NCBI RefSeq assembly: GCF_000187895.1
Contig: NZ_DS990135.1
Span: 62,001-126,000 of the forward strand
DNA length: 64,000 bases
Direction of reading: 5' to 3'
Source: Phocaeicola plebeius DSM 17135
GTDB lineage: Bacteria; Bacteroidota; Bacteroidia; Bacteroidales; Bacteroidaceae
Made by a program: the position numbers and the translations under genes. Under the pieces are notes generated by a model that ran no database searches, had not been told where the DNA came from, and was given only the letters and a program-made list of their open reading frames with translations. This document shows, in pieces, positions 1-64,000 of this stretch. Numbering within the stretch: position 1 is the first letter of the stretch; every line of letters starts with the position of its first letter.

Positions 1-1125
1 AAGTTACGTGCTTCGTGGGGTAAATTAGGTAATGACCGAATTGATCCATTCCAATATATTAATCCGTATGTGATGGAGGATGGAGCTATTCTTGGAAAGA
101 CTCCTTCCATTGGTAAGGCAATTTATCCGGGCGTACTGGCTAATCCTAATGTAACCTGGGAAAAAGTTGATTCTAAGAATGTGGCTGTTGATGGTAACTT
201 CTGGAACGGTATGTTAGGATTTACTGTGGAATATTTCTTCCAGAACCGTAAAGATATTCTGACTGCAAGACAAGCTTCTATACCTTCATACACAGGATTG
301 GGAAATACATTGCCTGATGAAAATCTGGGAGAAGTTAATAATCAGGGTATTGAAATTATGTTGAATCATCGTAATAAAATCGGAGAAGTAAATTATTATA
401 TCGGAGGTAACTTTACTTTTGCCCGTAATAAAATTAAATTCTTTGATGAAGCGGCTAACATTCCTGAATGGCAAAGACAAACCGGGGGACCGCTTAACAC
501 ATGGTTGATGTATAAGACTGATGGAATTTATCAGAATTGGGATGAAGTAAACAACAGTGTACACATGCCAGGAGCACAGCCGGGTGATATCAAATATGTA
601 GATGTGGACAATAATGGAGTAATCAGTGAAAATGACAAGGTTCGCAGCGAAACGGGAAATGTACCTGAAATTGTGTATGGTATCAATTATGGTATTGAAT
701 GGAAAGGTCTGGAAGTAAGCATGATGTGGACCGGACAAGGCAGAGCTTCACAGATGATTGTTCCTTATTCTTACAACCAGGATAAAGATTTGTATTATAA
801 TCGCTGGATTTCGGAAGAGGAAACTCCTAATTCTAAATATCCTCGTGCTTTTGATAAAGACGATGTGATTAATACACCTTGGAGTGATTTCTGGTTGTAT
901 GATGCTTCATTCATTCGTTTGAAGAATGTAGAAGTTGCCTATACCTTACCGCAGAAGTGGGTAGAAAAAATGAAATTGCAGAATGTGCGTTTCTCATTGT
1001 CAGGTACAAACTTGTTGACTTTCGATAAGATTAAACTGCAAGATCCGGAATCGGATGCAACAGGTCTTGGTCAGGCTTATCCGTTGGCAAGAACTTACTC
1101 ATTTGGCATCAATGTGACTTTCTAA
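1..1125 (+). CDS. SusC-like TonB-dependent outer-membrane transporter, C-terminal part
   Basis: The frame is open from base 1, so the N-terminus, plug and early barrel lie outside the window. The visible ~374 residues start with LRASWGKLGND, a signature of the SusC/RagA barrel, and end with an aromatic-rich last strand (YSFGINVTF) as expected for an outer-membrane beta-barrel. SusC proteins import oligosaccharides through the outer membrane using TonB energy, with SusD as the lid. The susD gene follows after 21 nt, so the two are one operon. The substrate cannot be read from this part. Confidence 0.95.
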   Translation, partial: KLRASWGKLGNDRIDPFQYINPYVMEDGAILGKTPSIGKAIYPGVLANPNVTWEKVDSKNVAVDGNFWNGMLGFTVEYFFQNRKDILTARQASIPSYTGLGNTLPDENLGEVNNQGIEIMLNHRNKIGEVNYYIGGNFTFARNKIKFFDEAANIPEWQRQTGGPLNTWLMYKTDGIYQNWDEVNNSVHMPGAQPGDIKYVDVDNNGVISENDKVRSETGNVPEIVYGINYGIEWKGLEVSMMWTGQGRASQMIVPYSYNQDKDLYYNRWISEEETPNSKYPRAFDKDDVINTPWSDFWLYDASFIRLKNVEVAYTLPQKWVEKMKLQNVRFSLSGTNLLTFDKIKLQDPESDATGLGQAYPLARTYSFGINVTF

Positions 1126-1146
1126 CCTTTTAAGAAAACTAAGAAT

Positions 1147-2817
1147 ATGAAGACAACATTTATAAAAACAATATGCTTCGGAACATTGCTGGCTTCTATG
1201 GCGGCATGCGATATTCTGGATGTGGATCCATTGGATACTTACACTGAAGAAGATGTGTTCTCAGATGTAAGTCTGCTGAAATCATACGTACACCGGAATT
1301 ATAACCTTCCGCAAACTGGATGGGATCATACAGCTTTACGGTATTCGTGTGATGAGTCAATCAATAACTTCAACTGGAACAATTCTTATCAAGTACTGGA
1401 AGGATCGGTCACTCCTGACCAGTTGGGTAACCTTGATATTTGGGAAGCCTATTATGAGAATATCAAGAACTGTAATATCTTCTTTGAGCACATGGAGTAT
1501 GTGAATAAGGTAGACCAGCCGGAGCAGAACTACTTGATTGGAGAAACAACCTTCTTCCGTGCGCTTTACTATATGGAACTGGTAAACCGTTATGGAGGAG
1601 TACCGATGATAACAAAATCTTATCAATTGGATGACACGGCTGAGGCTTTGAATGTCAAGCGTGCGAGCTATGAAGAATGTGTGGATTCTATTGTTACTTG
1701 GTTTGACCGCGCTGCTAATTATCTTCCAGAAGAATATGCGAGTGATGCAGATTTTGGTCGTGTGACAAAAGTGGCTGCTTTGGCCATGAAGAGTCGTATG
1801 CTACTTTATGCTGCCAGTCCATGGTGGGGAGTAAGAACTTATGAAGAAGCTGCCGATGCTGCAGAAGAAGTCATCGAACTTTGTGGAGGCCTTGGTGTTA
1901 ATAATCTGGATCCGGATTATCAAGGGTTGTTCTTAAATCCTGAAAGTCCTGAGATTATTTTCCAGCGTCTTTATAATCAAGAGTATGGCCATTACTTTGA
2001 TGCTGAAAACAGCCCGAATGGCTGGCATGGGTATTCTGCTACTTGTGTTACTCAGGAAATGGTTGACAGTTATGAAAAGAGAGGTGGAGTAATGCCTGAT
2101 ACACAGTGGTATGATGATAAGACTACTACAACTGCTAATCCTTGGGAAGATCGTGATCCGCGTTTCTATGCTTCTATCGTATGCGATGGACAGTCATTCC
2201 GTGATGGAGAAGCTGAGTTCTATGTCAATGAAGATGGTACAACAGGTGGAAAGGATAGTGAGTATGGAACAGATAACTGGAATTATTCTGAAACTCATTA
2301 CACCATCCGTAAATTTATGGATGAGGCTCTTATTAACTTGTGGTCCGAAAAAGCATATCATCCTTGGATTTATTGTCGCTTGGCTGAAATTTATTTGAAC
2401 TATGCGGAAGCGAAATATTTTTGCGGGGATGAGGTTACAGCTCGTCAGTATGTAAACTTTGTACGGGAAAGAGCCCGTAACATGGCTGAAGATCCTACAA
2501 ACATGTTGCCGGATGTCACAGAAAGTGGAGATGCTTTGTTGAAGAAAATTCAGCAGGAACGCAAGGTGGAACTGGCCTTTGAGGAACATCGTTATTTTGA
2601 TGTACGCCGTTGGAAAATTGCGGAAGATACGCAAGTGGGACAATTCCATGGCATTAAGATTACTAAAAAAGCCGATGGAACTAAAACATATACTATATCG
2701 AATGTAGGTAATCCTCGTAAGTTTATTTCTCCTAATCACTATTTGGCTCCTATTCCGAATTATGAACGTCGTAAGAATAGTGCATTAGAGCAGAATCCGG
2801 GATATTCTGACTTATAA
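1147..2817 (+). CDS. SusD/RagB-family glycan-binding lipoprotein
   Basis: 556 residues. The signal peptide ends in a lipobox (LLASMAAC), so the protein is lipidated and surface exposed. The typical SusD TPR-rich fold is supported by family motifs such as AEIYLNYAEA near residue 420 and the ERKVELAFEEHRYFDVRRW block near residue 465, and the family ending around NPGYSDL. It caps the adjacent SusC barrel and binds the glycan. Length is normal for the family. The specific ligand is unknown. Confidence 0.96.
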   Translation: MKTTFIKTICFGTLLASMAACDILDVDPLDTYTEEDVFSDVSLLKSYVHRNYNLPQTGWDHTALRYSCDESINNFNWNNSYQVLEGSVTPDQLGNLDIWEAYYENIKNCNIFFEHMEYVNKVDQPEQNYLIGETTFFRALYYMELVNRYGGVPMITKSYQLDDTAEALNVKRASYEECVDSIVTWFDRAANYLPEEYASDADFGRVTKVAALAMKSRMLLYAASPWWGVRTYEEAADAAEEVIELCGGLGVNNLDPDYQGLFLNPESPEIIFQRLYNQEYGHYFDAENSPNGWHGYSATCVTQEMVDSYEKRGGVMPDTQWYDDKTTTTANPWEDRDPRFYASIVCDGQSFRDGEAEFYVNEDGTTGGKDSEYGTDNWNYSETHYTIRKFMDEALINLWSEKAYHPWIYCRLAEIYLNYAEAKYFCGDEVTARQYVNFVRERARNMAEDPTNMLPDVTESGDALLKKIQQERKVELAFEEHRYFDVRRWKIAEDTQVGQFHGIKITKKADGTKTYTISNVGNPRKFISPNHYLAPIPNYERRKNSALEQNPGYSDL

Positions 2818-2828
2818 GAATAGTAGAG

Positions 2829-2877
2829 GAAATCTGTTCCTGAATGAAAAATAAAACTTAATTTAGGAACAGATTTC
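2829..2877 (+). terminator. Intercistronic hairpin after susD
   Basis: Perfect 13-bp inverted repeat GAAATCTGTTCCT/AGGAACAGATTTC (2829-2841 and 2865-2877) with a 23-nt AT-rich loop and only a weak T-run after it. More likely an attenuator or mRNA-processing/stability hairpin separating the highly expressed susCD pair from the enzymes than a full terminator. Confidence 0.6.
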
Positions 2878-2915
2878 TGATGTTTGTACATACTTAATTT
2901 TTAAATCTGTAATTG

Positions 2916-4928
2916 ATGAATTTACTTAGAACAATTTTGATTGGTGGAATTGGATTCACAGCATTAGGAGTAAATGCAGTGGAGACAAGTCGTTGGCACA
3001 TAGCTCCAGATAATCAGATTATCTGGTCGGTGAACGAAAATATTCCGCATGAGGATCATATAGAGATGAGTGGAAAGGCTGTTTCTGTGGTTCTCCGTTA
3101 TGGAGTTGACGGTGAGGGAGCTTTTCGCTTGAACAAGAGTATGGTATGGCCGCGTCTGCGAACCATTCCTAATAATACCCATGCCAGCCTGATGCGTCGC
3201 TATGATTGGAATCCACTTGCAGGAATTACAGTGAACGGACGTAGTTTGCAACGTGGAGAAAAGGTAAAAGAACTTGGCATAAAAGGTAAATTGCAGGTAA
3301 AGAGTGTAGTAAACCAAGGGTATTATGGAGAATGGGAGATTATTCGTGAATATTTTCCGTCTACAGAACTTCCTGCTTTGGTAGAGTTGTATCAGGTGAT
3401 AAATAAAGGAAAGAATTCACTGGCAGTGGAAATTCCGAAAGATGGTTTCATGGCTCAGACCGATCCGTCTAAAGGAGTAAAGGGAACTTATTTTATTGAA
3501 GGAAAACTGCTTCAGAATGGATATTTTACTTTACAGCCTGGGGACACTTTACGTTTCTCTGCTTCCATTTCTGCGCATGATTCAGAAAACAGCAGCCTTG
3601 TGCTCGATGCCTGTGCAGAGAAGGTAAAAAGAGAATCGTTAGTAGCTTCCTGGATGAATAATCTGGTACTGGAAACCCCAGACCCTGTGATAAACCAGAT
3701 GTTTGCATTTTCAAAGATACGCGCTTGCGAAAGTATCTATGAAACTCAGGGAGGCCCTATGCATGGTCCGGGAGGAGAGTCGTATTATGCAGCCATTTGG
3801 GCTAACGACCAGGCTGAATATATCAATCCTTATTTCCCTTATACTGGCTATGAATACGGAAATGTTTCAGCTTTAAATAGTTTCAAGCATTTTGCTCGTT
3901 TTATAAATGATGAATGGAAGCCTATTCCGAGTTCAATTGTAGCTGAGGGACTGGATATCTGGGCTGGAGTAGGCGATCGTGGAGATGCTGCCATGATTGC
4001 TTATGGAGCTTCTCGTTACGCTTTGACTCGTGCAAGCCGTGAAGAAGCCGAAGAGTTGTGGCCGCTTATTTCCTGGTGTCTGGAATATTGTCACCGGAAA
4101 TTGAATGAAGGAGGAGTGGTAGCTTCGGATACGGATGAGCTGGAAAATCGTTTCCCTTCAGGAGATGCCAATCTTTGTACCTCTTCTCTTTATTATGATG
4201 CCTTGATTTCGGCTGCATATTTGGCTAAGGAATTAGGAAAGGGAAATAATGTGGCAAATACTTATAGAAAGCAAGCTTCTACATTACGTAAGAATATTGA
4301 AACATATTTTGGAAGTACAGTAGAAGGTTATTCTACCTATGCCTATTATAAAGGAAATGATGTACTTCGTTCCTGGATTTGTATTCCTCTGACAATGGGT
4401 ATTGACGAACGAAAAGAGGGTACTATTCAAGCATTGTTCTCACCACGGTTGTGGACAGAAAACGGATTGCTTACACAAGCAGGAAGCGAGACTTTCTGGG
4501 ATCGTTCCACACTTTATGCTTTGCGGGGAGTATACGCGGCTGGCGAAACAGAAAAAGCCACTGAATATTTACAGCGCTACTCTAAAACCCGGTTGCTGGG
4601 TGAACATGTTCCTTATGCCATTGAGGCATGGCCTGAAGGAGAACAACGGCATCTTTCAGCAGAAAGCGGTTTGTATGGTCGTATCATCACCGAGGGCTTG
4701 TTTGGTATCCGTCCCATTGGATTTAAGTCGTTTACTTTGACTCCTCGCCTTCCGCAAAAATGGAATCAGATGGCACTGCATCACGTACGTGCTTTTGGGG
4801 CAGACTTTGATTTAATGATTCAACGCCAGGGGGCAGGAAAGTTGCAAGTCATAATGACTACAAGCCAAGGTAAGAAGAAGGTTTATAACCTGAAAGAAGG
4901 GAAAACAATCACAATCAATTTGAAGTAA
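2916..4928 (+). CDS. Secreted (alpha/alpha)6-barrel glycosidase-like enzyme
   Basis: About 670 residues. ATG at 2916 is preferred to an in-frame TTG one codon earlier. An N-terminal signal peptide (MNLLRTILIGGIGFTALG) is followed by a beta-sandwich region (about 30-250), a helical barrel region (about 260-590) and a C-terminal beta domain ending TPRLPQKWN onward, the usual layout of six-hairpin glycosidases such as GH78-type or GH142-type enzymes. Conserved-looking barrel segments include GGPMHGPGGES and WANDQAEYINPYFP, with acidic residues DTDELENRFPSGDAN that could be catalytic. Directly after susCD and 1 nt before the next enzyme gene, so part of the same utilisation locus. The exact GH family was not assigned. 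Confidence 0.75.
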   Translation: MNLLRTILIGGIGFTALGVNAVETSRWHIAPDNQIIWSVNENIPHEDHIEMSGKAVSVVLRYGVDGEGAFRLNKSMVWPRLRTIPNNTHASLMRRYDWNPLAGITVNGRSLQRGEKVKELGIKGKLQVKSVVNQGYYGEWEIIREYFPSTELPALVELYQVINKGKNSLAVEIPKDGFMAQTDPSKGVKGTYFIEGKLLQNGYFTLQPGDTLRFSASISAHDSENSSLVLDACAEKVKRESLVASWMNNLVLETPDPVINQMFAFSKIRACESIYETQGGPMHGPGGESYYAAIWANDQAEYINPYFPYTGYEYGNVSALNSFKHFARFINDEWKPIPSSIVAEGLDIWAGVGDRGDAAMIAYGASRYALTRASREEAEELWPLISWCLEYCHRKLNEGGVVASDTDELENRFPSGDANLCTSSLYYDALISAAYLAKELGKGNNVANTYRKQASTLRKNIETYFGSTVEGYSTYAYYKGNDVLRSWICIPLTMGIDERKEGTIQALFSPRLWTENGLLTQAGSETFWDRSTLYALRGVYAAGETEKATEYLQRYSKTRLLGEHVPYAIEAWPEGEQRHLSAESGLYGRIITEGLFGIRPIGFKSFTLTPRLPQKWNQMALHHVRAFGADFDLMIQRQGAGKLQVIMTTSQGKKKVYNLKEGKTITINLK

Positions 4929-4929
4929 T

Positions 4930-6408
4930 ATGATGAGACATTTATTATTGCTTGGTACTACGGCTTTACTTTTGTCAGGGTGTGGAAATTCGTCCCAAAA
5001 AGCTGTGATGGAAAAACTTCCTCAAGAGCAGATTGCAGTATTTGTTTCTACAGACAAACATTTGGATAACACCTATAACTGGGCCCGAAAAATGGCATTG
5101 TCGTATGCTCACGATGGTACGGATCCGGTAGGGTATTGGTATGAGGCTGCTCTACCTCAGCGCGAAGCTTTTTGTATGCGTGATGTTTCTCATCAATCGG
5201 TGGGTGCCCAAATTTTAGGATTGTCTGCACATAATAAAAATATGTTCAGAAAATTTGCAGAGAATATCAGTGAGAGCAAGGACTGGTGTACATACTGGGA
5301 AATCAACCGTTATGACAAGCCTGCACCGGCGGATTATACGAATGATAAAGAATTCTGGTATAACCTGAATGCGAATTTCGATGTGATTCAGGCTTGTTGG
5401 AAAATGTATGAATGGACTGGTGACAAGGATTATCTGACGGATTCCTGTTTTGTCAATTTCTATGACAAATCTTTGAATGAGTATATTTCTCGCTGGAAAC
5501 TCCAGCCTGAGAATGTCATGTCACGGCCACGCTACATGAATCAGCCGGAGAATTTTGACTTGAACAATAACTTCCATACTTGCAGGGGACTGGCTTCTTA
5601 TGTAGAGAACTTCAGAGGACTGACAATGGGAGTGGATTTGATAGCTACACTATATGCAGGATTTAATGCCAGCTCTCAGATGGCTTCGTTGTTAGGCAAT
5701 AAGGAAAAGGCGGAAAAGGATAAGCAGATGGCACTTGCATATCGGGATATTCTGGAAAAAGAATGGTGGTGTGAAGACAGTGCCTATTATCAGACTTTTT
5801 GGACGGAAGACCGTACTTTCCATCGCGGAGAGGGAGTTCCATTTATTTTGTGGTTTGGGGCAACGGATAACACAAACCGTATCCAGGCTTCTGTCAAGGA
5901 TATTCTGAGTAAGGAATGGAATGTAGAGAACATGTCTGCTTTTCCTGCATTACTGTACCGGTTGGGATATCTTAAGGAAGCCTATACTTATCTGACGGAA
6001 CTTCCCCAGATGAACCGTTCGGAGTATCCAGAAGTGTCGTATGGAGTAATCGAGGGTACTGTATGTGGCGTGATGGGAGTGCTTCCTTCTGCCAGTGAGA
6101 ATATAATCTCCACTTGCTCTCGCTTAACTTCAGATACTTTAAATGCTGAAATCAGAAATCTACCTGTACTTGATGGATATGTCAGTGTAAAGCATACCGG
6201 ATGTATTGCTACTGAGATAGAAAACAATACCTCACAGGAACTTGTATGGAGGGTTGCATTTATGGGGCAGTATCCGCAGGTTAAAATTGATGGAAAACGT
6301 TATCAGACAGATTCTTGTCAGGATGTGTATGGAAATAGATATTCAATGGTAGAGGTGAAACTGCCTTCAGGCAAGAAGATGTATGCACAGGTATCGGATG
6401 AAAAATAA
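4930..6408 (+). CDS. Lipoprotein six-hairpin glycosidase-like enzyme
   Basis: 492 residues with a lipoprotein signal (LLLSGCGNSS). A motif QREAFCMRDVSHQ near residue 77, a tryptophan/aspartate-rich helical core (DWCTYWEINRYDKPAPADYT), and repeated helix-hairpin spacing suggest an (alpha/alpha)6 toroid. ATG ATG at 4930/4933 gives two possible starts; the gene begins 1 nt after the preceding stop, so the two enzymes are probably translationally coupled. It likely trims oligosaccharides in the periplasm or at the cell surface with the enzyme before it. Family and substrate not identified. Confidence 0.7.
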   Translation: MMRHLLLLGTTALLLSGCGNSSQKAVMEKLPQEQIAVFVSTDKHLDNTYNWARKMALSYAHDGTDPVGYWYEAALPQREAFCMRDVSHQSVGAQILGLSAHNKNMFRKFAENISESKDWCTYWEINRYDKPAPADYTNDKEFWYNLNANFDVIQACWKMYEWTGDKDYLTDSCFVNFYDKSLNEYISRWKLQPENVMSRPRYMNQPENFDLNNNFHTCRGLASYVENFRGLTMGVDLIATLYAGFNASSQMASLLGNKEKAEKDKQMALAYRDILEKEWWCEDSAYYQTFWTEDRTFHRGEGVPFILWFGATDNTNRIQASVKDILSKEWNVENMSAFPALLYRLGYLKEAYTYLTELPQMNRSEYPEVSYGVIEGTVCGVMGVLPSASENIISTCSRLTSDTLNAEIRNLPVLDGYVSVKHTGCIATEIENNTSQELVWRVAFMGQYPQVKIDGKRYQTDSCQDVYGNRYSMVEVKLPSGKKMYAQVSDEK

Positions 6409-6470
6409 TAAGAGTTTTTCTTAATGTATATTTAGACTATAGGGATATTCAATAGGTCTTTTTATAGGGA

Positions 6471-6522
6471 ACCGGTTATTGAAGAAAAATCATGAATTCT
6501 TCAATAACCGGTATGTTTTTTA
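6471..6522 (+). terminator. Rho-independent terminator of the susCD-enzyme operon
   Basis: Perfect 16-bp stem ACCGGTTATTGAAGAA/TTCTTCAATAACCGGT (6471-6486, 6497-6512) with a 10-nt loop followed by ATGTTTTTT. It sits between the enzyme operon and the regulator gene. Confidence 0.9.
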
Positions 6523-6554
6523 AAAGGAAATATAAATGCTGGGGTAGAATTTTG

Positions 6555-6562
6555 TATTTTTG
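6555..6562 (+). promoter_or_regulatory. -7 box of the hybrid-sensor promoter
   Basis: TATTTTTG fits the Bacteroidota -7 consensus TAnnTTTG and lies 37 nt before the ATG at 6599. No good TTTG -33 element was found at the usual spacing. Confidence 0.55.
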
Positions 6563-6598
6563 CTTAAATGAACATGCTTTAATATAAACTAATAGGGT

Positions 6599-9055
6599 AT
6601 GAAATTCGCAAAGCTGCTTTTTTCGATTATATTTTTAGGCTATTTCCTTTTGTGTGGGGGAGCATCCCGTAATGTGACTCATTACACCATCAGTGACGGA
6701 CTTTCGAATAATGCGGTATATAGCATTACGCAGGATACGAAAGGGCGTATGTGGTTTGGAACGATTGACGGTTTGCACAGCTTTGACGGGAATCATATTC
6801 GGGTGTGGAGAGATAGTCGGGTAGAATCCTTGGGCGCTTGCATTTATACCATATTGGAAGATAGCATGCAACTTTATGTAGGAAGTGAACGAGGACTGGC
6901 AATCTTCAATTTATTGACCGAGAGCTTTTCTGATTTTCAGGCCCGTTCCGAGTTTGGTGAGAGCATACATTCTTCCGTATCTCATGTGATGCGTGACAGT
7001 AAGCATAATATCTGGATAACTACTGCAGGACAAGGAGTGTTTCGTTACAATCTTCCCAATAAGACACTTCATCAGTATATGGCTATTGGAAAGGTAAACT
7101 GTGATTTTGTGTATTATATAATGGAGGATTCTTCCGGTACGATATGGCTTGCTACCCGTGAAGGAGGAATCAGTCGTTATGTAGCTTCGCAGGATATGTT
7201 TCAACCGGTAGCTTTACAGGATGTGAAAGATGCACGTGTGCTGTTTGAGGATTCTTCTCATCGCCTTTGGGTAGGAACTGGAAGAGATGGACTTTATTTA
7301 TTGGATAAAGAGCATGGGCGACTGATTCAGAAAATTCCTCCTTTACAGTTTAATCATCCATTTCAAGTAAGAAGAATTGTTGAATGGCAGCCCGGTCATC
7401 TGCTGTTGGCTTCGGATGAAGGGTTGACGAAGTATGATGTGACTACGGAAAAAGTCGATGTGATAAAAGCAGATAGCAGACATCCGGAAGGACTGAATGA
7501 TAATTACCTGCATGAATTGTTTCTTGACCGGGAGAATGCGCTTTGGATAGGTACTTATTTTGGTGGGGTAAACTATGTTTCTTCTGTGCAAGATAATTTC
7601 CGGCATTATCATAAAGATAATTCTCAATTGGATGCACGTATTATCAGTGTGTTTGCCCATGCAGATAAGGGTAATTTATGGATTGGAACAGATGATGCCG
7701 GCTTCTTCTATTGGGACAGACAAAAGCAGACATTTCAGGGGTATCGCCCTCAAAAAGGAAAGCCAGGACCTGCCTATCATAACATACATGCTTTGTTACA
7801 AGATGGAGACAAATTGTTTGTGGGTATGTTTATGGGTGGTCTGGATATCCTGGATTTGCGGACAGGCAAGTTTAAAAATTATAAGGCAGATACTTCTCCG
7901 CGTTCATTGTATTCTTCTGAAATCTATGCACTTTATAAAGATTCCAGACAGAAAATATGGATTGGTACTACTGCCGGATTGAATTGTTACAATTCGCAAA
8001 CGGACGATTTTGAACGAATATATGAGCTGCATGGAGCCAATATTTCATATATTTTTGAAGAAAAAGGGAAGAATTTGTGGGTATGTTCGCTTAACAGTGG
8101 AGTATATTGTCTGGATTATCAGACCGGGAAATGGATGCATTATTTTCATCAGTTGAAAGATGAAGAAGGCACTCTGCCGACGAATCAAATCATTACCGGC
8201 TGTTTGGATATGCAGGGAGTTCTTTGGCTCGGTACGGATGGAGACGGCTTACTTCGATATGATCGGAAAAAGGATGTATTCGTACGTGAAGGACTGCCGG
8301 AGCACATACGTGTGATTTATAAGATATTACCGGATAAAGATAAATTGTGGTTTACTACCAATAATGGCATGTATTGTTATCAGCCTCTTACTTCTTCTTT
8401 GAAGTTTTATAATAAGAAAGACGGTTTACAAGAAAATTTGTTTCTTCCCAATTCAGGAATCCAGTTGTCTGACGGAACAATAATGGTGGGAGGTGTAAAT
8501 GGATTCAATGAGTTCCGTCCTGATAAGATACAAGTTGATACACAGATTCCTACCGTCATTCTGACTGATTTTCAGCTATTCAATAAACCGGTGGTTATTG
8601 GAAGTGAAGACTCTCCATTAAAAGTTTCCATCACTTATGCAGACCGTTTGGTGTTGGACTATTCTCATTCCATGTTTAGTTTTTCGGTAGCTGCCTTGAG
8701 TTATATTAATACCTCAAAAAACAAGTATCGTTATCGTTTGGAAGGATTTGAAAAAGATTGGACGGAAACGAATGATGCTCCTCATGTGACGTACACAAAT
8801 TTACCTGCCGGGGATTATGTATTTCAGGTGAGTGCGTCTAATTCTGATGGGATGTGGAATGAAAATGCCATAGCCTTTCCTATTAAAGTGCTGCCTCCCT
8901 GGTGGGCATCTTCGTATATGATTGTTGGATATGTATTGTTAGGGATAGCGGGTCTGGTTTATGCTTATTATCGGATGAATAAAATACATCGTCGGCGCAT
9001 GACTTTATTGGAAAATAAATTCAATCTCTCAAAAATAGCATATATAATGACTTGA
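6599..9055 (+). pseudogene. Hybrid two-component sensor (HTCS), truncated after the membrane helix
   Basis: 818 residues remain of a protein usually about 1,300-1,400 long. Signal peptide, then a long run of two-component-regulator propeller repeats (first one around DGLSNNAVYSITQDTKGRMW), a Y_Y_Y domain around residues 680-760 and one transmembrane helix (about 770-790). The expected histidine kinase, ATPase, receiver and AraC-type DNA-binding domains are missing: after the juxtamembrane ENKFNL the frame runs into unrelated sequence and stops. Full-length HTCS proteins sense oligosaccharides in the periplasm and switch on the neighbouring locus. This copy cannot signal, so the locus next to it has probably lost its own activator. 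Confidence 0.92.
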
Positions 9056-9398
9056 AATTCAGTGTATTGAAAATTTCATAGTTTTAATTGAGGAACAAAT
9101 AAGAAACAAAATTGCTAATTAAAGGCATTTCCCGATTTTTTGTTTTCACTCTGTTTCTTTCCTTGCACTTGCTTATAATCGGGACTTCTTGAACCAGCTT
9201 CCTTCCAGAATTTTTTTCCTCGTCCGACGGTTGTATTTGAACTTCCAAGAACCATTGCAGCCAAAAGAAAAGCAAGCCTTCTCTAATTCATACAAAGATA
9301 AGGAAAAACTTATAGGCAGGCAAATTTGTCTGCCTAAATATAGTTTACTTTGATTTAGCATATATATAGGCTAATGGACTAAACTAAACCTTTTCCCG
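9029..9398. other. Junction and non-coding start of the accessory region
   Basis: Chromosomal homology with the HTCS ends near 9028. No credible gene lies in the following 370 bp. It contains a near-perfect 22-bp palindrome at 9314-9335 (arms AGGCAG/CTGCCT around CAAATTTG) and a 16-bp phrase CAGCCAAAAGAAAA that appears near 9257 and again near 9427. No tRNA, integrase or clear att repeat could be seen. Confidence 0.5.
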
Positions 9399-9399
9399 A

Positions 9400-9779
9400 A
9401 CTTCGTAAAACGCTCTGGTCCCATTGTACAGCCAAAAGAAAAAAATATTCCACGGCATATTTTTCTTTTCGCTGCAACTCCCTTTTTATAAACCATCAAC
9501 CCTTTACACGAGATCTTCTCTTCCCTGTATTCGTACATCCGCTTTCGGGCTGCTGATATGAATTGTGTCGCAAAGGTATCTGTCATGTCTTTCTTGTATG
9601 CAAGGTCTCTGCCTGACGGTTCACGACAAAATCTCCACGCTCCGCTTTGCGGAGGTAGTATTTGGTTGTGAAACCCTGCATAAAGAGCCATGCCACCTTT
9701 TAAGGCGACATAATTAAATCAAGCCCGAAAGTAGCTGATTGCTACAAGAGGGAAAAAAGAAAACTTAAAATTCAAAGTT
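9400..9779 (+). promoter_or_regulatory. Structured leader B1
   Basis: Non-coding leader sharing long blocks with 11.33-11.65 kb. In order: CTTTTCGCTGCAAC block, GCTTTCGGGCTG, box CAAAGGTA (9571-9578), AAATCTCC (9629) with perfect hairpin CTCCGC/GCGGAG (9640-9654) then GTAGTATTT (9655-9663), then hairpin GTAGC/GCTAC near 9736, AAGAGGGAAAAAAG and the ATG. GTATTT ends 117 nt before the ATG, against 116 nt in B2. Confidence 0.75.
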
Positions 9780-10073
9780 ATGGCAAACTATGCAACAAAC
9801 ATTTTTCATGCAAGTACAGAAAACAAGCAAGACCTCGATAAAATAGAGGCATTTCTGGACGATAATTTCAACGGCTTTGTCAATCGGTATAGTGATATAG
9901 TAGATGCCGAATTTTCTTCCCGTTGGGAATACCCGGAAAAAGAAATCGACGAACTGGTAGCTTCTTTGGAAGCCAAAGATAAAATCTATATCCGCATACT
10001 GACATACGAGTTAGAGGACGAATACGTGAGCTTTCGGATATTCTCGCAAGGCAAGTGGGACATTAAGCTGTAA
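9780..10073 (+). CDS. Small acidic protein, unknown function
   Basis: 97 residues, no signal peptide, no membrane segment. Contains a rich run of acidic and aromatic residues (FLDDNFNGFVNRYSDIVDAEF) and ends FRIFSQGKWDIKL. I do not recognise a named family. First gene of a five-gene + strand set (9780-11186) behind leader B1, a position typical of mobile-element accessory proteins. ATG directly follows the leader consensus, which supports the start. Confidence 0.7.
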   Translation: MANYATNIFHASTENKQDLDKIEAFLDDNFNGFVNRYSDIVDAEFSSRWEYPEKEIDELVASLEAKDKIYIRILTYELEDEYVSFRIFSQGKWDIKL

Positions 10074-10091
10074 CCTAAAAACGCATTCACT

Positions 10092-10268
10092 ATGTACGAA
10101 TACGAAGAAGACAGCGATATTATCGGTTTGTCCTGTACACTGCTCAATCCATACAAAGGTTACACGGAAGGTACAATCGTGGGCGACTATGGTAACACCA
10201 TAGTTGTCCGCCTTGAAAGCGGCAAGGAAATTTCAGAATACCGTGATGAAGTGATTATCCATGATTAA
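10092..10268 (+). CDS. 58-residue hypothetical protein
   Basis: MYEYEEDSDIIGLSC... encodes 58 residues with a compact beta-rich look (GYTEGTIVGDYGNTIVVRLESGKEI), similar to small SH3-like barrels in pattern. It fills the gap between its neighbours (18 nt after the previous stop, 14 nt before the next ATG), which argues it is a real operon member. Function unknown. Confidence 0.6.
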   Translation: MYEYEEDSDIIGLSCTLLNPYKGYTEGTIVGDYGNTIVVRLESGKEISEYRDEVIIHD

Positions 10269-10282
10269 ACGATAGCAAACGT

Positions 10283-10615
10283 ATGACACAGATAGCAACA
10301 AAATTCGTCAAATGGGATATTCCCGAACTGGCGACATTACAGGATAGCAAGGTTTACAAATTGCGGGTACACCTGAACAACGGAGGCAAGTTAAACAGGG
10401 AAGAAAAAAACTGGATTACCCGTAACGTGTGGGAAAGCATCTATTTCAAACGTGGAATTGCCTTGAACGGTTATCACTTTGACTTTTCCGACGTCCTCAA
10501 GCGGTATTTCGTCAAACAGCACGGAAGCATTCACGAGTATTATGCGATTGACAAAACAGCTTTACGCTCGATACTGTACGGCAGGATCGAGGATATTGTA
10601 GAAGTGAACAATTAA
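10283..10615 (+). CDS. Hypothetical protein (110 aa)
   Basis: Basic-acidic mixed soluble protein, no recognised domain. Features a segment LNREEKNWITRNVWESIYFKRGIALNG-like (split here by family-neutral sequence) and YHFDFSDVLKRYFVKQHG. Third gene of the leader-B1 operon, 14 nt after the previous stop. It may act during transfer or establishment of the element; that is inferred only from context. Confidence 0.65.
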   Translation: MTQIATKFVKWDIPELATLQDSKVYKLRVHLNNGGKLNREEKNWITRNVWESIYFKRGIALNGYHFDFSDVLKRYFVKQHGSIHEYYAIDKTALRSILYGRIEDIVEVNN

Positions 10616-10627
10616 AAAAACAAGGAT

Positions 10628-10924
10628 ATGGGAGAATACAAATTTTATCAAGACCGTAAGGTTACAAGTTGGGAGCGGGATTATTTCAGTGTAAAAGCAA
10701 ACAGTTACGAAGAAGCCGAGGCAATCGTCCGCTCATGGAACTGTGAGGACGTGTCGAACATCATTGACAACCGTCTTTGCTATGAAGAGTGGCAAGCATT
10801 GACTGACACGTCAGAAAATATGCTCCCCGAAGAAAACGACGGCAACCCGACAATAGAGATTTTCAACGAAGACGGAGAATCCATAATGACCAATGTACCC
10901 AAAACACCTCAATCAAACCAATAG
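10628..10924 (+). CDS. Hypothetical protein (98 aa), DpnD/PcfM-like pattern
   Basis: Begins MGEYKFYQDRKVTSWERDYF and contains VKANSYEEAEAIVRSW, a pattern also seen in small proteins of mobile elements that handle the phrase 'xVxAxSxEEAxxxA'. The C-terminal half is acidic and likely disordered. ATG 12 nt after the previous stop with AAGGAT before it. Function not known. Confidence 0.62.
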   Translation: MGEYKFYQDRKVTSWERDYFSVKANSYEEAEAIVRSWNCEDVSNIIDNRLCYEEWQALTDTSENMLPEENDGNPTIEIFNEDGESIMTNVPKTPQSNQ

Positions 10925-10928
10925 AACC

Positions 10929-11186
10929 ATGAACGTAACAATCGAACACGTCTTTTGCCGCTATAGCGATGAAGCGGAAGAAATCTATTTCAGAATCATG
11001 AACACGATTCTTTTTGCAACTGACGAAACCGAACTTCGTGCAAGTATGGAACGTTTGAAAAACGAGACCTCACTCGATGAGTATTTTATATTCGGATACG
11101 GAGCACACCATATCTGGATAAACCAACGGCGACCGAGTGATAAAAACAGAATTTTCAAAAATCGGATTATGGTAGCCCATTTCTGA
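10929..11186 (+). CDS. Hypothetical protein (85 aa)
   Basis: The ATG at 10929, 4 nt after the previous stop, is preferred to an upstream overlapping start. The protein (MNVTIEHVFCRYSDEAEEIY...) is soluble with an alternating helix pattern and no known motif. Last gene of the block; a terminator-like hairpin follows at 11221. Confidence 0.6.
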   Translation: MNVTIEHVFCRYSDEAEEIYFRIMNTILFATDETELRASMERLKNETSLDEYFIFGYGAHHIWINQRRPSDKNRIFKNRIMVAHF

Positions 11187-11220
11187 CGGGAACGGGCAAG
11201 AGACCTCCGATGTACTTTTG

Positions 11221-11261
11221 CGGGCTGAACCGGAACTGCCAGTTTCAGCCCGTTTCTTTTT
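11221..11261 (+). terminator. Terminator of the 9.78-11.19 kb operon
   Basis: CGGGCTGAA/TTCAGCCCG stem (11221-11229, 11244-11252) with a 14-nt loop and a TTTCTTTTT tail. An almost identical stem occurs at 12218-12245 after the next gene pair. Confidence 0.85.
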
Positions 11262-11651
11262 CTCTCGGCAGACATGCCGGCGCAATACCTTTTTTATCCT
11301 CATAATCATTATACAGCCCGGAGATCCATTTATATTTCTTTTCGCTGCAACCCTTTTATATAAGCTATCGGACCTTTTGCAAGAGACCTTCTTTTCCCTG
11401 TGTTCGCACATCGCTTTCGGGCTGCCTGATATGAATTGTGTCGCAAAGGTACTTGTCATGCCATTCTTGTATGCAAGGTCAAAGCCTGACGGTTCACGAC
11501 AAAATCTCCACCCTTCGCTCCGCACGGGTAGTATTTAATCGTGAAACCTTGCATAAAGAGCCATGACACCTTTGGGGGCGACATAATTAAATCAGGCCCG
11601 AAAGTAGCTGGTGCTACAAGAGGGAAAAAAGAAAACTCAAAATTTTAGATT
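11262..11651 (+). promoter_or_regulatory. Structured leader B2
   Basis: Second copy of the B leader, closely similar to B1 by eye but with many substitutions. Contains the CGCTGCAACCC block, CAAAGGTA (11444-11451), AAATCTCC (11502), a weaker hairpin ACCC/GGGT and GTAGTATTT ending at 11536, then GTAGCtggtGCTAC and AAGAGGGAAAAAAGAAAAC. The distance from GTATTT to ATG is 116 nt. Confidence 0.75.
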
Positions 11652-11939
11652 ATGGCAAACGATGTAACAAATTCAAATGGACGAGTAACGGTAGACGAAG
11701 TAATACACAGAGATTCGGTTTTCAGATACCAACTGTTAGACCGCTTACGGTCAGACTGCGAGTATTACCTTAATTACGGTAACAGACATCCCAAATCTTT
11801 ATGGGCTGGCGACGAAAAATTGCAAATTGAATTTATGATAAAACTGCATGAGAGTTTCAAAGAGGACGAAAAACCGGAGTGGCTTACGATGGATAAAATT
11901 TTGGAATACAGTAAGAGAATGATAGCTCAAGAAGAATAA
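11652..11939 (+). CDS. LPD11-domain protein
   Basis: 95 residues. The central FRYQLLDRLRSDCEYYLNYG followed by KSLWAGDEKLQIEFMIKLHE and PEWLTMDKILEYSKRM matches the LPD11 module (large polyvalent protein-associated domain 11), which is found in anti-restriction and other conjugation-delivered proteins of plasmids and phages. Here it stands alone behind leader B2. It starts MAN..., as does the gene after leader B1. Role in transfer or host takeover is inferred from the family. Confidence 0.75.
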   Translation: MANDVTNSNGRVTVDEVIHRDSVFRYQLLDRLRSDCEYYLNYGNRHPKSLWAGDEKLQIEFMIKLHESFKEDEKPEWLTMDKILEYSKRMIAQEE

Positions 11940-11975
11940 AATTATCACAGAGAAACAGGTTAAAAATGTAATATT

Positions 11976-12209
11976 ATGGCATGGTTGGCAGTAAATAAAG
12001 ACGGAACAGAATGGATTATGCCCGAAAAGCCCGTTCGGGGCTGGTGTGGGCATTGGGAGTACTCGGAAGAAGTGTACATCGAGAGCGAGCAAGGGTACGT
12101 ACCAATCGAGATAGAACTCCCAAAGGGGTCTGTTTACAAACTACTCGGTAAGGAACTGACATGGGATGATGAACCGGTGGAATTGCAGACCGAAACAGAA
12201 AGGAGGTAA
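11976..12209 (+). CDS. Hypothetical protein (77 aa)
   Basis: Tryptophan-rich small protein (MAWLAVNKDGTEWIMPEKPV, RGWCGHWEYSEE). Composition and the ending ...KELTWDDEP suggest a small beta-sheet fold. 36 nt after the LPD11 gene, so probably co-transcribed. Similar 'WLAVDKDGTE' small proteins are often seen in mobile elements, but no function is known to me. Confidence 0.65.
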   Translation: MAWLAVNKDGTEWIMPEKPVRGWCGHWEYSEEVYIESEQGYVPIEIELPKGSVYKLLGKELTWDDEPVELQTETERR

Positions 12210-12217
12210 AAGCAAGT

Positions 12218-12245
12218 GGGCTGAACGTAGCATCGGTTTCAGCCC
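12218..12245 (+). terminator. Hairpin repeat of the 11.22 kb terminator
   Basis: GGGCTGAA/TTCAGCCC stem (12218-12225, 12238-12245). The T-tail is poor, so it may be leaky or the first hairpin of leader C. Confidence 0.6.
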
Positions 12246-12966
12246 GCTTATACCGGCTAAACAGGTACACACCGGCGGGAATCCCTTTTTTATCTCCGTA
12301 ACAGACATCCGTACCGTTTCCTTCGGAAATAACCCTTTATACCTTTTGGCAGGCCATATCCTTTTGTAAAAGACGTCCATTCGTGCGAAGGGGCGGTTCC
12401 TCCGCTTTGTTTCAAGGCAGACTTCAGCCTTTTTTCCTTTTCCTCTTCTTTCCCTCATTTCTCTTGCCGGATAGAGACAGCGACATCAATACGCCGCATA
12501 CATCTTTTGTCGGCTCTTCGTTTGGGCTCCTTTTCCACTATGCAGCGTACATGGTTGTATAAACGGTATATCGTTCTTGCCGCTTCAACCCCAAACAGCC
12601 GATACGCTTTCTTGCCAGATGTTCTTCCCGCCCACCTGCCGGAACGGGAGCGGTCTTGTGTCGGTGGACGGACAGGTCTTTCATGTCTCCGAACCCGCTG
12701 CGATTGTTTCGCCTCGACTTTTTCGCGACCGCTTTCTATTTGAAGTCGCCATATCGTTTTTCGTTGCAAAGTTAGTATGCAGACGGGCGCGACCTGGTGG
12801 TCTTGACCAATGGCGTATCGCACAAATCTTCCTTTATCGGGCCTGCGGTTTGGGGCTTCGCCTCCAAAATAAAGAGTATTTATGCGCTATCCTTGGTGCA
12901 GCCCTTTACTGCACCTACTTTTTATGCACCGTAAAACTGATTTATTAACTTCAAAAAGCAATCGCA
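12246..12966 (+). promoter_or_regulatory. Structured leader C in front of a broken ssb
   Basis: About 720 bp without a credible gene. It shares the CCCTTT..CCTTTTG block with B leaders, the box CAAAGTTA (12767-12774), and with the later ssb leaders the module AAATCTTCC (12824) ... GAGTATTT (12874-12881) and a closing GTAAAACTGATTTATTAACTTC. GTATTT ends 86 nt before the ssb ATG; the two other ssb leaders have 87 nt. Confidence 0.7.
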
Positions 12967-13149
12967 ATGAAAAAGATCGAGAACAATTTCGCAGTAACCG
13001 GATTCGTGGCAAAAGATGCCGAAGTCCGTCAGTTCACCACCACAAGTGTCGCACGTTTCCCGCTGGCAGTAGCCCGTCAGGAGAAGAACGGTGAGGAAAC
13101 CAAGCGTATATCCGCTTTCATGAACATTGGAAAAGCCACACTAATTTGA
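12967..13149 (+). pseudogene. ssb: Single-stranded DNA-binding protein, truncated
   Basis: The first ~54 residues (MKKIENNFAVTGFVAKDAEV...RISAFMNI) match the N-terminal half of the OB-fold SSB encoded at 59.1 kb. Right after AFMNI the sequence enters the terminal repeat of an IS21 element (13127 on) and the frame ends with GKATLI. The C-terminal half of the OB fold is absent, so it cannot bind ssDNA normally. Third ssb of the window. Confidence 0.9.
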
Positions 13150-13307
13150 CCCACCCTGGCAAGTATTTTAGACCCAGTAAGGTTAAAATAATGAGACCCA
13201 CCTCACCAAAATAAGAATGACCCTTTGAAACGCTAGTTTTTTAGGGTCATTTTGTAGTTTTGTGTTACTGCCCTGGCCGGCATTAAAAACATAAAACTAT
13301 TATTTAT

Positions 13308-14888
13308 ATGACAAAATTAAAGAATTTATTGCGCTGTTACGCATCTGGTATGGGAATAAGAAGTATTTCTAGTACTTTCCATATATCTCGTAACACCCTC
13401 CGCAAGTATGTCCGTAAATTCCAAGAAAGTGGCTTGTCCATGGAGCAAATTCTGTCGCTTTCAGATGATAAGCTGGCGGACTTGTTTTCAGATGGGCATT
13501 CTCGTAACCGTCCGCCTTCTGCTCGCAAGTTGGAGTTAGAGGCACTTGTTCCTGATTATGTGAAACGGCTTAGCAAGAAGGGTGTTTCTATCTTATCTCT
13601 TCACACGGAGTATCTCAAAACTCATCCTAATGGTTACCAGTATTCTACTTTCAAACACGCAATCCATGCCTACAGATGTCAAACACGAGCCGTAGGACAT
13701 GTAGAGCACCTTGCTGGCGATCAGATGTATATTGATTATGCAGGTGATAAGCTAGAGATAGTCGAAGAACAGACGGGTGAGGTGCGGAAGGTAGAGGTTT
13801 TTGTGGCTACCCTTCCATGCAGTCATTACACCTATTGCGAGGCAGTGTGGTCGCAGAAGAAGGAAGACCTTATCGTTGCTTGCGAGAATGCTCTTCATTT
13901 CTTTGGTGGTGTACCCAAGGCTGTTGTGCCTGACAACTTAAAATCAGCCGTTATCCGCAGTGATCGTAATGAGCCTGTTATCAATGACGACTTCGCTGCT
14001 ATGGCTGAATTTTATGACATGGCTGTTTATCCAGCTAGGGTGCGCCGTCCCAAGGACAAGGCACTGGTTGAGAATGCTGTAAAGCTAATGTATCGGTCGG
14101 TATATGTAGATATTGAAGGGCAAATTTTCCATAATCTAGAATCACTTAATGTTGCTATACGCACATCTTTAGAAGCATTTAACAGCCGTAGATTGAGTGG
14201 GCGTAAGGAATCCCGTCAAGAACTATTTGAGGAAATGGAAAAAGATTTTCTTCGTCCTCTTCCTACCGCTCGCTATCAGATGAAGTCTAGAAAGTCTGCT
14301 ACTGTCATGGCTAATAGCTTCGTTATGCTAAGAAAGCATAGTTATAGTGTTCCAACAGAGTATATCGGCAAACGTATGGAGCTTATTTACGATAATGACA
14401 ATGTTCAAATCTACTATGGGTTAAAGTTAGTTACCATCCATCAGCGAGATGATACTCCCTATACCTACTCACAGAAAGATGCACATAATCTTCCTGGTCA
14501 TCATGGTAGCTTTGAAAAGGATTTGGAGGAAATATATCAACGGGCAGGGCAAATAGACAACATCCTTCTGCTTTATCTCAAGGAAGTCGCTACGCAGATG
14601 AAATATCCACCAAAAGCCTTCCGCTCTTGCCGTGGTATCATGTCGCTGGAGAAGAAGTATGGCATGGCTCGTCTAGTAGCAGCTTGTAACTGTGCCTCGG
14701 AAGGACGACGCTATGGCTATAATGAGATAAAGGATATACTACAGAAGGGTGATGATGCTCCCTATATATCTATGGATGAAGATAATATGGAGCTATCTCC
14801 TGAATATAAACCAAAAACTCATAAGAACATACGAGGCAAGGATTATTTCTCAAAGCAATTATCCAATAATAGCAAACAATTAAAGTAA
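13308..14888 (+). CDS. istA: IS21-family transposase IstA
   Basis: 526 residues. N-terminal helix-turn-helix (IRSISSTFHISRNTLRKYVRKF, here about residues 16-38), then an rve-type DDE integrase core: D in DQMYIDYAGDKLEI (about 140), D in AVVPDNLKSAV (about 205) and E in the KALVENAVKLMYRSVYVDIE stretch (about 262). C-terminal Mu-type beta region. Full length for the family. It cuts and joins IS ends, working with the ATPase IstB encoded 6 nt downstream. Confidence 0.96.
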   Translation: MTKLKNLLRCYASGMGIRSISSTFHISRNTLRKYVRKFQESGLSMEQILSLSDDKLADLFSDGHSRNRPPSARKLELEALVPDYVKRLSKKGVSILSLHTEYLKTHPNGYQYSTFKHAIHAYRCQTRAVGHVEHLAGDQMYIDYAGDKLEIVEEQTGEVRKVEVFVATLPCSHYTYCEAVWSQKKEDLIVACENALHFFGGVPKAVVPDNLKSAVIRSDRNEPVINDDFAAMAEFYDMAVYPARVRRPKDKALVENAVKLMYRSVYVDIEGQIFHNLESLNVAIRTSLEAFNSRRLSGRKESRQELFEEMEKDFLRPLPTARYQMKSRKSATVMANSFVMLRKHSYSVPTEYIGKRMELIYDNDNVQIYYGLKLVTIHQRDDTPYTYSQKDAHNLPGHHGSFEKDLEEIYQRAGQIDNILLLYLKEVATQMKYPPKAFRSCRGIMSLEKKYGMARLVAACNCASEGRRYGYNEIKDILQKGDDAPYISMDEDNMELSPEYKPKTHKNIRGKDYFSKQLSNNSKQLK

Positions 14889-14894
14889 ACAACT

Positions 14895-15683
14895 ATGGAA
14901 CTAAATAATAATAAGACAGCACCTATTGTGCAAGAAATGGATAAGAATCAGTTATCTCTTGATTTAATGCATAGAATGAGGCTTACGGGTATGGCAACTG
15001 CCTTTGAAGAAAGTCTAACAACTACAATTGCAGATACGATGACACCAGATGCCTTTTTATCTTGGCTCTTATCTCGAGAATGGGACTATCGTTCTGCAGC
15101 AGCCATTGAAAGACTCATAAAATCAGCAGGGTTTAGATATAAAACCTATCCTGAGCAAATAGATTATAATATCAATCGCAACCTTAGCCAAAACAAAATG
15201 GAGAGAATACTCTCACTTGATTTTATCAAGCAAGGACGCAATATATTTATTACTGGTTCATCAGGAACTGGTAAAAGTTTTATCGCTACAGCTATAGGCT
15301 ATCATGCTTGTAAAAATGGTATTAGAACGATGTATGCTAACATGTCAAAGCTGCTGGGGACACTTAAGGTTGCCAAGAACAAAGGAACGTTAGAAACAGA
15401 GCTAAAGAAGATAGAGCGATGTCGCTTGTTAATCCTCGATGATGCCTTCCTTGTACCTGTAGATGCAAAAGAGCGTCCTATATTACTTGATATTATAGAA
15501 GATAGGCATGAAAGGAAGTCGATTATCATATCTTCTCAACTTCCTGTAGACAACTGGTATGATGCAATAGGCGACCCTACCGTGGCAGATGCTGTACTAG
15601 ATAGAATTGTGCATACCTCATATCAAATAGAACTAACTGGAGAGAGTCTTAGAAAGATAAAAGCAAAGAATATTACCAAGTAA
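14895..15683 (+). CDS. istB: IS21-family helper ATPase IstB
   Basis: 262 residues, DnaC/IstB-like AAA+ protein. Walker A GSSGTGKSF near residue 120, Walker B CRLLILDDAF near 180, sensor-like SIIISSQLPVDNWYD near 215. It remodels target DNA for IstA. Intact; the small 6-nt gap to istA suggests coupling. Together with istA the element looks potentially active. Confidence 0.96.
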   Translation: MELNNNKTAPIVQEMDKNQLSLDLMHRMRLTGMATAFEESLTTTIADTMTPDAFLSWLLSREWDYRSAAAIERLIKSAGFRYKTYPEQIDYNINRNLSQNKMERILSLDFIKQGRNIFITGSSGTGKSFIATAIGYHACKNGIRTMYANMSKLLGTLKVAKNKGTLETELKKIERCRLLILDDAFLVPVDAKERPILLDIIEDRHERKSIIISSQLPVDNWYDAIGDPTVADAVLDRIVHTSYQIELTGESLRKIKAKNITK

Positions 15684-15750
15684 TAGCGAAATAAAATGAC
15701 CCACCCGACCAGGGCATTTAGTGGGTCAATAATAAATCGTTTTACTGGGT

Positions 15751-17307
15751 CTAAAATACTTTGACAGGGTGGGTCAAATTAGTGTGGCTTTTCCAAGGCA
15801 GTAACAACCGTTCCACAAGTTCTTTCTTGTTCTCAACGGGCATCTTGTTTCTGCCTTTGGCAATGACTTCAGCAGCCAAATCGCTTTTACGCCCGGCAAT
15901 GTATTTCTGTCGCTTTCCGTTTATGAAGGCCTCGATACGGAAATCATGCCGGGTGTTTTCGATGATGTTGATTTCTGATACCAAAAAGCCATCCTCTGTC
16001 TCGTAGGGTTCGACAATGGTGGGCAGGTAGTGTTTCATGGTTTTCCCTATGATCGGAGATACCAAACCGGAAAGATGCTCTTCGATGCGGTCTTTCCAAT
16101 AGTCATCGATTTGATGATTGGTGGCATAATCGTAAAAATGGCTGATGGCAAGGCTGACTTCTTCGATTATCCTTTTCGCATTCTTTATTCCGTTCTGTTT
16201 GGCAAATTGCATCAGGTCATCTTCCGTGATGTCGTTATCTTTTCCTGCAATGCTCATGGAGTGTGCGTTTTCGTATGCCGCACCGTCCAAATTGGTGGTG
16301 AATGTCATGTCGTAGGCTGGGGTGATGTGCCATGTGCCGTTTCTTTCCATCAGGAAAGAGAAATTCTTGATGTGGTCATCCACATTGCCGCCCATGATAT
16401 TGAATACCGTCCTACGGTAGAGTTCGGACTGTTCGCTTGCCGGGATGTTCAGTTTTCGGCAGACTTCAAACAAATCCTCATAGCTCGTTGCATCCGGATT
16501 CATGGCAGCAAGTGTCTGTGTATGTATCTTCTCTCCGTTTATCCTATCGTAACGCTCCGTCAGGAAGTGATGTTTTCCCTCAATTTGAATGAGTCGGGAA
16601 GGCATCATCGTAATCCCGGCTTCCTTTGCCATCTCATAATATACCATTTCCATTTGCGTGAACGGAAAATCGTCCCCTTCTGCAAACTTCAATATGTAGT
16701 AGGTATAGCCCTCCGGTAAAGGGACTTGGCCGGAACGTATATCATGTGTCGTTTCATTGATGGCGATGATGGCTTTCGGGTGCTGCCCTCCGGCTGATGT
16801 ACCTATCTCATAGATACTTTGCAGTTGCAGTGCTTCGTCATCTTGCACGGATATTTCCTCCCGTTCCTCAAAGATACGGCGTGCCAGTTGGTATAAACTC
16901 TCTATCTGGAGAGTGGAAGAGGATTCCAATCCAGGAGTGGCCGGGATGAACTCAAAGGCTCCCATTCCCCGTTTCCCGATGAAAGACAGTTTATCTACCG
17001 GTGTGAGTTTGCGCTTGGGGATATGGTTTTGTGCCGCCCATTGGTCGAAGACCATGTTACCCCACCGATCAGGCAATGAATCTGCCAAAAACGGTGGGAG
17101 ACCTTGATAAGTCTTTTCTTTGTTTCCGAGTATGGGCATACCCTTTGCCGCCGGTCCTTTGACAGAAGCGGTCAGTGGGGCGATTTCCACTCCTTTCTTG
17201 ATGAAATCCGGATGATAGTTGAAGACGGCTCTTTTGTTTCTTTCGTCCCAATAGAGCTTTCCGACTTCTTCTCCCCATAACATAACACTCACAACATTAT
17301 TTTCCAT
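15751..17307 (-). CDS. hipA: HipA-family serine/threonine kinase toxin 1, 3' end replaced by IS
   Basis: 518 residues. N-terminal HipA_N region with PFLADSLPDRWGN, phosphate-binding loop GTSAGGQHPKA near 170, FLTERYDR near 255, catalytic NVDDHIKNFSF near 312 and metal-binding TPAYDMTF near 333. HipA kinases phosphorylate tRNA-charging enzymes and slow growth when free of HipB. The last ~15 residues (SHTNLTHPVKVF) are encoded by the IS21 end, so the natural C-terminus is lost; the kinase core is complete. Overlaps hipB by 11 nt. Confidence 0.93.
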   Translation of the reverse strand: MENNVVSVMLWGEEVGKLYWDERNKRAVFNYHPDFIKKGVEIAPLTASVKGPAAKGMPILGNKEKTYQGLPPFLADSLPDRWGNMVFDQWAAQNHIPKRKLTPVDKLSFIGKRGMGAFEFIPATPGLESSSTLQIESLYQLARRIFEEREEISVQDDEALQLQSIYEIGTSAGGQHPKAIIAINETTHDIRSGQVPLPEGYTYYILKFAEGDDFPFTQMEMVYYEMAKEAGITMMPSRLIQIEGKHHFLTERYDRINGEKIHTQTLAAMNPDATSYEDLFEVCRKLNIPASEQSELYRRTVFNIMGGNVDDHIKNFSFLMERNGTWHITPAYDMTFTTNLDGAAYENAHSMSIAGKDNDITEDDLMQFAKQNGIKNAKRIIEEVSLAISHFYDYATNHQIDDYWKDRIEEHLSGLVSPIIGKTMKHYLPTIVEPYETEDGFLVSEINIIENTRHDFRIEAFINGKRQKYIAGRKSDLAAEVIAKGRNKMPVENKKELVERLLLPWKSHTNLTHPVKVF

Positions 17308-17590
17308 GTCTTATCCTTTTCGGCTTTTTATTCATTATTCGTTCCATTGTATAGGCTGAAACAGGTATTTCCGGCATCAGATCATCCATCTGTTCCAGAC
17401 AGTCCACTACTCGTAACAGGGCAAGAAAGTTGCCCATATTGATGTTATAGGCCTTCCCGTTCTCAAACTGGCGTAAGGTGATAAGGCTGACACCGGCTTT
17501 CTCGGCAGCCTCTTTTTGGGTGAGCCTATAGGTTAGCCTGTATTCCTTAAATCGTCTGCCCAGTTCCACTATGATTTCCGGATTGGCCAT
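17297..17590 (-). CDS. hipB: HipB-like antitoxin/repressor 1
   Basis: XRE helix-turn-helix (LTQKEAAEKAGVSLITLRQFE) in a ~97-residue protein. I prefer the ATG at 17590 (MANPEIIVELGRRF) over 17617: a minus-strand -7 box TAccTTTG at 17629-17622 would start transcription at about 17614, after the earlier ATG, and the second HipB aligns from MSNPAVLMRIG. HipB neutralises HipA and represses the operon through the inverted repeat just upstream. Confidence 0.88.
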   Translation of the reverse strand: MANPEIIVELGRRFKEYRLTYRLTQKEAAEKAGVSLITLRQFENGKAYNINMGNFLALLRVVDCLEQMDDLMPEIPVSAYTMERIMNKKPKRIRHGK

Positions 17591-17621
17591 GGCTTGGGTG
17601 ATGTGATTCGTTGTCATTTTA

Positions 17622-17679
17622 CAAAGGTAAATATATTAATTGTTAAATCAAAATATGATATATAACAATTAATATATTT
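17622..17679 (-). promoter_or_regulatory. hipBA-1 promoter and operator
   Basis: Perfect 17-bp inverted repeat AAATATATTAATTGTTA/TAACAATTAATATATTT (17629-17645, 17663-17679) immediately upstream of a minus-strand -7 box (TACCTTTG, complement of 17622-17629). The layout fits autorepression by HipB. Confidence 0.8.
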
Positions 17680-17716
17680 ACTGTTATATTGAATTGTGCG
17701 CGATGTAGTTTGTGTG

Positions 17717-19306
17717 CTAATCCCCCAATTCCATGCTACGTTTATTGCCGCCTGTAATCGGGCTTTGCGCGGGTTTTATGTCCTGAAGGCTTTTTAGCAT
17801 CCCTTCCATTTGGAAGATTTTGGCGGCAGCGATGAAGGTGGTGGCGGATACATCCGGCTGGAGGCTTTTCAGTGTGTTCTCCGATGGCTGATATCCTCTC
17901 ATCTTCAGTTTCAGAATGGTATTGAAGTCATCATTTCGCATAGCCTTCATGAAAGCCTGCTCTTGTTCGTTGGCAATGTCCGGCATATGGATCGTATGCA
18001 GTTGCTTGCCGAACAAGAGCAGGTTTTCTCCGATAAAATCGGCGTGTTCCGGCTTGACCCCGCAATCCTTGGCAGTCTCATGCCAATGCGATACGGTTTC
18101 CTGTATCTCTTCGATAATCTGTTTGTGTTTCCGGATACCCATGTTCTCACCTACCTTTTGCAGATCTTCCATCGTGAAATTGTCTTGTTTGCCGTTGAGT
18201 GACAGCTGGTGGCGGTTCGTCCATTTGCCGCCCGGTGTGTATGAGTAGCAGAGGTCGTATGCTGGGGCCAGTTTCCACTTCCCTTGTCTATCCATCAGGA
18301 AAGATAAGTTCTTGCTATGGTCGTCATGGTTCCGGCTCATGACGTTGAACACCATTCTTCGGTATAGTTCCTCCTGCTCTGGATAAGGGAGGTTCATCTG
18401 CCGCATGATACGGAATATCTCTTCGTATGAATGGCGTTGGTCACGGTCATAGTGGGCAAGCCCGGCCAATGTCTGTACATGGATCTTCTCTCCGTCTTCC
18501 ATACGGTCAAAACGTCGTGTCATAAAGTGATATGACTCTTTTTCCTGAAGTAACCGGCATTCCATCATATCGATACCGCAGGCTTTTGCCATCCGGTGAT
18601 AGGCATATTCGATATTTCCTATTCCTTGTGGATTGTCCGTTATCTGCGTGTGTTCGCTGTATTTGCCGCCATCAAATTTCAACAGCCAATACCCGAATCC
18701 TTCAGGAGCTTTTACCTGTCCGGAGCGTACCTCTCCGGTAATATCGTTGTAGGCGATGATGGCCTTGGGCTTGGCACCTCCGGCAGATGTTCCCACTTTC
18801 AGTATATCCAGAATGTTTCTTCCTTCCTGGCGCAGTTGGACCTGAAAAGCCATTCTGTCCGTGAATACGGATTTGGCAAGCTCAGTCAGTTCCTCGATAT
18901 GGAGCACTGATGATTCGTTCATGCCGTTGATTGGCGAGGACGGCTCAAACTCCAGTGCGCCCATGCCACGTTTGCCTACATAGCAAAGCCTGTCTAAAGG
19001 GGTAATCTCTTCTCCGGACAATCCCTTGCTGGCAAACCATTCATTGATGATCTGGTTTCCGAAAGTGTCCGGCAGTGAATCGGCAAACAGGCCGGGCAAC
19101 CCCTTGAAACAGTCGGTACGGTTTTCAAGGAACCGGTAGGGGGTGTTCCTGTACTGGCTGATGGGCATGATGATGGGAGAAATGTCAAGACCGGAGCGGA
19201 TGAACTTCCGTTCATAGTCGAACAAGGCGGCATTGCTTTCCTTTTCCCAATAGAGAGAGCCTACGCTTTCTCCCCATAGCTTTACATCTACTATCAAATC
19301 ATTCAT
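17717..19306 (-). CDS. hipA: HipA-family kinase toxin 2
   Basis: 529 residues, complete. Motifs: LFADSLPDTFGN (about 75-90), GTSAGGAKPKA (about 173), FMTRRFDR (about 260), catalytic NHDDHSKNLSF (about 320), APAYDLCYS (about 342). A C-terminal extension of ~90 residues with MKAMRNDDFNTILKLKMRGY lies beyond the usual kinase end; its role is unknown to me. Overlaps its hipB by 8 nt. Distinct in sequence from HipA 1 and HipA 3, so not a recent duplication. Confidence 0.94.
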   Translation of the reverse strand: MNDLIVDVKLWGESVGSLYWEKESNAALFDYERKFIRSGLDISPIIMPISQYRNTPYRFLENRTDCFKGLPGLFADSLPDTFGNQIINEWFASKGLSGEEITPLDRLCYVGKRGMGALEFEPSSPINGMNESSVLHIEELTELAKSVFTDRMAFQVQLRQEGRNILDILKVGTSAGGAKPKAIIAYNDITGEVRSGQVKAPEGFGYWLLKFDGGKYSEHTQITDNPQGIGNIEYAYHRMAKACGIDMMECRLLQEKESYHFMTRRFDRMEDGEKIHVQTLAGLAHYDRDQRHSYEEIFRIMRQMNLPYPEQEELYRRMVFNVMSRNHDDHSKNLSFLMDRQGKWKLAPAYDLCYSYTPGGKWTNRHQLSLNGKQDNFTMEDLQKVGENMGIRKHKQIIEEIQETVSHWHETAKDCGVKPEHADFIGENLLLFGKQLHTIHMPDIANEQEQAFMKAMRNDDFNTILKLKMRGYQPSENTLKSLQPDVSATTFIAAAKIFQMEGMLKSLQDIKPAQSPITGGNKRSMELGD

Positions 19307-19613
19307 GGTTATCTTGTTTTAAATGGCGTACACGGTAGCGTTTCTTTCCTTGCAGTTTTTTGAGCTCTATCGGGCTGACCCGGATTTCCGGTACCAGTTG
19401 CTCCAGGTTCTCCAGCAGGCCGAGCGAGCGGAGTACGCTGATGAACAACAGCAGCGATACCGATTTGCCCTTCTCGATGTTCGCAACGGTCAAGGGGCTT
19501 ACACCGGAAGCCGTTGCCAGTTCTTCCTGCGTGATATGCTGCCTGATACGTGTCTCTTTGATGCGCTGGCCGATTCTCATCAGCACAGCTGGATTGCTCA
19601 TTTCATTCCACAT
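19299..19613 (-). CDS. hipB: HipB-like antitoxin/repressor 2
   Basis: XRE helix-turn-helix (ITQEELATASGVSPLTVANIEKG is the core, about residues 28-50). Start taken at 19613 (MWNEMSNPAVL); 19601 is possible. A minus-strand -7 box TATATTTG (complement of 19630-19637) predicts a start of transcription about 10 nt upstream, ruling out the longer frame. The protein ends in a basic tail (KKRYRVRHLKQ). Confidence 0.88.
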   Translation of the reverse strand: MWNEMSNPAVLMRIGQRIKETRIRQHITQEELATASGVSPLTVANIEKGKSVSLLLFISVLRSLGLLENLEQLVPEIRVSPIELKKLQGKKRYRVRHLKQDNHE

Positions 19614-19629
19614 GGTTGTTCCTTTTTTG

Positions 19630-19692
19630 CAAATATACAAATAATCCATGTAAATATATAGATTAACTTGAATATATGATGTTAATCTATAT
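19630..19692 (-). promoter_or_regulatory. hipBA-2 promoter and operator
   Basis: Perfect 12-bp inverted repeat ATATAGATTAAC/GTTAATCTATAT (19656-19667, 19681-19692) upstream of the -7 box TATATTTG. Same geometry as hipBA-1 with a different sequence, as expected for two non-cross-reacting repressors. Confidence 0.78.
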
Positions 19693-19778
19693 GAATACAA
19701 TGATTATAGTTGCTTTATCGGCTGTTTTTTTCTTTGAACTAGGATGAAAACTGACTAAAATCACAATGTGTTGTGAAT

Positions 19779-19938
19779 ATGAAAGAGCTAGGAAAGATGA
19801 TTAAAGAGTGCAGGAAGAGTTTGAAGGTCAATCAGCTGGAACTTCTCCGAACTGGCGGGCGTGGGCATCAATACGCTGGTGGCCATCGAGCGTGGAGAAG
19901 GCAATCCTAAATTGGCTACTGCTTTCCATTGGAGTTGA
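19779..19938 (+). pseudogene. Broken XRE-type antitoxin gene
   Basis: Starts MKELGKMIKECRKSLKVNQ, then a frame change near 19840 is needed to continue as SELAGVGINTLVAIERGEGNPKLAT, a clear HTH of the HipB/XRE family, before stopping at 19938 in unrelated sequence. No toxin gene follows, so it is a decayed relic. Confidence 0.8.
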
Positions 19939-19941
19939 TTA

Positions 19942-20027
19942 AAGTGCGGAAAAATGTATAAGATTGCTTCTATTATCTGTTTATTTTAGTATATTTGTGC
20001 TTTAAATAAGTGCGGATAAATGTATTA
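19942..20027 (+). promoter_or_regulatory. Direct repeats around the ATPase promoter
   Basis: AAGTGCGGAAAAATGTATA (19942-19960) and AAGTGCGGATAAATGTATTA (20008-20027) flank a -7 box TATATTTG (19990-19997). Two near-identical sites around a promoter suggest binding of an unknown regulator. Confidence 0.6.
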
Positions 20028-20064
20028 TACGCTGTTTTTACATGTATAAAAATGCTGTTTGTAG

Positions 20065-21345
20065 ATGAAAAGATTTGTTTTGCAACAACTTATAGAATGG
20101 AAAAACCGTGAGGATAGAAAACCTCTGATTTTAAATGGTGCCCGACAAGTTGGGAAAACATGGCTGCTCCATGAGTTTGCCAAACTTGAATACAAAAAAG
20201 AGGCTTATGTGGTATGCCGTAAGAATAACCTTGCACGCCAGCTTTTTTCTCAGGATTTCAATGTTGACAGAATTTTACGGGGGCTGCGTGCGATGACTTC
20301 CGTTGACATTACTCCGGGTGATACGCTTATTATCCTTGATGAGATACAAGATATCCCGGAAGCACTGGAATCTTTGAAGTATTTTAAAGAGGAGGTTCCG
20401 GAGTATCATATAGCTGTGGCAGGTTCACTTTTGGGGATATCCCTTCATCAGGATGTGTCTTATCCCGTAGGGAAGGTAAATGTCATCAATATATTTCCTA
20501 TGAACTTTGAAGAGTTTCTTGTCGCCAAGGGAGAAGAAGAAGCTTGTAAATTGCTTATGAGTGGGGATTTTGAAACGATAAGCCTCCTGCATGACAAATA
20601 TACGGATCTCCTTCGGCAATATTATTATGTAGGTGGTATGCCGGAAGTTGTACTCAAATATGTAGAAACGGATTCCTTGCTGGAAGTCAGAAGAATACAG
20701 TCGGAGATTTTGCAAGGCTATGATCTTGACTTCTCAAAACATGCGCCCAAAGAACAGGTTCCGCGTGTCCGAATGGTATGGAACAGCATTCCTTCCCAAT
20801 TATTTAAAGAAAACAAGAAATTCATTTACGGAGCTTTGCGAAAAGGTGCCAGAGCCAATGATTTTGAGATGGCCATTCAATGGCTTGTAAATGCCGGGTT
20901 GTTGTATAAAGTGCCTCGATGTACCAAACCGGAGCTTCCGCTTGATATTTATGAAGACCTGTCGGCTTTCAAACTCTATATGGTTGATTTGGGGCTTATG
21001 GGTGCTATGGTCAAGACAGATCCGGCCCAAGTCTTGATTAAAAACGACATATTTAAGGAATACAAGGGAGGAATGACTGAACAGTATGTATTGCAGCAGA
21101 TGAAAAGTAAGGGCGTGTCACCGATTTATTACCATAACACAGACAATTCGCGTCTTGAGTTGGATTTTGTTATTCAACGTAATGCCCAAATGGTGCCGAT
21201 AGAAGTGAAGGCCGAAGGGAATGTCCGGGCCAATTCGTTGACAGCATTACTGGGAAAAAGACCGGAATTGCATGCGGAGAGATTTTCTATGTTGCCTTAT
21301 AAAGTACAGGGTAATCTTACAAATTTTCCGCTATATGCAATATAG
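20065..21345 (+). CDS. AAA_14/DUF4143 family ATPase
   Basis: 426 residues. Walker A LNGARQVGKTW at about residue 23, Walker B TLIILDEIQDIPEA at about 90, then a C-terminal DUF4143 region with a nuclease-like signature (ELDFVIQRN ... PIEVKAEGN, about 370-395), reminiscent of the PD-(D/E)XK fold. These archaeal/bacterial-type ATPases are widespread, often mobile, and of uncertain role (suspected in toxin-antitoxin or defence). Monocistronic, with its own promoter upstream. Confidence 0.88.
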   Translation: MKRFVLQQLIEWKNREDRKPLILNGARQVGKTWLLHEFAKLEYKKEAYVVCRKNNLARQLFSQDFNVDRILRGLRAMTSVDITPGDTLIILDEIQDIPEALESLKYFKEEVPEYHIAVAGSLLGISLHQDVSYPVGKVNVINIFPMNFEEFLVAKGEEEACKLLMSGDFETISLLHDKYTDLLRQYYYVGGMPEVVLKYVETDSLLEVRRIQSEILQGYDLDFSKHAPKEQVPRVRMVWNSIPSQLFKENKKFIYGALRKGARANDFEMAIQWLVNAGLLYKVPRCTKPELPLDIYEDLSAFKLYMVDLGLMGAMVKTDPAQVLIKNDIFKEYKGGMTEQYVLQQMKSKGVSPIYYHNTDNSRLELDFVIQRNAQMVPIEVKAEGNVRANSLTALLGKRPELHAERFSMLPYKVQGNLTNFPLYAI

Positions 21346-21351
21346 GTGTAT

Positions 21352-21459
21352 CCTTTTCCCATGCCGGTCATACCGTTAGAACTGATTGATAAGTATGATG
21401 CGTATGTTGGCCGGTATGTCTATCTTTGTGGCAATGAAAACAGAGAGAGGATTGATTTA
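21352..21459 (+). repeat. 108-bp repeat, left copy
   Basis: About 94% identical by eye to 37957-38063 (six differences counted), same orientation. The two copies bracket a 16.6-kb block. It contains a -7-like box TATCTTTG, which in the right copy lies in front of the replication gene. Confidence 0.8.
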
Positions 21460-21522
21460 CGCCTTGTTTTCCGGGACGGAAAGGAGATTGGCACGGATGA
21501 TCTGAATCTGTATTATAATTGA
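21361..21522 (+). CDS. Possible 53-residue protein
   Basis: MPVIPLELIDKYDAYVGRYV... ends LNLYYN. Its N-terminal 35 codons are kept in the right copy of the repeat, where the frame runs on into the rep gene's upstream region. It may be a gene fragment. A terminator follows. Confidence 0.4.
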   Translation: MPVIPLELIDKYDAYVGRYVYLCGNENRERIDLRLVFRDGKEIGTDDLNLYYN

Positions 21523-21538
21523 TGTGACGGCTTGGATG

Positions 21539-21575
21539 TCCCCCGGATGAATGTTCGGGGGATTCTTTTTCTTTT
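21539..21575 (+). terminator. Rho-independent terminator
   Basis: CCCCCG/CGGGGG stem (21540-21545, 21556-21561) followed by ATTCTTTTTCTTTT. Confidence 0.88.
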
Positions 21576-21576
21576 G

Positions 21577-21655
21577 GGCGTTCCTGTGGGACGGTCAGGC
21601 TTTCCGTTGCAAGTCCTCGCCTAAAGGCTGTGGGCTTTACTCTGCAATCCCTAAC
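21577..21655 (+). repeat. Leader fragment
   Basis: GGGCGTTCC, CGTTGCAAGTCCTCG and CTGCAATCCCTAACGC recur in the same order at 39.82-39.90 kb, the start of leader B'. Here the leader stops after about 80 bp and overlaps the end of the regulator gene on the other strand. Confidence 0.6.
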
Positions 21656-22709
21656 GCATGGCTGAAAAGTCCTCTTGCCGGTGTTCTTCTTCATACAGCC
21701 TCATGCGTTCTTGTAATGCTTCTTTTAAATTGTCGCTTTTTTTCAGTCCGAGTTTGGCACGTATGTTCGCTCGTTGGCTGGTTATGTTTCCGCTACTCCG
21801 ATGTAATAATTCGCATATTTGGCTGACGGTCTTGTCTTGCAGTATTAAACGGCAGATGTTTAATTCGGACGGGGATAAATTGGGATATATTCTCCTGATT
21901 GTATCAAGTTTACTTTTTTCCTTTTTCTGGTATGCGGCAAGGGCTGTAAAAAGATTTTCTTTGGATTGTTCCCCTATTATGCTTAACAGGGAGCTTGTCT
22001 TTTCTTCCGGGTTATTCTCGCTTAACAACTCGGCGAACGCGAATAGTTCTTCCTTTTTCATTTGGAGACGTTTCAAAAGCATTTCCTCTTCCTCTTTTAG
22101 CAAGTTGCTACTTTTTAGCAAGCTGCTGATATTACTGTGTAAGGATCTTCCTAATAAGGGGATCATGGTGTATATGATGATGATCAAAGGCAGATAACTG
22201 TATAGGAACGGTTCGTCGGTGATAAGTGTGCAGATTGTATAGGAAGCTATGGTAAGGGAGGACAATAGGATGGAGATATTACTCATATAGGCACAGATGG
22301 AAAGCATGGTAAATAAGAGAGAGATACTAATGTTACTCATTATCAATGCTCTTTGATAACTATATTCATATCCGCTACATATTGAGCAATAAATTATTTC
22401 GATAAAAATCTCGATATGTATGGCTATCAGTATAATGGAAAAGGTCGTGGTCAGATTTACTCTCTTTTTAAAATAAGCGAGAGTGCACATAATGATAAAC
22501 AGGAATAATACGCTGTTAATATAATAAAACTGTTCATTGGGAAATGGAACTGAATATATGTATATGGGTGCGCATAAGGCCAGCATGAGCAGGGATAGAT
22601 GAAAGACACGTTTTTGTTGATACGTTATTATCATTTCTCTTTCTTTTTTGTCGTAAGTTTGAGTTTTTATTGAACTTAGAAAAGTAGCGGCTTTTGTGCT
22701 GATTTTCAT
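21651..22709 (-). CDS. Membrane-anchored LuxR-type transcriptional regulator
   Basis: About 352 residues. Six or so hydrophobic segments (about residues 35-205, including LSLLMLALCAPIYIYSV), a coiled linker rich in Glu/Lys/Leu (about 215-275) and a C-terminal LuxR/GerE helix-turn-helix (LSPSELNICRLILQDKTVSQ onward). Start set at ATG 22709; 22634 (MIITYQQKRV) is the other candidate. Such Bacteroidota proteins commonly sit next to fimbrial operons; it is divergent from the fimbrial genes and likely controls them. Its last codons overlap a leader fragment. Confidence 0.82.
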   Translation of the reverse strand: MKISTKAATFLSSIKTQTYDKKEREMIITYQQKRVFHLSLLMLALCAPIYIYSVPFPNEQFYYINSVLFLFIIMCTLAYFKKRVNLTTTFSIILIAIHIEIFIEIIYCSICSGYEYSYQRALIMSNISISLLFTMLSICAYMSNISILLSSLTIASYTICTLITDEPFLYSYLPLIIIIYTMIPLLGRSLHSNISSLLKSSNLLKEEEEMLLKRLQMKKEELFAFAELLSENNPEEKTSSLLSIIGEQSKENLFTALAAYQKKEKSKLDTIRRIYPNLSPSELNICRLILQDKTVSQICELLHRSSGNITSQRANIRAKLGLKKSDNLKEALQERMRLYEEEHRQEDFSAMR

Positions 22710-22715
22710 GTGTTT

Positions 22716-22941
22716 TATTGTTTTAAGTGTTATTAAGTATAATGTTTCCTGCAAAAATAACTGTTTTTTTTTTTTTTTGTATGTTTAAGTACTTTTCTTT
22801 ATGATGTTAAGTGTTTTTAATTGTTGTGTAAGCGTGATTGGCTGCTGTGGTAAGTGTTGTAGCTGTTGTGTGGTTGTCTTTTTAAGTATTTATAAGTTTA
22901 AAATACTTGTTTTTTGCTTTGGAGGTTGGTTTATAAGTGCA
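22716..22941. promoter_or_regulatory. Cluster of TAAGTG/TAAGTA repeats upstream of the fimbrial operon
   Basis: About nine copies of a TTAAGTGTT-like word (for example at 22728, 22740, 22787, 22805, 22850 and the inverted pair AAGTATTT/AAATACTT at 22883-22907) plus a run of 15 T (22764-22778). No gene. The repeats are plausible binding sites for the divergent LuxR-type protein; the T-run could vary in length. Confidence 0.6.
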
Positions 22942-22949
22942 TATCTTTA
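22918..22949 (+). promoter_or_regulatory. Fimbrial operon promoter
   Basis: TTTG (22918-22921), 20-nt spacer, TATCTTTA (22942-22949), one mismatch from TAnnTTTG. Predicted transcript start near 22956, about 55 nt before the ATG. Confidence 0.7.
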
Positions 22950-23011
22950 GCGGTTGAAATTCAGGGGGTGTAAAAGCCTGGGTTTGGATTGTCATATTAA
23001 CAAATGATTAA

Positions 23012-24244
23012 ATGACGAAAAGATGTTTTTTTTATATTAAATGTGTATTGTTCGTGCTCGTGTTGAGTATAAGCGGAGAAATATCCGCTCAGGAGAAGCG
23101 TGATTCGGTAAGGATCTATTTTCATCAAGGAAAGGTAAATATAGATACATGTTTACTTGACAATGGGAACGAGATGGAGCGGTTTGCTAAAATCTGTTCC
23201 GCATTGAACGACTCCGTCCGTCTTATCAGGAAAATTCAAATAATAGGAGGAGCTTCCCCGGAAGGAGGGGGGCTGTTGAATGGAAGGCTGTCTGAAAAAC
23301 GAGCAGAGGTTTTGTGGCGGTATATATCACCTTATATAAAGATTCCGGTATTGGAGAAGGATTTTCATTTTTCGGGAAGTGACTGGAACGGACTTATAAC
23401 GATGGTGAGAGCGGATGTGAATGTTCCGGAGAGGGAGGATGTCCTTCGTTTGTTGGAGAAGATCGTACGTTTGGAAAACCAGGACAGCCCTTATTGGGGG
23501 GGAGAACTGAAAAGACTGAAAGGGGGGAGGCCATACTCATATTTGTATAAATTCCATTTTCCGAAACTTCGTTCGTCGATGGTGAAAATATGCTATGATA
23601 GTGATCCGATAAATCCCGTCAGAGATACGGTATATATACATACACGTGATACGTTGTGCATCCGTGATACCGTTACCGTCATAGCTCCGGTAAAGAAACG
23701 GCCGTTTTGCATGGCGGTGAAAACAAACTTGCTTTATGACGCTGTTTTGATACCTGACATCGGGGTTGAGTTCTGTTTGGGGAAGAACTGGTCTGTGGCC
23801 GGGAATTGGATGTATGCCTGGTGGAAAAGTGATCGGAAGCATAATTATTGGCGTATCTATGGGGGAGATGTGGAGTTGCGCCGCTGGTTCGGTCGGAGAG
23901 CGGTGGAAAAACCGTTTTCCGGGCATCATGTCGGATTGTACGGGCAGATCGTCACCTATGATTTCGAATTGGGTGGGAAAGGTTACTTGGGGGATAAATG
24001 GAGTTACGGGGGAGGCGTGGCTTACGGCTACTCGTTACCTGTGGGACATCGGTTCAATGTGGATTTCACGTTGGGAATCGGCTACCTTGGAGGATCGTAC
24101 AAGGAGTACATCCCTTTGGACGGTCACTATGTATGGCAGACCACTAAAAACCGCCGCTGGTTCGGCCCGACCAAGGCGGGTATCTCTTTGGTGTGGTTGA
24201 TCGGGCGGGGGAATTATAGCCGGAAGAAAGGAGGCAGGCAGTGA
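23012..24244 (+). CDS. DUF3575 family outer-membrane/fimbrial-operon protein
   Basis: 410 residues. Signal peptide ending GEISAQ; residues 30-190 resemble an OmpA-like peptidoglycan-contact region (QIIGGASPEGGGLLNGRLSEKRA); a repetitive linker with RDTVYIHTRDTLCIRDTV (about 205-225); then a beta-barrel DUF3575 domain with MAVKTNLLYDAVLIPDIGVE, AGNWMYAWWKSD and GIGYLGGSYKEY. This protein type is the usual first gene of Bacteroidales major-fimbria operons. The stop overlaps the next GTG start. Confidence 0.88.
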   Translation: MTKRCFFYIKCVLFVLVLSISGEISAQEKRDSVRIYFHQGKVNIDTCLLDNGNEMERFAKICSALNDSVRLIRKIQIIGGASPEGGGLLNGRLSEKRAEVLWRYISPYIKIPVLEKDFHFSGSDWNGLITMVRADVNVPEREDVLRLLEKIVRLENQDSPYWGGELKRLKGGRPYSYLYKFHFPKLRSSMVKICYDSDPINPVRDTVYIHTRDTLCIRDTVTVIAPVKKRPFCMAVKTNLLYDAVLIPDIGVEFCLGKNWSVAGNWMYAWWKSDRKHNYWRIYGGDVELRRWFGRRAVEKPFSGHHVGLYGQIVTYDFELGGKGYLGDKWSYGGGVAYGYSLPVGHRFNVDFTLGIGYLGGSYKEYIPLDGHYVWQTTKNRRWFGPTKAGISLVWLIGRGNYSRKKGGRQ

Positions 24245-25161
24245 TACGGATACGCTTTAGTCTGGTGTTCATATTTTTATGGATAGGACTGACGGCTTGT
24301 GAGCATAAGGATTTATGTTACGATCATCCGCACTTTGCCACGGTGCGGGTAATATTCGACTGGACCAAGATTTCCAATCATGACAAGCCTGAAGGCATGA
24401 GGGTCGTATTTTATCCGACCGATGATGAAAGCAACACGTGGATATTTGATTTCCCCGGAGGAGAGGGGGGGGAAGTGGAGCTCCCCGAGAATGATTACCG
24501 GGTAATTTGCTTCAACTACGATACCGACGGGATGGTTTGGAAAGGAAACGGCAGTTACACGCTTTTTACTGCCGATACGCGTGATGTTCGGTCACCGGAT
24601 AACCGGACAATGGCTGTCACCCCACCCTGGCTGTGTGGCGACCATATAGACGGAGTTATCCTCAAGGACATTCCGGGAGGAAGCGCGGAGATAGTACGGC
24701 TAACTCCCGTAAACATGGTATGTCACTACACGTATGAGGTGAACGGTCTTCGGGGACTGGATAGGGTGGCGGATTTGCGGGCCGCTCTTTCCGGCATGTC
24801 CGGCTCGCTTAACATGTCCGGCGACAGTTTGCCCGCCGGTCTTTCGGAGAGCCTGCTCTTTGATGGAATGGTTTCACGGAATCAGATTATAGGCGGATTC
24901 TATACGTTTGGACATTCCGCACTTGAAGGAGAGCCCAATGTTTTCCGGCTGTATCTCAAGAACCGTTCCGGCAGCATGTCTGTATTGGAACAGGACGTGA
25001 GCGACCAAGTGCATGATGTCCCGGTAGCGGGGCATGTCGGTGATGTGCATCTGGTGTTGAATTTTGATTATGAGGTACCATTCGAGCCGGGAAGTGACGG
25101 TGCGGGATTTGATGTGGACGTTGATGATTGGGATGATGTGAATGTGGATATAGTGTTATAA
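24241..25161 (+). CDS. DUF5119-type fimbrial lipoprotein (FimB/Mfa2-like position)
   Basis: 306 residues, GTG start inside the preceding stop (GTGA). Lipobox LWIGLTACEHKD. N-terminal beta region begins HFATVRVIFDWTKIS, typical of DUF5119/Mfa2-like anchors, and the C-terminus is strongly acidic (DVDVDDWDDVNVDIVL). Probably a minor or anchoring subunit assembled on the outer membrane with the fimbrillin encoded next. Confidence 0.8.
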   Translation: MIRIRFSLVFIFLWIGLTACEHKDLCYDHPHFATVRVIFDWTKISNHDKPEGMRVVFYPTDDESNTWIFDFPGGEGGEVELPENDYRVICFNYDTDGMVWKGNGSYTLFTADTRDVRSPDNRTMAVTPPWLCGDHIDGVILKDIPGGSAEIVRLTPVNMVCHYTYEVNGLRGLDRVADLRAALSGMSGSLNMSGDSLPAGLSESLLFDGMVSRNQIIGGFYTFGHSALEGEPNVFRLYLKNRSGSMSVLEQDVSDQVHDVPVAGHVGDVHLVLNFDYEVPFEPGSDGAGFDVDVDDWDDVNVDIVL

Positions 25162-25269
25162 ACGGATATTTGAGTTTTCAGTGCGGATTGGATGCCGGGT
25201 AAACGCTATGTCAACTATTAAGTAATCGAGTTTATTAATTATATGTATCAATTTAATTTATTTTTATTT

Positions 25270-26412
25270 ATGAAAAAAAGTACAGTAATGCTTTGGGCAA
25301 TCTTTGGAGCACTACTCATGGGTTGCTCAGACGAGGAGATTGCGAATGTGGAAACCTCCTCACGAAATGCGATTGGTTTTAACGTGTTAAGTAATGCGGC
25401 GGAAACGAGGGCTACCCCTACTACCAACACCAACTTGAAGAACACCGATTTCGACGTGTTCGCTTTTACGGCGGATGGTACTGCCTTCATGGGAAAGGTC
25501 GACACGGAATTTGGACATGACGGAGTGAATATCGTGTACAAAGATAATAAGTGGGATTATAAAAATGCGGGCGATCTTCGTTATTGGCCTACCGAGCCTT
25601 TGGACTTTTACGCGTTCAATCCCGGAACGGTTGATGAAGCCATGCAGTGGAGTTATATGTGGGAAGCCACCAAGGATACTCAAAAGATAACTTATTCCTG
25701 CTCCGATGAGTATGGATCTGGTATCAATGCTCATGAAAACTACGACGTGATGTATGCCATAGCCAAAGGCCAGACAAAAGACAAGAACAACGGAGTAGTG
25801 AAATTTAACTTCAAGCATATTCTGTCACAGGTCGTATTCAAAGCAAAGACTGAATACGATAACATGCAGGTGAATATAAAGGACATCAAGATTTTTAATG
25901 TAAAAATGGGCGGCGTCTACACATTGCCTGCGACAGCCGATGGAACGGGAAGTTGGGCTGTGGGTGATTGGCCTGAAAGCTCTACAGGAGGAGGTTTTAT
26001 TACCGTAGTGCAAGGCAAATCCATTGAGGTCAATAGTAATACCACAGCTACCGATATTTCCGAAAAAACTCCTATGCTGAATATACCACAGAAGCTGACA
26101 GCATGGAAAGTTTCCGAAGAAGCCACCAATACCAAGATAAAAGCCGACGGTGCGCATCAATGTTACCTGTCGATCACCTGCAAAATCCAGCAGTCCGGAG
26201 GTTATCTGTTGGGTTCAGCAGATAGTTACGGAACAATTTATGTTCCGTTCGGAGATACATGGGTAGCGGGCAAGCGTCATATCTACACGTTGATTTTCGG
26301 TGGTGGTTATACTGATCAGGGAGTGGCTGTGTTGAATCCGATCCAGTTTGATGCAGAGACAACAGGCTGGGTTGATGCAGATAAAGACGTAAACGTCCAA
26401 CCCCAACCTTAA
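25270..26412 (+). CDS. Fimbrillin family (Mfa-like/FimA-type) protein
   Basis: About 380 residues from ATG 25270. Lipobox ALLMGCSDEE, an arginine before ATPTTN (ETRATP) that fits the site cut by the gingipain-type Arg protease in fimbrial precursors, then two transthyretin-like beta domains (DFDVFAFTADGTAFMGK; RYWPTEPLDFYAFNPG; VKFNFKHILSQVVFKA). The C-terminus ends in YTLIFGGGYT ... TTGWVDADKDVNV. Typical secreted fimbrial or adhesin subunit. Followed by a strong terminator. Confidence 0.88.
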   Translation: MKKSTVMLWAIFGALLMGCSDEEIANVETSSRNAIGFNVLSNAAETRATPTTNTNLKNTDFDVFAFTADGTAFMGKVDTEFGHDGVNIVYKDNKWDYKNAGDLRYWPTEPLDFYAFNPGTVDEAMQWSYMWEATKDTQKITYSCSDEYGSGINAHENYDVMYAIAKGQTKDKNNGVVKFNFKHILSQVVFKAKTEYDNMQVNIKDIKIFNVKMGGVYTLPATADGTGSWAVGDWPESSTGGGFITVVQGKSIEVNSNTTATDISEKTPMLNIPQKLTAWKVSEEATNTKIKADGAHQCYLSITCKIQQSGGYLLGSADSYGTIYVPFGDTWVAGKRHIYTLIFGGGYTDQGVAVLNPIQFDAETTGWVDADKDVNVQPQP

Positions 26413-26434
26413 TCCAAACGTTTATTAATATCGT

Positions 26435-26488
26435 ACCCGTTGGCAGGTTAAACATACGCAAGATTAATCCTGCCAACGGGTTCTTTAT
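26435..26488 (+). terminator. Terminator of the fimbrial operon
   Basis: Perfect 13-bp stem ACCCGTTGGCAGG/CCTGCCAACGGGT (26435-26447, 26469-26481) followed by TCTTTAT. Confidence 0.85.
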
Positions 26489-26600
26489 AGGGAATCGCAT
26501 TTTCAATATACTTTTTGATGTGTAGGGGTGCTTTTTGCGTACCTTTTTCCTGGAGAATTTCTTTTGTGGAGTGTTTGCCCTGTATATTCCCGATACGCTG

Positions 26601-26858
26601 TTATAGCAGGGAACTGTTTTTATCCAAGTAGTCAGATATAGCCTCTTGCAATACCGATTTTAGCGAATCGCCTTTGCGGATCGCGATCAGCTTTAAGTTC
26701 TGGTGATAGGTTTCGTCCATGACAAAATTACAATGCACGGTTTTCGCTTTCTTCGGCTTTTGAGCCTCTTTTTGCCCGGCCGTGGATTGGATCAGGCTGT
26801 CTAATCCCCCGGTCAGCCCGGCCGACATACTGTTTTTTAAATCGTTCTTCTTTGCCAT
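26601..26858 (-). CDS. Small ParA partner, ribbon-helix-helix type
   Basis: 85 residues. A flexible basic N-terminus (PKKAKTVHCNF) followed by a beta strand and two helices (VMDETYHQNLKLIAIRKGDS, LKSVLQEAISDYLDK) typical of RHH DNA-binding partition or repressor proteins. Four nt after parA. Likely the centromere-binding half of a type Ib partition system. Confidence 0.75.
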   Translation of the reverse strand: MAKKNDLKNSMSAGLTGGLDSLIQSTAGQKEAQKPKKAKTVHCNFVMDETYHQNLKLIAIRKGDSLKSVLQEAISDYLDKNSSLL

Positions 26859-26862
26859 ATGG

Positions 26863-27621
26863 TTACTTTATTTCTGTTAGCAGTTCGTTACATACCTTTT
26901 CGTAGTCCTCTGCCCCGGCAGATTTGGGGGCATAGTGAAAAATATCCTGCCCTTGTGTCGGGGCTTCGGCCAGCGCAATGGAGTTGCGTATATGGGTGCT
27001 GAACACTTTGCCCTGGAATGTTTCCTGTACCAGTTCCGAAACGCTCTTGTTCAGGTTCTTTCTTCCGTCGTACTGGGTTATCAGAACCCCGGCTATCGAA
27101 AGATCCGAGTTCAAACGTTGCTGCACCTTGTGGACGACCTGCATAAGTTTGGCCATTCCACGCATTGCCAGGAATTGAGCCTGAACCGGGATAATCAGCC
27201 GATCCGAGGCCGTCAGTGCGTTAAGCGTGAGCAGCGACAGCGAGGGGGGACAGTCGATCAGGATATAATCGAATTTCTCCTTTTGGCCCTTGATAAGGTG
27301 GGCTAAGATAAGTTCCCGCCCGGCCTCGTTGATTAACTCCGTTTCAACGGCCGAGAGATCCAGGCAGGAGGGAACGACGCTAAGGCCGTCCTTATGCTCG
27401 TAGATCGGCAGGTCGTATTCGCCTTTCATCGCGCCGTAGATCGTTTGGGGAAGCTCCGCAGAGAAGCCCAGCGATTCAGTCAGGTTGGCTTGTCCGTCAA
27501 GGTCGATCAAAAGAACCTTGTACCCTTTTTGACGTAACGCGCCGCCCAGGTTGATCGTGGTTGTAGTCTTTCCTACTCCCCCTTTGTGATTCAATACGGA
27601 GATTACTTTTGCTTTGCTCAT
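26863..27621 (-). CDS. parA: ParA-family partition ATPase
   Basis: 252 residues. Deviant Walker A KGGVGKTTT at about residue 13, Walker A' LLIDLDGQANLT near 38, Walker B YILIDCPPSLSLL near 118. No N-terminal DNA-binding domain, so Type Ib-like. Segregates plasmids or helps keep integrated elements. It forms an operon with the RHH gene and indicates a plasmid or conjugative-element origin for this segment. Confidence 0.93.
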   Translation of the reverse strand: MSKAKVISVLNHKGGVGKTTTTINLGGALRQKGYKVLLIDLDGQANLTESLGFSAELPQTIYGAMKGEYDLPIYEHKDGLSVVPSCLDLSAVETELINEAGRELILAHLIKGQKEKFDYILIDCPPSLSLLTLNALTASDRLIIPVQAQFLAMRGMAKLMQVVHKVQQRLNSDLSIAGVLITQYDGRKNLNKSVSELVQETFQGKVFSTHIRNSIALAEAPTQGQDIFHYAPKSAGAEDYEKVCNELLTEIK

Positions 27622-27653
27622 AAATTCAGTTTTTTAAATGGTTGTCATGTCCG

Positions 27654-27701
27654 CAAATATAGTCAAAAACTAATATACTAAAATACTAAAAGTAGTATTT
27701 T
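27654..27701 (-). promoter_or_regulatory. parA promoter and inverted repeat
   Basis: Minus-strand -7 box TATATTTG (complement of 27654-27661) and, upstream, a perfect 8-bp inverted repeat AAAATACT/AGTATTTT (27680-27701). Candidate operator or centromere for the RHH partner. Confidence 0.6.
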
Positions 27702-27907
27702 TCGTTTTTTGCGTGTTTTTTGTGCCGATCGGGGAAGCGTACCGAAATAAATCCGGTTTCCACCTTTCGGTACGTTTTGTTTCTGTACCGGAATTAATCA
27801 AAGATTAGAATAACCATAAATGTTTTTATACGTTAATCATACGTATGTATATATGTATATATTTGTTTTTGAGTATCTTTGTGTGCTATAAATAAAAAAT
27901 AAAAGAC

Positions 27908-28237
27908 ATGAGCACTTATTCGTATAAAAATCCGAAGTTTATAAATTCCCCTAAAGGGATGGTTGAAGTTGTAGAAGTGATTTATGACGGCAAAGATGAT
28001 CCGGCCTATTCACTGGCTATTATTAAATGGGAAAATACCTATAAATTAGGTATTCGTTGGAACATCGCTTATAGTGAATGGGACGATTACCGCAAACAGA
28101 ACGGGCAAGATGAATGTATAGGTAATCCACAGTCGAGAGGTATTCCCACCTGGTTTGTTTTGCCCGATGATATGATGTTTAGTGAGAAGTTCAGCGGTGC
28201 GATGCAGAGGCTTGATGAATTAAGAAAAGGTAAATAA
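27908..28237 (+). CDS. Hypothetical protein upstream of RhuM/PLD gene
   Basis: 109 residues, soluble. Contains NPKFINSPKGMVEVVEVIYD and WFVLPDDMMFSEKF. A -7 box TATCTTTG lies near 27872. Only 3 nt separate its stop from the following gene, so the two are one unit; it could be a partner or antitoxin-like protein, but there is no recognisable motif. Confidence 0.65.
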   Translation: MSTYSYKNPKFINSPKGMVEVVEVIYDGKDDPAYSLAIIKWENTYKLGIRWNIAYSEWDDYRKQNGQDECIGNPQSRGIPTWFVLPDDMMFSEKFSGAMQRLDELRKGK

Positions 28238-28240
28238 GTA

Positions 28241-29077
28241 ATGGAACAGGGAGAAATCATATTATACCAGCCGGATGAAGCGGTCAAGTTGGAAGTGAGG
28301 CTGGAAGATGAAACCGTTTGGCTGACACAGGCGCAAATTGTGGATCTTTTTCAATCCAGCAAAGCAAATATAAGCGAGCATATAAAAAACATATATGATC
28401 AGAAAGAATTAGAGGAAAGTTCAACTGTTCGGGATTTCCGAACAGTTCGACAGGAAGGCAAACGGCAAGTGATGCGCAATCTGACTTATTACAATTTGGA
28501 TGCGATCATATCCATTGGGTTTCGTGTCAATAGTAAAAGAGGTATTTTATTTAGGCAATGGGCGAATAAGGTTTTAAAGGACTATCTTTTAAAAGGGTAT
28601 TCCATTAATAAACGTTTGTCAGAACTTGAAAGGACTGTCGCTCAACATACCGAGAAGATAGATTTTTTTGTGCGTACTGCCTTGCCCCCGGTCGAAGGCA
28701 TTTTTTATAACGGCCAGATTTTCGATGCGTACAAGTTCGCTACCGATCTGGTAAAGTCGGCCAGGCGTTCGATCGTGCTTATCGACAACTATGTGGACGA
28801 AACGGTCTTGCTCATGTTGAGTAAACGCAGCGTCGGTGTCTCGGCCACCATTTACACCCAGCGTATCACGCAGCAACTCCAACTTGATCTTGACAGGCAT
28901 AACAGCCAGTACCCACCTATCGACATCAGGACGTACCGGGACAGTCACGACCGTTTCCTGATCGTTGATGAAACGGACGTGTACCATATCGGAGCCTCGT
29001 TAAAGGATCTGGGGAAAAAGATGTTCGCTTTCTCAAAGCTGGATATTCCGGCGGCTGTGATTACTGACCTGTTATAA
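28241..29077 (+). CDS. RhuM-family protein with C-terminal PLD-like domain
   Basis: 278 residues. N-terminal RhuM (virulence RhuM) region: DETVWLTQAQIVDLFQSSKA, then HIKNIYDQKELEESSTVRDF and the family phrase ISIGFRVNSKRGILFRQWAN. C-terminal half (about 155-278) carries RRSIVLIDNYVDETVLLMLS and HDRFLIVDETDVYHIGASLKD, a single phospholipase-D-like HxD-type motif. A second, broken copy lies at 43.2-44.1 kb. Function uncertain; often found on mobile elements and suspected in stress or phage-related roles. Confidence 0.85.
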   Translation: MEQGEIILYQPDEAVKLEVRLEDETVWLTQAQIVDLFQSSKANISEHIKNIYDQKELEESSTVRDFRTVRQEGKRQVMRNLTYYNLDAIISIGFRVNSKRGILFRQWANKVLKDYLLKGYSINKRLSELERTVAQHTEKIDFFVRTALPPVEGIFYNGQIFDAYKFATDLVKSARRSIVLIDNYVDETVLLMLSKRSVGVSATIYTQRITQQLQLDLDRHNSQYPPIDIRTYRDSHDRFLIVDETDVYHIGASLKDLGKKMFAFSKLDIPAAVITDLL

Positions 29078-29116
29078 TATCCTTTGTCTTATGAATGGGC
29101 TGTCGCAAAAGAAAAA

Positions 29117-29135
29117 CCCGTTCTTGATGAACGGG
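29117..29135. terminator. Hairpin terminator
   Basis: CCCGTTC/GAACGGG with 5-nt loop, flanked by AAAAA on the left and TATATCCTT on the right, so it could work in both directions. Confidence 0.75.
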
Positions 29136-29318
29136 TATATCCTTGACTTGGTTACGTGTTTTGATAACAGAGGCTTTACCAAGCATTACAATGCAAAGAT
29201 AGTAATTATAGGTTAATTAGCGAATTTCTTTTTTGGATAGATCCGGAAATAATGCCTCCTTGAAAGAGGTGGATAAGGTGATTAAAACAATAGATAAGGA
29301 AGAACAAAAGCAAAAGGG

Positions 29319-29957
29319 ATGAATGTGGTTATTTATTCACGTGTAAGCTCGCAGTCGGCCAGGCAATCGACCGAACGGCAGGTTGTCGATCTGGAGAGGT
29401 TCGCAGCCGGACGGGGGTACGAGGTGACGGCGGTCTTTGAGGAAAAGATAAGCGGACGAAAGGCCAATATCGAACGCCCGGTTTTAAGCCGTTGCCTGGA
29501 ATACTGCACAGATCCGCAGAACCGGGTGGATATGTTGTTGCTGACCGAGATCTCACGCCTGGGGCGTTCAACCCTGGAGATCCTAAAGTCACTCGATACG
29601 CTGCACACGCATAAAATATGCGTGTATATTCAAAACCTGAACCTGGAAACGTTACGGCCGGACAAGACGGTAAACCCCTTGTCCTCTCTGATCACTACCC
29701 TGTTGGGGGAACTGGCCGCGATCGAACGCCAGGGGATCATCGACCGCCTTAATAGCGGACGGGAGTTGTACATCCAGAAAGGGGGCAGGCTGGGACGGAA
29801 GCCGGGAAGCCGGAAAACGGCCGAACAGAGGAAAGAGGAATACCGGGAGGCGATCGCCTTGTTAAAGAAAGGCTACTCGATCCGGAACGTGGCGAAGCTC
29901 ACGGGAAAGGCCGTTTCGACGATACAACAAGTAAAAAAAGACTTCATTAGTAGCTGA
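29319..29957 (+). CDS. Serine recombinase (resolvase/invertase family)
   Basis: 212 residues. Catalytic serine in VIYSRVSSQSARQSTERQ at about residue 10-12, resolvase core LLLTEISRLGRSTLEILKSL near 75-95, E-helix around ITTLLGELAAIERQGIIDRL, and a C-terminal helix-turn-helix (KKGYSIRNVAKLTGKAVSTI). Small resolvase class, likely DNA inversion or cointegrate resolution. Common next to par genes on plasmids. Confidence 0.92.
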   Translation: MNVVIYSRVSSQSARQSTERQVVDLERFAAGRGYEVTAVFEEKISGRKANIERPVLSRCLEYCTDPQNRVDMLLLTEISRLGRSTLEILKSLDTLHTHKICVYIQNLNLETLRPDKTVNPLSSLITTLLGELAAIERQGIIDRLNSGRELYIQKGGRLGRKPGSRKTAEQRKEEYREAIALLKKGYSIRNVAKLTGKAVSTIQQVKKDFISS

Positions 29958-29984
29958 TTATCGGAACAAATATTGTATTTTTGC

Positions 29985-30054
29985 AACAAATACGAGTAAA
30001 TGCACATAATTAAAAACGAGTATTTACACGTGTCTAAAAACGAGTATTTGCACG
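29985..30054 (+). repeat. Three ACGAGTATTT-type direct repeats
   Basis: AAAAACGAGTATTTACACG (30012-30030) and AAAAACGAGTATTTGCACG (30036-30054), preceded by a degenerate copy near 29985-30005. Spacing 24 bp. They lie downstream of a -7-like TATTTTTG (about 29971) and before a gene fragment, so they look like operator sites. Confidence 0.6.
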
Positions 30055-30084
30055 AAAATAATCAGAATCTAAATAAAAACGGTT

Positions 30085-30237
30085 ATGGCAACAATGGCGG
30101 AGAAAATGGCGGCTTCACTGGAGGAATTAAGAAAGCTCCAGGAGAAAGACCGCTGTGTCGTCCTGCAAGGGACGGCCGAGATAGGGAGGACGCATTTAAC
30201 CCGGCTGTTGGATAACGGCTGGTTGCAGGAAGCCTAA
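30085..30237 (+). pseudogene. N-terminal fragment of a Fic/DUF6088-type protein
   Basis: 50 residues. RKLQEKDRCVVLQGTAEIGR and THLTRLLDNGWLQE resemble the winged-helix start of Fic-associated/AbiEi-like transcription regulators, where WLQE is normally followed by the conserved VxKGWY. Here the frame ends at once because it is fused to an rteA fragment running the other way. Family assignment is tentative. Confidence 0.55.
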
Positions 30238-30722
30238 TCCGAAGCCGTCTTTTGCGGCGGCATTTGAAAGACGTTCAAATGCACCGAATACTCGTTGTTG
30301 CTCATCTTCGGTCATGCCCGTACCGGTATCTTCAACGATAAGTTTCAGCAAACCGTTATCATAATCCGCTGCCAATGATACACTACCGTTATCCGTGAAC
30401 TTGATGGCGTTTGACAACAAGTTGTTGCCGATTTGCAGGATACGTTCCTTGTCGGTCAAAACCACCGCATCGGTGTGGCTCTCCACTATCAAAGTCAGCC
30501 CCTTGTTCATGGCAATGGGCATGAACTCCGTTTCAAGAATATGCGTGATTGCGGAAATCCTGCAAGGGGAAAGGTTGGGTTGCTCCTTGCCGTTGTCCAG
30601 ACGGAAGAAATCCAGCAGCGTGTTGAGCATCTCCCGCATACGCTCGGAAGATTGCCGGATATTATCCACATACATGGTGCTTTTATCCGCGCTACAACTT
30701 TTCTGCATCAGTCCGGCATAGC
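30232..30722 (-). pseudogene. rteA: RteA-like sensor kinase, internal fragment
   Basis: About 160 codons covering the end of a HisKA dimer region (SSERMREMLNTLLDFFRLDNG) and an ATPase with N box GNNLLSNAIKFTDNGS and G1 box VEDTGTGM, plus DGFGLG. It closely resembles RteA, the sensor that controls excision of CTnDOT-type elements with RteB. Both ends are cut: by the Fic-like fragment at 30232 and by the radical-SAM stop at about 30722. Evidence of a lost CTnDOT-like element. Confidence 0.8.
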
Positions 30723-30723
30723 C

Positions 30724-31599
30724 TCATTTTGTCAATCGTATTTTTTCGTGGTAGAAGTAGTTTACGATGACAGGTTTGCCTTTTTCCGAGCGTCCGTATG
30801 GCAGATCGTTTATACGATACGGGAAGCCCTGCTCCTTGGCGTAATTTGAAATGTCCTGCTCCAATGCCTGCCAGTATTCAAGCCTTTTTTTATTGTAAAT
30901 TTCCTCGTAAAGCGGTATGAGGTCAGGATACTTCTCACGGATATACGTCATTATCCCGCCTTTGAACTGCCCGCGTAAATTCAGGTTTTCAAGCCAGATT
31001 AAATCAGCATAATCTTTTACCTCCTCTATTATTGCCTTTACGTCTGTTATTCTGGGGAATATGGGCGAGACGAAGCATACGGTGCGGATACCTGCCTCGT
31101 ATGTCTGACGCATCGCTTTCAGACGGCGTTCAATGCTTACGGCGTTGTCCATATCTGCGCAGAACTGCTCGTCGAGCGTATTGACAGACCATGACACAGT
31201 CACTTTGGGAAAACTCTTCAACAGGTCGAGATCGCGAAGGACAAGATCGGACTTTGTGCATATCATAATCTCGGCATCGCTTCCTCGCAGCTCTTCGAGC
31301 AGCCTTCGGGTACGGTGGAATTCTTCTTCATACGGATTGTAACCGTCCGTCACAGACCCTATTACAACACGTTCACCGTCGTATTTATGAGGATTCGTTA
31401 TCGGCTTCCAGTTTTTTACATCTAAAAACGTACCCCACGGCTCGGTGTGCCCGGTGAACCGTTTCATGAACGATGCGTAGCAATACCTGCAGGCGTGGGG
31501 ACACCCTACATAAGGGTTGACCGAATATCCTCCCACCGGCAGAGAGGATTTGGTCATTACACTCTTTACATCTATTTCCTTTATTGTATCCATATTCAT
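30724..31599 (-). CDS. SPL-family radical SAM protein
   Basis: 291 residues. Radical-SAM cluster motif CPHACRYCYASF (about residues 33-44), followed by NPYVGCPH context and GSVTDGYNPYE, typical of the spore-photoproduct-lyase-like family (SplB-like). True SPL repairs UV damage; many relatives in Bacteroidota have unknown substrates. Last gene of a three-gene minus-strand operon, overlapping its neighbour by 4 nt. Confidence 0.88.
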   Translation of the reverse strand: MNMDTIKEIDVKSVMTKSSLPVGGYSVNPYVGCPHACRYCYASFMKRFTGHTEPWGTFLDVKNWKPITNPHKYDGERVVIGSVTDGYNPYEEEFHRTRRLLEELRGSDAEIMICTKSDLVLRDLDLLKSFPKVTVSWSVNTLDEQFCADMDNAVSIERRLKAMRQTYEAGIRTVCFVSPIFPRITDVKAIIEEVKDYADLIWLENLNLRGQFKGGIMTYIREKYPDLIPLYEEIYNKKRLEYWQALEQDISNYAKEQGFPYRINDLPYGRSEKGKPVIVNYFYHEKIRLTK

Positions 31600-32264
31600 T
31601 GTATTCGTCTGGTAAATTGTTCCGGCAATTCCTGAATCATTCTTTCGTCGCCCATAATCGGCAGCAAATCCTCTTTCATGAACACCGGTATGCCATGAGC
31701 CTTTGCCTGTTCTGCAATGCTAAGCACCCATTCGGGGCGCGAATATGACTTTCCTTTTCGGTTTCCGGTCTCTGTGCCTATGACAATCCAGTCAATTCCC
31801 TCGAAATCAATCTCGCCGATATCATCGAAGAGAGGTTCAAACGTGACATGGTAGTGTCGTGCTTTGATATTCTTTTTCAAATCATCAATCCTCCTTTTCT
31901 CGGAACTGCGCGTAACGGTCACGCCCATCCATACGTTCTCGTCGTCAGAGGAGAAACTGATTTTGTCAGGGCGCTTCGTCAGAAAGATATAGGCGTGCTG
32001 GGGATTGCTGCTGATCCGCTCGAAAATTTCTGCGTTCCATTCAGGCTTCCAATCGGAGAAATCGCTCATTCCTGTCATGAGCCACACATGAGGACGGGAC
32101 GTATCGATGATGCGCAGTTTTCGTTCCATGTATTCAGGCACGGAAAAGTCGTCGGTAATGTGGAAACGGCGGCAGTTGTTACGGGCATAGCAGTAAGGGC
32201 ATCCTATAGTGCACCCTACCACTATGTTCATGTTTTTTATCAGGGATTTAATGCAGACACTCAT
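31596..32264 (-). CDS. DUF5131 (Gp37/Gp68-type) radical-SAM-like protein
   Basis: 222 residues. N-terminal cysteines in VVGCTIGCPYCYARNNC and the family blocks HVWLMTGMSDFSDWKPEWN, AYIFLTKRPDKI, WVIGTETG-like (IDWIVIGTETGNRKG). Phage and plasmid homologues are annotated as Gp37/Gp68; activity unknown. Overlaps both neighbours by 4 nt, so the three proteins are co-translated and likely act in one pathway. Confidence 0.87.
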   Translation of the reverse strand: MSVCIKSLIKNMNIVVGCTIGCPYCYARNNCRRFHITDDFSVPEYMERKLRIIDTSRPHVWLMTGMSDFSDWKPEWNAEIFERISSNPQHAYIFLTKRPDKISFSSDDENVWMGVTVTRSSEKRRIDDLKKNIKARHYHVTFEPLFDDIGEIDFEGIDWIVIGTETGNRKGKSYSRPEWVLSIAEQAKAHGIPVFMKEDLLPIMGDERMIQELPEQFTRRIQ

Positions 32265-33037
32265 AACACAACTGTTTCTCCGTCCTCCGGGATAATCAGC
32301 CGGCTCATGTCGGCTTCGTGATGCGTTGCCTCATTGCGCAGAATTGCACGGGTGGTCTGGCAATGGTCGATGGCATCCATGTGTACGGCTATCAGCTTGA
32401 TATGCGAAGGCAATTCGTCAAGTATCTGCATCACTTCGTTCTCGTCGGGGATGATAGGACCGTCCGTTTTGGAAAATTCGGGAAAGATTGCACCTCCGGA
32501 GTTTACCACGATATAGTCAGGATTGAACCGTTCCACGGTGTCTCGGATACATGCTTCCCATCGGCAGTCACCCATTATATAAACGGTCGGGAAGCCCTCG
32601 GCTTTTAGCACATAACCTGATACAGGTCCCATCATCTGCCCGATCTGCCCGAAACCATGATGTCCGGTCGTGCGGTAAATGGATATGCCGTCTATTGTTT
32701 TTATTTCTTCGATGGGTATCACATTTGTAAATCCGTCGTTTCTGATGGCGTCCGCGTCCTGGGGCTGAACGTAGAAAGGAATTTCTTTGGGCAAATGTGT
32801 GGGGACACTCGGCTCGTAATGGTCGATGTGATTGTGGGTCAGGAGCACCATGTCCACGCCTCCGATAATATCCTGAATAGGAATGGTGAGGTGTACCCTC
32901 GGTGTTTTATTCACACCGAGGGCCGATATCAAAGTGCCTTTGTCGGCTAAAACGGGGTCAATTAGCATGGTGTGTCCCGCATACCTGATTTTCAAGGTGG
33001 CATTGCGCACCAATTGTACTGTAGATGTCTTTTTCAT
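32261..33037 (-). CDS. Metallo-beta-lactamase-fold hydrolase
   Basis: 258 residues. Metal-binding motif LLTHNHIDHYEPS (about 85-97), later histidines in GHHGFGQIGQ and AVHMDAIDHC, fold like UlaG/ascorbate-lactonase relatives. First gene of the operon with two radical-SAM-type proteins; divergent from an AraC regulator. Substrate unknown. Confidence 0.86.
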   Translation of the reverse strand: MKKTSTVQLVRNATLKIRYAGHTMLIDPVLADKGTLISALGVNKTPRVHLTIPIQDIIGGVDMVLLTHNHIDHYEPSVPTHLPKEIPFYVQPQDADAIRNDGFTNVIPIEEIKTIDGISIYRTTGHHGFGQIGQMMGPVSGYVLKAEGFPTVYIMGDCRWEACIRDTVERFNPDYIVVNSGGAIFPEFSKTDGPIIPDENEVMQILDELPSHIKLIAVHMDAIDHCQTTRAILRNEATHHEADMSRLIIPEDGETVVL

Positions 33038-33143
33038 GACTATATGTCTTGTTATTGATTACGGGTGCAAAGTTCGGAAGAATCCGGCGAAACATCTATG
33101 CCTGAAAAAACGGTAATTATGCCATTTTGATAAATGAAATTAT

Positions 33144-33151
33144 TATCTTTG
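33144..33151 (+). promoter_or_regulatory. -7 box for the AraC-type regulator
   Basis: TATCTTTG matches TAnnTTTG 17 nt before the ATG at 33168; AAGGATATG forms the ribosome-binding region. The 130-bp interval also carries a weaker minus-strand box for the divergent operon. Confidence 0.6.
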
Positions 33152-33167
33152 CAAAAACGACAAGGAT

Positions 33168-34067
33168 ATGGACGAGATAATCAACCCTGATCGACTGGTC
33201 AGCGTACCGTTCAACAAGACACGCTGCGGCGTGGATTTTTACATCAATACTGCCATAAACAAGGACATCGGACTTGTGCTGACAGAAAACAAGCGGTTTA
33301 AGACAGACTTCTTCAGCTTCTACTTTTTCCGTAAGGCAAACGGATATTTGCTACTGAACTTCCGCAAGATTGAACTGCGCGACGGCATGGTTCTCCTGCT
33401 TTCACCCCATCAGCAACAAGAGTGGCATGTAGATGAGACGGCGTTGGATTACACGTTCCTTATATTCCGCGAAGATTTCATGCGTACTTTTATCGCCGAC
33501 AAGTTCTTCGTTTTTCGCCTTTTGTATTGTTACCAGACAGATACGCCGCCTTACATCAATGCCACACATGACGAAATGAAGGAATATATGCGGCTGCTCG
33601 GAAAGATTAAGTATGAGCTGATGAATCCAGTGTCCGATACGTACAATATCATTGTTTCCTTACTATATTATCTTTTGCTGATTATCAATCGTACATACGC
33701 TGCCGCCTATTGCTTGCCCGCTGAAATTGCTAAAAACAATTTCGCTTTTCGGTTCAAGGACTTGTTGGAACAGAATATCCGCACCCACCAGCGGGTGCAG
33801 GAATATGCAGACATGCTTCATGTCAGTCGCATCACACTCAATAACTCAGTAAAAGCCCAATTCGGAGTATCAGCTACCCATTTGATAAAACAACGTCTGC
33901 TTGAGGAACTGAAGAACGAATTGCTATTCTCCAACCGCACTGTCAGTGAAATGGCGGATGATTTCAATTTCTCTGATCCGAGCCATCTCATGCGCTTCTT
34001 CAAACAGCAAACAGGCAAAACATTTACTCAGTACATGACGGATTACAATAAAGGCATATACGAATAA
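33168..34067 (+). CDS. AraC-family transcriptional regulator
   Basis: 299 residues. N-terminal cupin-like sensing region and C-terminal double helix-turn-helix (VQEYADMLHVSRITLNNSVK; VSEMADDFNFSDPSHLMRFF KQQTGKTF). Divergently transcribed from the MBL/DUF5131/SPL operon, so it is the probable regulator of it. Confidence 0.9.
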   Translation: MDEIINPDRLVSVPFNKTRCGVDFYINTAINKDIGLVLTENKRFKTDFFSFYFFRKANGYLLLNFRKIELRDGMVLLLSPHQQQEWHVDETALDYTFLIFREDFMRTFIADKFFVFRLLYCYQTDTPPYINATHDEMKEYMRLLGKIKYELMNPVSDTYNIIVSLLYYLLLIINRTYAAAYCLPAEIAKNNFAFRFKDLLEQNIRTHQRVQEYADMLHVSRITLNNSVKAQFGVSATHLIKQRLLEELKNELLFSNRTVSEMADDFNFSDPSHLMRFFKQQTGKTFTQYMTDYNKGIYE

Positions 34068-34114
34068 CTTCTTAATATAGTCGATAGCGGCTATCGAAAT
34101 ATGGTTGTTGATGT

Positions 34115-34303
34115 TCAGGCGTTTTTGTACTGCATGAACCATTTTACGATTTCTGGATCTTCGTGCGAGCCGAGTAAGAAAGGCTTGTCGGTATCCAGCG
34201 TCTTTATCCGTGCCATGTCGTCGGCCGACAGGGTGAAGTCTAATATGTCGAGATTCTGCTTCATGCGTTCCGGTTTCACAGACTTAGGAATAATTATGCA
34301 CAC
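34115..34303 (-). pseudogene. Aldo/keto reductase, C-terminal fragment
   Basis: About 62 codons: IPKSVKPERMKQNLDILDFT and SADDMARIKTLDTDKPFLLG, the NADPH-binding end of an aldo/keto reductase (diketogluconate reductase type). No N-terminal part exists; the frame meets the AraC fragment at about 34303. Confidence 0.85.
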
Positions 34304-34986
34304 TGATATTTATCGCGCCCGGACAGGTGTTCGGTGCGGAAGATGACGGCATGCAGTTCCAACCAGATGGCTACCTGCTTATGTTCCATCCCGACCTGCT
34401 GCGGAATACACCTCTCGGGCGGATAATGCGTGAATATTCGTTCTTTTCCTACGAGACAAACGAGGCATTGCACCTTAGTGTGGAAGAACGGCAAATCATC
34501 ATGGATTGCTTCCACAAGATTCAATATGAATTGAACCATCCGATACACCGTCACAGCAAGAACCTCATCACAGACAGCATCAAGACGTTCCTTGATTACT
34601 GCACACGTTTCTATGACCGTCAGTTCATCACACGCGACAACCAAAACCGAGACATCCTCGCAAGATTTGAGCGGTTGCTTGACGAATACTTCCATGATGG
34701 GGCTGCTAAACGGATAGGCTTGCCCACTGTACAGTATTGTGCAGACAAGCTCTGCCTCTCGCCCAACTATTTCAGTGATTTATTGAAAAAAGAAACAGGT
34801 TCAACCGCCCTGCATTTCATTCATGACAAGTCTATTGAAATAGCCAAGACGGAACTTGCATCTACAGACGACACCGTTAATGAAATCGCCTATAATCTCG
34901 GTTTTCAGTACCCGCAACATTTTACCCGACTGTTCAAGAAAGAGGTAGGTTACACTCCGAATGAATATAGAGCGCAAGTGTCGTGA
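34303..34986 (+). pseudogene. AraC-family regulator, N-terminally truncated
   Basis: Frame is open from about 34303 (FIAPGQVFGAEDD) without an upstream start; the first ATG is internal. The C-terminal double HTH (VQYCADKLCLSPNYFSDLLK; VNEIAYNLGFQYPQHFTRLF) is complete. Lost sensor part suggests a relic, though a short DNA-binding protein from the GTG at 34327 is possible. Together with the AKR fragment it marks another junction. Confidence 0.8.
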
Positions 34987-35007
34987 GAATTGGATTAGTA
35001 CAGAATA

Positions 35008-35955
35008 TTAGAACCCAACACCTCTCTTGCGCTTAACTTTCTTCCTTCTGCGAAGTATATCCACCATTTCCTGATTGGCTTCCGCATCAGCAGTGTTATA
35101 AGATGAGCCACTGCTTTTTAGCAATCCCCAAGAGCCGTTGAACAACTCGCTTTGTGCCGTGCCGGACGGTGCGCTTGGTGTAGCCGTTTCATATATTCCG
35201 GCTGTTATTCCCATACGTTCCCTGCATCTGTTGTGCTGCAAAGCCGCGTCAATCTTGGAATAACTGAAACGCCTGTCCACTTTGGAGCCGTTGAAATGGT
35301 AGCCATTCATGGAGAATACAACACCCTGCACCTCGCTGGTCTGCCCCTTATGCTTGAAATGTACTTCCACTCCCTGCCGTTTCAGGTTGGCGATAAGCAC
35401 GTTCCAGTTGCCGCATCTGCCGACTTCCATTTTGATGATGTCGTAAAGCGCATATTTCGTCCTGTCTGGCTCTTTCAGGCGGTTGCGTTTGACATTGTCC
35501 TTTCCGCCAGCCATATGCAAGCCGTATTTCAAGGTCAATTCCTTGCAGATGCGGGTACTGCGCAGACGCTCGTGCCTGTCCGATATGGTATTGCCGTTGT
35601 TGTCTATGCGGTTGAAAGCAATATGCACGTGCGGATGCTCCTTGTCGAAATGCTGGGCGATGAAGAACTGCGTATTCTTGATTCCCATCCGTTCCATATA
35701 TTCAAGCGCGATGCCTGCCATGATACGGTTCGTCAGCCGTAACTCATCCTCTTTGGAAAAACTCAACGCGATATGTCCGACAGGTTTTGTCACCTTATCG
35801 TTCATCCGTGACTGGGCATTGAAACTCATGGCGATAGTTTCCAGATTTTCCATAAACAAGCCTTCGCTTGCTACTATCTGCGTATCCTTCTTCTTGTCGA
35901 TGATGTAATCCACCGCACCCTTGAAGTCGCTTCCTTTTACGATTTTCGCCATCAT
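35008..35955 (-). CDS. mobA: MOBP-type relaxase
   Basis: 315 residues. Three-histidine metal motif HFDKEHPHVHIAFNRID (about 105-120), N-terminal FKGAVDYIIDKK with the nearby DTQIV, typical of Bacteroides mobilisation relaxases (MobA/VirD2-like Pfam Relaxase). It nicks oriT and pilots the strand. ATG ATG start overlaps the mobC stop. The C-terminal region is short, basic and repetitive (RRRKKVKRKRG). Confidence 0.92.
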   Translation of the reverse strand: MMAKIVKGSDFKGAVDYIIDKKKDTQIVASEGLFMENLETIAMSFNAQSRMNDKVTKPVGHIALSFSKEDELRLTNRIMAGIALEYMERMGIKNTQFFIAQHFDKEHPHVHIAFNRIDNNGNTISDRHERLRSTRICKELTLKYGLHMAGGKDNVKRNRLKEPDRTKYALYDIIKMEVGRCGNWNVLIANLKRQGVEVHFKHKGQTSEVQGVVFSMNGYHFNGSKVDRRFSYSKIDAALQHNRCRERMGITAGIYETATPSAPSGTAQSELFNGSWGLLKSSGSSYNTADAEANQEMVDILRRRKKVKRKRGVGF

Positions 35956-36344
35956 ATCCCTATCTTGGTTATAAGTTCATGAATCCTTGCCACTGCCACC
36001 TTGCAGTCCCACCGTTCATCGTGGAAGCCTCCGGCGTTTGCCTTACGCGCAAGCTGGTTGAGATTGTTAGCCATGCCGCAGAGTTGGCGGATGTATCCGG
36101 CATGTTCCTCCGACAGCCGTTCTTTCACATGACCGTTACGGAAACATTCCCTCATGTACTCGCTTGGTGATACGCCCGCCTCATGCGATCGTGTCAGCAG
36201 GCGGAAGTAGTCGGCTGCCGTCATTTTCACTGCGATACGGTATTTCAGTTTCTCGGTTGCTGTTAATTCTTTGTATTTTCTTACCTGCCTCAAATCCGCA
36301 ACTAAGCCCTTCAACGTCCTTCTTGCGTGTACACGTCCTCTCAT
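35952..36344 (-). CDS. mobC: MobC-like relaxosome accessory protein
   Basis: 130 residues. Basic, with the MobC-type core YRIAVKMTAADYFRLLTRSHEAGVSPSEYMRE and LCGMANNLNQLARKANAGGF. Acts at oriT with the relaxase. The overlapping stop/start with mobA indicates coupling. Confidence 0.9.
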   Translation of the reverse strand: MRGRVHARRTLKGLVADLRQVRKYKELTATEKLKYRIAVKMTAADYFRLLTRSHEAGVSPSEYMRECFRNGHVKERLSEEHAGYIRQLCGMANNLNQLARKANAGGFHDERWDCKVAVARIHELITKIGI

Positions 36345-36450
36345 TACTGAATTATCAGATAAATTGAGGCAGAAACACCCACTTCTGCCTACAACATCCC
36401 CTTACCCCACAATGCGACTTGAGACAATACGCAGTATCATACCCATAAGT
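36345..36450 (-). other. Candidate oriT region
   Basis: Upstream of mobC, the usual place for oriT. Contains a perfect 8-bp hairpin AGGCAGAA/TTCTGCCT (36368-36375, 36384-36391) followed by a C-rich run and TTGTAGGCGTTATCC. No nic site proven. Confidence 0.5.
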
Positions 36451-36458
36451 TGTAGGCG

Positions 36459-37690
36459 TTATCCAAAATCAGTCTGAAAAATATCTGCGTAAGCATTGTT
36501 ACAGGTATAGATATTCAGCACATACCGCCTTGATGTCCTGATCCACTTGGCTGGTACAGAGATAAACCTGAAGACAAACGCTTTTATGCGACTTGTTGCA
36601 TTGAGTCCGAACCTCTTTACGTCAAGTCTTTGGATAATGGCCTTGTAGAAGTTACGGATAAGTGCTGTAAGAAGAAGGAACACAGTGTTCTCGGCCATGA
36701 AGGATTTGGGCAATCTGTCCCACCCGAAACCATTGTTCATATCATCAAAGATACGTTCCTTTCCTCCACGAAGGTTATAGAACTCGACAATTTCTCTTAC
36801 GGAAGATTCATAGTCGTTAGTCAGGATACAACGGTATGTGTATTCTCCTTCCCAAAGATCCTGCACACCATCCATCCGTTTCTGTCTTTGAATCACAAGT
36901 CGGTATGCTTTACCCTTCCACTTCTCAACAAGGATAGAGTTCAATTCAAACTCAATGCCATTGATTTCCTCAGTCTTCCAGCCTCTGAGAGCAAATATGT
37001 CATTGTAGAGCGAACTGCAGCGGTTAGTGCGGATATAGAAGGACTTGCAGTGTTTCTCTATTTCCTCCACGATTTCCTCGGAACATGATCCGCAATCAGC
37101 TCTGAAACGATTGATAGTGAGCCTGTTCTGTTCAAATCTCTCAAAGAACCTCTTCAGCGTGTCCTTCTGATGAAAACGAAGGTTTTCGTTAAGCCAGATG
37201 AGCAGAGCTAAGTTTACTTAAGCTCTGCCATGGCGAGAAAACGTGCCATGAAATGGAACTTTTGTGTTACCATCGCTATTCTCAATGCCAACAATCAAGT
37301 CACCAATAACCGCCACGCCAGGGCGATAACCAGAGAACTTCTTGTATGTAGGCTTTGCATCATACTTCTCACCCTCTTTCAGTTGGTCAGATGCAAACAT
37401 ACAATTGAGCAGTAAAGTATTGAGAGTGTCAGCCGTGTTGAAATCGTAGTTCTTACCCGTATCTGATGTGTATGAGATGTTTTCTTGCGTCAGTTCCTTT
37501 ATCGCTCTGAGGATAGTATCAGAACTACAAGTATGAAGTGTCGGATGAAGCGAGAGATGGTTCATCAAATGAGTAGTGACATCCTCAATACATGAGCCAC
37601 CACAGAAGTAGATACTCATGAGAGAACGGATGATTTCGCTGTACTGATAACCTAACGATCTACACCTTAGACCGAGGGTTGAGTCGATTA
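36459..37690 (-). pseudogene. IS1380-type transposase relic
   Basis: About 400 codons in one frame with an in-frame TAA at 37218-37220 and no proper N-terminus (starts inside IDSTLGLRCRSLGYQY). Downstream part keeps NRLTINRFRADCGS and the NLRGGKERIFDDMNNGFGWD block typical of IS1380 family DDE transposases. Inactivated. Terminal repeats were not found. Confidence 0.85.
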
Positions 37691-37691
37691 C

Positions 37692-37879
37692 AGATGACAA
37701 TGTGGAGTCAAATTGCTCATCAGGTAGGGCGGAAGGATTTCGAGGAATTTGGACGACGCATAGGGTTGGGCAATAAATTGATAAAGCGTGAGCTTGATGA
37801 GTTTGTCAAAGAGAAACCATTGGTGCAAGTATTGATAGACCGTTCCTTTTTTATCGGAAGAACTGAAAAAGTAATATAG
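37692..37879 (+). pseudogene. HipA C-terminal fragment
   Basis: About 60 codons: MWSQIAHQVGRKDFEEFGRR then LVQVLIDRSFFIGRTEKVI, resembling the last helices of HipA-family kinases. Cut on the left by the IS1380 relic. The fourth trace of a hipA gene in the window. Confidence 0.6.
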
Positions 37880-37956
37880 GATGTCTATGGGGTACAGGTG
37901 TAAGATGCTTTCTTTCTGATGAAGGGCGGATAAAGCATTCTTCAGGAAAGTACTTC

Positions 37957-38063
37957 TCCTTTTCCCATACCGGTCATACCGTTAAAACTGATTGATAATT
38001 ATGACGCGTATGTTGGCCGGTATGCCTATCTTTGTGGCAATGAAAACAGAGAAAGGATTGATT
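37957..38063 (+). repeat. 108-bp repeat, right copy
   Basis: Direct copy of 21352-21459, ending 15 nt before rep. Carries TATCTTTG (38027-38034), a plausible -7 box for rep. Confidence 0.8.
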
Positions 38064-38077
38064 TTGTAAGTATTATC

Positions 38078-39286
38078 ATGGCAAAAGAACTGATTCGTGT
38101 CCCTAGGGTGCTTGGGGAAAGCTATAATTCCGTGCTGATTGAACGGTTGTATGAGGCAGGTGGAAATGTCATGCTCGATCTGATCATATACCTGGGCAGC
38201 TATCACCTCAAAGACTTGTTCGGGACTTCCTGGTTCTCCGTAGAAGACTTCTGCCGTAAGATGGGGTATGACCGTACCAACTTGCAGCGCAAGCTGGATA
38301 GCCGGCAGCTCGCGGCCATGTTCGGAAAGAATATGCAGCCGGAATATGTATGTACCGACACGGCAGGACAGAGAATCAGCCATCCTATCGAGACGGTTTT
38401 TGAGGCGGCTCTCTATAAACTGGGATTGGAGAACCTCTGCTATCCGACCATTGGCGAGGATGGCCGTACATCCTATAATTTCGTGCAGATCTTGAAACGT
38501 TTCGACATAATGACCGATTTCAAGACGAAGAAGTCAACGAAAAGGCTGTACTCGGCAGTGGTAAGCCCGGAGATAAAGAATTTCATGTTCTCGCTCTATA
38601 ACCTCTTGGAACTTCAGGATTACCGTAGCCTGCCCAGCCGTTACCGCTATTTCTATCTGGAACTTTCCAAGATGGTTTACCTGATCAAGTATAAGACCAC
38701 CAAGAATGAGGCTCCTTTTTATGTGCTGACAGTCGATCAGCTGGCTAAAAAGCTCGGCATAGAGATTGCCGAACCCAAAGACCGGAAAAAGAAGGTCGCC
38801 TCGATACTGAAAAAGATGAATACTTACCTGAAATATACCAATTTCAATTTCTCTTTTGTGAAAGGCGATCATGAGAGATGGGCATATACCGTGTTGTTCT
38901 CGTTTCCTAGGCATACGCTGCACTATTTTGATGAAGGACAATATGCTGTCGTGGTGAAGAAATTCTATAAGAACCTGCTTGGGCTGTATGTCGAGATTGC
39001 CTACCCGGACACGGATATGGCTGTCAGGAGGAAGAAGATCAAAGAGGTGGAGGAAGATGCCGGACTGTATAAAGAGTTCCTTTTATGGGCAAACTCCCCG
39101 GAAAGCGTAGAAAAGAAGAAACAGATATATATCAGTGATTTCGTGGCTGTATTCGGCAGGTTTCCGGAAGGATGGGCACAGGAAGAGTTGGAGAGTGCCA
39201 ATGGAACGGAAGTTGCTCCTGCTCCTGAAGAGTTCATATCTCCGGAGACGGACGGGGCGGTGAACATGGACGATCCAGCTGTGTAG
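38078..39286 (+). CDS. Plasmid-type replication initiator
   Basis: 402 residues. Two winged-helix-like halves (FSVEDFCRKMGYDRTNLQRK about 48-67; VDQLAKKLGIEIAEPKDRKK about 222-240) typical of iteron-binding initiators (Rep_3/RepB-like), a basic-aromatic core, and an acidic C-terminal tail. At least eight iterons follow, the first overlapping its last codons. It probably starts replication of the plasmid from which this segment derives and may autoregulate. Confidence 0.82.
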   Translation: MAKELIRVPRVLGESYNSVLIERLYEAGGNVMLDLIIYLGSYHLKDLFGTSWFSVEDFCRKMGYDRTNLQRKLDSRQLAAMFGKNMQPEYVCTDTAGQRISHPIETVFEAALYKLGLENLCYPTIGEDGRTSYNFVQILKRFDIMTDFKTKKSTKRLYSAVVSPEIKNFMFSLYNLLELQDYRSLPSRYRYFYLELSKMVYLIKYKTTKNEAPFYVLTVDQLAKKLGIEIAEPKDRKKKVASILKKMNTYLKYTNFNFSFVKGDHERWAYTVLFSFPRHTLHYFDEGQYAVVVKKFYKNLLGLYVEIAYPDTDMAVRRKKIKEVEEDAGLYKEFLLWANSPESVEKKKQIYISDFVAVFGRFPEGWAQEELESANGTEVAPAPEEFISPETDGAVNMDDPAV

Positions 39287-39609
39287 AACCGTCCACGTTT
39301 CACGGTTTTTTATAGAATTAGTTGTGTAGAAGTGTCCCTATTGGGGTGATTAGATGTGTGGAGTCATCCGCTTTGCCTGTTTTAGTTGTGTAGAAGTGTC
39401 CCGTTTGTTGCTTCTAGTTGTGTAGAACCGTCCACTCCTTTTGCTTTAGTTGTGTAAAAGCGTCCGGTTTCACTTGTCAGCTGTGTAAAACCGTCCACCC
39501 GTTAATGAAGGGAATAGGTAATCCCTGTTTTTTTTATATGTCGGTATATCAGTGAAATAAAAGAGAGAAATTTTTAAATAAAAGGTATCGGCTGTGTAAA
39601 ACCATCCAC
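39277..39609 (+). other. Iteron array / candidate replication origin
   Basis: Eight copies of AGYTGTGTARAAnnGTCC: 39277, 39320, 39352 (degenerate), 39384, 39416, 39448, 39479 and 39590. The spacing of copies 2 to 7 is close to 32 bp (three helical turns). An AT-rich stretch (39528-39590) between copies 7 and 8 could be the melting region. A perfect hairpin GGGAAAAT/ATTTTCCC lies at 39681-39698. Confidence 0.88.
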
Positions 39610-39819
39610 CAAAATACATAATAAAGACCTAAACTCCTAACCCCTTTAAATATCCCCAAAGCGATAACATAGAAATGACTGGGAAAATAAATTTTCCCTT
39701 CACATGCCCTATACGTACTTTCGGAAAAAGATTTTTCGGAAGTATGTGTTGATTTTCACGTTTTTTTATATGATTGGAAGGCGGTTCTGTTCATCTTCTG
39801 TATCCGAATTAGTTTTTCA

Positions 39820-40167
39820 GGGCGTTCCCTTCTGACCGGGCTATTCGTTGCAAGTCCTCGTTACCCTCCAGGCTTTTCCCTGCTATCCCTAACGCTCTAC
39901 GCTCCGGCTATGCCGGAAGAGAGGTATGATGATTTTTTCCTGAACTGATAGGAACATTGCGAAGGTAGGCGTGGCCGGAACGCCCGATATTGAAAAGCCA
40001 AATCTCCATCCTCCCATTCCGGGAGGTAGTATTTACCAGTTCAATCCCGTTCTGATCCGTCTTTCCCGCTTTCTCTTCAATGCACTGTTCCCAATCAGTT
40101 GAGGAAAAATTTATGGTTGGGGCGACAAGCGATGTTTGCGAGTATTAATCTTTTAATTTTTGGCAGT
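39820..40167 (+). promoter_or_regulatory. Structured leader B' in front of radC
   Basis: Shares with other leaders TTGCAAGTCCTCG..CTATCCCTAACGC, a CGAAGGTA box (39960-39967, one change from CAAAnnTA), AAATCTCC (40000) with perfect hairpin CCTCCC/GGGAGG and GTAGTATTT (40026-40034), and GGGGCGACA. Fourth member of the AAATCTCC-hairpin-GTATTT set. Confidence 0.7.
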
Positions 40168-40794
40168 ATGAAAACGAAGAGAACCGTATTTGAAGTGAAT
40201 GACGTTTATCGGGTGATGGAAAACAGCGAGTTGATTTATACCTTGACGAACAGTGAGAAACTGAAACGTGAAGAATATAAGTATGAACAGATGGAAATAG
40301 AAGGATTGTGCTTGTCTGATGTACTGGAAACACTAACACCCAGCCGTAAAAAAGTCGCTTATGCGGCGATTGAGCTATATAAACGGCTGAAAGAAGGGCA
40401 AGTTGAAAGTCCTGCGCTTTTATCCAGCAATAATGTTTATAAAATGATGCATCCTGTTTTGTGCGATATAGCTACTGAAGAGATGTGGGTGCTGTTGCTG
40501 AACAGTTCGTCCAAACTCATCCGTAAAGTCCGTATCTCATGCGGCGGGATAAATACCGCCCCTGTGGATATACGGGTTATCATGAAGCAGGCATTGTATT
40601 ATAACGCCGTATCTTTTATCATGGTACATAACCACCCATCAGGAGCACGCAAGCCCAGCAGTGCGGATGACCGCTTGACGGAAGCAGTTAAAAAAGCCGC
40701 TGAAACATTAGACATCCGTTTGGTTGACCATGTGATTGTGGCAGGCAATAACTATTATAGCTATGCGGACGAGGGAAGATTGCAAAATAGGTAA
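40168..40794 (+). CDS. radC: RadC-like JAB-domain protein
   Basis: 208 residues from ATG 40168 (MKTKRTVFEV); an in-frame ATG at 40132 would add 12 hydrophobic residues. Contains the JAMM zinc motif HNHPSG with SADDRLTEAV (about 160-180) and DHVIVAGNNYYSYADEG. The family is widespread on Bacteroidota mobile elements; despite its name it is not proven in DNA repair. The leader upstream fits an early-transfer gene. Confidence 0.88.
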   Translation: MKTKRTVFEVNDVYRVMENSELIYTLTNSEKLKREEYKYEQMEIEGLCLSDVLETLTPSRKKVAYAAIELYKRLKEGQVESPALLSSNNVYKMMHPVLCDIATEEMWVLLLNSSSKLIRKVRISCGGINTAPVDIRVIMKQALYYNAVSFIMVHNHPSGARKPSSADDRLTEAVKKAAETLDIRLVDHVIVAGNNYYSYADEGRLQNR

Positions 40795-40798
40795 GGTG

Positions 40799-40871
40799 GA
40801 CGGGAGAAATCCCGTCTGCCCGGGATTTCGGCTTCGGGGTTCTTTTTTGGCAGTCACCCCAAAAAAGAACC
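40799..40871 (+). terminator. Tandem-hairpin module E1
   Basis: GACGGGA/TCCCGTC (40799-40816) then GGTTCTTTTTTGG/CCAAAAAAGAACC (40838-40850, 40859-40871) and AAAAAAATGC. The same two-hairpin plan, with the same second stem type, follows the genes ending at 50325 and 62099. Confidence 0.7.
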
Positions 40872-40970
40872 AAAAAAATGCTTCCCGGACTATCGGATGC
40901 GACATCGTAAAATACGCAAAGACGTGGCTTTTCAGAATAAATACATATCTTCGCGCCAAAGGTGATCGGA

Positions 40971-41381
40971 ATGAATGTATTTTCTACTTTTGATACAGGC
41001 GTTATGGTGGCTCTCTTACTGGGCATTGAGTTTCTTAGAAGTGATATCCGAACGATTCTCTATTGTAAAAGGAATGATCCCAGGATTCTTAAGAGTTGCT
41101 TATATACGCTGCTTATATTATTGACCAGCCTTTATTCTATTGTGGCCGGAGCCATGCTTCATCCGGAACCCGTACCTGTTTATGAGTTGATACCCGGTTT
41201 TCAATATGGGGTTTATGGCTTTTCTTTTTCGTTTATATTGCTCGCTGTTGCATGTCTTTATCGTAAAACATTACCTTTTGTCCTTTTGGGCTACGCTATG
41301 ATATATGTGATCGGTGTATTGATACCACTACTTAGGTATGTAGTGTCTATGATGGATTATTTCACTCGCACAAGGGTATAG
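40971..41381 (+). CDS. Small multi-pass membrane protein
   Basis: 136 residues, four predicted membrane helices (about 10-22, 40-60, 77-97, 105-125). ATG at 40971 preferred over a GTG 9 nt earlier. A TATCTTCG box upstream (about 40947) is close to the -7 consensus. Unknown function; possibly membrane component of the transfer or exclusion machinery, by context only. Confidence 0.65.
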   Translation: MNVFSTFDTGVMVALLLGIEFLRSDIRTILYCKRNDPRILKSCLYTLLILLTSLYSIVAGAMLHPEPVPVYELIPGFQYGVYGFSFSFILLAVACLYRKTLPFVLLGYAMIYVIGVLIPLLRYVVSMMDYFTRTRV

Positions 41382-41399
41382 CAGGTTAATTTCTTGATT

Positions 41400-41753
41400 G
41401 TATCGGATTGCCCTTTCTGTGGGCTGCCTCCCCCGGCTTCTTTCCTCCGATCCGAGTCCGGCTTTTTGCTCGGCAAAGGTTTCGGGATTCCGCAAATGGC
41501 AAGTTACGGCCATGCGCCTTTACTGTATGGAAAATAACGATGAAGAAGTGTCTTCCCGACATTTTCCATAAGTGAAACTTGGCTTATTGCTTGCAATCCA
41601 GACCTTGATATGCCGAAAAAAGGCTCAGAACTCAGATGGGGAATGACATCAAAAAAAAGGTCGGCTGACCAAAGACCTTCCCGATACAAAAAATGAAAAG
41701 GTCTTGAATCTAGCTGAAGAATAAATCAGATGTTCAACTTAAATAATGCTAAT
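41400..41753 (+). promoter_or_regulatory. Structured leader A4 (short/divergent)
   Basis: Shares with leaders A1-A3 the 3' half: AAAAAAGGCTCAGAACTCAGATGGGG, cut here into AAAAAAGGCTC and CTCAGATGGGG, then AAAAAAAAGGTCGGC and GGTCTTGAATCTAGCTGAAG (about 41699-41718). Upstream it has CAAAGGTT (41474), one change from the shared box. The 5' hairpins are different or absent. Confidence 0.65.
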
Positions 41754-42128
41754 ATGGAAAATTTGATTACACAAATCAACAAAGAGAGATTGGTTAATAG
41801 CGACACAGCTCTTATGATGAAGGAATTATACTATTACGTGCCTTGTGAGTATTGGTATGACAAACAGGATAGGCTACGCACCGATATTGAGGGAAGGAAT
41901 ACCCCGATGTATATGTGCGAGTGCCCGACACTGGCAGCATGTATCCAATGGATGATACAGACTCGTGAATATACGTTTCAAACAGAACAAAACGTGGCGG
42001 TCTGGCATGTGGTTGTGAGGGCTGGAGATTATGTGTTGTATGACTCCGAAAGTAATGCGGACGCTTTTTGTTGTTTGGAAGAAGCATTGGAAAAAGCGGT
42101 ACAGGAGTGCATGGAGTTATTGTATTAA
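41754..42128 (+). CDS. Hypothetical protein behind leader A4
   Basis: 124 residues. ATG at 41754 aligns with the position used after A1 and A3; an earlier in-frame ATG at 41730 lies inside the leader end. Contains YYYVPCEYWYDKQDRLRTDI and AACIQWMIQTREY; 'W-rich plus cysteine' composition, no known family. Possibly anti-host or antirestriction-like by context. Confidence 0.65.
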   Translation: MENLITQINKERLVNSDTALMMKELYYYVPCEYWYDKQDRLRTDIEGRNTPMYMCECPTLAACIQWMIQTREYTFQTEQNVAVWHVVVRAGDYVLYDSESNADAFCCLEEALEKAVQECMELLY

Positions 42129-42142
42129 AATTAAAAAAAATC

Positions 42143-42163
42143 AGTCCCCGTGAAGGGGACTTT
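42143..42163. terminator. Terminator hairpin
   Basis: AGTCCCC/GGGGACT with loop GTGAA (42143-42161), TTT following on the + strand and an A-run before it, serving the convergent genes. Confidence 0.8.
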
Positions 42164-42240
42164 CCTATAATCTTGCTGAGAGGTGGAATTGCAGACGATC
42201 TTTGAGAATCATCTTTGAAGGATGGGCAGAGGTTTATTCG

Positions 42241-42837
42241 TTATTTGTTATTTTTGTTCTCGGATTTCAGCGCAATTCCATTCCTTCTTAATAGGCGATA
42301 TACTGTTCCGCTACTGCCTATGTTTAATATTTTCTGTATCTCCCTTACCGGCGTTCCGGATTCATAGAGTTGGATGCAGCTTTTCTGCTTGGCGATGTTG
42401 TTTTTGTTGATAAGTGTCTTTCTGCCGAATTTGACACCTTTTTCCTTGGCGATTCTTCTGCCTTCTTGGGTTCTCTCATAGATAAGGTCTCTTTCAAACT
42501 GAGCGAAAGCACCGAGAATGTTGTTCATCAGTTGGCCGATTGCGCCTTCCGTACTGATGTTGTCTTGCAGTGAGGTGAATTGGATGCCCCTATTCTTGAA
42601 ATCTTCCAATAGCGTAAGGATATTCTTCAGCGAACGGCCAAGCCGGTCCAGCTTATATACGACAAGTGTGTCGCCTTCCCGGAGAAAGCTCAGGCAGGCA
42701 TCCAGTTCCGGGCGGTTTTGTTGACGTCCGGTCATTTTCTCAGAGAAGATTTTCTCGCATCCGGCAGCCTTCAACGCTTCCAGTTGCATATCCAGATGTT
42801 GTTCCTTGGTGGAAACACGGGCATATCCTATTTTCAT
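42241..42837 (-). CDS. Tn3-type resolvase / DNA invertase
   Basis: 198 residues. Catalytic serine in IGYARVSTKEQHLDMQ (about 9), core YKLDRLGRSLKNILTLLEDF, E-helix MNNILGAFAQFERDLIYERT, then a HTH domain (TPVREIQKILNIGSSGTVYR). Full length. Likely site-specific recombination of the element or a neighbouring invertible segment; no inversion sites were recognised. Confidence 0.94.
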   Translation of the reverse strand: MKIGYARVSTKEQHLDMQLEALKAAGCEKIFSEKMTGRQQNRPELDACLSFLREGDTLVVYKLDRLGRSLKNILTLLEDFKNRGIQFTSLQDNISTEGAIGQLMNNILGAFAQFERDLIYERTQEGRRIAKEKGVKFGRKTLINKNNIAKQKSCIQLYESGTPVREIQKILNIGSSGTVYRLLRRNGIALKSENKNNK

Positions 42838-42878
42838 CCTGTTTTCGTATTTAAATGTGTAATGAAGGTTTTAATTCT

Positions 42879-43208
42879 TCACTTTTTCAAATATGAAGAC
42901 ATTAATTCTTCATATTCCTCACGGCTGTATTGGTTGAACCCCTTTTGCTTCATTGCCAAAAGAAGCCTTTCCAGTTCTCCGATAGTCACTACCTGTTTGC
43001 CGATAACGGTAAATTGTTCCCATTCTCCCTTTTCGTTGAGCAGGTATTCCCGGTGTGCAAAACAGTAAAGAGAACCATCGATGTCATTCCGTTTCTGCCA
43101 TTGACGCAGGTGCTTCAAACTGGTGAAATCACGGGTGACAGTACGTGGAATGGGAACCAATACGTCAATTTCCATCTTGAATTTTATATTCTCTTCCGCT
43201 TCTCGCAT
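42879..43208 (-). CDS. Hypothetical protein downstream of RhuM/PLD-2
   Basis: 109 residues, charged and soluble (MREAEENIKFKMEIDVLVPI; DGSLYCFAHREYLLNEKGEW). Begins 16 nt after the RhuM/PLD-2 stop, so co-transcribed. It is not related to the protein that precedes RhuM/PLD-1. Function unknown. Confidence 0.6.
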   Translation of the reverse strand: MREAEENIKFKMEIDVLVPIPRTVTRDFTSLKHLRQWQKRNDIDGSLYCFAHREYLLNEKGEWEQFTVIGKQVVTIGELERLLLAMKQKGFNQYSREEYEELMSSYLKK

Positions 43209-43224
43209 GGGTGATTAGCTTATT

Positions 43225-44077
43225 TCATAATACATCAATTATCGTATGGGCAGGAAGTTCCAGTTTGGAGAAAGCAAACATTTTCTTGCCCAAATCCTTT
43301 AGCGATGCCCCAATATGATATACTTCCGTATTATCAATGATTAAGAAGCGGTCATGACTACTTTTGTAGGTTCTAGCTTCAATGGGAGGATATTGGTCAT
43401 TGTGTTTGTTTAAATCAAGTTGGAGCTGTGCGTTTATTTTGTGTATAAATAGTAGCTGATACTCCACTGTTTCGTTTGCTCAACATGAGTAACACGGATT
43501 CATCTACATAGTTGTCGATAAGCACAAGTGAGCATTTGGCAGACTTTATTAAATCTGTAGCAAACTTATACGCATCGAATATCTGACCGTCAAAGAATAT
43601 ACCTTCCACCGGAGGCAATGAGGTGCGTACAAAGAAGTCTATCTTTGCATCATGTTCAGCAATGGTTTTCTCTATTTGGAAGAATCTATTGTTCATTCTA
43701 TATTCCATGTCATTGAGCCGTTGGTTTATAGAATAACCTTTCAATAAATATTCTTTTAAAATTTTATTTGCCCATTGCCTGAATTGCGTACCTCTTACGC
43801 TTTTAACTCTGTATCCAACTGAAATTATTACGTCTAGACTAAAGAACTTGACAGGCTTATCGGAATTAGCAATGTGCAAAAAATGCACATTGCTTTTCTC
43901 TTCCAATTCCTTTTCCTTAAAAACATTATTTATATGTTTGGTAATAACGGTTCTGTCACGTTGAAAAAGTTCTGCTATCTGCGCTTGTGTGAGCCAAACG
44001 GTTTCATCTTCTAAACGTACTTCCAACCTTACAGCTTCATCCGGTTGGTATAGTATGATTTCTCCTTGCTTCTCCAT
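43225..44077 (-). pseudogene. RhuM-PLD protein 2, frameshifted
   Basis: Same domain order as 28241-29077 (DETVWLTQAQIAELFQRDRT; SYRVKSVRGTQFRQWANK-like; PLD-like HDRFLIIDNTEVYHIGAS). The frame breaks near 43440: codons expected to read Q-K-I-N-A-Q-L-Q-L lack two A in a poly-A run, so one frame ends NKRTAPT and the rest lies in another frame. Either a dead gene, a slip-variable gene or a sequencing error. Confidence 0.85.
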
Positions 44078-44337
44078 TATATGTTTCGCTTTTATTATAT
44101 TGTTGCAAATGTACGAAAAAGAAACGTTATAAAGTCTGTTTTTTCCGTAAGTATTACCTTAAAAATTTGTTCCCTTTTTATTTTAATAAAACAGAAACAT
44201 TCTGCTGTTTTAAAAATCAGTTATCTGTTTGCTATTCATAGTTAGGGTATCAAATAACTAAAATTCAAATGGAAACGCAAATCTATATTTTATGCAGATT
44301 TGTTTGTTAGAAGCGGAGAAAAGGACACAAGACATGA

Positions 44338-44430
44338 TAAGAATCATAGGTCGGGGAGCGCCGCACGGCAAGGGGGGCACTAGCCTCCCGACGAGTGCAG
44401 CCGTTGGCCGGGTTATCGGTGAAAATGGAA
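44338..44430. other. GC-rich structured remnant upstream of mazEF
   Basis: A stretch markedly richer in GC than its surroundings (GGGGAGCGCCGCACGGC ... CCTCCCGACGAGTGCAGCCG) with imperfect self-complementarity. No gene. Possibly a fragment left from another mobile element. Confidence 0.4.
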
Positions 44431-44446
44431 AAAAGTTGGCTTTTCT

Positions 44447-44507
44447 TTTGGTATTGTTATAACTTTGTCTATATTTGTGTTGTGATAATCAATTTTAAAG
44501 TTATAAC
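44447..44507 (+). promoter_or_regulatory. mazEF promoter and operator
   Basis: TTTG (44447-44450), 19-nt spacer, TATATTTG (44470-44477): an almost ideal Bacteroidota promoter. An inverted repeat GTTATAACTTT/AAAGTTATAAC (44456-44466, 44497-44507) overlaps the promoter and precedes the ATG, the expected place for MazEF autoregulation. Confidence 0.85.
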
Positions 44508-44510
44508 ATT

Positions 44511-44759
44511 ATGGTAACAAACATTATTCAGATTGGAAACAGCAAGGGGATAATACTTCCTTCCGAGATATTGAAACAGTTGCGTTTGTCCTTGAAATCG
44601 GCTGTGAGCATTTCTTTGGACGGGAACAATATTGTGATAAAGGCACAACCACGGCAGGGATGGGCGGAAGCTGCCAAACGTGCCCATGAGAATGGGGATG
44701 ATGAGTTGCTTATCCCTGATGTGTTTGAGGATGAAAAGTTTGAGGATTGGACATGGTAG
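44511..44759 (+). CDS. mazE: MazE-family antitoxin
   Basis: 82 residues. N-terminal AbrB/MazE swapped-hairpin domain (IIQIGNSKGIILPSEILKQL) and an acidic C-terminal tail that would cover MazF (ENGDDELLIPDVFEDEKFED). Its stop overlaps the mazF start. Confidence 0.92.
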   Translation: MVTNIIQIGNSKGIILPSEILKQLRLSLKSAVSISLDGNNIVIKAQPRQGWAEAAKRAHENGDDELLIPDVFEDEKFEDWTW

Positions 44760-45073
44760 AACAGTATGGAGTGTATTGGGTAGAGTTAGACCCTACCCGT
44801 GGGGGTGAAATGGCAAAGACACGGCCATGTGTTGTTGTAACTCCTTCAGATTTGAATATGTACCTTACAATAGTAGTCATTGCTCCGATAACCTCCACCA
44901 TAAGGAACTATCCTTACCGGGTTCTGTGTTCTGTAGCCGGGCGTGATGGGGAGATAGCCACGGATCAGATTCGCACGGTGGACAAAAGCCGGCTGAAAAG
45001 AAAGATTGGAGATTTGAATTTCAGTGAGATAAAAAGACTGAAGGAAGTGTTTCATCAAATGTTCTGTGAATAA
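44753..45073 (+). CDS. mazF: MazF-family mRNA interferase
   Basis: 106 residues from ATG 44753, which lies inside mazE. Family features: YWVELDPTRGGEMAKTRPCVVV with the catalytic arginine, PITSTIRNYPYRV, and DQIRTVDKSRL. Cleaves mRNA at short sequences to arrest growth; held by MazE. Confidence 0.93.
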   Translation: MVEQYGVYWVELDPTRGGEMAKTRPCVVVTPSDLNMYLTIVVIAPITSTIRNYPYRVLCSVAGRDGEIATDQIRTVDKSRLKRKIGDLNFSEIKRLKEVFHQMFCE

Positions 45074-45122
45074 TGGAAAGTGTGCAAATAACAGGTTATG
45101 TAGCGTATTCAAAAAAGATATT

Positions 45123-45521
45123 ATGAAGCCAACTACTTATATTAATTGGGACGGTCTGAAAGACATTCCATTCTTCTACTGCGATACAAAGGAAGATGAA
45201 GAAAACAAGGATTTCGACATCTATTACCAGGGCAAGCTGGTGTTGCATGACTACAACCATTGCGGACACTACCTTTACACTGCTGCGCTGCTGTTCAGTA
45301 AAATCAGAAACATTACAGCCGACTGGGTGAACCTGCATAACCTTTGGATTCTGCGTGATTGCGTGCGCGAGAATTACAATCACGGCATAGGAGTGGACGA
45401 CCTTATTTTCGGAGAGAATTTCGATGGCAAGAACCTCGATACACTCACACCGCTTACCAAGAAACGCTTTGATTATTTGTGTAAGCGGATTAAGGAACTT
45501 GACCCATACGCAACAATTTAA
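45123..45521 (+). CDS. Hypothetical protein (132 aa)
   Basis: Start at ATG 45123 (MKPTTYINWDGLKD) preferred over an upstream start overlapping mazF. Aromatic, acidic soluble protein with YNHCGHYLYTAALLFSKIRN and LHNLWILRDCVRENYNHGIG. No family recognised. Confidence 0.6.
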   Translation: MKPTTYINWDGLKDIPFFYCDTKEDEENKDFDIYYQGKLVLHDYNHCGHYLYTAALLFSKIRNITADWVNLHNLWILRDCVRENYNHGIGVDDLIFGENFDGKNLDTLTPLTKKRFDYLCKRIKELDPYATI

Positions 45522-45586
45522 CACTTCATTGGGCGAAGGCAGGGCTTGCTGCGGATGCCAGACTTTAAATAATCCATTGGATTAAT

Positions 45587-45594
45587 TATCTTTG
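45587..45594 (+). promoter_or_regulatory. -7 box for the HU-type gene
   Basis: TATCTTTG, 26 nt before the ATG at 45621. Confidence 0.6.
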
Positions 45595-45620
45595 CACGCT
45601 AATTTTCAAATTATAAAGAA

Positions 45621-45905
45621 ATGACTAAATCGGAAATCGTAAAGGAAATATCTGCCAGAACCGGCATCGACGGCAAAGCGGTGCTTGCTGTTTTGGAAGG
45701 ATTCATGAACGAGGTAAAGACTTCGTTGGGTAAGGAGGAAAATGTCTATCTTCGTGGATTCGGTAGTTTCATAGTGAAGAAGAGAGCGCAAAAGACAGCT
45801 CGGAATATCTCTAAGAATACTACTATGATTATTCCGGCTCATAACATACCGGCATTTAAACCGTCTGACGAATTTTTGAAAATGGTAAAACAACAGAACG
45901 CATAA
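45621..45905 (+). CDS. HU/IHF-family DNA-bending protein
   Basis: 94 residues. Typical HU/IHF fold: MTKSEIVKEISARTGIDGKA helices, then YLRGFGSFIVKKR and the arm region ending IPAHNIPAFKPSDEF. Element-encoded nucleoid proteins assist recombination, replication or gene silencing. Its own promoter box precedes it. Confidence 0.93.
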   Translation: MTKSEIVKEISARTGIDGKAVLAVLEGFMNEVKTSLGKEENVYLRGFGSFIVKKRAQKTARNISKNTTMIIPAHNIPAFKPSDEFLKMVKQQNA

Positions 45906-45917
45906 TAGGTAAACACA

Positions 45918-46190
45918 ATGAAAGATCAGTTACGATTATTGAGAGACTGTATCAATAATGATCGTCCGGCAGTTGTCTTTCAGGGAGACGATTTTTGCGC
46001 TCCTGAGATTTTGGAAGCAGCAAAAGAAATTTATCGTAAACATGGTTGTTCCGAAGAATTTCTTTTTGACTGGCAGCTGCTTATCAATGAGGTGAAGGCT
46101 TACCAGTTAGAAAGTCCGGCAACTGTCAAATTGCCGAAACTCTCCCCGACAGAAACGGAACTGGTGCGGGAAGAGATGACTAAACGCTAA
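45918..46190 (+). CDS. Hypothetical protein (90 aa)
   Basis: Small soluble acidic protein starting MKDQLRLLRDCINNDRPAVV, 12 nt after HU. Contains QGDDFCAPEILEAAKEIYRK. Unknown, likely co-expressed with HU. Confidence 0.6.
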   Translation: MKDQLRLLRDCINNDRPAVVFQGDDFCAPEILEAAKEIYRKHGCSEEFLFDWQLLINEVKAYQLESPATVKLPKLSPTETELVREEMTKR

Positions 46191-46200
46191 AAAATATTCT

Positions 46201-46243
46201 CGTTTAATACGCACCTTTTATTCTTCAGGCAGCGTATTGAACG
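46201..46243. terminator. Convergent terminator
   Basis: CGTTTAATACGC/GCGTATTGAACG (46201-46212, 46232-46243; one wobble), between converging genes. Confidence 0.7.
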
Positions 46244-46251
46244 GGATGGGA

Positions 46252-46629
46252 TTAAAATGTTGGCGAACCTGCTTTTTTCGAAAGTTCCTGCCAATAGTTG
46301 AAGTCACTCGGTGAAAGATGCTCTTGCATCCAGTCACGCATACCAATATCGTTTCTTTCGTTCACATATCTCGTAAACGGAATCATTGTCTTACATGCTT
46401 CAAATCCAAGCATTCTCATATGGCGTGAAATGTTGGGAGGAAGACCTTCCAACCACTCTTTATAATACATTATCAATCTGTTTTCTTGGATTGGAACCGC
46501 TTGTTGGTGGTAAATATAGCTGGCGTTTCCGATTCTAATATCTCTGGCCTTATTTTCCCGTTCTTCTTCAGGTAGCCGACTTAAATATTCAGCTTGTGCT
46601 ATTCTGCATTTGGAGTTTGGATGTTCCAT
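46252..46629 (-). CDS. Hypothetical protein (125 aa)
   Basis: Helical, charged protein (EENKARDIRIGNASYIYHQQ; NISRHMRMLGFEACKTMIPF). Third gene of a minus-strand cluster of three (47270 to 46252). Not assigned; mobile-element context. Confidence 0.6.
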   Translation of the reverse strand: MEHPNSKCRIAQAEYLSRLPEEERENKARDIRIGNASYIYHQQAVPIQENRLIMYYKEWLEGLPPNISRHMRMLGFEACKTMIPFTRYVNERNDIGMRDWMQEHLSPSDFNYWQELSKKAGSPTF

Positions 46630-46643
46630 GGTATTTTATATAA

Positions 46644-46970
46644 TTAAGACTCTTCAATGATACGGTTCATCAAATCACATATTTTTTGGCAGCTATGACG
46701 GTCTGCGCAAGCAGGATAGGGGCATTTCTCAAAGGATGCCTGATTATCCGTAACTATGAAACCTCCGGAACGACGTACATAACTTACCGGATGAAAATAA
46801 ATATCTTCCTTTTTCGGCCTATAAGTACATAGTCTTATAAGGCTGTTCAGCTCTTTGCAAATTTGCTCACATTTTTCTTTGGGATAATGTGGCAAATCAC
46901 TGAATGCTTCGTAGGGGACAAAGGCAAATGCTTTGTCATCCCACATGACAGGTGTGTAATTCTGTACCAT
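46644..46970 (-). CDS. Cysteine-containing hypothetical protein (108 aa)
   Basis: Contains cysteines at several spaced positions, including CPYPACADRHSCQKICDLM in the C-terminal part, which could bind zinc or form a cluster. No family recognised. The next gene on the strand starts 14 nt downstream. Confidence 0.6.
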   Translation of the reverse strand: MVQNYTPVMWDDKAFAFVPYEAFSDLPHYPKEKCEQICKELNSLIRLCTYRPKKEDIYFHPVSYVRRSGGFIVTDNQASFEKCPYPACADRHSCQKICDLMNRIIEES

Positions 46971-47015
46971 TTGTTATTTGGAATAAGGATGGCTGGCAGA
47001 TTCCGTATTTCTGTA

Positions 47016-47270
47016 TCAGTTAGGTAATCCGTCACTATTTAAGTGCGCCTGGGCAAACTCCCGGAGGTTCGTTTCGGCAATGCACTTTTCATAAATCTCA
47101 TCCAATACTTCTTGCATATTTTCTACTTTATTGAATTTTAAGGGGCTGCCGTTTGTTGCGGCTTGCCTTTCCAGTTGTTCGATGATACTGGGAAATATCC
47201 CACGCAATAAACCGACGGTAGCTACGGCTGTAGCTGGTTCTACCTCTATTGTAATCTTTTTCTTTTCCAT
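47016..47270 (-). CDS. Hypothetical protein (84 aa)
   Basis: Starts MEKKKITIEVEPATAVATVG, then a helical region (FPSIIEQLERQAATNG; MQEVLDEIYEKCIAETNLRE). First gene of the minus-strand cluster. Possible dimeric DNA-binding-like profile, not demonstrated. Confidence 0.58.
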   Translation of the reverse strand: MEKKKITIEVEPATAVATVGLLRGIFPSIIEQLERQAATNGSPLKFNKVENMQEVLDEIYEKCIAETNLREFAQAHLNSDGLPN

Positions 47271-47373
47271 ATCGTTGTATTATGTTATCAAAAGTAATAA
47301 TTATTAGGATATTGGTAAGCATTTCTTCTGAAAAACTTTTTAAAGATATTGTTTTAAGATGACATACTGTGTT

Positions 47374-48078
47374 TTTGCGTTCACGCAGTATTCTTTCCCA
47401 CCCTCCCCTTCATCGGAATGACTGTTCTCATTTCCGGTTTACCCGTAGTCATCCGCTATGCGGCTGATTATGGGCAAACCAGAAAAGAGAAGTTCCAAAC
47501 GTGGGCGGGATTGCAATGGTCATCATCCGGAGCTTCGGCATTGCCGAAACAACCTCCTTCTTCCGTATTGCAGCCCCGTCCTTTTACCGTTTGTCCCGGC
47601 AGTCCGTTGCTAACCCGTTCCCCCCTGCCACTTGTGGCAGGGAGATAGGAATACGGTTTTGCAGGCAAAACCGTATGGCTTGTTTTACTTTCCGTACTGC
47701 CCTTTTCCTAGTTTTCTGCCTCCCTTAATGTGCGTTTTTCATAGCCCCATCTGAGACCCTTTGTTTTTGAACGGCAAATTTATTTCGGTGGATGGATACG
47801 AAAGAGTTCCGGTCTTCGCCCTTTGTCCCGAAAAAAATAACGCCGGACGGCTTCGCTGTCCCCAACATTTTTTGTCGTCCAAAACTTTTCTTAATCCCTC
47901 CTTCCTTATTGTTGTGTGCCGTAAAAAAAAGGCTCATAAACTCAGATGGGGCATGAAAGCTCAAAAAAAAAGTCGGCAGAAAGAAAAGGCCATCCCGGAA
48001 AGGGGTTTTAAAAAAAGGTCTTTAAATCTAGCTGAAGCATAAAATTAGAAGTTTAACAATCCCAAAAAACAACGAGTT
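47374..48078 (+). promoter_or_regulatory. Structured leader A1
   Basis: About 690 bp, very similar to A2 and A3. Order: GCGTTCACGCAGTATTC, CCCACCC, P1 hairpin GGTTTACCC/GGGCAAACC (47436-47480, one A-C mismatch) around CCGCtatGCGG, P2 TTCGGC/GCCGAA, P3 CCCTGCCAC/GTGGCAGGG, P4 ATACGGTTTTGC/GCAAAACCGTAT (47651-47676), box CAAATTTA (47775-47782), long-range stem CCCCATCTGAG/CTCAGATGGGG (47745-47755, 47941-47951), then GGTCTTTAAATCTAGCTGAA and the gene start 36 nt after GCATAA. Confidence 0.8.
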
Positions 48079-48558
48079 ATGTCACGAGTACACTATTTAG
48101 AAGGAGATTATGAACAGTTAGTTATTAATGAAACGATAGACGGTCTTTTTTCCAGTTATCGTATAGACCGCAATTCATTGCCAAAAGGATTTTTCCTTTA
48201 TGAGATTAGATGGGATGACAGCTTATCTTCATTGGCAGAGATTAGCCCCTCTGTGGTGGTGAATCATGCAGGTTCATTCATTACAAAGTCACCCCTTGAA
48301 TTTGATGCAAACAATAGCATACGGATAACCTATACCAATTTTATCGAGTTCTGCCAGTTTGGTGAGTGGGCTTATGAGAAACTGGCTGTATTGGATTGTA
48401 ATTCCGGTAATGTTGCGGTGATAAGCCCAGACAGGAGATTGCAGACCACTGAAGAGATTGAGATTTTTTTGAGTGGGCATTGTGGCTATCATCTGAGTGA
48501 GATTAATTGGATGGTGATGAAAGGCGATGTGCTGTTTTTGAACGAGAACGATTTTTAA
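48079..48558 (+). CDS. Hypothetical protein behind leader A1
   Basis: 159 residues. Begins MSRVHYLEGDYEQLVINETI, with the core LPKGFFLYEIRWDD and a repeated tryptophan/phenylalanine pattern. Resembles the small 'LPD-like' proteins of conjugative elements in style only. First gene of the five-gene run 48079-50325. Confidence 0.62.
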   Translation: MSRVHYLEGDYEQLVINETIDGLFSSYRIDRNSLPKGFFLYEIRWDDSLSSLAEISPSVVVNHAGSFITKSPLEFDANNSIRITYTNFIEFCQFGEWAYEKLAVLDCNSGNVAVISPDRRLQTTEEIEIFLSGHCGYHLSEINWMVMKGDVLFLNENDF

Positions 48559-48614
48559 TGAGTATAACCGTAACTGCCTCTTGGAATGGGGCAATTACAT
48601 AAAATATTATAAGT

Positions 48615-48878
48615 ATGAAGTGGATAGATAAGATGGTAGAACGCATTACCCGAAAAGAAACTGCTTTAAATGACCACTTTTGTGTAAATCGGCATACGGT
48701 TGTATGTCAGAGTGGTATGACTGATTATGTTTCTGTAACGATTGATAATACCGATGGTTTTGATTTCGATTTTTGGACAAAACAACTTTGTTTTGAGAAG
48801 GACTGTAAATATCGCTCGGAGATAAAAGCGGCTTTTGATAAAATCTATGGCACAAGGAATATAGAATGTTGTGAATAA
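48615..48878 (+). CDS. Hypothetical protein (87 aa)
   Basis: MKWIDKMVERITRKETALND, then four cysteines (FCVN, VVCQS, LCFEKDC, ECCE). Possible small metal or disulfide protein. Same block as the gene before. Confidence 0.6.
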   Translation: MKWIDKMVERITRKETALNDHFCVNRHTVVCQSGMTDYVSVTIDNTDGFDFDFWTKQLCFEKDCKYRSEIKAAFDKIYGTRNIECCE

Positions 48879-48893
48879 TGAAGTCAGAAAAGT

Positions 48894-49619
48894 ATGATAC
48901 CAAAGGAGATAATGAAACTTTATGAAAAGCTTGCTTTCAGTCGGGGATATGAAGAAGCCTTTCGGGATTTTTTGGATGTTTGTCTTTACTATTTGTCTGT
49001 CGGGATGTTGGCGGAGGATTATCGTAGAGTGGAAAAAAGATATAAGCCATATGAAATGGAACTTTTTGTTCAAATGTTTTATAGGGTGTCTGAATATTCG
49101 GAAGGATTTTGCGATGTCTTGGGAGATATGTTCATGGAGTGTGTCAGTCATGGGAATAACGGACAGTTCTTTACCCCGATACACGTTGCTGATTTGATGG
49201 CATGTATGGGGGGAAATAGGCTGAAACCTAAACAGTCGGTCTGTGATTCGTGCTGTGGTTCCGGCAGGATGCTACTTTCCGCTGTAAAAAAATGTGCGGA
49301 AGAGAATGATGGAGGAAGGCTTTTTTGTTATGGCTCGGATATAGATTTGATTTGTGTAAAGATGACCGTTGTCAATCTGATGATGAATAGCGTACCCGGT
49401 GAAGTCGCATGGATGAATACATTGACAATGCAGCATTGGAGAAGTTATCATATAGATTTACAGCTGATAGCCGGAGTATGGTTGCCTATTTTAAAGATAA
49501 CGGAAGCAGGTGACACTTCTTTTATTAGGAAACTTGAAAATGCAATGGAGGATAATTCTGAATTGAAGAGGTCGATTCAGAGCAACGCAAGGGCTACGCA
49601 GCTGACTTTTGATTTTTGA
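48894..49619 (+). CDS. N-6 DNA methylase-like protein lacking the NPPY motif
   Basis: 241 residues. Motifs GQFFTPIHVADLMA and VCDSCCGSGRMLLSAV, YGSDIDLICVKMTVVNLMMN match the SAM-binding half of HsdM/Type I and IIG adenine methylases. The catalytic NPP(Y/F) is not found where expected (after MNTLTMQHWRSYH), so methylation is doubtful. An alternative start at 48912 has an AAAGGAG box but only a short spacer. Could be a decoy or inhibitor of restriction. Confidence 0.75.
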   Translation: MIPKEIMKLYEKLAFSRGYEEAFRDFLDVCLYYLSVGMLAEDYRRVEKRYKPYEMELFVQMFYRVSEYSEGFCDVLGDMFMECVSHGNNGQFFTPIHVADLMACMGGNRLKPKQSVCDSCCGSGRMLLSAVKKCAEENDGGRLFCYGSDIDLICVKMTVVNLMMNSVPGEVAWMNTLTMQHWRSYHIDLQLIAGVWLPILKITEAGDTSFIRKLENAMEDNSELKRSIQSNARATQLTFDF

Positions 49620-49648
49620 CAAGATAAATATGTAAAAAGGATTTTGGT

Positions 49649-49972
49649 ATGAAAGCAATAAGAACAAAAGAGGTGAATGAGAACGTCAAAGCGGCGAACA
49701 GTTGTTTGCGTAAAGCGAAATGGCAGGCTAAGGAATTGGCTGTTTTTACAGGTGAAGTAGTGCGTCTGATGGATAAGGAAGGGCATTCTCTACAAGGGTT
49801 CTTTAATCGGGTGGAGTTTGTTCTGGTGGACGGCACTATTAAATTCCGTGTAGTTATAAATCCTATTCTTGAATGTGAGAACTGTATAATGGCTTCTTGC
49901 CATGAAGACTATCTTTATGAGGTGGTCTCGGTGGAAAAGTTTACCTATAAAAATTATAGGTATCATTTGTAA
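49649..49972 (+). CDS. Hypothetical protein (107 aa)
   Basis: MKAIRTKEVNENVKAANSCL, basic N-terminus then an acidic beta region (FNRVEFVLVDGTIKFRVVIN) and a short cysteine pair. The stop overlaps the following ATG (TAATG). Confidence 0.6.
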   Translation: MKAIRTKEVNENVKAANSCLRKAKWQAKELAVFTGEVVRLMDKEGHSLQGFFNRVEFVLVDGTIKFRVVINPILECENCIMASCHEDYLYEVVSVEKFTYKNYRYHL

Positions 49973-50325
49973 TGATATTGTATTTTAATGATTATAAACT
50001 GATTTATATTATAACAATGATGGGCAAAATTAATAATATTCCCGTTTTGAATGAAGATGTTATTCGTTTGGTTGTACTCAATGAGGAAATTATTGGGTAT
50101 ATCTATCCACGAAGGACTTCTTATGTGGTGGCATTGGAGATAAAGCCGGGACGTACTACCTCTTTGGCTACATCTGTCAATAAACAATGCATGGTTTTGT
50201 TGAGTGATAAGGTTCGTTTGGCCACGGAACAGGATTTCGATGATTTTCATATATGCTTTGATGGTTTCAGAAATAACACTATGTATTGTTATAATCAGGG
50301 AACGGAACCTATATACCTTCAATGA
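49972..50325 (+). CDS. Hypothetical protein (117 aa)
   Basis: Starts at the ATG of a TAATG overlap; ATG at 50017 or 50020 (MMGKINN) is an alternative that removes a hydrophobic start. Core IGYIYPRRTSYVVALEIKPG; no family. Last gene before tandem hairpins E2. Confidence 0.6.
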   Translation: MILYFNDYKLIYIITMMGKINNIPVLNEDVIRLVVLNEEIIGYIYPRRTSYVVALEIKPGRTTSLATSVNKQCMVLLSDKVRLATEQDFDDFHICFDGFRNNTMYCYNQGTEPIYLQ

Positions 50326-50333
50326 AGCACATT

Positions 50334-50409
50334 CTCCCTTCTTTTGGATTAGGGAAGGGAGGGTATTTTGCTGTCCGCTACTTTTTGGCAAGCACCCCAA
50401 AAAAGTAGC
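50334..50409 (+). terminator. Tandem-hairpin module E2
   Basis: CTCCCTTC/GAAGGGAG (50334-50341, 50354-50361) and GCTACTTTTTGG/CCAAAAAAGTAGC (50377-50388, 50397-50409), then AAAAAACGC. Stem bases differ from E1 on both sides (TTC..GAA there, CTAC..GTAG here), keeping the pairing. Confidence 0.72.
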
Positions 50410-50443
50410 AAAAAACGCTTGGAGTTACTGGTAATCCCATTAA

Positions 50444-51136
50444 TTTGCGTTCACGCAGTATTCTTTCCCACCCTCCCCTTCATCGGAATGACTGTTCTCA
50501 TTCCCGGTTTACCCGTAATCATCCGCTATGCGGCTGATTATGGGTAAACCGGAAAAGAGAAGTTCCAAACGTGGGCGGGATTGCAATGGTCATCATCCGG
50601 AGCTTCGGCATTGCCGAAACAACCTCCTTCTTCCGTATTGCAGTCCCTTCCTTTTACCGTTTGTCCCGGCAGTCCGTTGCTAACCCGTTCCCCCCTGTCA
50701 CTTGTGGCAGGGAGATAGGAGTATGGTTTTGCTTGCAAAACCGTATGGCTTGTTTTACTTTCCGTACTGCCCTTTTCCTTGTTTTCTGCCTCCCCTAATG
50801 TGCTTTTTTCATAGCTCCATCTGAGATCCTTTGTTTTTGAACGGCAAATTTATTTCGGTGGATGGATACGAAAGAGTTCCGGTCTTCGCCCTTTGTCCCG
50901 AAAAAAATAACGCCGGACGGCTTCGCTGTCCCCAACATTTTTTGTCGTCCAAAACTTTTCTTAATCCCTCCTTCCTTATTGATGCGTGCCGTAAAAAAAA
51001 GGCTCATAAACTCAGATGGGGCATGAAAGCTCAAAAAAAAAGTCGGCAGAAAGAAAAGGCCATCCCGGAAAGGGGTTTAAAAAAAGGTCTTTAAATCTAG
51101 CTGAAGCATAAGTTTAATTTTAATAGATAAAAGACT
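50444..51136 (+). promoter_or_regulatory. Structured leader A2
   Basis: Same plan as A1. P1 is GGTTTACCC/GGGTAAACC (50506-50514, 50542-50550): both sides changed relative to A3, keeping pairing, with two further G-C pairs outside. P3 has one T-G wobble and P4 two. Box CAAATTTA at 50845-50852. ATG 26 nt after GCATAA. Confidence 0.8.
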
Positions 51137-51703
51137 ATGGCACATCAGAGTAAATATCCTAGTTTAGACAGACAATGGCATAAGATGATGTTTTCTTTCT
51201 TTGAGTATCTTCCTATGCAATATCGGCAGGCAACGGAAAGAGAATGGCAAATTCGTAAGATGATATGGAGTTTTAAGGATGGAAAAGCTTATTTGAATAT
51301 AGCTTGGATGATAGCGAATAAGTTACATCAAGTTTTTGGTGATGATGTTAAGAATATTGTTTTTGCTTGTGTTCCGGCTTCTTCCGCTGATAAGAATGAA
51401 CTTCGTTATAAGGGGTTTGCTTCGGCTGTGTGTAAGTTTTCAGGTGCTATCAATGCGTATGAACATATACGTGTCAGTGGAGATCGTTTGGCTATTCACG
51501 AGAAATTTGACAGCAAGTCGCTTCAAAAAGTACAAGTGATAGAATTTGACAAGGACTTTTTTCGGGGTAAGAAAATCTTGGTATTTGACGATATTTTAAC
51601 AAAAGGGTTTTCGTATGCTCGTTTCGCATGTCAGTTGGAAAAAATAGGAGGTGAGGTTTTGGGAGGTTTCTTTTTAGGTAAAACAGTTGTCCGTATGTTA
51701 TAA
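51137..51703 (+). CDS. Phosphoribosyltransferase-like protein
   Basis: 188 residues. Contains the PRTase-type signature ILVFDDILTKGFSYARF near residue 152 with a preceding IVFACVPASSADKNELRYKG. Type I PRTases bind PRPP through this motif. Two-gene unit with the SLOG protein that starts 2 nt downstream. Its target base is unknown. Confidence 0.8.
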   Translation: MAHQSKYPSLDRQWHKMMFSFFEYLPMQYRQATEREWQIRKMIWSFKDGKAYLNIAWMIANKLHQVFGDDVKNIVFACVPASSADKNELRYKGFASAVCKFSGAINAYEHIRVSGDRLAIHEKFDSKSLQKVQVIEFDKDFFRGKKILVFDDILTKGFSYARFACQLEKIGGEVLGGFFLGKTVVRML

Positions 51704-51704
51704 G

Positions 51705-52319
51705 ATGAAAGAAAAAGAGAGTTATATAGAGAAGCAGAAGGATATCTTTGGAGATACTACTTGGTTCACTTATCGTTATGAGGTGAATGGAATGGTGTAT
51801 GAAACTTCGGCAGGTTCGTTGGATATATGTAGAAAGGCACGTGATAAATGGATGAAAATGATGTCCGTTGCTTTTACCGGTCATAGAACGATACGAACAA
51901 ATAAATATGCTTTGTCCGTATCGTTGAATGAAGAGGTACGTTTCTGCTATGAGAATGGAATCCGTTTTTTCTATATTGGTTGTGCGGTTGGATTTGACAT
52001 GATGGCTGCTCATACCGTACTTGAACAAAGGAAACAATATCCCGATATGGTTTTGGTGGCGGTTGTTCCTTATGTCGGGCAAGATGTGTATTTCAACAAA
52101 GAGGACAAACAGAGGTATGCTGATATTTTGCGCCAAGCCGACAAGGTGGTAGTTCTATCCGAATATTATTATGCCCAATGCTATGCCCACCGTAATGATT
52201 ACATGATTTCACACGCCTGTAGGCTGATTGCCTATTGGGATGGAAAATCTGCCGGAGGAACTTCTTATACGTTTAACAAGGCACAAAAAAAGAAATTGGT
52301 GATATACAATCTGTTTTGA
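51705..52319 (+). CDS. SLOG/DUF1273-type nucleotide-binding protein
   Basis: 204 residues. After a 60-residue lead, a Rossmann-like SLOG domain: SVAFTGHRTIRTNK, FFYIGCAVGFDMMAAHTVLE, LVAVVPYVGQDVY, VLSEYYYAQCYAHRNDYMIS, ACRLIAYWDGKSAGGTSYTF. SLOG proteins bind or process nucleotide-derived ligands. Paired with a PRTase gene, so a nucleotide or nucleoside pathway is likely. The IS downstream may have removed further genes of the unit. Confidence 0.84.
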   Translation: MKEKESYIEKQKDIFGDTTWFTYRYEVNGMVYETSAGSLDICRKARDKWMKMMSVAFTGHRTIRTNKYALSVSLNEEVRFCYENGIRFFYIGCAVGFDMMAAHTVLEQRKQYPDMVLVAVVPYVGQDVYFNKEDKQRYADILRQADKVVVLSEYYYAQCYAHRNDYMISHACRLIAYWDGKSAGGTSYTFNKAQKKKLVIYNLF

Positions 52320-52463
52320 TTCAGATTGTATATCGTTGTTTTCCAGCGGTATGATCAAACGTGGCGATGTCATACTGTCTGGTTGCTGTAAGTGCTAATA
52401 CTTCCGATGCAAAAGAGAAAGACACAATAAATATGAAAAGCAATGATAGATGAATTTTACTTA

Positions 52464-53819
52464 ATTGTTTTACCTTTGTAAAACATTAGTGTCCCATTAA
52501 AATTGGGACGAATTAAAAATTAAATAAACTTGGCCCATTTGGTCCGAATCGTTCTTTGTCATTTTGAAATTTAGTTTTATCAAAGAGGTCTCTCAGATGA
52601 GTCTTATCAGTCAATGAGATGCTCAGTATTTGTAACACTTCATATGTACTTCTGTTCAGTTGCATATCGTGTTGAATGATTGCCACCAAACAGTAAGCGC
52701 ATATAGCAGCATATATCTGTATTCGAACAGCATTCTCTGTAGTTCCCCAAAATCTTTTGATTTTAAGGTGCTGCTTGAGCCATTTGAAAAACAGCTCTAC
52801 CTGCCAGCGATTTTTATAAAGTTCAGCAACTTGAAGCGCAGATATATGCATCGCATTGGTTATGAATGTAAATTCTCGTTCTTGTTCTTCATCCCAATAT
52901 TTAACCAATCTAAGTGGCTCTGGATAATATTGTTTAGGATAGAATCCTGTCAGAAATACACTTGCGTCTGAAAGCACATTCTTAGGCAGCCTACGTTTCC
53001 ATTGGATGGATTTGTACCCGAGATTCTTTTTTGCTCTGACAACAAAGTAGGCTTCAATTTGATGAATTTTATACAGTATTTTGAAGTTGTTATAACCGCG
53101 GTCAAAGATGTAATAAGAGCTTGGTTCATAAGGAATTTCAATCATAACTTTAGAATCGTGTACGGATGCTTCCGTGATATGAAAGAATGCAGGAATCTGT
53201 GTTTCCACATCATATAATGTATGCACTTTGATACCACCTTTCTTTTTGCGGAATTTTGCCCACCAAAAGACTGAAAGGCACAGGTCAATAGTAGTCGAAT
53301 CGAAAGCATAAACGTTACCGCCAAGTTTGAAAATATGATTAGCACACTTTTGTCGTGCTTCGCTAACCAGGTAGTAAGCATATTCTTCAAAGATGTGATA
53401 GTCTCTATCTTGATTTGCTCTTGCCAGCGATGACTTTGATACATTTTTACCCATTCCTAAATGATAACATTTGGAATGATGAGCTTCAAGAGCAACTATC
53501 AAATCTCGCAGACTTTCACGATTAGAAAGTTGACCAAACATCAAAGCAAGTAGTTGATTCCAGCAGGTGAAGTGCTTCACATATTTATCACCATCATACT
53601 TGGTGACTATGCGGTTAAACTTACTTCGATTCAGAAATGAAGCCAATTGAGCGAAAACGTATTTGTCTTGGAACATATGCCATCGGATTAATCTGATGCA
53701 AAGCTACAAATTCAAGTCCGTTCGCTCGGAAAATCGCTGTAACTAACTAAATTTCAAATATTTCAAAGAACTCTTTTAGATTTTAATGGGACAACAATGT
53801 TTGTAAAAGGTAAAACAAT
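52464..53819 (-). mobile_element. IS4-family insertion sequence
   Basis: About 1.36 kb with one transposase. Ends match over about 40 bp with a few differences: inner part TGTCCCATTAAAAT on both sides (52490-52503 and its mirror to 53793) and outer ATTGTTTTACCTTT to 52464 and 53819. No clear target duplication. Confidence 0.8.
52513..53676 (-). CDS. IS4-family DDE transposase
   Basis: 387 residues. DUF4372-like N-terminus (MFQDKYVFAQLASFLNRSKF), DDE parts FAFDSTTIDLCLSVFWWAK-like (YAFDSTTIDL about 135), YIFDRGYNNFKILYKI (about 220) and the Y(2)R(3)E(6)K region YKNRWQVELFFKWLKQHLKI (about 300). Intact, potentially active. Confidence 0.93.
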   Translation of the reverse strand: MFQDKYVFAQLASFLNRSKFNRIVTKYDGDKYVKHFTCWNQLLALMFGQLSNRESLRDLIVALEAHHSKCYHLGMGKNVSKSSLARANQDRDYHIFEEYAYYLVSEARQKCANHIFKLGGNVYAFDSTTIDLCLSVFWWAKFRKKKGGIKVHTLYDVETQIPAFFHITEASVHDSKVMIEIPYEPSSYYIFDRGYNNFKILYKIHQIEAYFVVRAKKNLGYKSIQWKRRLPKNVLSDASVFLTGFYPKQYYPEPLRLVKYWDEEQEREFTFITNAMHISALQVAELYKNRWQVELFFKWLKQHLKIKRFWGTTENAVRIQIYAAICAYCLVAIIQHDMQLNRSTYEVLQILSISLTDKTHLRDLFDKTKFQNDKERFGPNGPSLFNF

Positions 53820-53957
53820 ATGCGTTTTTCAGATACAGAGAACAATATGACCTTTTGCATAGGTGTGTGTTGGTTAGGAACTCCAAATATGGAGTCGTTG
53901 CAGAAAATAATGATGAACTTGAATATTATTGATAAGGATGGAAACAATGGAAGCTAA
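53820..53957 (+). CDS. Small ORF at the IS boundary (45 aa)
   Basis: MRFSDTENNMTFCIGVCWLG ... DKDGNNGS. Its ATG abuts the IS terminal sequence, so an N-terminal part may be missing. Overlaps the next small ORF by 11 nt in another frame. Confidence 0.4.
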   Translation: MRFSDTENNMTFCIGVCWLGTPNMESLQKIMMNLNIIDKDGNNGS

Positions 53958-54099
53958 TGAACTGATGCGATATGCCTATGAATTACTGCAAGGGCATTCG
54001 AATGAAGAATGTGCCCGAATATTAAGAGAAGTGGTGGCCGAGTGTCAGGTGTGTATAAAGAACTGTGAAGAAGGTGTTTTCGAAAATATGCTAAAGTAA
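53947..54099 (+). CDS. 50-residue protein
   Basis: MEANELMRYAYELLQGHSNE then ECARILREVVAECQVCIKNC and EEGVFENMLK. Cysteine-rich helix. Fits snugly before the DUF3791 gene (13 nt gap). Possibly the antidote-side partner of the ADP-ribosyltransferase-like gene downstream. Confidence 0.5.
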   Translation: MEANELMRYAYELLQGHSNEECARILREVVAECQVCIKNCEEGVFENMLK

Positions 54100-54112
54100 T
54101 AACAACAAGAAT

Positions 54113-54562
54113 ATGGAAATTACTCATAAAAATCAAGGAGAACTTGACTCAACCATGCTCCCATTCGTGATGAGAGAGCTGGTAGAACTGGTCATGAAGA
54201 AAAAGGCATTGCCTTTAGGCGATGCACTGTATTATATATATTCTTCCAAGTTGTATAAATCTTTGCTGGATAAGAGTACCAAGTTATGGTATTCAAGTAC
54301 ATTGTCGCTTTATGAAACATTGGAGAAGGAAAAAACAGAAGAAAAACGACGGTATAACGGTGACACGAAGATCCTGCTTTTCAAGATGTTCTGCATTGAG
54401 AATTATAGGGAGGAAAAGAAACAAAGTGCGGAAGAAACCTTGTTGTTGTTTTCGGACTATGGGGTTTTTGATTTTTTGGATGAGACTTTTGAAATGCTTC
54501 ATACCCAAGACCCCGAATATATATTAGATACTATAACGACTTATATCAATAAAAGAAAATGA
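54113..54562 (+). CDS. DUF3791-type protein
   Basis: 149 residues. The C-terminal part LLFKMFCIENYREEKKQSAE / YGVFDFLDETFEMLHTQDPE / YILDTITTYI follows the DUF3791 pattern. DUF3791 and DUF3990 are frequent neighbours. Its stop overlaps the DUF3990 start. Confidence 0.75.
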   Translation: MEITHKNQGELDSTMLPFVMRELVELVMKKKALPLGDALYYIYSSKLYKSLLDKSTKLWYSSTLSLYETLEKEKTEEKRRYNGDTKILLFKMFCIENYREEKKQSAEETLLLFSDYGVFDFLDETFEMLHTQDPEYILDTITTYINKRK

Positions 54563-55041
54563 GACTATTTCATGGATCTACAGTTACCGTGAAACGCCCT
54601 AATATACAGAAAGGACGGAAGGCTACGGACTTTGGGAAGGGATTTTATACGACAACCAACTTTGAACAAGCAAAAAAATGGGCTTTGTTGAAGAAGAACA
54701 GGGAACAGAGCGAAAAAGCAATCGTCTCTGTTTATGAAGTTCCCGATGATATTCTTGATAGGGAATATCCGGTTCTTCGGTTTATGGGTGCGACAAAAGA
54801 ATGGCTGGAGTTTGTTGTCAACAACCGCAGAGGAAGAGAAAACGGTGACTATGACCTAATAATGGGGCCTGTCGCAAATGACCAGTTATATGCGACAATT
54901 CGGCTTTATGAACAGAGAGTTGTTACGGCTGAAGCCGCTATTGAGATGCTGAAAGCGCATAAGTTGTTCAATCAGCTTTCATTTCATACGGTAACAGTCG
55001 CTTTGTTGTTGAAGTTTGTTGAATCAATTGAAGTGGGGTAA
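54559..55041 (+). CDS. DUF3990-type ADP-ribosyltransferase-like protein
   Basis: 160 residues. LFHGSTVTVKRPNIQKGRKA then DFGKGFYTTTNFEQAKKWAL is the family signature, with a histidine, a serine-type and a later glutamate-bearing part near IMGPVANDQLYATIRLY, reminiscent of ADP-ribosyltransferase folds. With the DUF3791 gene it forms a candidate toxin-antitoxin pair; toxicity not demonstrated. Confidence 0.82.
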   Translation: MRLFHGSTVTVKRPNIQKGRKATDFGKGFYTTTNFEQAKKWALLKKNREQSEKAIVSVYEVPDDILDREYPVLRFMGATKEWLEFVVNNRRGRENGDYDLIMGPVANDQLYATIRLYEQRVVTAEAAIEMLKAHKLFNQLSFHTVTVALLLKFVESIEVG

Positions 55042-55062
55042 AGAATATGTGAAGTGAAAATA

Positions 55063-55080
55063 GGGGGAAGTTTATCCCCC
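55063..55080 (+). terminator. Terminator after DUF3990
   Basis: GGGGGA/TCCCCC hairpin (loop AGTTTA). Poor T-tail. Confidence 0.7.
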
Positions 55081-55089
55081 AATGGTAAG

Positions 55090-55914
55090 GTTGTTTTTTG
55101 CGTCCACTTAGTTTTTTCCCACCCACCCTTTCAGCGGAGTGACTGCCCGGCAGTCTGTTGCTTACCCATATGTCCTAGCCTTTTAGGGCTGTAGATAGGT
55201 AGTTGGATATTTCGCTGCCAAATCGGCAGTCCGCTTCAATCGTTTGCTTGCTTTTCTCCGAGTGGAGCCTTTCTGCTTTTCCGGTGGTGTAATCTTCTTT
55301 TATTGGAAACAGGTGTAGTGGCTGTATGCCTGTGTGGTTATGTTCTCCCGCAGAATCCGCAAGTCAGTTCTTCCGTTGCAGCTTTTCATTTTATCGTGCA
55401 GTCACTTTTTTCGATACGTGGAATATGATATGCTTCATTCTTCGGCTTCATTTTTTTAAAAGGAATTGCAGATGTTTCTTCCGGTGTGTCGATAGGCGGC
55501 TGACCATCTTTTCGGGATGTGCCATGCTTGCTGTCTAACCGGTTGTTTTTTGCATCCTTTCCAAACCTGTTACTGATTTTCAAGTTTTGTCTTTTTCATA
55601 TCATTTTTTAGGGAAGTCAAATCATTTTCCGTTGCAAATATAGATTGTTGCTAACCCCTTTTACGGGGATAAGGGGACGATTCACAAACACCACGTTGTT
55701 ATTCGTCTGAAATCTTCCTTTTTTTGCCTTGCACAAAAAGCGTATTTAACCCGAATTATTCGTTGCCATCTTCACCAATAAAAAAGTTACAAATCTTCCT
55801 TTTTCCGGCCAGCATAAAAAGAGTATTTATATCTTTTTTCATGGTGTCCCCCAAAGCCAACAATCAGTTATTGCACTGTAAAATTGATTAATTAACTTCT
55901 AAAAAATCAGAGAT
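55090..55914 (+). promoter_or_regulatory. Structured leader D1 in front of ssb
   Basis: Starts like A leaders (GCGTCCACTTAGT, CCCACCCACCC, GGAGTGACTG) but about 175 bp, including P1 and P2, are missing compared with D2. Then CGGCAGTCTGTTGCTTACCC, small hairpin AGCC/GGCT, a 25-nt segment complementary to the ssb 3' end (55231-55255), box CAAATATA (55635-55642) and two AAATCTTCC ... GTATTT modules ending at 55747 and 55828. GTATTT ends 87 nt before the ATG. Confidence 0.78.
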
Positions 55915-56250
55915 ATGAAAAAGATTGAAAATTCATTCGCAGTAACAGGCAGGATTTGTAGGGATGCAGAAATCCATTTATTCGAAATAGTAAAGGTTGC
56001 ACACTTCTCTATTGTGGTCAGTCGCATAGGCAAGATAAATGAAGAAAAAACATTTGTTTCCTCTGTTATGAAAGTTGAAGCCTGGAGTAAGATGGAAGAC
56101 CGCTATGCTTTTTGGATACTGCAAAAAGATGTACTGATTACCGTTGAAGGCTACTTTAAGCCGGAAGAATGGACGGATTCTAAAAGTGGGGAGAAACGTA
56201 ACCGCATTGTGATGGTAGCTACTAAGTTCTACCCGACTCCGGAAAAATAA
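55915..56250 (+). CDS. ssb: Single-stranded DNA-binding protein, divergent copy
   Basis: 111 residues. OB-fold SSB (NSFAVTGRICRDAEIHLFEI; VEGYFKPEEWTDSKSGEKRN) but with many replacements in the N-terminal half compared with the 59.1 kb copy, while the second half is nearly identical. Lacks a long acidic C-terminal tail. May be specialised or under weak constraint. Leader and terminator are similar to those of the other copy. Confidence 0.86.
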   Translation: MKKIENSFAVTGRICRDAEIHLFEIVKVAHFSIVVSRIGKINEEKTFVSSVMKVEAWSKMEDRYAFWILQKDVLITVEGYFKPEEWTDSKSGEKRNRIVMVATKFYPTPEK

Positions 56251-56270
56251 GAACCCCCGGACTAAAAAGA

Positions 56271-56318
56271 AAAAGCAATCAAACGATTGAAGCGGCACAA
56301 GGTCGCTTCAATCGTTTG
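56271..56318 (+). terminator. Terminator of ssb-1, complementary to its own leader
   Basis: Perfect 15-bp stem CAAACGATTGAAGCG/CGCTTCAATCGTTTG (56280-56294, 56304-56318). The left side from 56271 is complementary (24 of 25) to 55231-55255 in leader D1. Confidence 0.85.
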
Positions 56319-56356
56319 CTAATGCGGCAGAAGATTATAAAAAAAGTGTTTCTTAA

Positions 56357-56388
56357 TTTGGTGATTTTCAGATTTATCGGTATTTTTG
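56357..56388 (+). promoter_or_regulatory. hipBA-3 promoter
   Basis: TTTG (56357-56360), 20-nt spacer, TATTTTTG (56381-56388): an ideal Bacteroidota promoter. TTTTTGtatCAAAAA (56383-56397) overlaps the start region and may be the operator. Confidence 0.82.
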
Positions 56389-56419
56389 TATCAAAAATGA
56401 TACCTAAATATGTTTTTCT

Positions 56420-56758
56420 ATGAAAAGATTATATGATACATATACAATATACGAATTTTCAGATGAATGTATTGTAAAGGAAATCTGCAAGAGAGTTAAG
56501 TCTATAAGACTTAGCTGCTGTTTTTCCCAGCAAGAATTTGCGGATAAGGCAGGAGTATCTATCGTTACTATTAAGAGAATAGAATCTTGTAAAGTAAGTG
56601 ATATTGCCCTAAGTACATTGCTTAAGATTTTGCGTATAAGTGGAACTCTTGAAGGCGTTGTCGGTTTGGTTCCGGAACTTCCAGACTCCCCTTTCCTAAT
56701 CAATGAAAAAACAGGTAAAAGAATACAAAGAATTAACGGTAAACGTAAGATGGTATGA
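56420..56758 (+). CDS. hipB: HipB-like antitoxin/repressor 3
   Basis: 112 residues. XRE HTH (FSQQEFADKAGVSIVTIKRI) in the middle, variable basic C-terminus. Stop overlaps the hipA start (ATGA). Confidence 0.9.
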   Translation: MKRLYDTYTIYEFSDECIVKEICKRVKSIRLSCCFSQQEFADKAGVSIVTIKRIESCKVSDIALSTLLKILRISGTLEGVVGLVPELPDSPFLINEKTGKRIQRINGKRKMV

Positions 56759-58032
56759 AGAAAGAGCCGATTATAGTGAATGTATATCTGTGGGGGACTT
56801 GCATTGGCAAATTGAATTGGGACTTTGAAAAGCATTGTTCTGTATTCCAATTTACGGATGAATATAGGAAACAAGATTATGATATATGCCCTTCCACACA
56901 CCCTAAGAGAACCCCTTTGTTTGCGTCTTTCTATGGGAATAAAGATAAATTATATCAAGGGCTTCCGGAATTTCTTGCAGATGCGCTTCCTGACAAATGG
57001 GGGGCTTCCCTATTTGACCAATGGCTCACGGATAATAATATAAAGGTTACGGAATCATTGCCTCTATTGAAGCTCTCTTATATTGGCAAGAGGGCTATGG
57101 GAGCATTGGAATTTGAACCGGAATTTAATGATGATGCCATCCATGAGTCAGTAAATATGTCATCATTGGCAACTTTGGCTTCTAAAATATATAATGATCG
57201 AGATGCTGCTGTCATATCACCGGAGGATAGCCTCACGATGAAAAAGTTGATATATCTTGGAACTTCTGCCGGTGGCATGCGCCCGAAGGCAGTGATTGCC
57301 TATAATCTCGAAACGGAAGAGTTTCGTTCCGGCCAGGTGGATTTGCCTGAAAATTTTAAGCAGTATATCATCAAATTTAAAGAAGCAGATGACTCTCCTA
57401 CCACAGAGATAGAAATGGTATATAGCGAAATGGCAAAGGCGGCGGGAATCAACATGATGCCATGCTTCCTGAAAGAAATTGATGGAAGAAATCATTTCGT
57501 AACGGAAAGATTTGATCGTAAGAATGGAGAAAAGCTCTTTAGTCAGACCCTTGCGGCCATTATGCCGGGTGCAGATGATTATATGAAGCTGTGTTGGATA
57601 GCAGAGACTCTGAAACTTCCCCAGGAAGACAAAGATCAGATATTTATCAGAATGGTATTTAATTATGTCGCAGGTATATCCGATGATCATAATAAGAACA
57701 TATCGTTTATCATGGATAAGGCAGGGGTATGGCGTTTATCACCTGCATATGATGTAATGTTCACGGCAAATACATGGGAAAATTCTTCAGCACACATTCA
57801 TTCGATGGGCGTGATGGGCAAAAGGTCTGCCTTGACTACAAGTGATTTCGTCAACTTTGCCGAGGATTTTGTAGAGGAGCCCGAAAAGAAGATATTACAG
57901 GTGTTCGATGCTGTAAGCAAATTTCAATCGTTATGCGCCACGTATGGCATAGATAAGGCTATATTTGATAAAATCCAACATGTATTGGATGGATTGGTCA
58001 CTGATGATTTGGATTTGCTGCAATTAACTTAA
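56755..58032 (+). CDS. hipA: HipA-family kinase toxin 3
   Basis: 425 residues, compact HipA. Motifs: LADALPDKWGASLF (about 82), GTSAGGMRPKA (about 170), FVTERFDRKNG (about 248), catalytic SDDHNKNISFIMD (about 310), SPAYDVMFT (about 332). Lacks the C-terminal extensions of HipA 1 and 2. Located between the two ssb units, where it replaced the start of leader D2. Confidence 0.94.
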   Translation: MKKEPIIVNVYLWGTCIGKLNWDFEKHCSVFQFTDEYRKQDYDICPSTHPKRTPLFASFYGNKDKLYQGLPEFLADALPDKWGASLFDQWLTDNNIKVTESLPLLKLSYIGKRAMGALEFEPEFNDDAIHESVNMSSLATLASKIYNDRDAAVISPEDSLTMKKLIYLGTSAGGMRPKAVIAYNLETEEFRSGQVDLPENFKQYIIKFKEADDSPTTEIEMVYSEMAKAAGINMMPCFLKEIDGRNHFVTERFDRKNGEKLFSQTLAAIMPGADDYMKLCWIAETLKLPQEDKDQIFIRMVFNYVAGISDDHNKNISFIMDKAGVWRLSPAYDVMFTANTWENSSAHIHSMGVMGKRSALTTSDFVNFAEDFVEEPEKKILQVFDAVSKFQSLCATYGIDKAIFDKIQHVLDGLVTDDLDLLQLT

Positions 58033-58127
58033 AGAACAGTAGATGGTGATAGTTGCTCCAGTCTTTTCTGGAACGGCTTTCTTTTCTTTTGAGATCTTTA
58101 TACCCCTATTTGTTATTTTGGAGAAAG

Positions 58128-59098
58128 TCACATGTTTCCCACCCACCCTTTCAGCGGAGTGACTGTCCCCGTTTCAGGATTTCTCATAGTCACTCGCAGG
58201 CTCCGTGATTGTGTGAAATCCAGGAATGGGGAAGGCAAAGGAGAGAGGCATATCCGGTCTGCTTTCGGAGCTTCGGCCACATCGAGACAACCTCTTTCCG
58301 GCGGCTATGCCACTCTCCTTTTATTTGCCCGGCAGTCTGTTGCTTACCCATATGCCCCAGCCTTTTAGGGCTGTATATAGGTAGTCGGATATTTCGCCGC
58401 TAAATCGGCAGTCCGCTTCAATCGTTTGCTTGCTTTTCTCCGAGTGGATGCCTTTCTGTTTTTCCGGTTGTATAATCTTCTTTTTCCGGAAACAGTTGTA
58501 GTGGCTGTATGCCTGTATGGTTATGTTCTCCCCGCAGAATCCGCAAGTCTGTTCTTCCGTTGCAGCCTTTCATTTTATCGTGCAGTCACTTTTTTCGATA
58601 CGTGGAATATTGTATGCTTCATTCTTCGGCTTCATTTTTTTAAAAGGAATTGCAGAGGTTTCTTCCGGTGTGTCGATAGGCGGCTGACCATATTTTCGGA
58701 ATGTGCCATGCTTGCTGTCTGACCGGTTGTTTTTTGCATCCTTTCCAAACCTGTTGCTGATTTTCAAGTTTTGTCTTTTTCATATCATTTTTTAGGGAAG
58801 TCAAATCATTTTCCGTTGCAAATATAGATTGTTGCTAACCCCTTTTACGGGGATAAGGGGACGATTCACAAACACCACGTTGTTATTCGTCTGAAATCTT
58901 CCTTTTTTTGCCTTGCATAAAAAGCGTATTTAACCCGAATTATTTGCTGCCATCTTCACCAATAAAAAAGTTACAAATCTTCCTTTTTCCGGCCAGCATA
59001 AAAAGAGTATTTATATCTTTTTTCATGGTGTCCCCCAAAGCCAACAATCAGTTATTGCACTGTAAAATTGATTAATTAACTTCTAAAAAATCAGAGAT
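58128..59098 (+). promoter_or_regulatory. Structured leader D2 in front of ssb
   Basis: Fuller version of D1. From CCCACCC on it keeps P1 as GGATTTC/GAAATCC (58177-58183, 58215-58221) with an inner TCAC/GTGA, a sequence unrelated to that in A leaders but in the same place. Then GGAGCTTCGGCC, CGGCAGTCTGTTGC, AGCC/GGCT, the 25-nt segment 58413-58437 complementary to the ssb 3' end, box CAAATATA (58819-58826) and two AAATCTTCC ... GTATTT modules ending at 58931 and 59012. GTATTT ends 87 nt before the ATG. Confidence 0.8.
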
Positions 59099-59497
59099 AT
59101 GAAAAAGATTGAAAATTCATTCGCAGTAACAGGTTTTATCGGTAAGGATGCAGAAATCCGTAGTTTTGAAACAGCAAGCGTAGCACGCTTTTCTATCGCG
59201 GTCAGCCGTGCAGACAAGACAGGTGAAGAAACCTCTTATGTTTCCGCTTTCATGGGGATTGAAGCCTGGAGAAAGAATGAAGCACTGGATTCCTTCGATG
59301 TATTGAAAAAAGGTGAGCTGATAACCGTTGAAGGCTACTTTAAGCCGGAAGAATGGACGGATTCTAAAAGTGGGGAGAAGCGTAACCGCATTGTGATGGT
59401 AGCCACCAAGTTTTATCCGGCTCCGGAAAAAGAAGAAGAAAAACCGGATCAGCCTAAACAGAAGGCTGTCTCTAAAAAGAAAAAAGCAAGCAAATGA
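59099..59497 (+). CDS. ssb: Single-stranded DNA-binding protein
   Basis: 132 residues. OB-fold: MKKIENSFAVTGFIGKDAEI, SVARFSIAVSRADKTGEETS, VEGYFKPEEWTDSKSGEKRN, plus a charged tail (EKEEEKPDQPKQKAVSKKKK) instead of the usual acidic DDDIPF-type tip. Likely coats transferred single-stranded DNA. Best preserved of three copies. Confidence 0.92.
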   Translation: MKKIENSFAVTGFIGKDAEIRSFETASVARFSIAVSRADKTGEETSYVSAFMGIEAWRKNEALDSFDVLKKGELITVEGYFKPEEWTDSKSGEKRNRIVMVATKFYPAPEKEEEKPDQPKQKAVSKKKKASK

Positions 59498-59525
59498 TTG
59501 AAGCGGCCTAGTGCCGCTTTTTTTT
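59482..59525 (+). terminator. Terminator of ssb-2
   Basis: AAGCGGC/GCCGCTT (59501-59507, 59513-59519) followed by T8. The stretch 59482-59506 is complementary (24 pairs plus one G-T of 25) to 58413-58437 in leader D2. Confidence 0.88.
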
Positions 59526-59544
59526 GCTACATATCCGAGAGTGT

Positions 59545-60251
59545 TTTTGCGTTCACGCAGTATTCTTCCCCACCCTCCCCTTCATCGGAATGACTGTTCT
59601 CATTCCCGGTTTGCCCGTAGTCATCCGCTATGCGGCTGATTATGGGCAAACCAGAAAAGAGAAGTTCCAAACGTGGGCGGGATTGCAATGGTCATCATCC
59701 GGAGCTTCGGCATTGCCGAAACAACCTCCTTCTTCCGTATTGCAGTTCCTTCCTTTTACCGTTTGTCCCGGCAGTCCGTTGCTAACCCGTTCCCCCCCTG
59801 TCACTTGTGGCAGGGAGATAGGAATACGGTTTTGCAAGCAAAACCGTATGGTTTGTTTTACTTTCCGTACTGCCCTTTTCCTTGTTTTCTGCCTCCCCTA
59901 ATGTGCTTTTTTCATAGCTCCATCTGAGATCCTTTGTTTTTGAACGGCAAATTTATTTCGGTGGATGGATACGAAAGAGTTCCGGTCTTCGCCCCTTTGT
60001 CCCGAAAAAAATAACGCCGGACGGCTTCGCTGTCCCCAACATTTTTTGTCGTCCAAAACTTTTCTTAATCCCTCCTTCCTTATTGTTGTGTGCCGTAAAA
60101 AAAAGGCTCATAAACTCAGATGGGGCATGAAAGCTCAAAAAAAAAGTCGGCAGAAAGAAAAGGCCATCCCGGAAAGGGGTTTTAAAAAAAGGTCTTTAAA
60201 TCTAGCTGAAGCATAAAATTAGAAGTTTAACAAACTAAGTAGCAGAAGTAT
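59545..60251 (+). promoter_or_regulatory. Structured leader A3
   Basis: Near copy of A1 with some single-base insertions (CGCCCCTTTG, CCCCCCTGTC). P1 GGTTTGCCC/GGGCAAACC (59608-59616, 59644-59652) is fully paired. Box CAAATTTA at 59948-59955. The shared end runs to GTTTAACAA (about 60233). Confidence 0.8.
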
Positions 60252-60443
60252 ATGCAAATCATTCAATTTGTTTTTTCGGTCATCATCGCTCTTTGTGCAG
60301 TGGCTATGTTTGTCGGAGCGGTAATAACGCCAAGTCCGATAAAGGTTGTGTCGGTTACGTTGTTGGCTCTTATTTGCCTATTCTCCTTGTTTCTCGTGAA
60401 ATTGGCTTATTGTGAAATGAAATCTAAAAATGATATACTATGA
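60252..60443 (+). CDS. Small membrane protein (63 aa)
   Basis: Two hydrophobic segments (FVFSVIIALCAVAMFVGAVI; VTLLALICLFSLFLVKLAY). Stop overlaps the pcfK start (ATGA). Unknown. Confidence 0.65.
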   Translation: MQIIQFVFSVIIALCAVAMFVGAVITPSPIKVVSVTLLALICLFSLFLVKLAYCEMKSKNDIL

Positions 60444-60850
60444 AAGTGTCAGAACAATTTAAAAGTACCATCAAGGCATACCTTGATAATATGGCAGCGG
60501 TGGATAGTCTGTTTGCTCCAGTCTATCAAAAACCTACAAAGAATATAGATAATTGCATTACCTATATTTTAAACCAAGTGAAGAAAAGCGGTTGCTGTGG
60601 TTTTAGTGATGATGAAATTTTTGGTATGGCGTTGCACTATTATCAGGAAGATAATATTGAGGTGGGTAGCCCATTGAAATGTAATGTAGTCGTAAATCAT
60701 CATGTTGAATTGTCAGAGGAAGAAAAGAAAGCGGCTCGTGAGGCTGCTATCAAAAAATTGCAGGAGGAAGAATTGGCAAAGTTGAAGAAGCGTCAACAAG
60801 CTAAACGTGAGAACAACACCGAAGTACAAACCCAGTTAACTCTTTTTTGA
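60440..60850 (+). CDS. PcfK-like protein
   Basis: 136 residues. N-terminal DUF-type core with CITYILNQVKKSGCCGFSDD and EIFGMALHYYQEDNIEVGSP, C-terminal charged coiled coil (EEEKKAAREAAIKKLQEEEL). PcfK and PcfJ occur as a pair in conjugative plasmids and ICEs; detailed roles unclear. Confidence 0.85.
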   Translation: MKVSEQFKSTIKAYLDNMAAVDSLFAPVYQKPTKNIDNCITYILNQVKKSGCCGFSDDEIFGMALHYYQEDNIEVGSPLKCNVVVNHHVELSEEEKKAAREAAIKKLQEEELAKLKKRQQAKRENNTEVQTQLTLF

Positions 60851-60851
60851 T

Positions 60852-62099
60852 ATGAAACCCAAGACAAAATTACAAATGGAAATCGTGAATGGGAGCAGGA
60901 AGTTAGCTCCCGTTTCAGAGGCTCAAAAGCGTTATGCCTATAAACATTGCTTTGTGCATTATTTCAAGCGTGATGCAAAGGGGAATTGCTTTTGTTTGGA
61001 TTGTGGGCATACATGGCGGGATAAGGAAGATAAGAAAAACTGTAAATGTCCTCATTGCGGTATGAACCTGAAATTGGAGAATAGCAGGAAAAGGACGGCT
61101 GTATATAAAGAATATTTTTGTGTGATTACTACATACAAGCAATATCAAGTTATCCGTTTTTTTATGGTGGACTGCCGGCTGAAAAAAGGGTCTCCGGCTA
61201 ATTACTTTATAATTGAGGCGGTACAGTGTTGGATGAATAAAGAGGGCAAGACAGAAACGCTGTCTTTGCTGCGGGGCATGTCTATATTTTATTACGATGC
61301 ATGGATATATGGAAGTTCTTTGGAATTGCGTAAGCGGAATGTGCATCATGACCGTATTTATGATATTTGCCCGGCAGTTATCTATCCGAGAATGAAAGTG
61401 ATACCCGAACTTACGAGGAATGGATTTAAGGGTGCCTTTTATGATATTTGTCCGAGTTCCTTCTTTATGACATTATTAACTGATAATCGGATGGAGATAT
61501 TATATAAGGCAGGGCAAATGAATTTGTTCTTGAGATTTTTAGAGAGAAAATACGGTATAGATAAGTATTGGACGTATGTAAAAATCTGTTTAAGACATGA
61601 CTATGTGATACATGATGCGGACTTGTGGCTGGACTATGTGGATATGCTGATAGAAAATAAATTGGATGCGAGAAATCCTCATTATTTGTGTCCGTTGAAT
61701 GTAGAAGAAGCGCATGATTGGGTGATGGGGAAATGTAAGAAAAAATATTCTGAAAAGGATGAAAAAGACTATATTGCTGCCAAATCACGTTTCTTTAATC
61801 TTTCGTTTGCGGATGGAAATATTATGGTTCGGGTATTGGAAAGCCTTTCGGACTTTTACAAAGAGGGAAAGTTGCTGCATCATTGTGTATTCAGCAACGC
61901 CTATTATAAGAGAGAAGATTCGTTGATAATGTCGGCAACGGTGGATGGAAGGCGCATGGAAACGGTGGAGTTTTCACTTAGCAGGATGGAGGTGTGCCAG
62001 TGTCGTGGAAAGTCTAACCAATTATCAGCCTATCATGACCGGATTCTGAATTTGGTACGGGATAATATACCGTTGATAAGGGAAAGGATGGTAGTGTAA
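60852..62099 (+). CDS. PcfJ-like protein
   Basis: 415 residues. N-terminal zinc-ribbon-like CFCLDCGHTW ... CKCPHCGM (about 45-75) and a conserved C-terminal PcfJ region with LLHHCVFSNAYYKRED and QCRGKSNQLS. One nt after pcfK. Expected in the transfer or establishment functions of the element. Confidence 0.88.
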   Translation: MKPKTKLQMEIVNGSRKLAPVSEAQKRYAYKHCFVHYFKRDAKGNCFCLDCGHTWRDKEDKKNCKCPHCGMNLKLENSRKRTAVYKEYFCVITTYKQYQVIRFFMVDCRLKKGSPANYFIIEAVQCWMNKEGKTETLSLLRGMSIFYYDAWIYGSSLELRKRNVHHDRIYDICPAVIYPRMKVIPELTRNGFKGAFYDICPSSFFMTLLTDNRMEILYKAGQMNLFLRFLERKYGIDKYWTYVKICLRHDYVIHDADLWLDYVDMLIENKLDARNPHYLCPLNVEEAHDWVMGKCKKKYSEKDEKDYIAAKSRFFNLSFADGNIMVRVLESLSDFYKEGKLLHHCVFSNAYYKREDSLIMSATVDGRRMETVEFSLSRMEVCQCRGKSNQLSAYHDRILNLVRDNIPLIRERMVV

Positions 62100-62106
62100 T
62101 GAATAG

Positions 62107-62159
62107 CCCACACATCTAAATGTGTGGGAGTTCTTTTTTGGAAGACGCCCAAAAAAGAA
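62107..62159 (+). terminator. Tandem-hairpin module E3
   Basis: CCCACACAT/ATGTGTGGG (62107-62128) then TTCTTTTTTGG/CCAAAAAAGAA (62131-62141, 62149-62159) and CCCCAAAAAACG. Confidence 0.72.
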
Positions 62160-62198
62160 CCCCAAAAAACGTTGTCGCTACACATCGTTACGCTCGGA

Positions 62199-62684
62199 TT
62201 ATTTGCTTGTCGGCTTTAGTTTGCCGATACATTTTTCCATGTCGGGGGACAATAGGAAAGAAGCCGTCTTTTTCTGCTGCACCCCTGAGTGTGGCTGGAC
62301 GATGGCATACCTGCATTTTAATATCTTGCCGATAACTTCCGTACTGTCACGGTGCAGGTACATGGCTTTCATGGCATCCGTTGCTTTCAGGCTTTTTTCG
62401 GCTTCCATATAGGCGGAAAAGGACGGTTTGAATAAGGCACGGGGACTTTCCGCTTTCTGTATGACAGCGGATAATTGTGCGCTTTTGTTGTTCAGGTAGC
62501 ACAGGCTGTCCGATACGGTGACGTCTTCTGTTTCCAACACTTCCAGTAGTTCGAACTTTAAATCCGTCCAGGTGCCGTGAGAATCTGTCTGAACCCATTC
62601 CGCAATGGCCTTCTCATAGCCGGGTTTGCTGCATGAGGAAAAGGCAATGAGCAGCATACAAAAAAATAAATGCTTGATATTCAT
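62199..62684 (-). CDS. Small lipoprotein
   Basis: 161 residues with signal and lipobox LIAFSSCSKP. The rest is helical and charged (YEKAIAEWVQTDSHGTWTDL; SDSLCYLNNKSAQLSAVIQK). Similar lipoproteins accompany conjugation regions of Bacteroidota. First of the minus-strand set at the end of the window. Confidence 0.68.
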   Translation of the reverse strand: MNIKHLFFCMLLIAFSSCSKPGYEKAIAEWVQTDSHGTWTDLKFELLEVLETEDVTVSDSLCYLNNKSAQLSAVIQKAESPRALFKPSFSAYMEAEKSLKATDAMKAMYLHRDSTEVIGKILKCRYAIVQPHSGVQQKKTASFLLSPDMEKCIGKLKPTSK

Positions 62685-62737
62685 ATTGATCTGATTTTAT
62701 AGGTTGTCGTATTATGTGATGGAGCAAATCTATGAGG

Positions 62738-63763
62738 TTACTGGCCGTCCTCCGTGGAGGAACAGATGCCACACGAGATTTTCAGATCATCGTTCCAATC
62801 CTTGTTTTCCGAAAGTTCGACGTTCTTCAGTTTCCGTACCTTGTTGCGGAGTTCATCGTTACTCAGGCTCTCGACATCAGTCGTATCGCCATGAAAGTAA
62901 CGATGCAGCCATAGAGTGTACTTGTGCCCTTGTTTGTCGTTGTCAAAGATGCTCCGGAGCTCCTTTACCTGGTTCTTGTCAAGAATCAGGCGTAATAGCC
63001 TCATTTGTCCTTCCGTGAATGTCCCTTCCGTAGATACATATACAAGATTGAGGTCGTTTCCGGAATGGCGTAATTGATAGTGGGAGATACAGTCTATAAA
63101 TGACTCCCCAATGTAGAGAATGTCTATCGGGCGGCTTTTGTCATGGTTGCTGGTCGCCAGACAGTCGAACTTGCCACCGATAATCCCTTTGAATGTTTCA
63201 TTTCGTTGAGAAATGGCTTGCACACCGTTTTCATTGTACATCTTGATGCACACGTTGCGGTAAACACTCCCTTTGTTCTTTACCTCCCGGATAAAGAAAG
63301 TGTCTTTGAAGAACCGGCTTTCAATGCTTTCTTTCAGGATACCTCTTTTCTGGAGATAATTGCCCTTGTAGGGTTGTAGCTGGCTCAAGTAGAATTGAAG
63401 TTCGTCCGCTCTCATGCTTGTGTTACCTACTTCATACCGGCTTTTTTCGGGTGTCGTGATGCGGTTGGTGTTGATGTAGTTCTGAAGGATCTCCCCCACC
63501 TCGCGCAAGGACGGCATTTTTCCGGTTGTTTCAAATAGATGTTCCTGCATCAGATCCATGATACTGCGGCCACGCACGCTGTCACTATGCACGTCCCAAT
63601 AGGTGTATTGGTTCTGCGAGTTCCGCTTGATGACGATGGTATGCGTTCCGTTGCTCATTTTGGGACAGGAGTTGGAAGAGCCTTCCACGATTTTCCATCC
63701 TAGTTCCAGCAGGAAATCGGGCAGAGAAATGGTTGTTTTTATCTGATTGAAATCGACTTTCAT
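62738..63763 (-). CDS. Toprim-domain (DUF3991-type) protein
   Basis: 341 residues. N-terminal zinc-finger-like/DUF3991-like part (ISLPDFLLELGWKIVEGSSN ... HSDSVRGRSIMDLMQEH), then a Toprim domain: acidic residue in ILYIGESFIDCISHYQ (about 220), DxD in LRSIFDNDKQGHKYTL (about 275). Similar to primase-like proteins that act in conjugative replication, but lacks a clear primase zinc domain. Confidence 0.8.
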   Translation of the reverse strand: MKVDFNQIKTTISLPDFLLELGWKIVEGSSNSCPKMSNGTHTIVIKRNSQNQYTYWDVHSDSVRGRSIMDLMQEHLFETTGKMPSLREVGEILQNYINTNRITTPEKSRYEVGNTSMRADELQFYLSQLQPYKGNYLQKRGILKESIESRFFKDTFFIREVKNKGSVYRNVCIKMYNENGVQAISQRNETFKGIIGGKFDCLATSNHDKSRPIDILYIGESFIDCISHYQLRHSGNDLNLVYVSTEGTFTEGQMRLLRLILDKNQVKELRSIFDNDKQGHKYTLWLHRYFHGDTTDVESLSNDELRNKVRKLKNVELSENKDWNDDLKISCGICSSTEDGQ

Positions 63764-63823
63764 AACGTTGACTGGATTAGTTGAATCTCATTTTATCTGA
63801 GCTTAGATTATAAATGAGAAAGA

Positions 63824-63842
63824 TTATCTTTCATAAAGATAA
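63824..63842. promoter_or_regulatory. Palindrome upstream of the Toprim gene
   Basis: TTATCTTT/AAAGATAA with a 3-nt centre, containing TATCTTT on both strands. Candidate promoter/operator of 63763. Confidence 0.45.
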
Positions 63843-63898
63843 GAAATATCATCTAAATATGGAAGAGAAAGTATATGTTTTTTGATTCGTCTGCATTT

Positions 63899-64000
63899 TT
63901 ATTTCAAGGTACTGTAAACCAAATCAACAGTAGTGTCTATACCGGGAACGGCCTCCAACTGTTTGCTCTGGTTGAATACGCTTTCCCCGTCTTTTTTTAT
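63899..64000 (-). CDS. Partial C-terminus of an unknown protein
   Basis: 33 codons and a stop, entering from the right edge (…VFNQSKQLEAVPGIDTTVDL, VYSTLK). Not identified. Confidence 0.55.
   Translation of the reverse strand: MKKDGESVFNQSKQLEAVPGIDTTVDLVYSTLK

Follow-up and report, generated by a model that had tools for sequence, protein, structure and literature searches.

An inverted copy of the whole gene precedes a family of Bacteroidales ssb genes and may act as a single-strand promoter

Two leader-plus-ssb units occur in the window (the whole 64,000 nt stretch of DNA analysed here), with a regulator/HipA pair between them (names from the plasmid record), and in both the leader matches the 3′ end of its own gene in inverted orientation. 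The initial annotation had described this match in each unit and had noted that the two 3′ ends differ from each other while keeping it, and these points hold. In particular, 58413-58437 and the reverse complement of 59482-59506 are identical at 24 of 25 positions, the remaining position being a G-T; 55231-55255 likewise matches 56271-56295 at 24 of 25 positions; and the two differing 3′ ends each match their own leader at 24/25. In a search of the 64 kb, the unit 2 match has an E-value of 2e-7 and lies inside an 89 nt alignment to 59509-59422, and the unit 1 match has an E-value of 3e-5. The features of the window are as follows.

58385-58834, minus strand: copy arm of unit 2, an inverted degenerate copy of the ssb2 transcription unit (ends approximate)
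58413-58437, plus strand: leader segment equal to the ssb2 3′ end, the best-kept part of the copy arm
58819-58826, minus strand: putative −7 box TATATTTG of the copy strand, unit 2
58839-58852, no strand assigned: small hairpin separating the −33 region from the −7 box in the copy arm of unit 2
59050-59057, plus strand: ssb-arm counterpart of the −7 box, AGTTATTG, not a consensus box
59099-59497, plus strand: ssb2 coding sequence (SSB, PF00436)
59482-59538, plus strand: ssb2 3′ end and terminator, within the inverted homology
55231-55650, minus strand: copy arm of unit 1 (ends approximate)
55635-55642, minus strand: putative −7 box TATATTTG of the copy strand, unit 1
55915-56250, plus strand: ssb1, a diverged paralogue shortened at its C-terminus
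59955-60176, no strand assigned: putative shorter inverted-repeat promoter with a minus-strand box TAAATTTG at 59955 and its partner arm at 60057-60176, preceding the ORF at 60252 and PcfK-PcfJ
50852-51086, no strand assigned: putative shorter inverted-repeat promoter preceding a phosphoribosyltransferase gene (51137; name from the plasmid record)
47782-48059, no strand assigned: putative shorter inverted-repeat promoter preceding the ORF at 48079 (LPD28 domain per the plasmid record); its end is taken from the repeated leader

Extent of the inverted copy

The reverse complement of 58385-58783 aligns to the entire ssb2 gene, from its ATG to its terminator (284 of 448 alignment positions identical, E = 1e-26), and with other gap costs the inverted homology also covers the 5′ UTR and, in many loci, the promoter region. 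Judged from these alignments, the 25 nt matches are the best-kept piece of an inverted, degenerate copy of the whole ssb transcript, from 5′ UTR to terminator. Across 77 units, an ungapped match of at least 24/25 within 35 nt of the stop codon is present in only 3 (unit 1's own 25 nt match sits just outside this range and is therefore absent from the count), and the mean best 25-mer is 17.6 near the stop codon vs 16.1 mid-gene. By this comparison, the ssb 3′ end is hardly special for pairing in the relatives, and the 25 nt piece is not conserved. Pairing between leader and terminator as a unit of its own was rejected because the near-stop 25-mer is barely above the mid-gene one; of the proposal that the match allows pairing within the transcript or within ssDNA, it is the ssDNA half that is supported, with the whole gene as the pairing partner.

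It had also been suggested that the matching leader segment is what remains, after a tandem duplication, of the right arm of an older ssb terminator. Although a right arm of the same sequence lies past the stop codon of ssb1 (about 56304-56319), this explanation is refuted: the homology runs through the whole inverted coding region and the 5′ UTR, and the copy also occurs in loci outside this tandem arrangement. A minus-strand coding gene within the copy was rejected on its broken reading frames and the lack of a codon-position signal, and an Rfam RNA identity was rejected since Rfam families at gathering score gave 0 matches across the window.

The gene of unit 1 (ssb1, 55915-56295) is a decaying paralogue, with ends near-identical to those of ssb2, a strongly diverged middle and a shortened C-terminus; its relatives in G437 and G449 carry further stops, while leader 1 of the window remains 96% identical to leader 2 over 773 nt. 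The hairpin behind the ssb1 stop codon has no T-run, so that this unit may now serve the HipBA-like genes downstream.

Spread of the copy and its fit to its own gene

Units of this ssb family were collected by DNA similarity, by protein similarity alone and from plasmid and phage records; 129 tblastn hits yielded 82 distinct units after partial starts, short upstream DNA, missing stops and duplicates were dropped, and the later loci L135-L187 lie outside the 82. With each leader compared to its own gene, the inverted copy is present in 81 of the 82 units, L090 being the sole exception, and in 56 of the 57 units from the protein search alone. It usually lies about 240-600 nt before the ATG, and up to about 710 nt in the plasmid group. 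The inverted match has a mean score of 51.3 vs 13.8 in the same orientation, which is the noise level. Among the 53 genes tested in one half of the pMMCAT plasmid (67 features annotated; reference record pMMCAT_BxylCL11T00-2, 98,239 bp), only ssb has a copy (z = 52.5; next best 2.4). Further, the copy accompanies 4 of 4 ssb genes from viral contigs (z from 4.7 to 28.1), and 0 of 11 genes made up of the housekeeping and tra-operon ssb of the window's genome (z = 0.9 and −1.1) and nine distant ssb genes (z at most 1.3).

The protein-search records with the close family bear Bacteroidales names (one is named Bacteroidota only), and 11 of 295 genomes drawn from the class, own genome included, have a match, only 2 of them close; from these searches the close ssb family seems restricted to Bacteroidales. 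Within the plasmid collection, 80% or more of the unit is present in 29 records, and 24 of the 39 matching records match at 99% or higher.

Remnants and neighbours of these units were also observed. A third ssb (12967-13149) is broken off after about 54 codons and its leader still has a copy arm and a box; it lies beside ORFs at 13308-15683 that we take to be transposase-like, and the fragment recurs 78 kb away, at G000:C1:153393. A leader scrap in another genome (L017:1501-1724) includes the 25-mer region, lacks ssb and adjoins tRNA-looking sequence. On a related plasmid (L126:7102-8760), an AcrIIA9-family Cas9 inhibitor (by annotation) lies downstream of ssb, as in anti-defence leading regions. 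A noncoding block is repeated four times in the window (47394-47629, 50464-50686, 58135-58350 and 59566-59788), with a 67 bp inverted repeat at 59597-59663; the block upstream of unit 2 resembles the other three at 69%. The pMMCAT-like plasmid sequence shares a contig (G000:C1) with ORFs at 70-2817 of the window, presumably SusC/SusD-like, which would reflect either a cointegrate or an assembly join.

The counts of run lengths, deletions, tracking, 25-mers, alignment profile, spacing and hairpins leave out L090 and units with coding lengths below 300 or below 340. The loci are related, not independent, and 27 loci with proteins less than 85% identical were used for tracking, own-gene fit, fold energies and terminators. 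The own gene is the best fit for the copy in 26 of these 27 divergent loci, with mean scores of +59 for the own gene, −12 for other genes and −33 for the shuffled copy. At positions where two genes differ, both copies track their own gene in 13342 of 24324 comparisons and are crossed in 217, a count that is inflated by alignment and for which the cross-locus own-versus-other score serves as guard. When all 82 units are ranked, close relatives included, the own gene comes first in only 38; it is among the top five in 74 and falls below that in 8, including unit 1 and L123, so that gene and copy can part over short times.

The match is equal at codon positions 1, 2 and 3 (0.79, 0.79 and 0.77, respectively), and thus carries no coding signal; G-T wobbles show no preference for the template strand (1083 vs 1156). 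Deletions in the copy are frequent, often 4-5 nt long, and fall at positions common between loci (z = 13.5), and the longest perfect run is shorter than its permuted counterpart in 71 of 77 units (10.6 vs 14.0). Simulated decayed copies show a weaker effect of the same kind (61-79% also fall under permutation) and, across six settings, no bump of 4-5 nt deletions; these simulations are a rough control, as their scores of 104-158 lie above the real mean of 58. Read as sequence patterns, the short perfect runs, the shared deletions and the tracking would picture a pairing that is kept and imperfect.

Promoter boxes, spacing hairpin and predicted folds

Promoters of the sigma-ABfr type have a TTG element roughly 17-21 nt upstream of TAnnTTTG. 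On the copy strand, this Bacteroides −7 box is placed to match the ssb mRNA start, perfectly in 71 of 81 units and with at most one mismatch in all 81 (the best box in a range of 57 positions; the background is 94 of 1218 windows, with these promoters counted in). Between −220 and −36 of the ssb strand, a perfect box is present in 0 of 81 units and a one-mismatch box in 60; L090, which has no copy, has a perfect box at −87 upstream of ssb. Terminators were found in 23 of 27 genes vs 1 of 27 copies, as expected of a non-template strand and not of an independent RNA gene. The one-sided boxes and terminators thus place the start signal on one strand, and the message and its stop on the other. In the alignment profile, the −7 box matches at 0.54 between flanks at 0.78 and 0.71, and the stretch from −32 to −9 is poorly matched (0.24-0.41).

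In 20 distinct promoters, a TTGG or TTGA on the −33 side is followed by 4 nt, a palindrome of 11-14 nt, 16 nt and the −7 box. Their −33/−7 spacing is 32-35 nt when read linearly and 21 nt without the palindrome; the 8 and 16 nt flanks were preset by the analyst, so the value of 21 follows from them, and the evidence lies in the pairing of the arms at that place. The hairpin stem varies in sequence yet covaries, with 79 of 80 Watson-Crick pairs across the 20 promoters (L099, one of 21 rows, is excluded as a Prevotella-type promoter picked in error; its inclusion gives 80 of 84 vs 52.7 ± 3.2 for dealt arms). The pMMCAT type has linear spacings of 37-45 nt among those listed, which become 18-28 nt once the picked hairpin is removed. 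The window's own unit is left with 28 nt, or 22 nt if neighbours unpaired in the fold are also removed (hand count), and the register argument is therefore weaker there. Promoters of the Prevotella type lack the side hairpin and have their boxes 17-18 nt apart in linear sequence, so that their −7 box could also work in dsDNA. Box and spacing agree with those of sigma-ABfr promoters, though not cleanly in the window's own type (28 or 22 nt).

Folds were computed with DNA energy parameters on the ssb template strand (the window minus strand) as ssDNA. The model predicts that this strand folds back over the gene in 10 of 10 loci, with 244-326 pairs between the arms, compared with 4-140 pairs at higher energy when the copy is shuffled. 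Across 27 loci, the template strand gains 9-107 kcal/mol over its shuffled copy (mean 45.5 vs 40.6 kcal/mol for the other strand), and it gains more than the other strand in 20 of them. In six detailed folds, the flanks of the promoter box are paired with the ssb arm in 5 and the side hairpin is extruded in 5; the −7 box is open only in L029 and L058 and nearly fully paired in L022, L088 and L117, and in L012 the start is paired locally. A pre-melted −7 box is borne out only partly by these predictions. As in a promoter of the Frpo kind, the boxes lie in or beside the duplex in the six predicted folds (partly local in L012). According to these calculations, the ssb template strand, when single-stranded, would rebuild a promoter duplex with the ssb arm as its template.

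Short-armed versions of this layout also stand before three other gene modules of the window. Inverted-repeat promoters with the box TACCTTTG were also seen at 9578-9780 and 11451-11678, before small ORFs of another element, and one arm of the latter extends into the first codons at 11652. In all, 87 loci have 124 boxes with an inverted partner on the ssb-template strand vs 7 on the other (0 of 440 and 1 of 205 in the shuffled-arm control). With the ssb units set aside, the counts are 58 vs 0; the 58 comprise 28 distinct sequences and come from 45 of the 87 loci. Such a one-sided bias would be expected if it is always the same strand that enters the recipient. As with Frpo, elements of this layout stand directly before ssb (81 of 82 units) and other genes, and these would be early-acting genes.

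A candidate single-strand promoter, its rivals and known systems

During conjugation, the relaxase gene is by rule the last to enter the recipient. Among the matches listed, the ssb strand carries a relaxase of 466-471 aa at 24-30 kb downstream of ssb in pMMCAT and likewise in contigs of G437, G438 and G440, with 470-471 aa in these contigs, while G451 has one of 315 aa, 18 kb downstream on that strand. The pMMCAT relaxase forms a pair with MobC at the start of the record, beyond the tra operon. Under the relaxase-last rule, these positions imply transfer of the ssb template strand, and relaxases on the opposite strand 12-35 kb upstream, in pMMCAT, G437, G469 and G455 (among the matches listed), imply the opposite polarity. 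The ssb gene is far from the likely oriT, which counts against the reading that follows. The transferred strand may be the ssb template strand.

We propose, with a probability of roughly 0.65, that the copy belongs to an Frpo-like ssDNA promoter for expression right after conjugative entry, stretched over the whole gene. The proposal draws on what the sequences contain, namely the copy, its long-term tracking of its own gene, the boxes, the covarying hairpin, the predicted fold and the strand bias, and from these we infer the transferred strand, transcription itself, RNA release and the shut-off in dsDNA. In the single-stranded state of the ssb template strand, such as that following conjugative entry, its copy arm would fold onto the ssb arm. 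The resulting bulged duplex, roughly 400-470 nt long, would extend over the promoter and all of the gene, with the copy arm as the non-template strand bearing the sigma-ABfr −33/−7 boxes. In many loci, extrusion of the small hairpin would bring these boxes to a spacing of about 21 nt; RNA polymerase would transcribe the ssb arm into ssb mRNA, while the copy arm would replace the missing strand and let the RNA be released. Complementary-strand synthesis would put the boxes out of register and leave the promoter weak or off. A cover over the full gene would be useful in that polymerase on a bare strand leaves an RNA-DNA hybrid, from which a second strand would free the message, and in that the first SSB must be produced without SSB.

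The canonical box on the copy strand in 71 of 81 units, the tracking of the own mRNA sequence and the normal linear spacing of the Prevotella-type promoters would also suit a transcribed mimic, a minus-strand noncoding RNA gene that imitates the ssb mRNA and titrates a regulator or SSB. We regard this as improbable: a cis-encoded small RNA has its own promoter and terminator, and only 1 of 27 copies has a terminator; the linear spacing is 32-35 nt in 20 promoters; the promoter region, too, forms an inverted repeat with the ssb side; and a short-armed version of the layout stands before other genes. A slightly smaller chance is given to a non-functional inverted duplicate that gene conversion or hairpin mismatch repair holds similar. 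It would account for a match that is equal at all codon positions without wobble preference, for units without short-term tracking and for the excess of deletions of 4-5 nt, which are of a size overlooked by MutS-type repair, but conversion tracts would cluster, whereas the interruptions are more even than chance (10.6 vs 14.0, 71/77; partly an alignment effect). The promoter box kept on one side only, the covarying side hairpin and the one-sided strand bias at other genes also speak against it.

The plus strand is predicted to pair as well, which would allow a leader RNA that pairs with the joined ssb mRNA and silences read-through transcripts or affects termination; this is very unlikely, as it leaves the perfect minus-strand box, the spacing hairpin and the short versions unexplained, the minus strand gains more energy in 20 of 27 loci, and the 3′ end is hardly special. 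We attach equally little weight to a single-strand initiation site, in which the folded strand would chiefly prime complementary-strand synthesis instead of ssb expression. Frpo is reportedly both a promoter and a source of primer RNA, going by the title of Masai and Arai 1997, but priming needs neither an arm along the whole gene to the terminator nor a placement before several gene modules.

If the copy is indeed an Frpo-like promoter, a broader claim may follow, to which we incline a little less strongly: that Bacteroidales conjugative elements have their own class of ssDNA-specific promoters, in which the ssb fold-back spans the whole gene, the strand brings its own imperfect non-template strand, the first SSB would be made before the complementary strand or SSB is present, and arm and gene would have coevolved while the protein diverged by more than 30%. 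In the literature consulted here, Frpo expression from incoming ssDNA is described for F-like and related plasmids; a dominant gut order would then have its own version, with a searchable signature (a one-sided −7 box, a split −33/−7 and an inverted partner) that would mark the entering strand and the first-acting genes. It would further make it directly testable whether a second strand is required for nascent RNA to come off a single-stranded template, and would assign a function to leader DNA that annotations either list as small hypothetical genes or skip.

In the sections of PMC9849209 used here, single-stranded F-plasmid Frpo folds into a stem-loop that rebuilds −10/−35 boxes, and early ssbF expression in transconjugants depends on Frpo2. 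A large survey, in the parts cited here, places leading-region SSB genes on the transferred strand and reports stimulation of Frpo by SSB, and the stem 'bacteroid' is absent from its main text (PMC11541004). As in the Frpo and ssi regions described in these parts of the two papers (F plasmid Frpo1/Frpo2, ColIb-P9), the elements here are noncoding and stand before ssb and other entry genes (PMC9849209, PMC11541004). The best hairpin before ssbF in the F plasmid has arms at −364 to −206 and −198 to −47, and is presumably Frpo2; it stops 47 nt short of the ssbF ATG, whereas the Bacteroidales stem spans the whole gene, and ssbF, unlike the Bacteroidales ssb, has no inverted copy (z = −0.3). The leading genes of F run toward oriT (gene directions from the annotation, with oriT where we take it to be). 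Unlike F Frpo, the Bacteroidales elements further have boxes of the sigma-ABfr type, whose spacing is set in many loci by a side hairpin. The region before ssbF scores 19 and 15 against the window leader (null 13.0 ± 1.8, one pair only). By this comparison, sequence similarity to F Frpo is at most weak, and the claim is that the elements may work like Frpo, not that they descend from it.

Searches of openly licensed PMC papers listed no Bacteroides ssDNA promoter or inverted ssb copy. In the portions of PMC7366714 used here, sigma-ABfr promoters consist of a −7 TAnnTTTG and a TTTG motif around −33; compared with such ordinary promoters, a palindrome parts the boxes in the 20 distinct promoters described above. 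Also described there are small RNAs from mobile or susC loci of Bacteroides, the DonS-type cis-antisense RNAs and RteR; DonS is divergently encoded (PMC7366714). In contrast, the copy mostly has no terminator, and a minus-strand RNA from it would be sense-like to ssb, not antisense.
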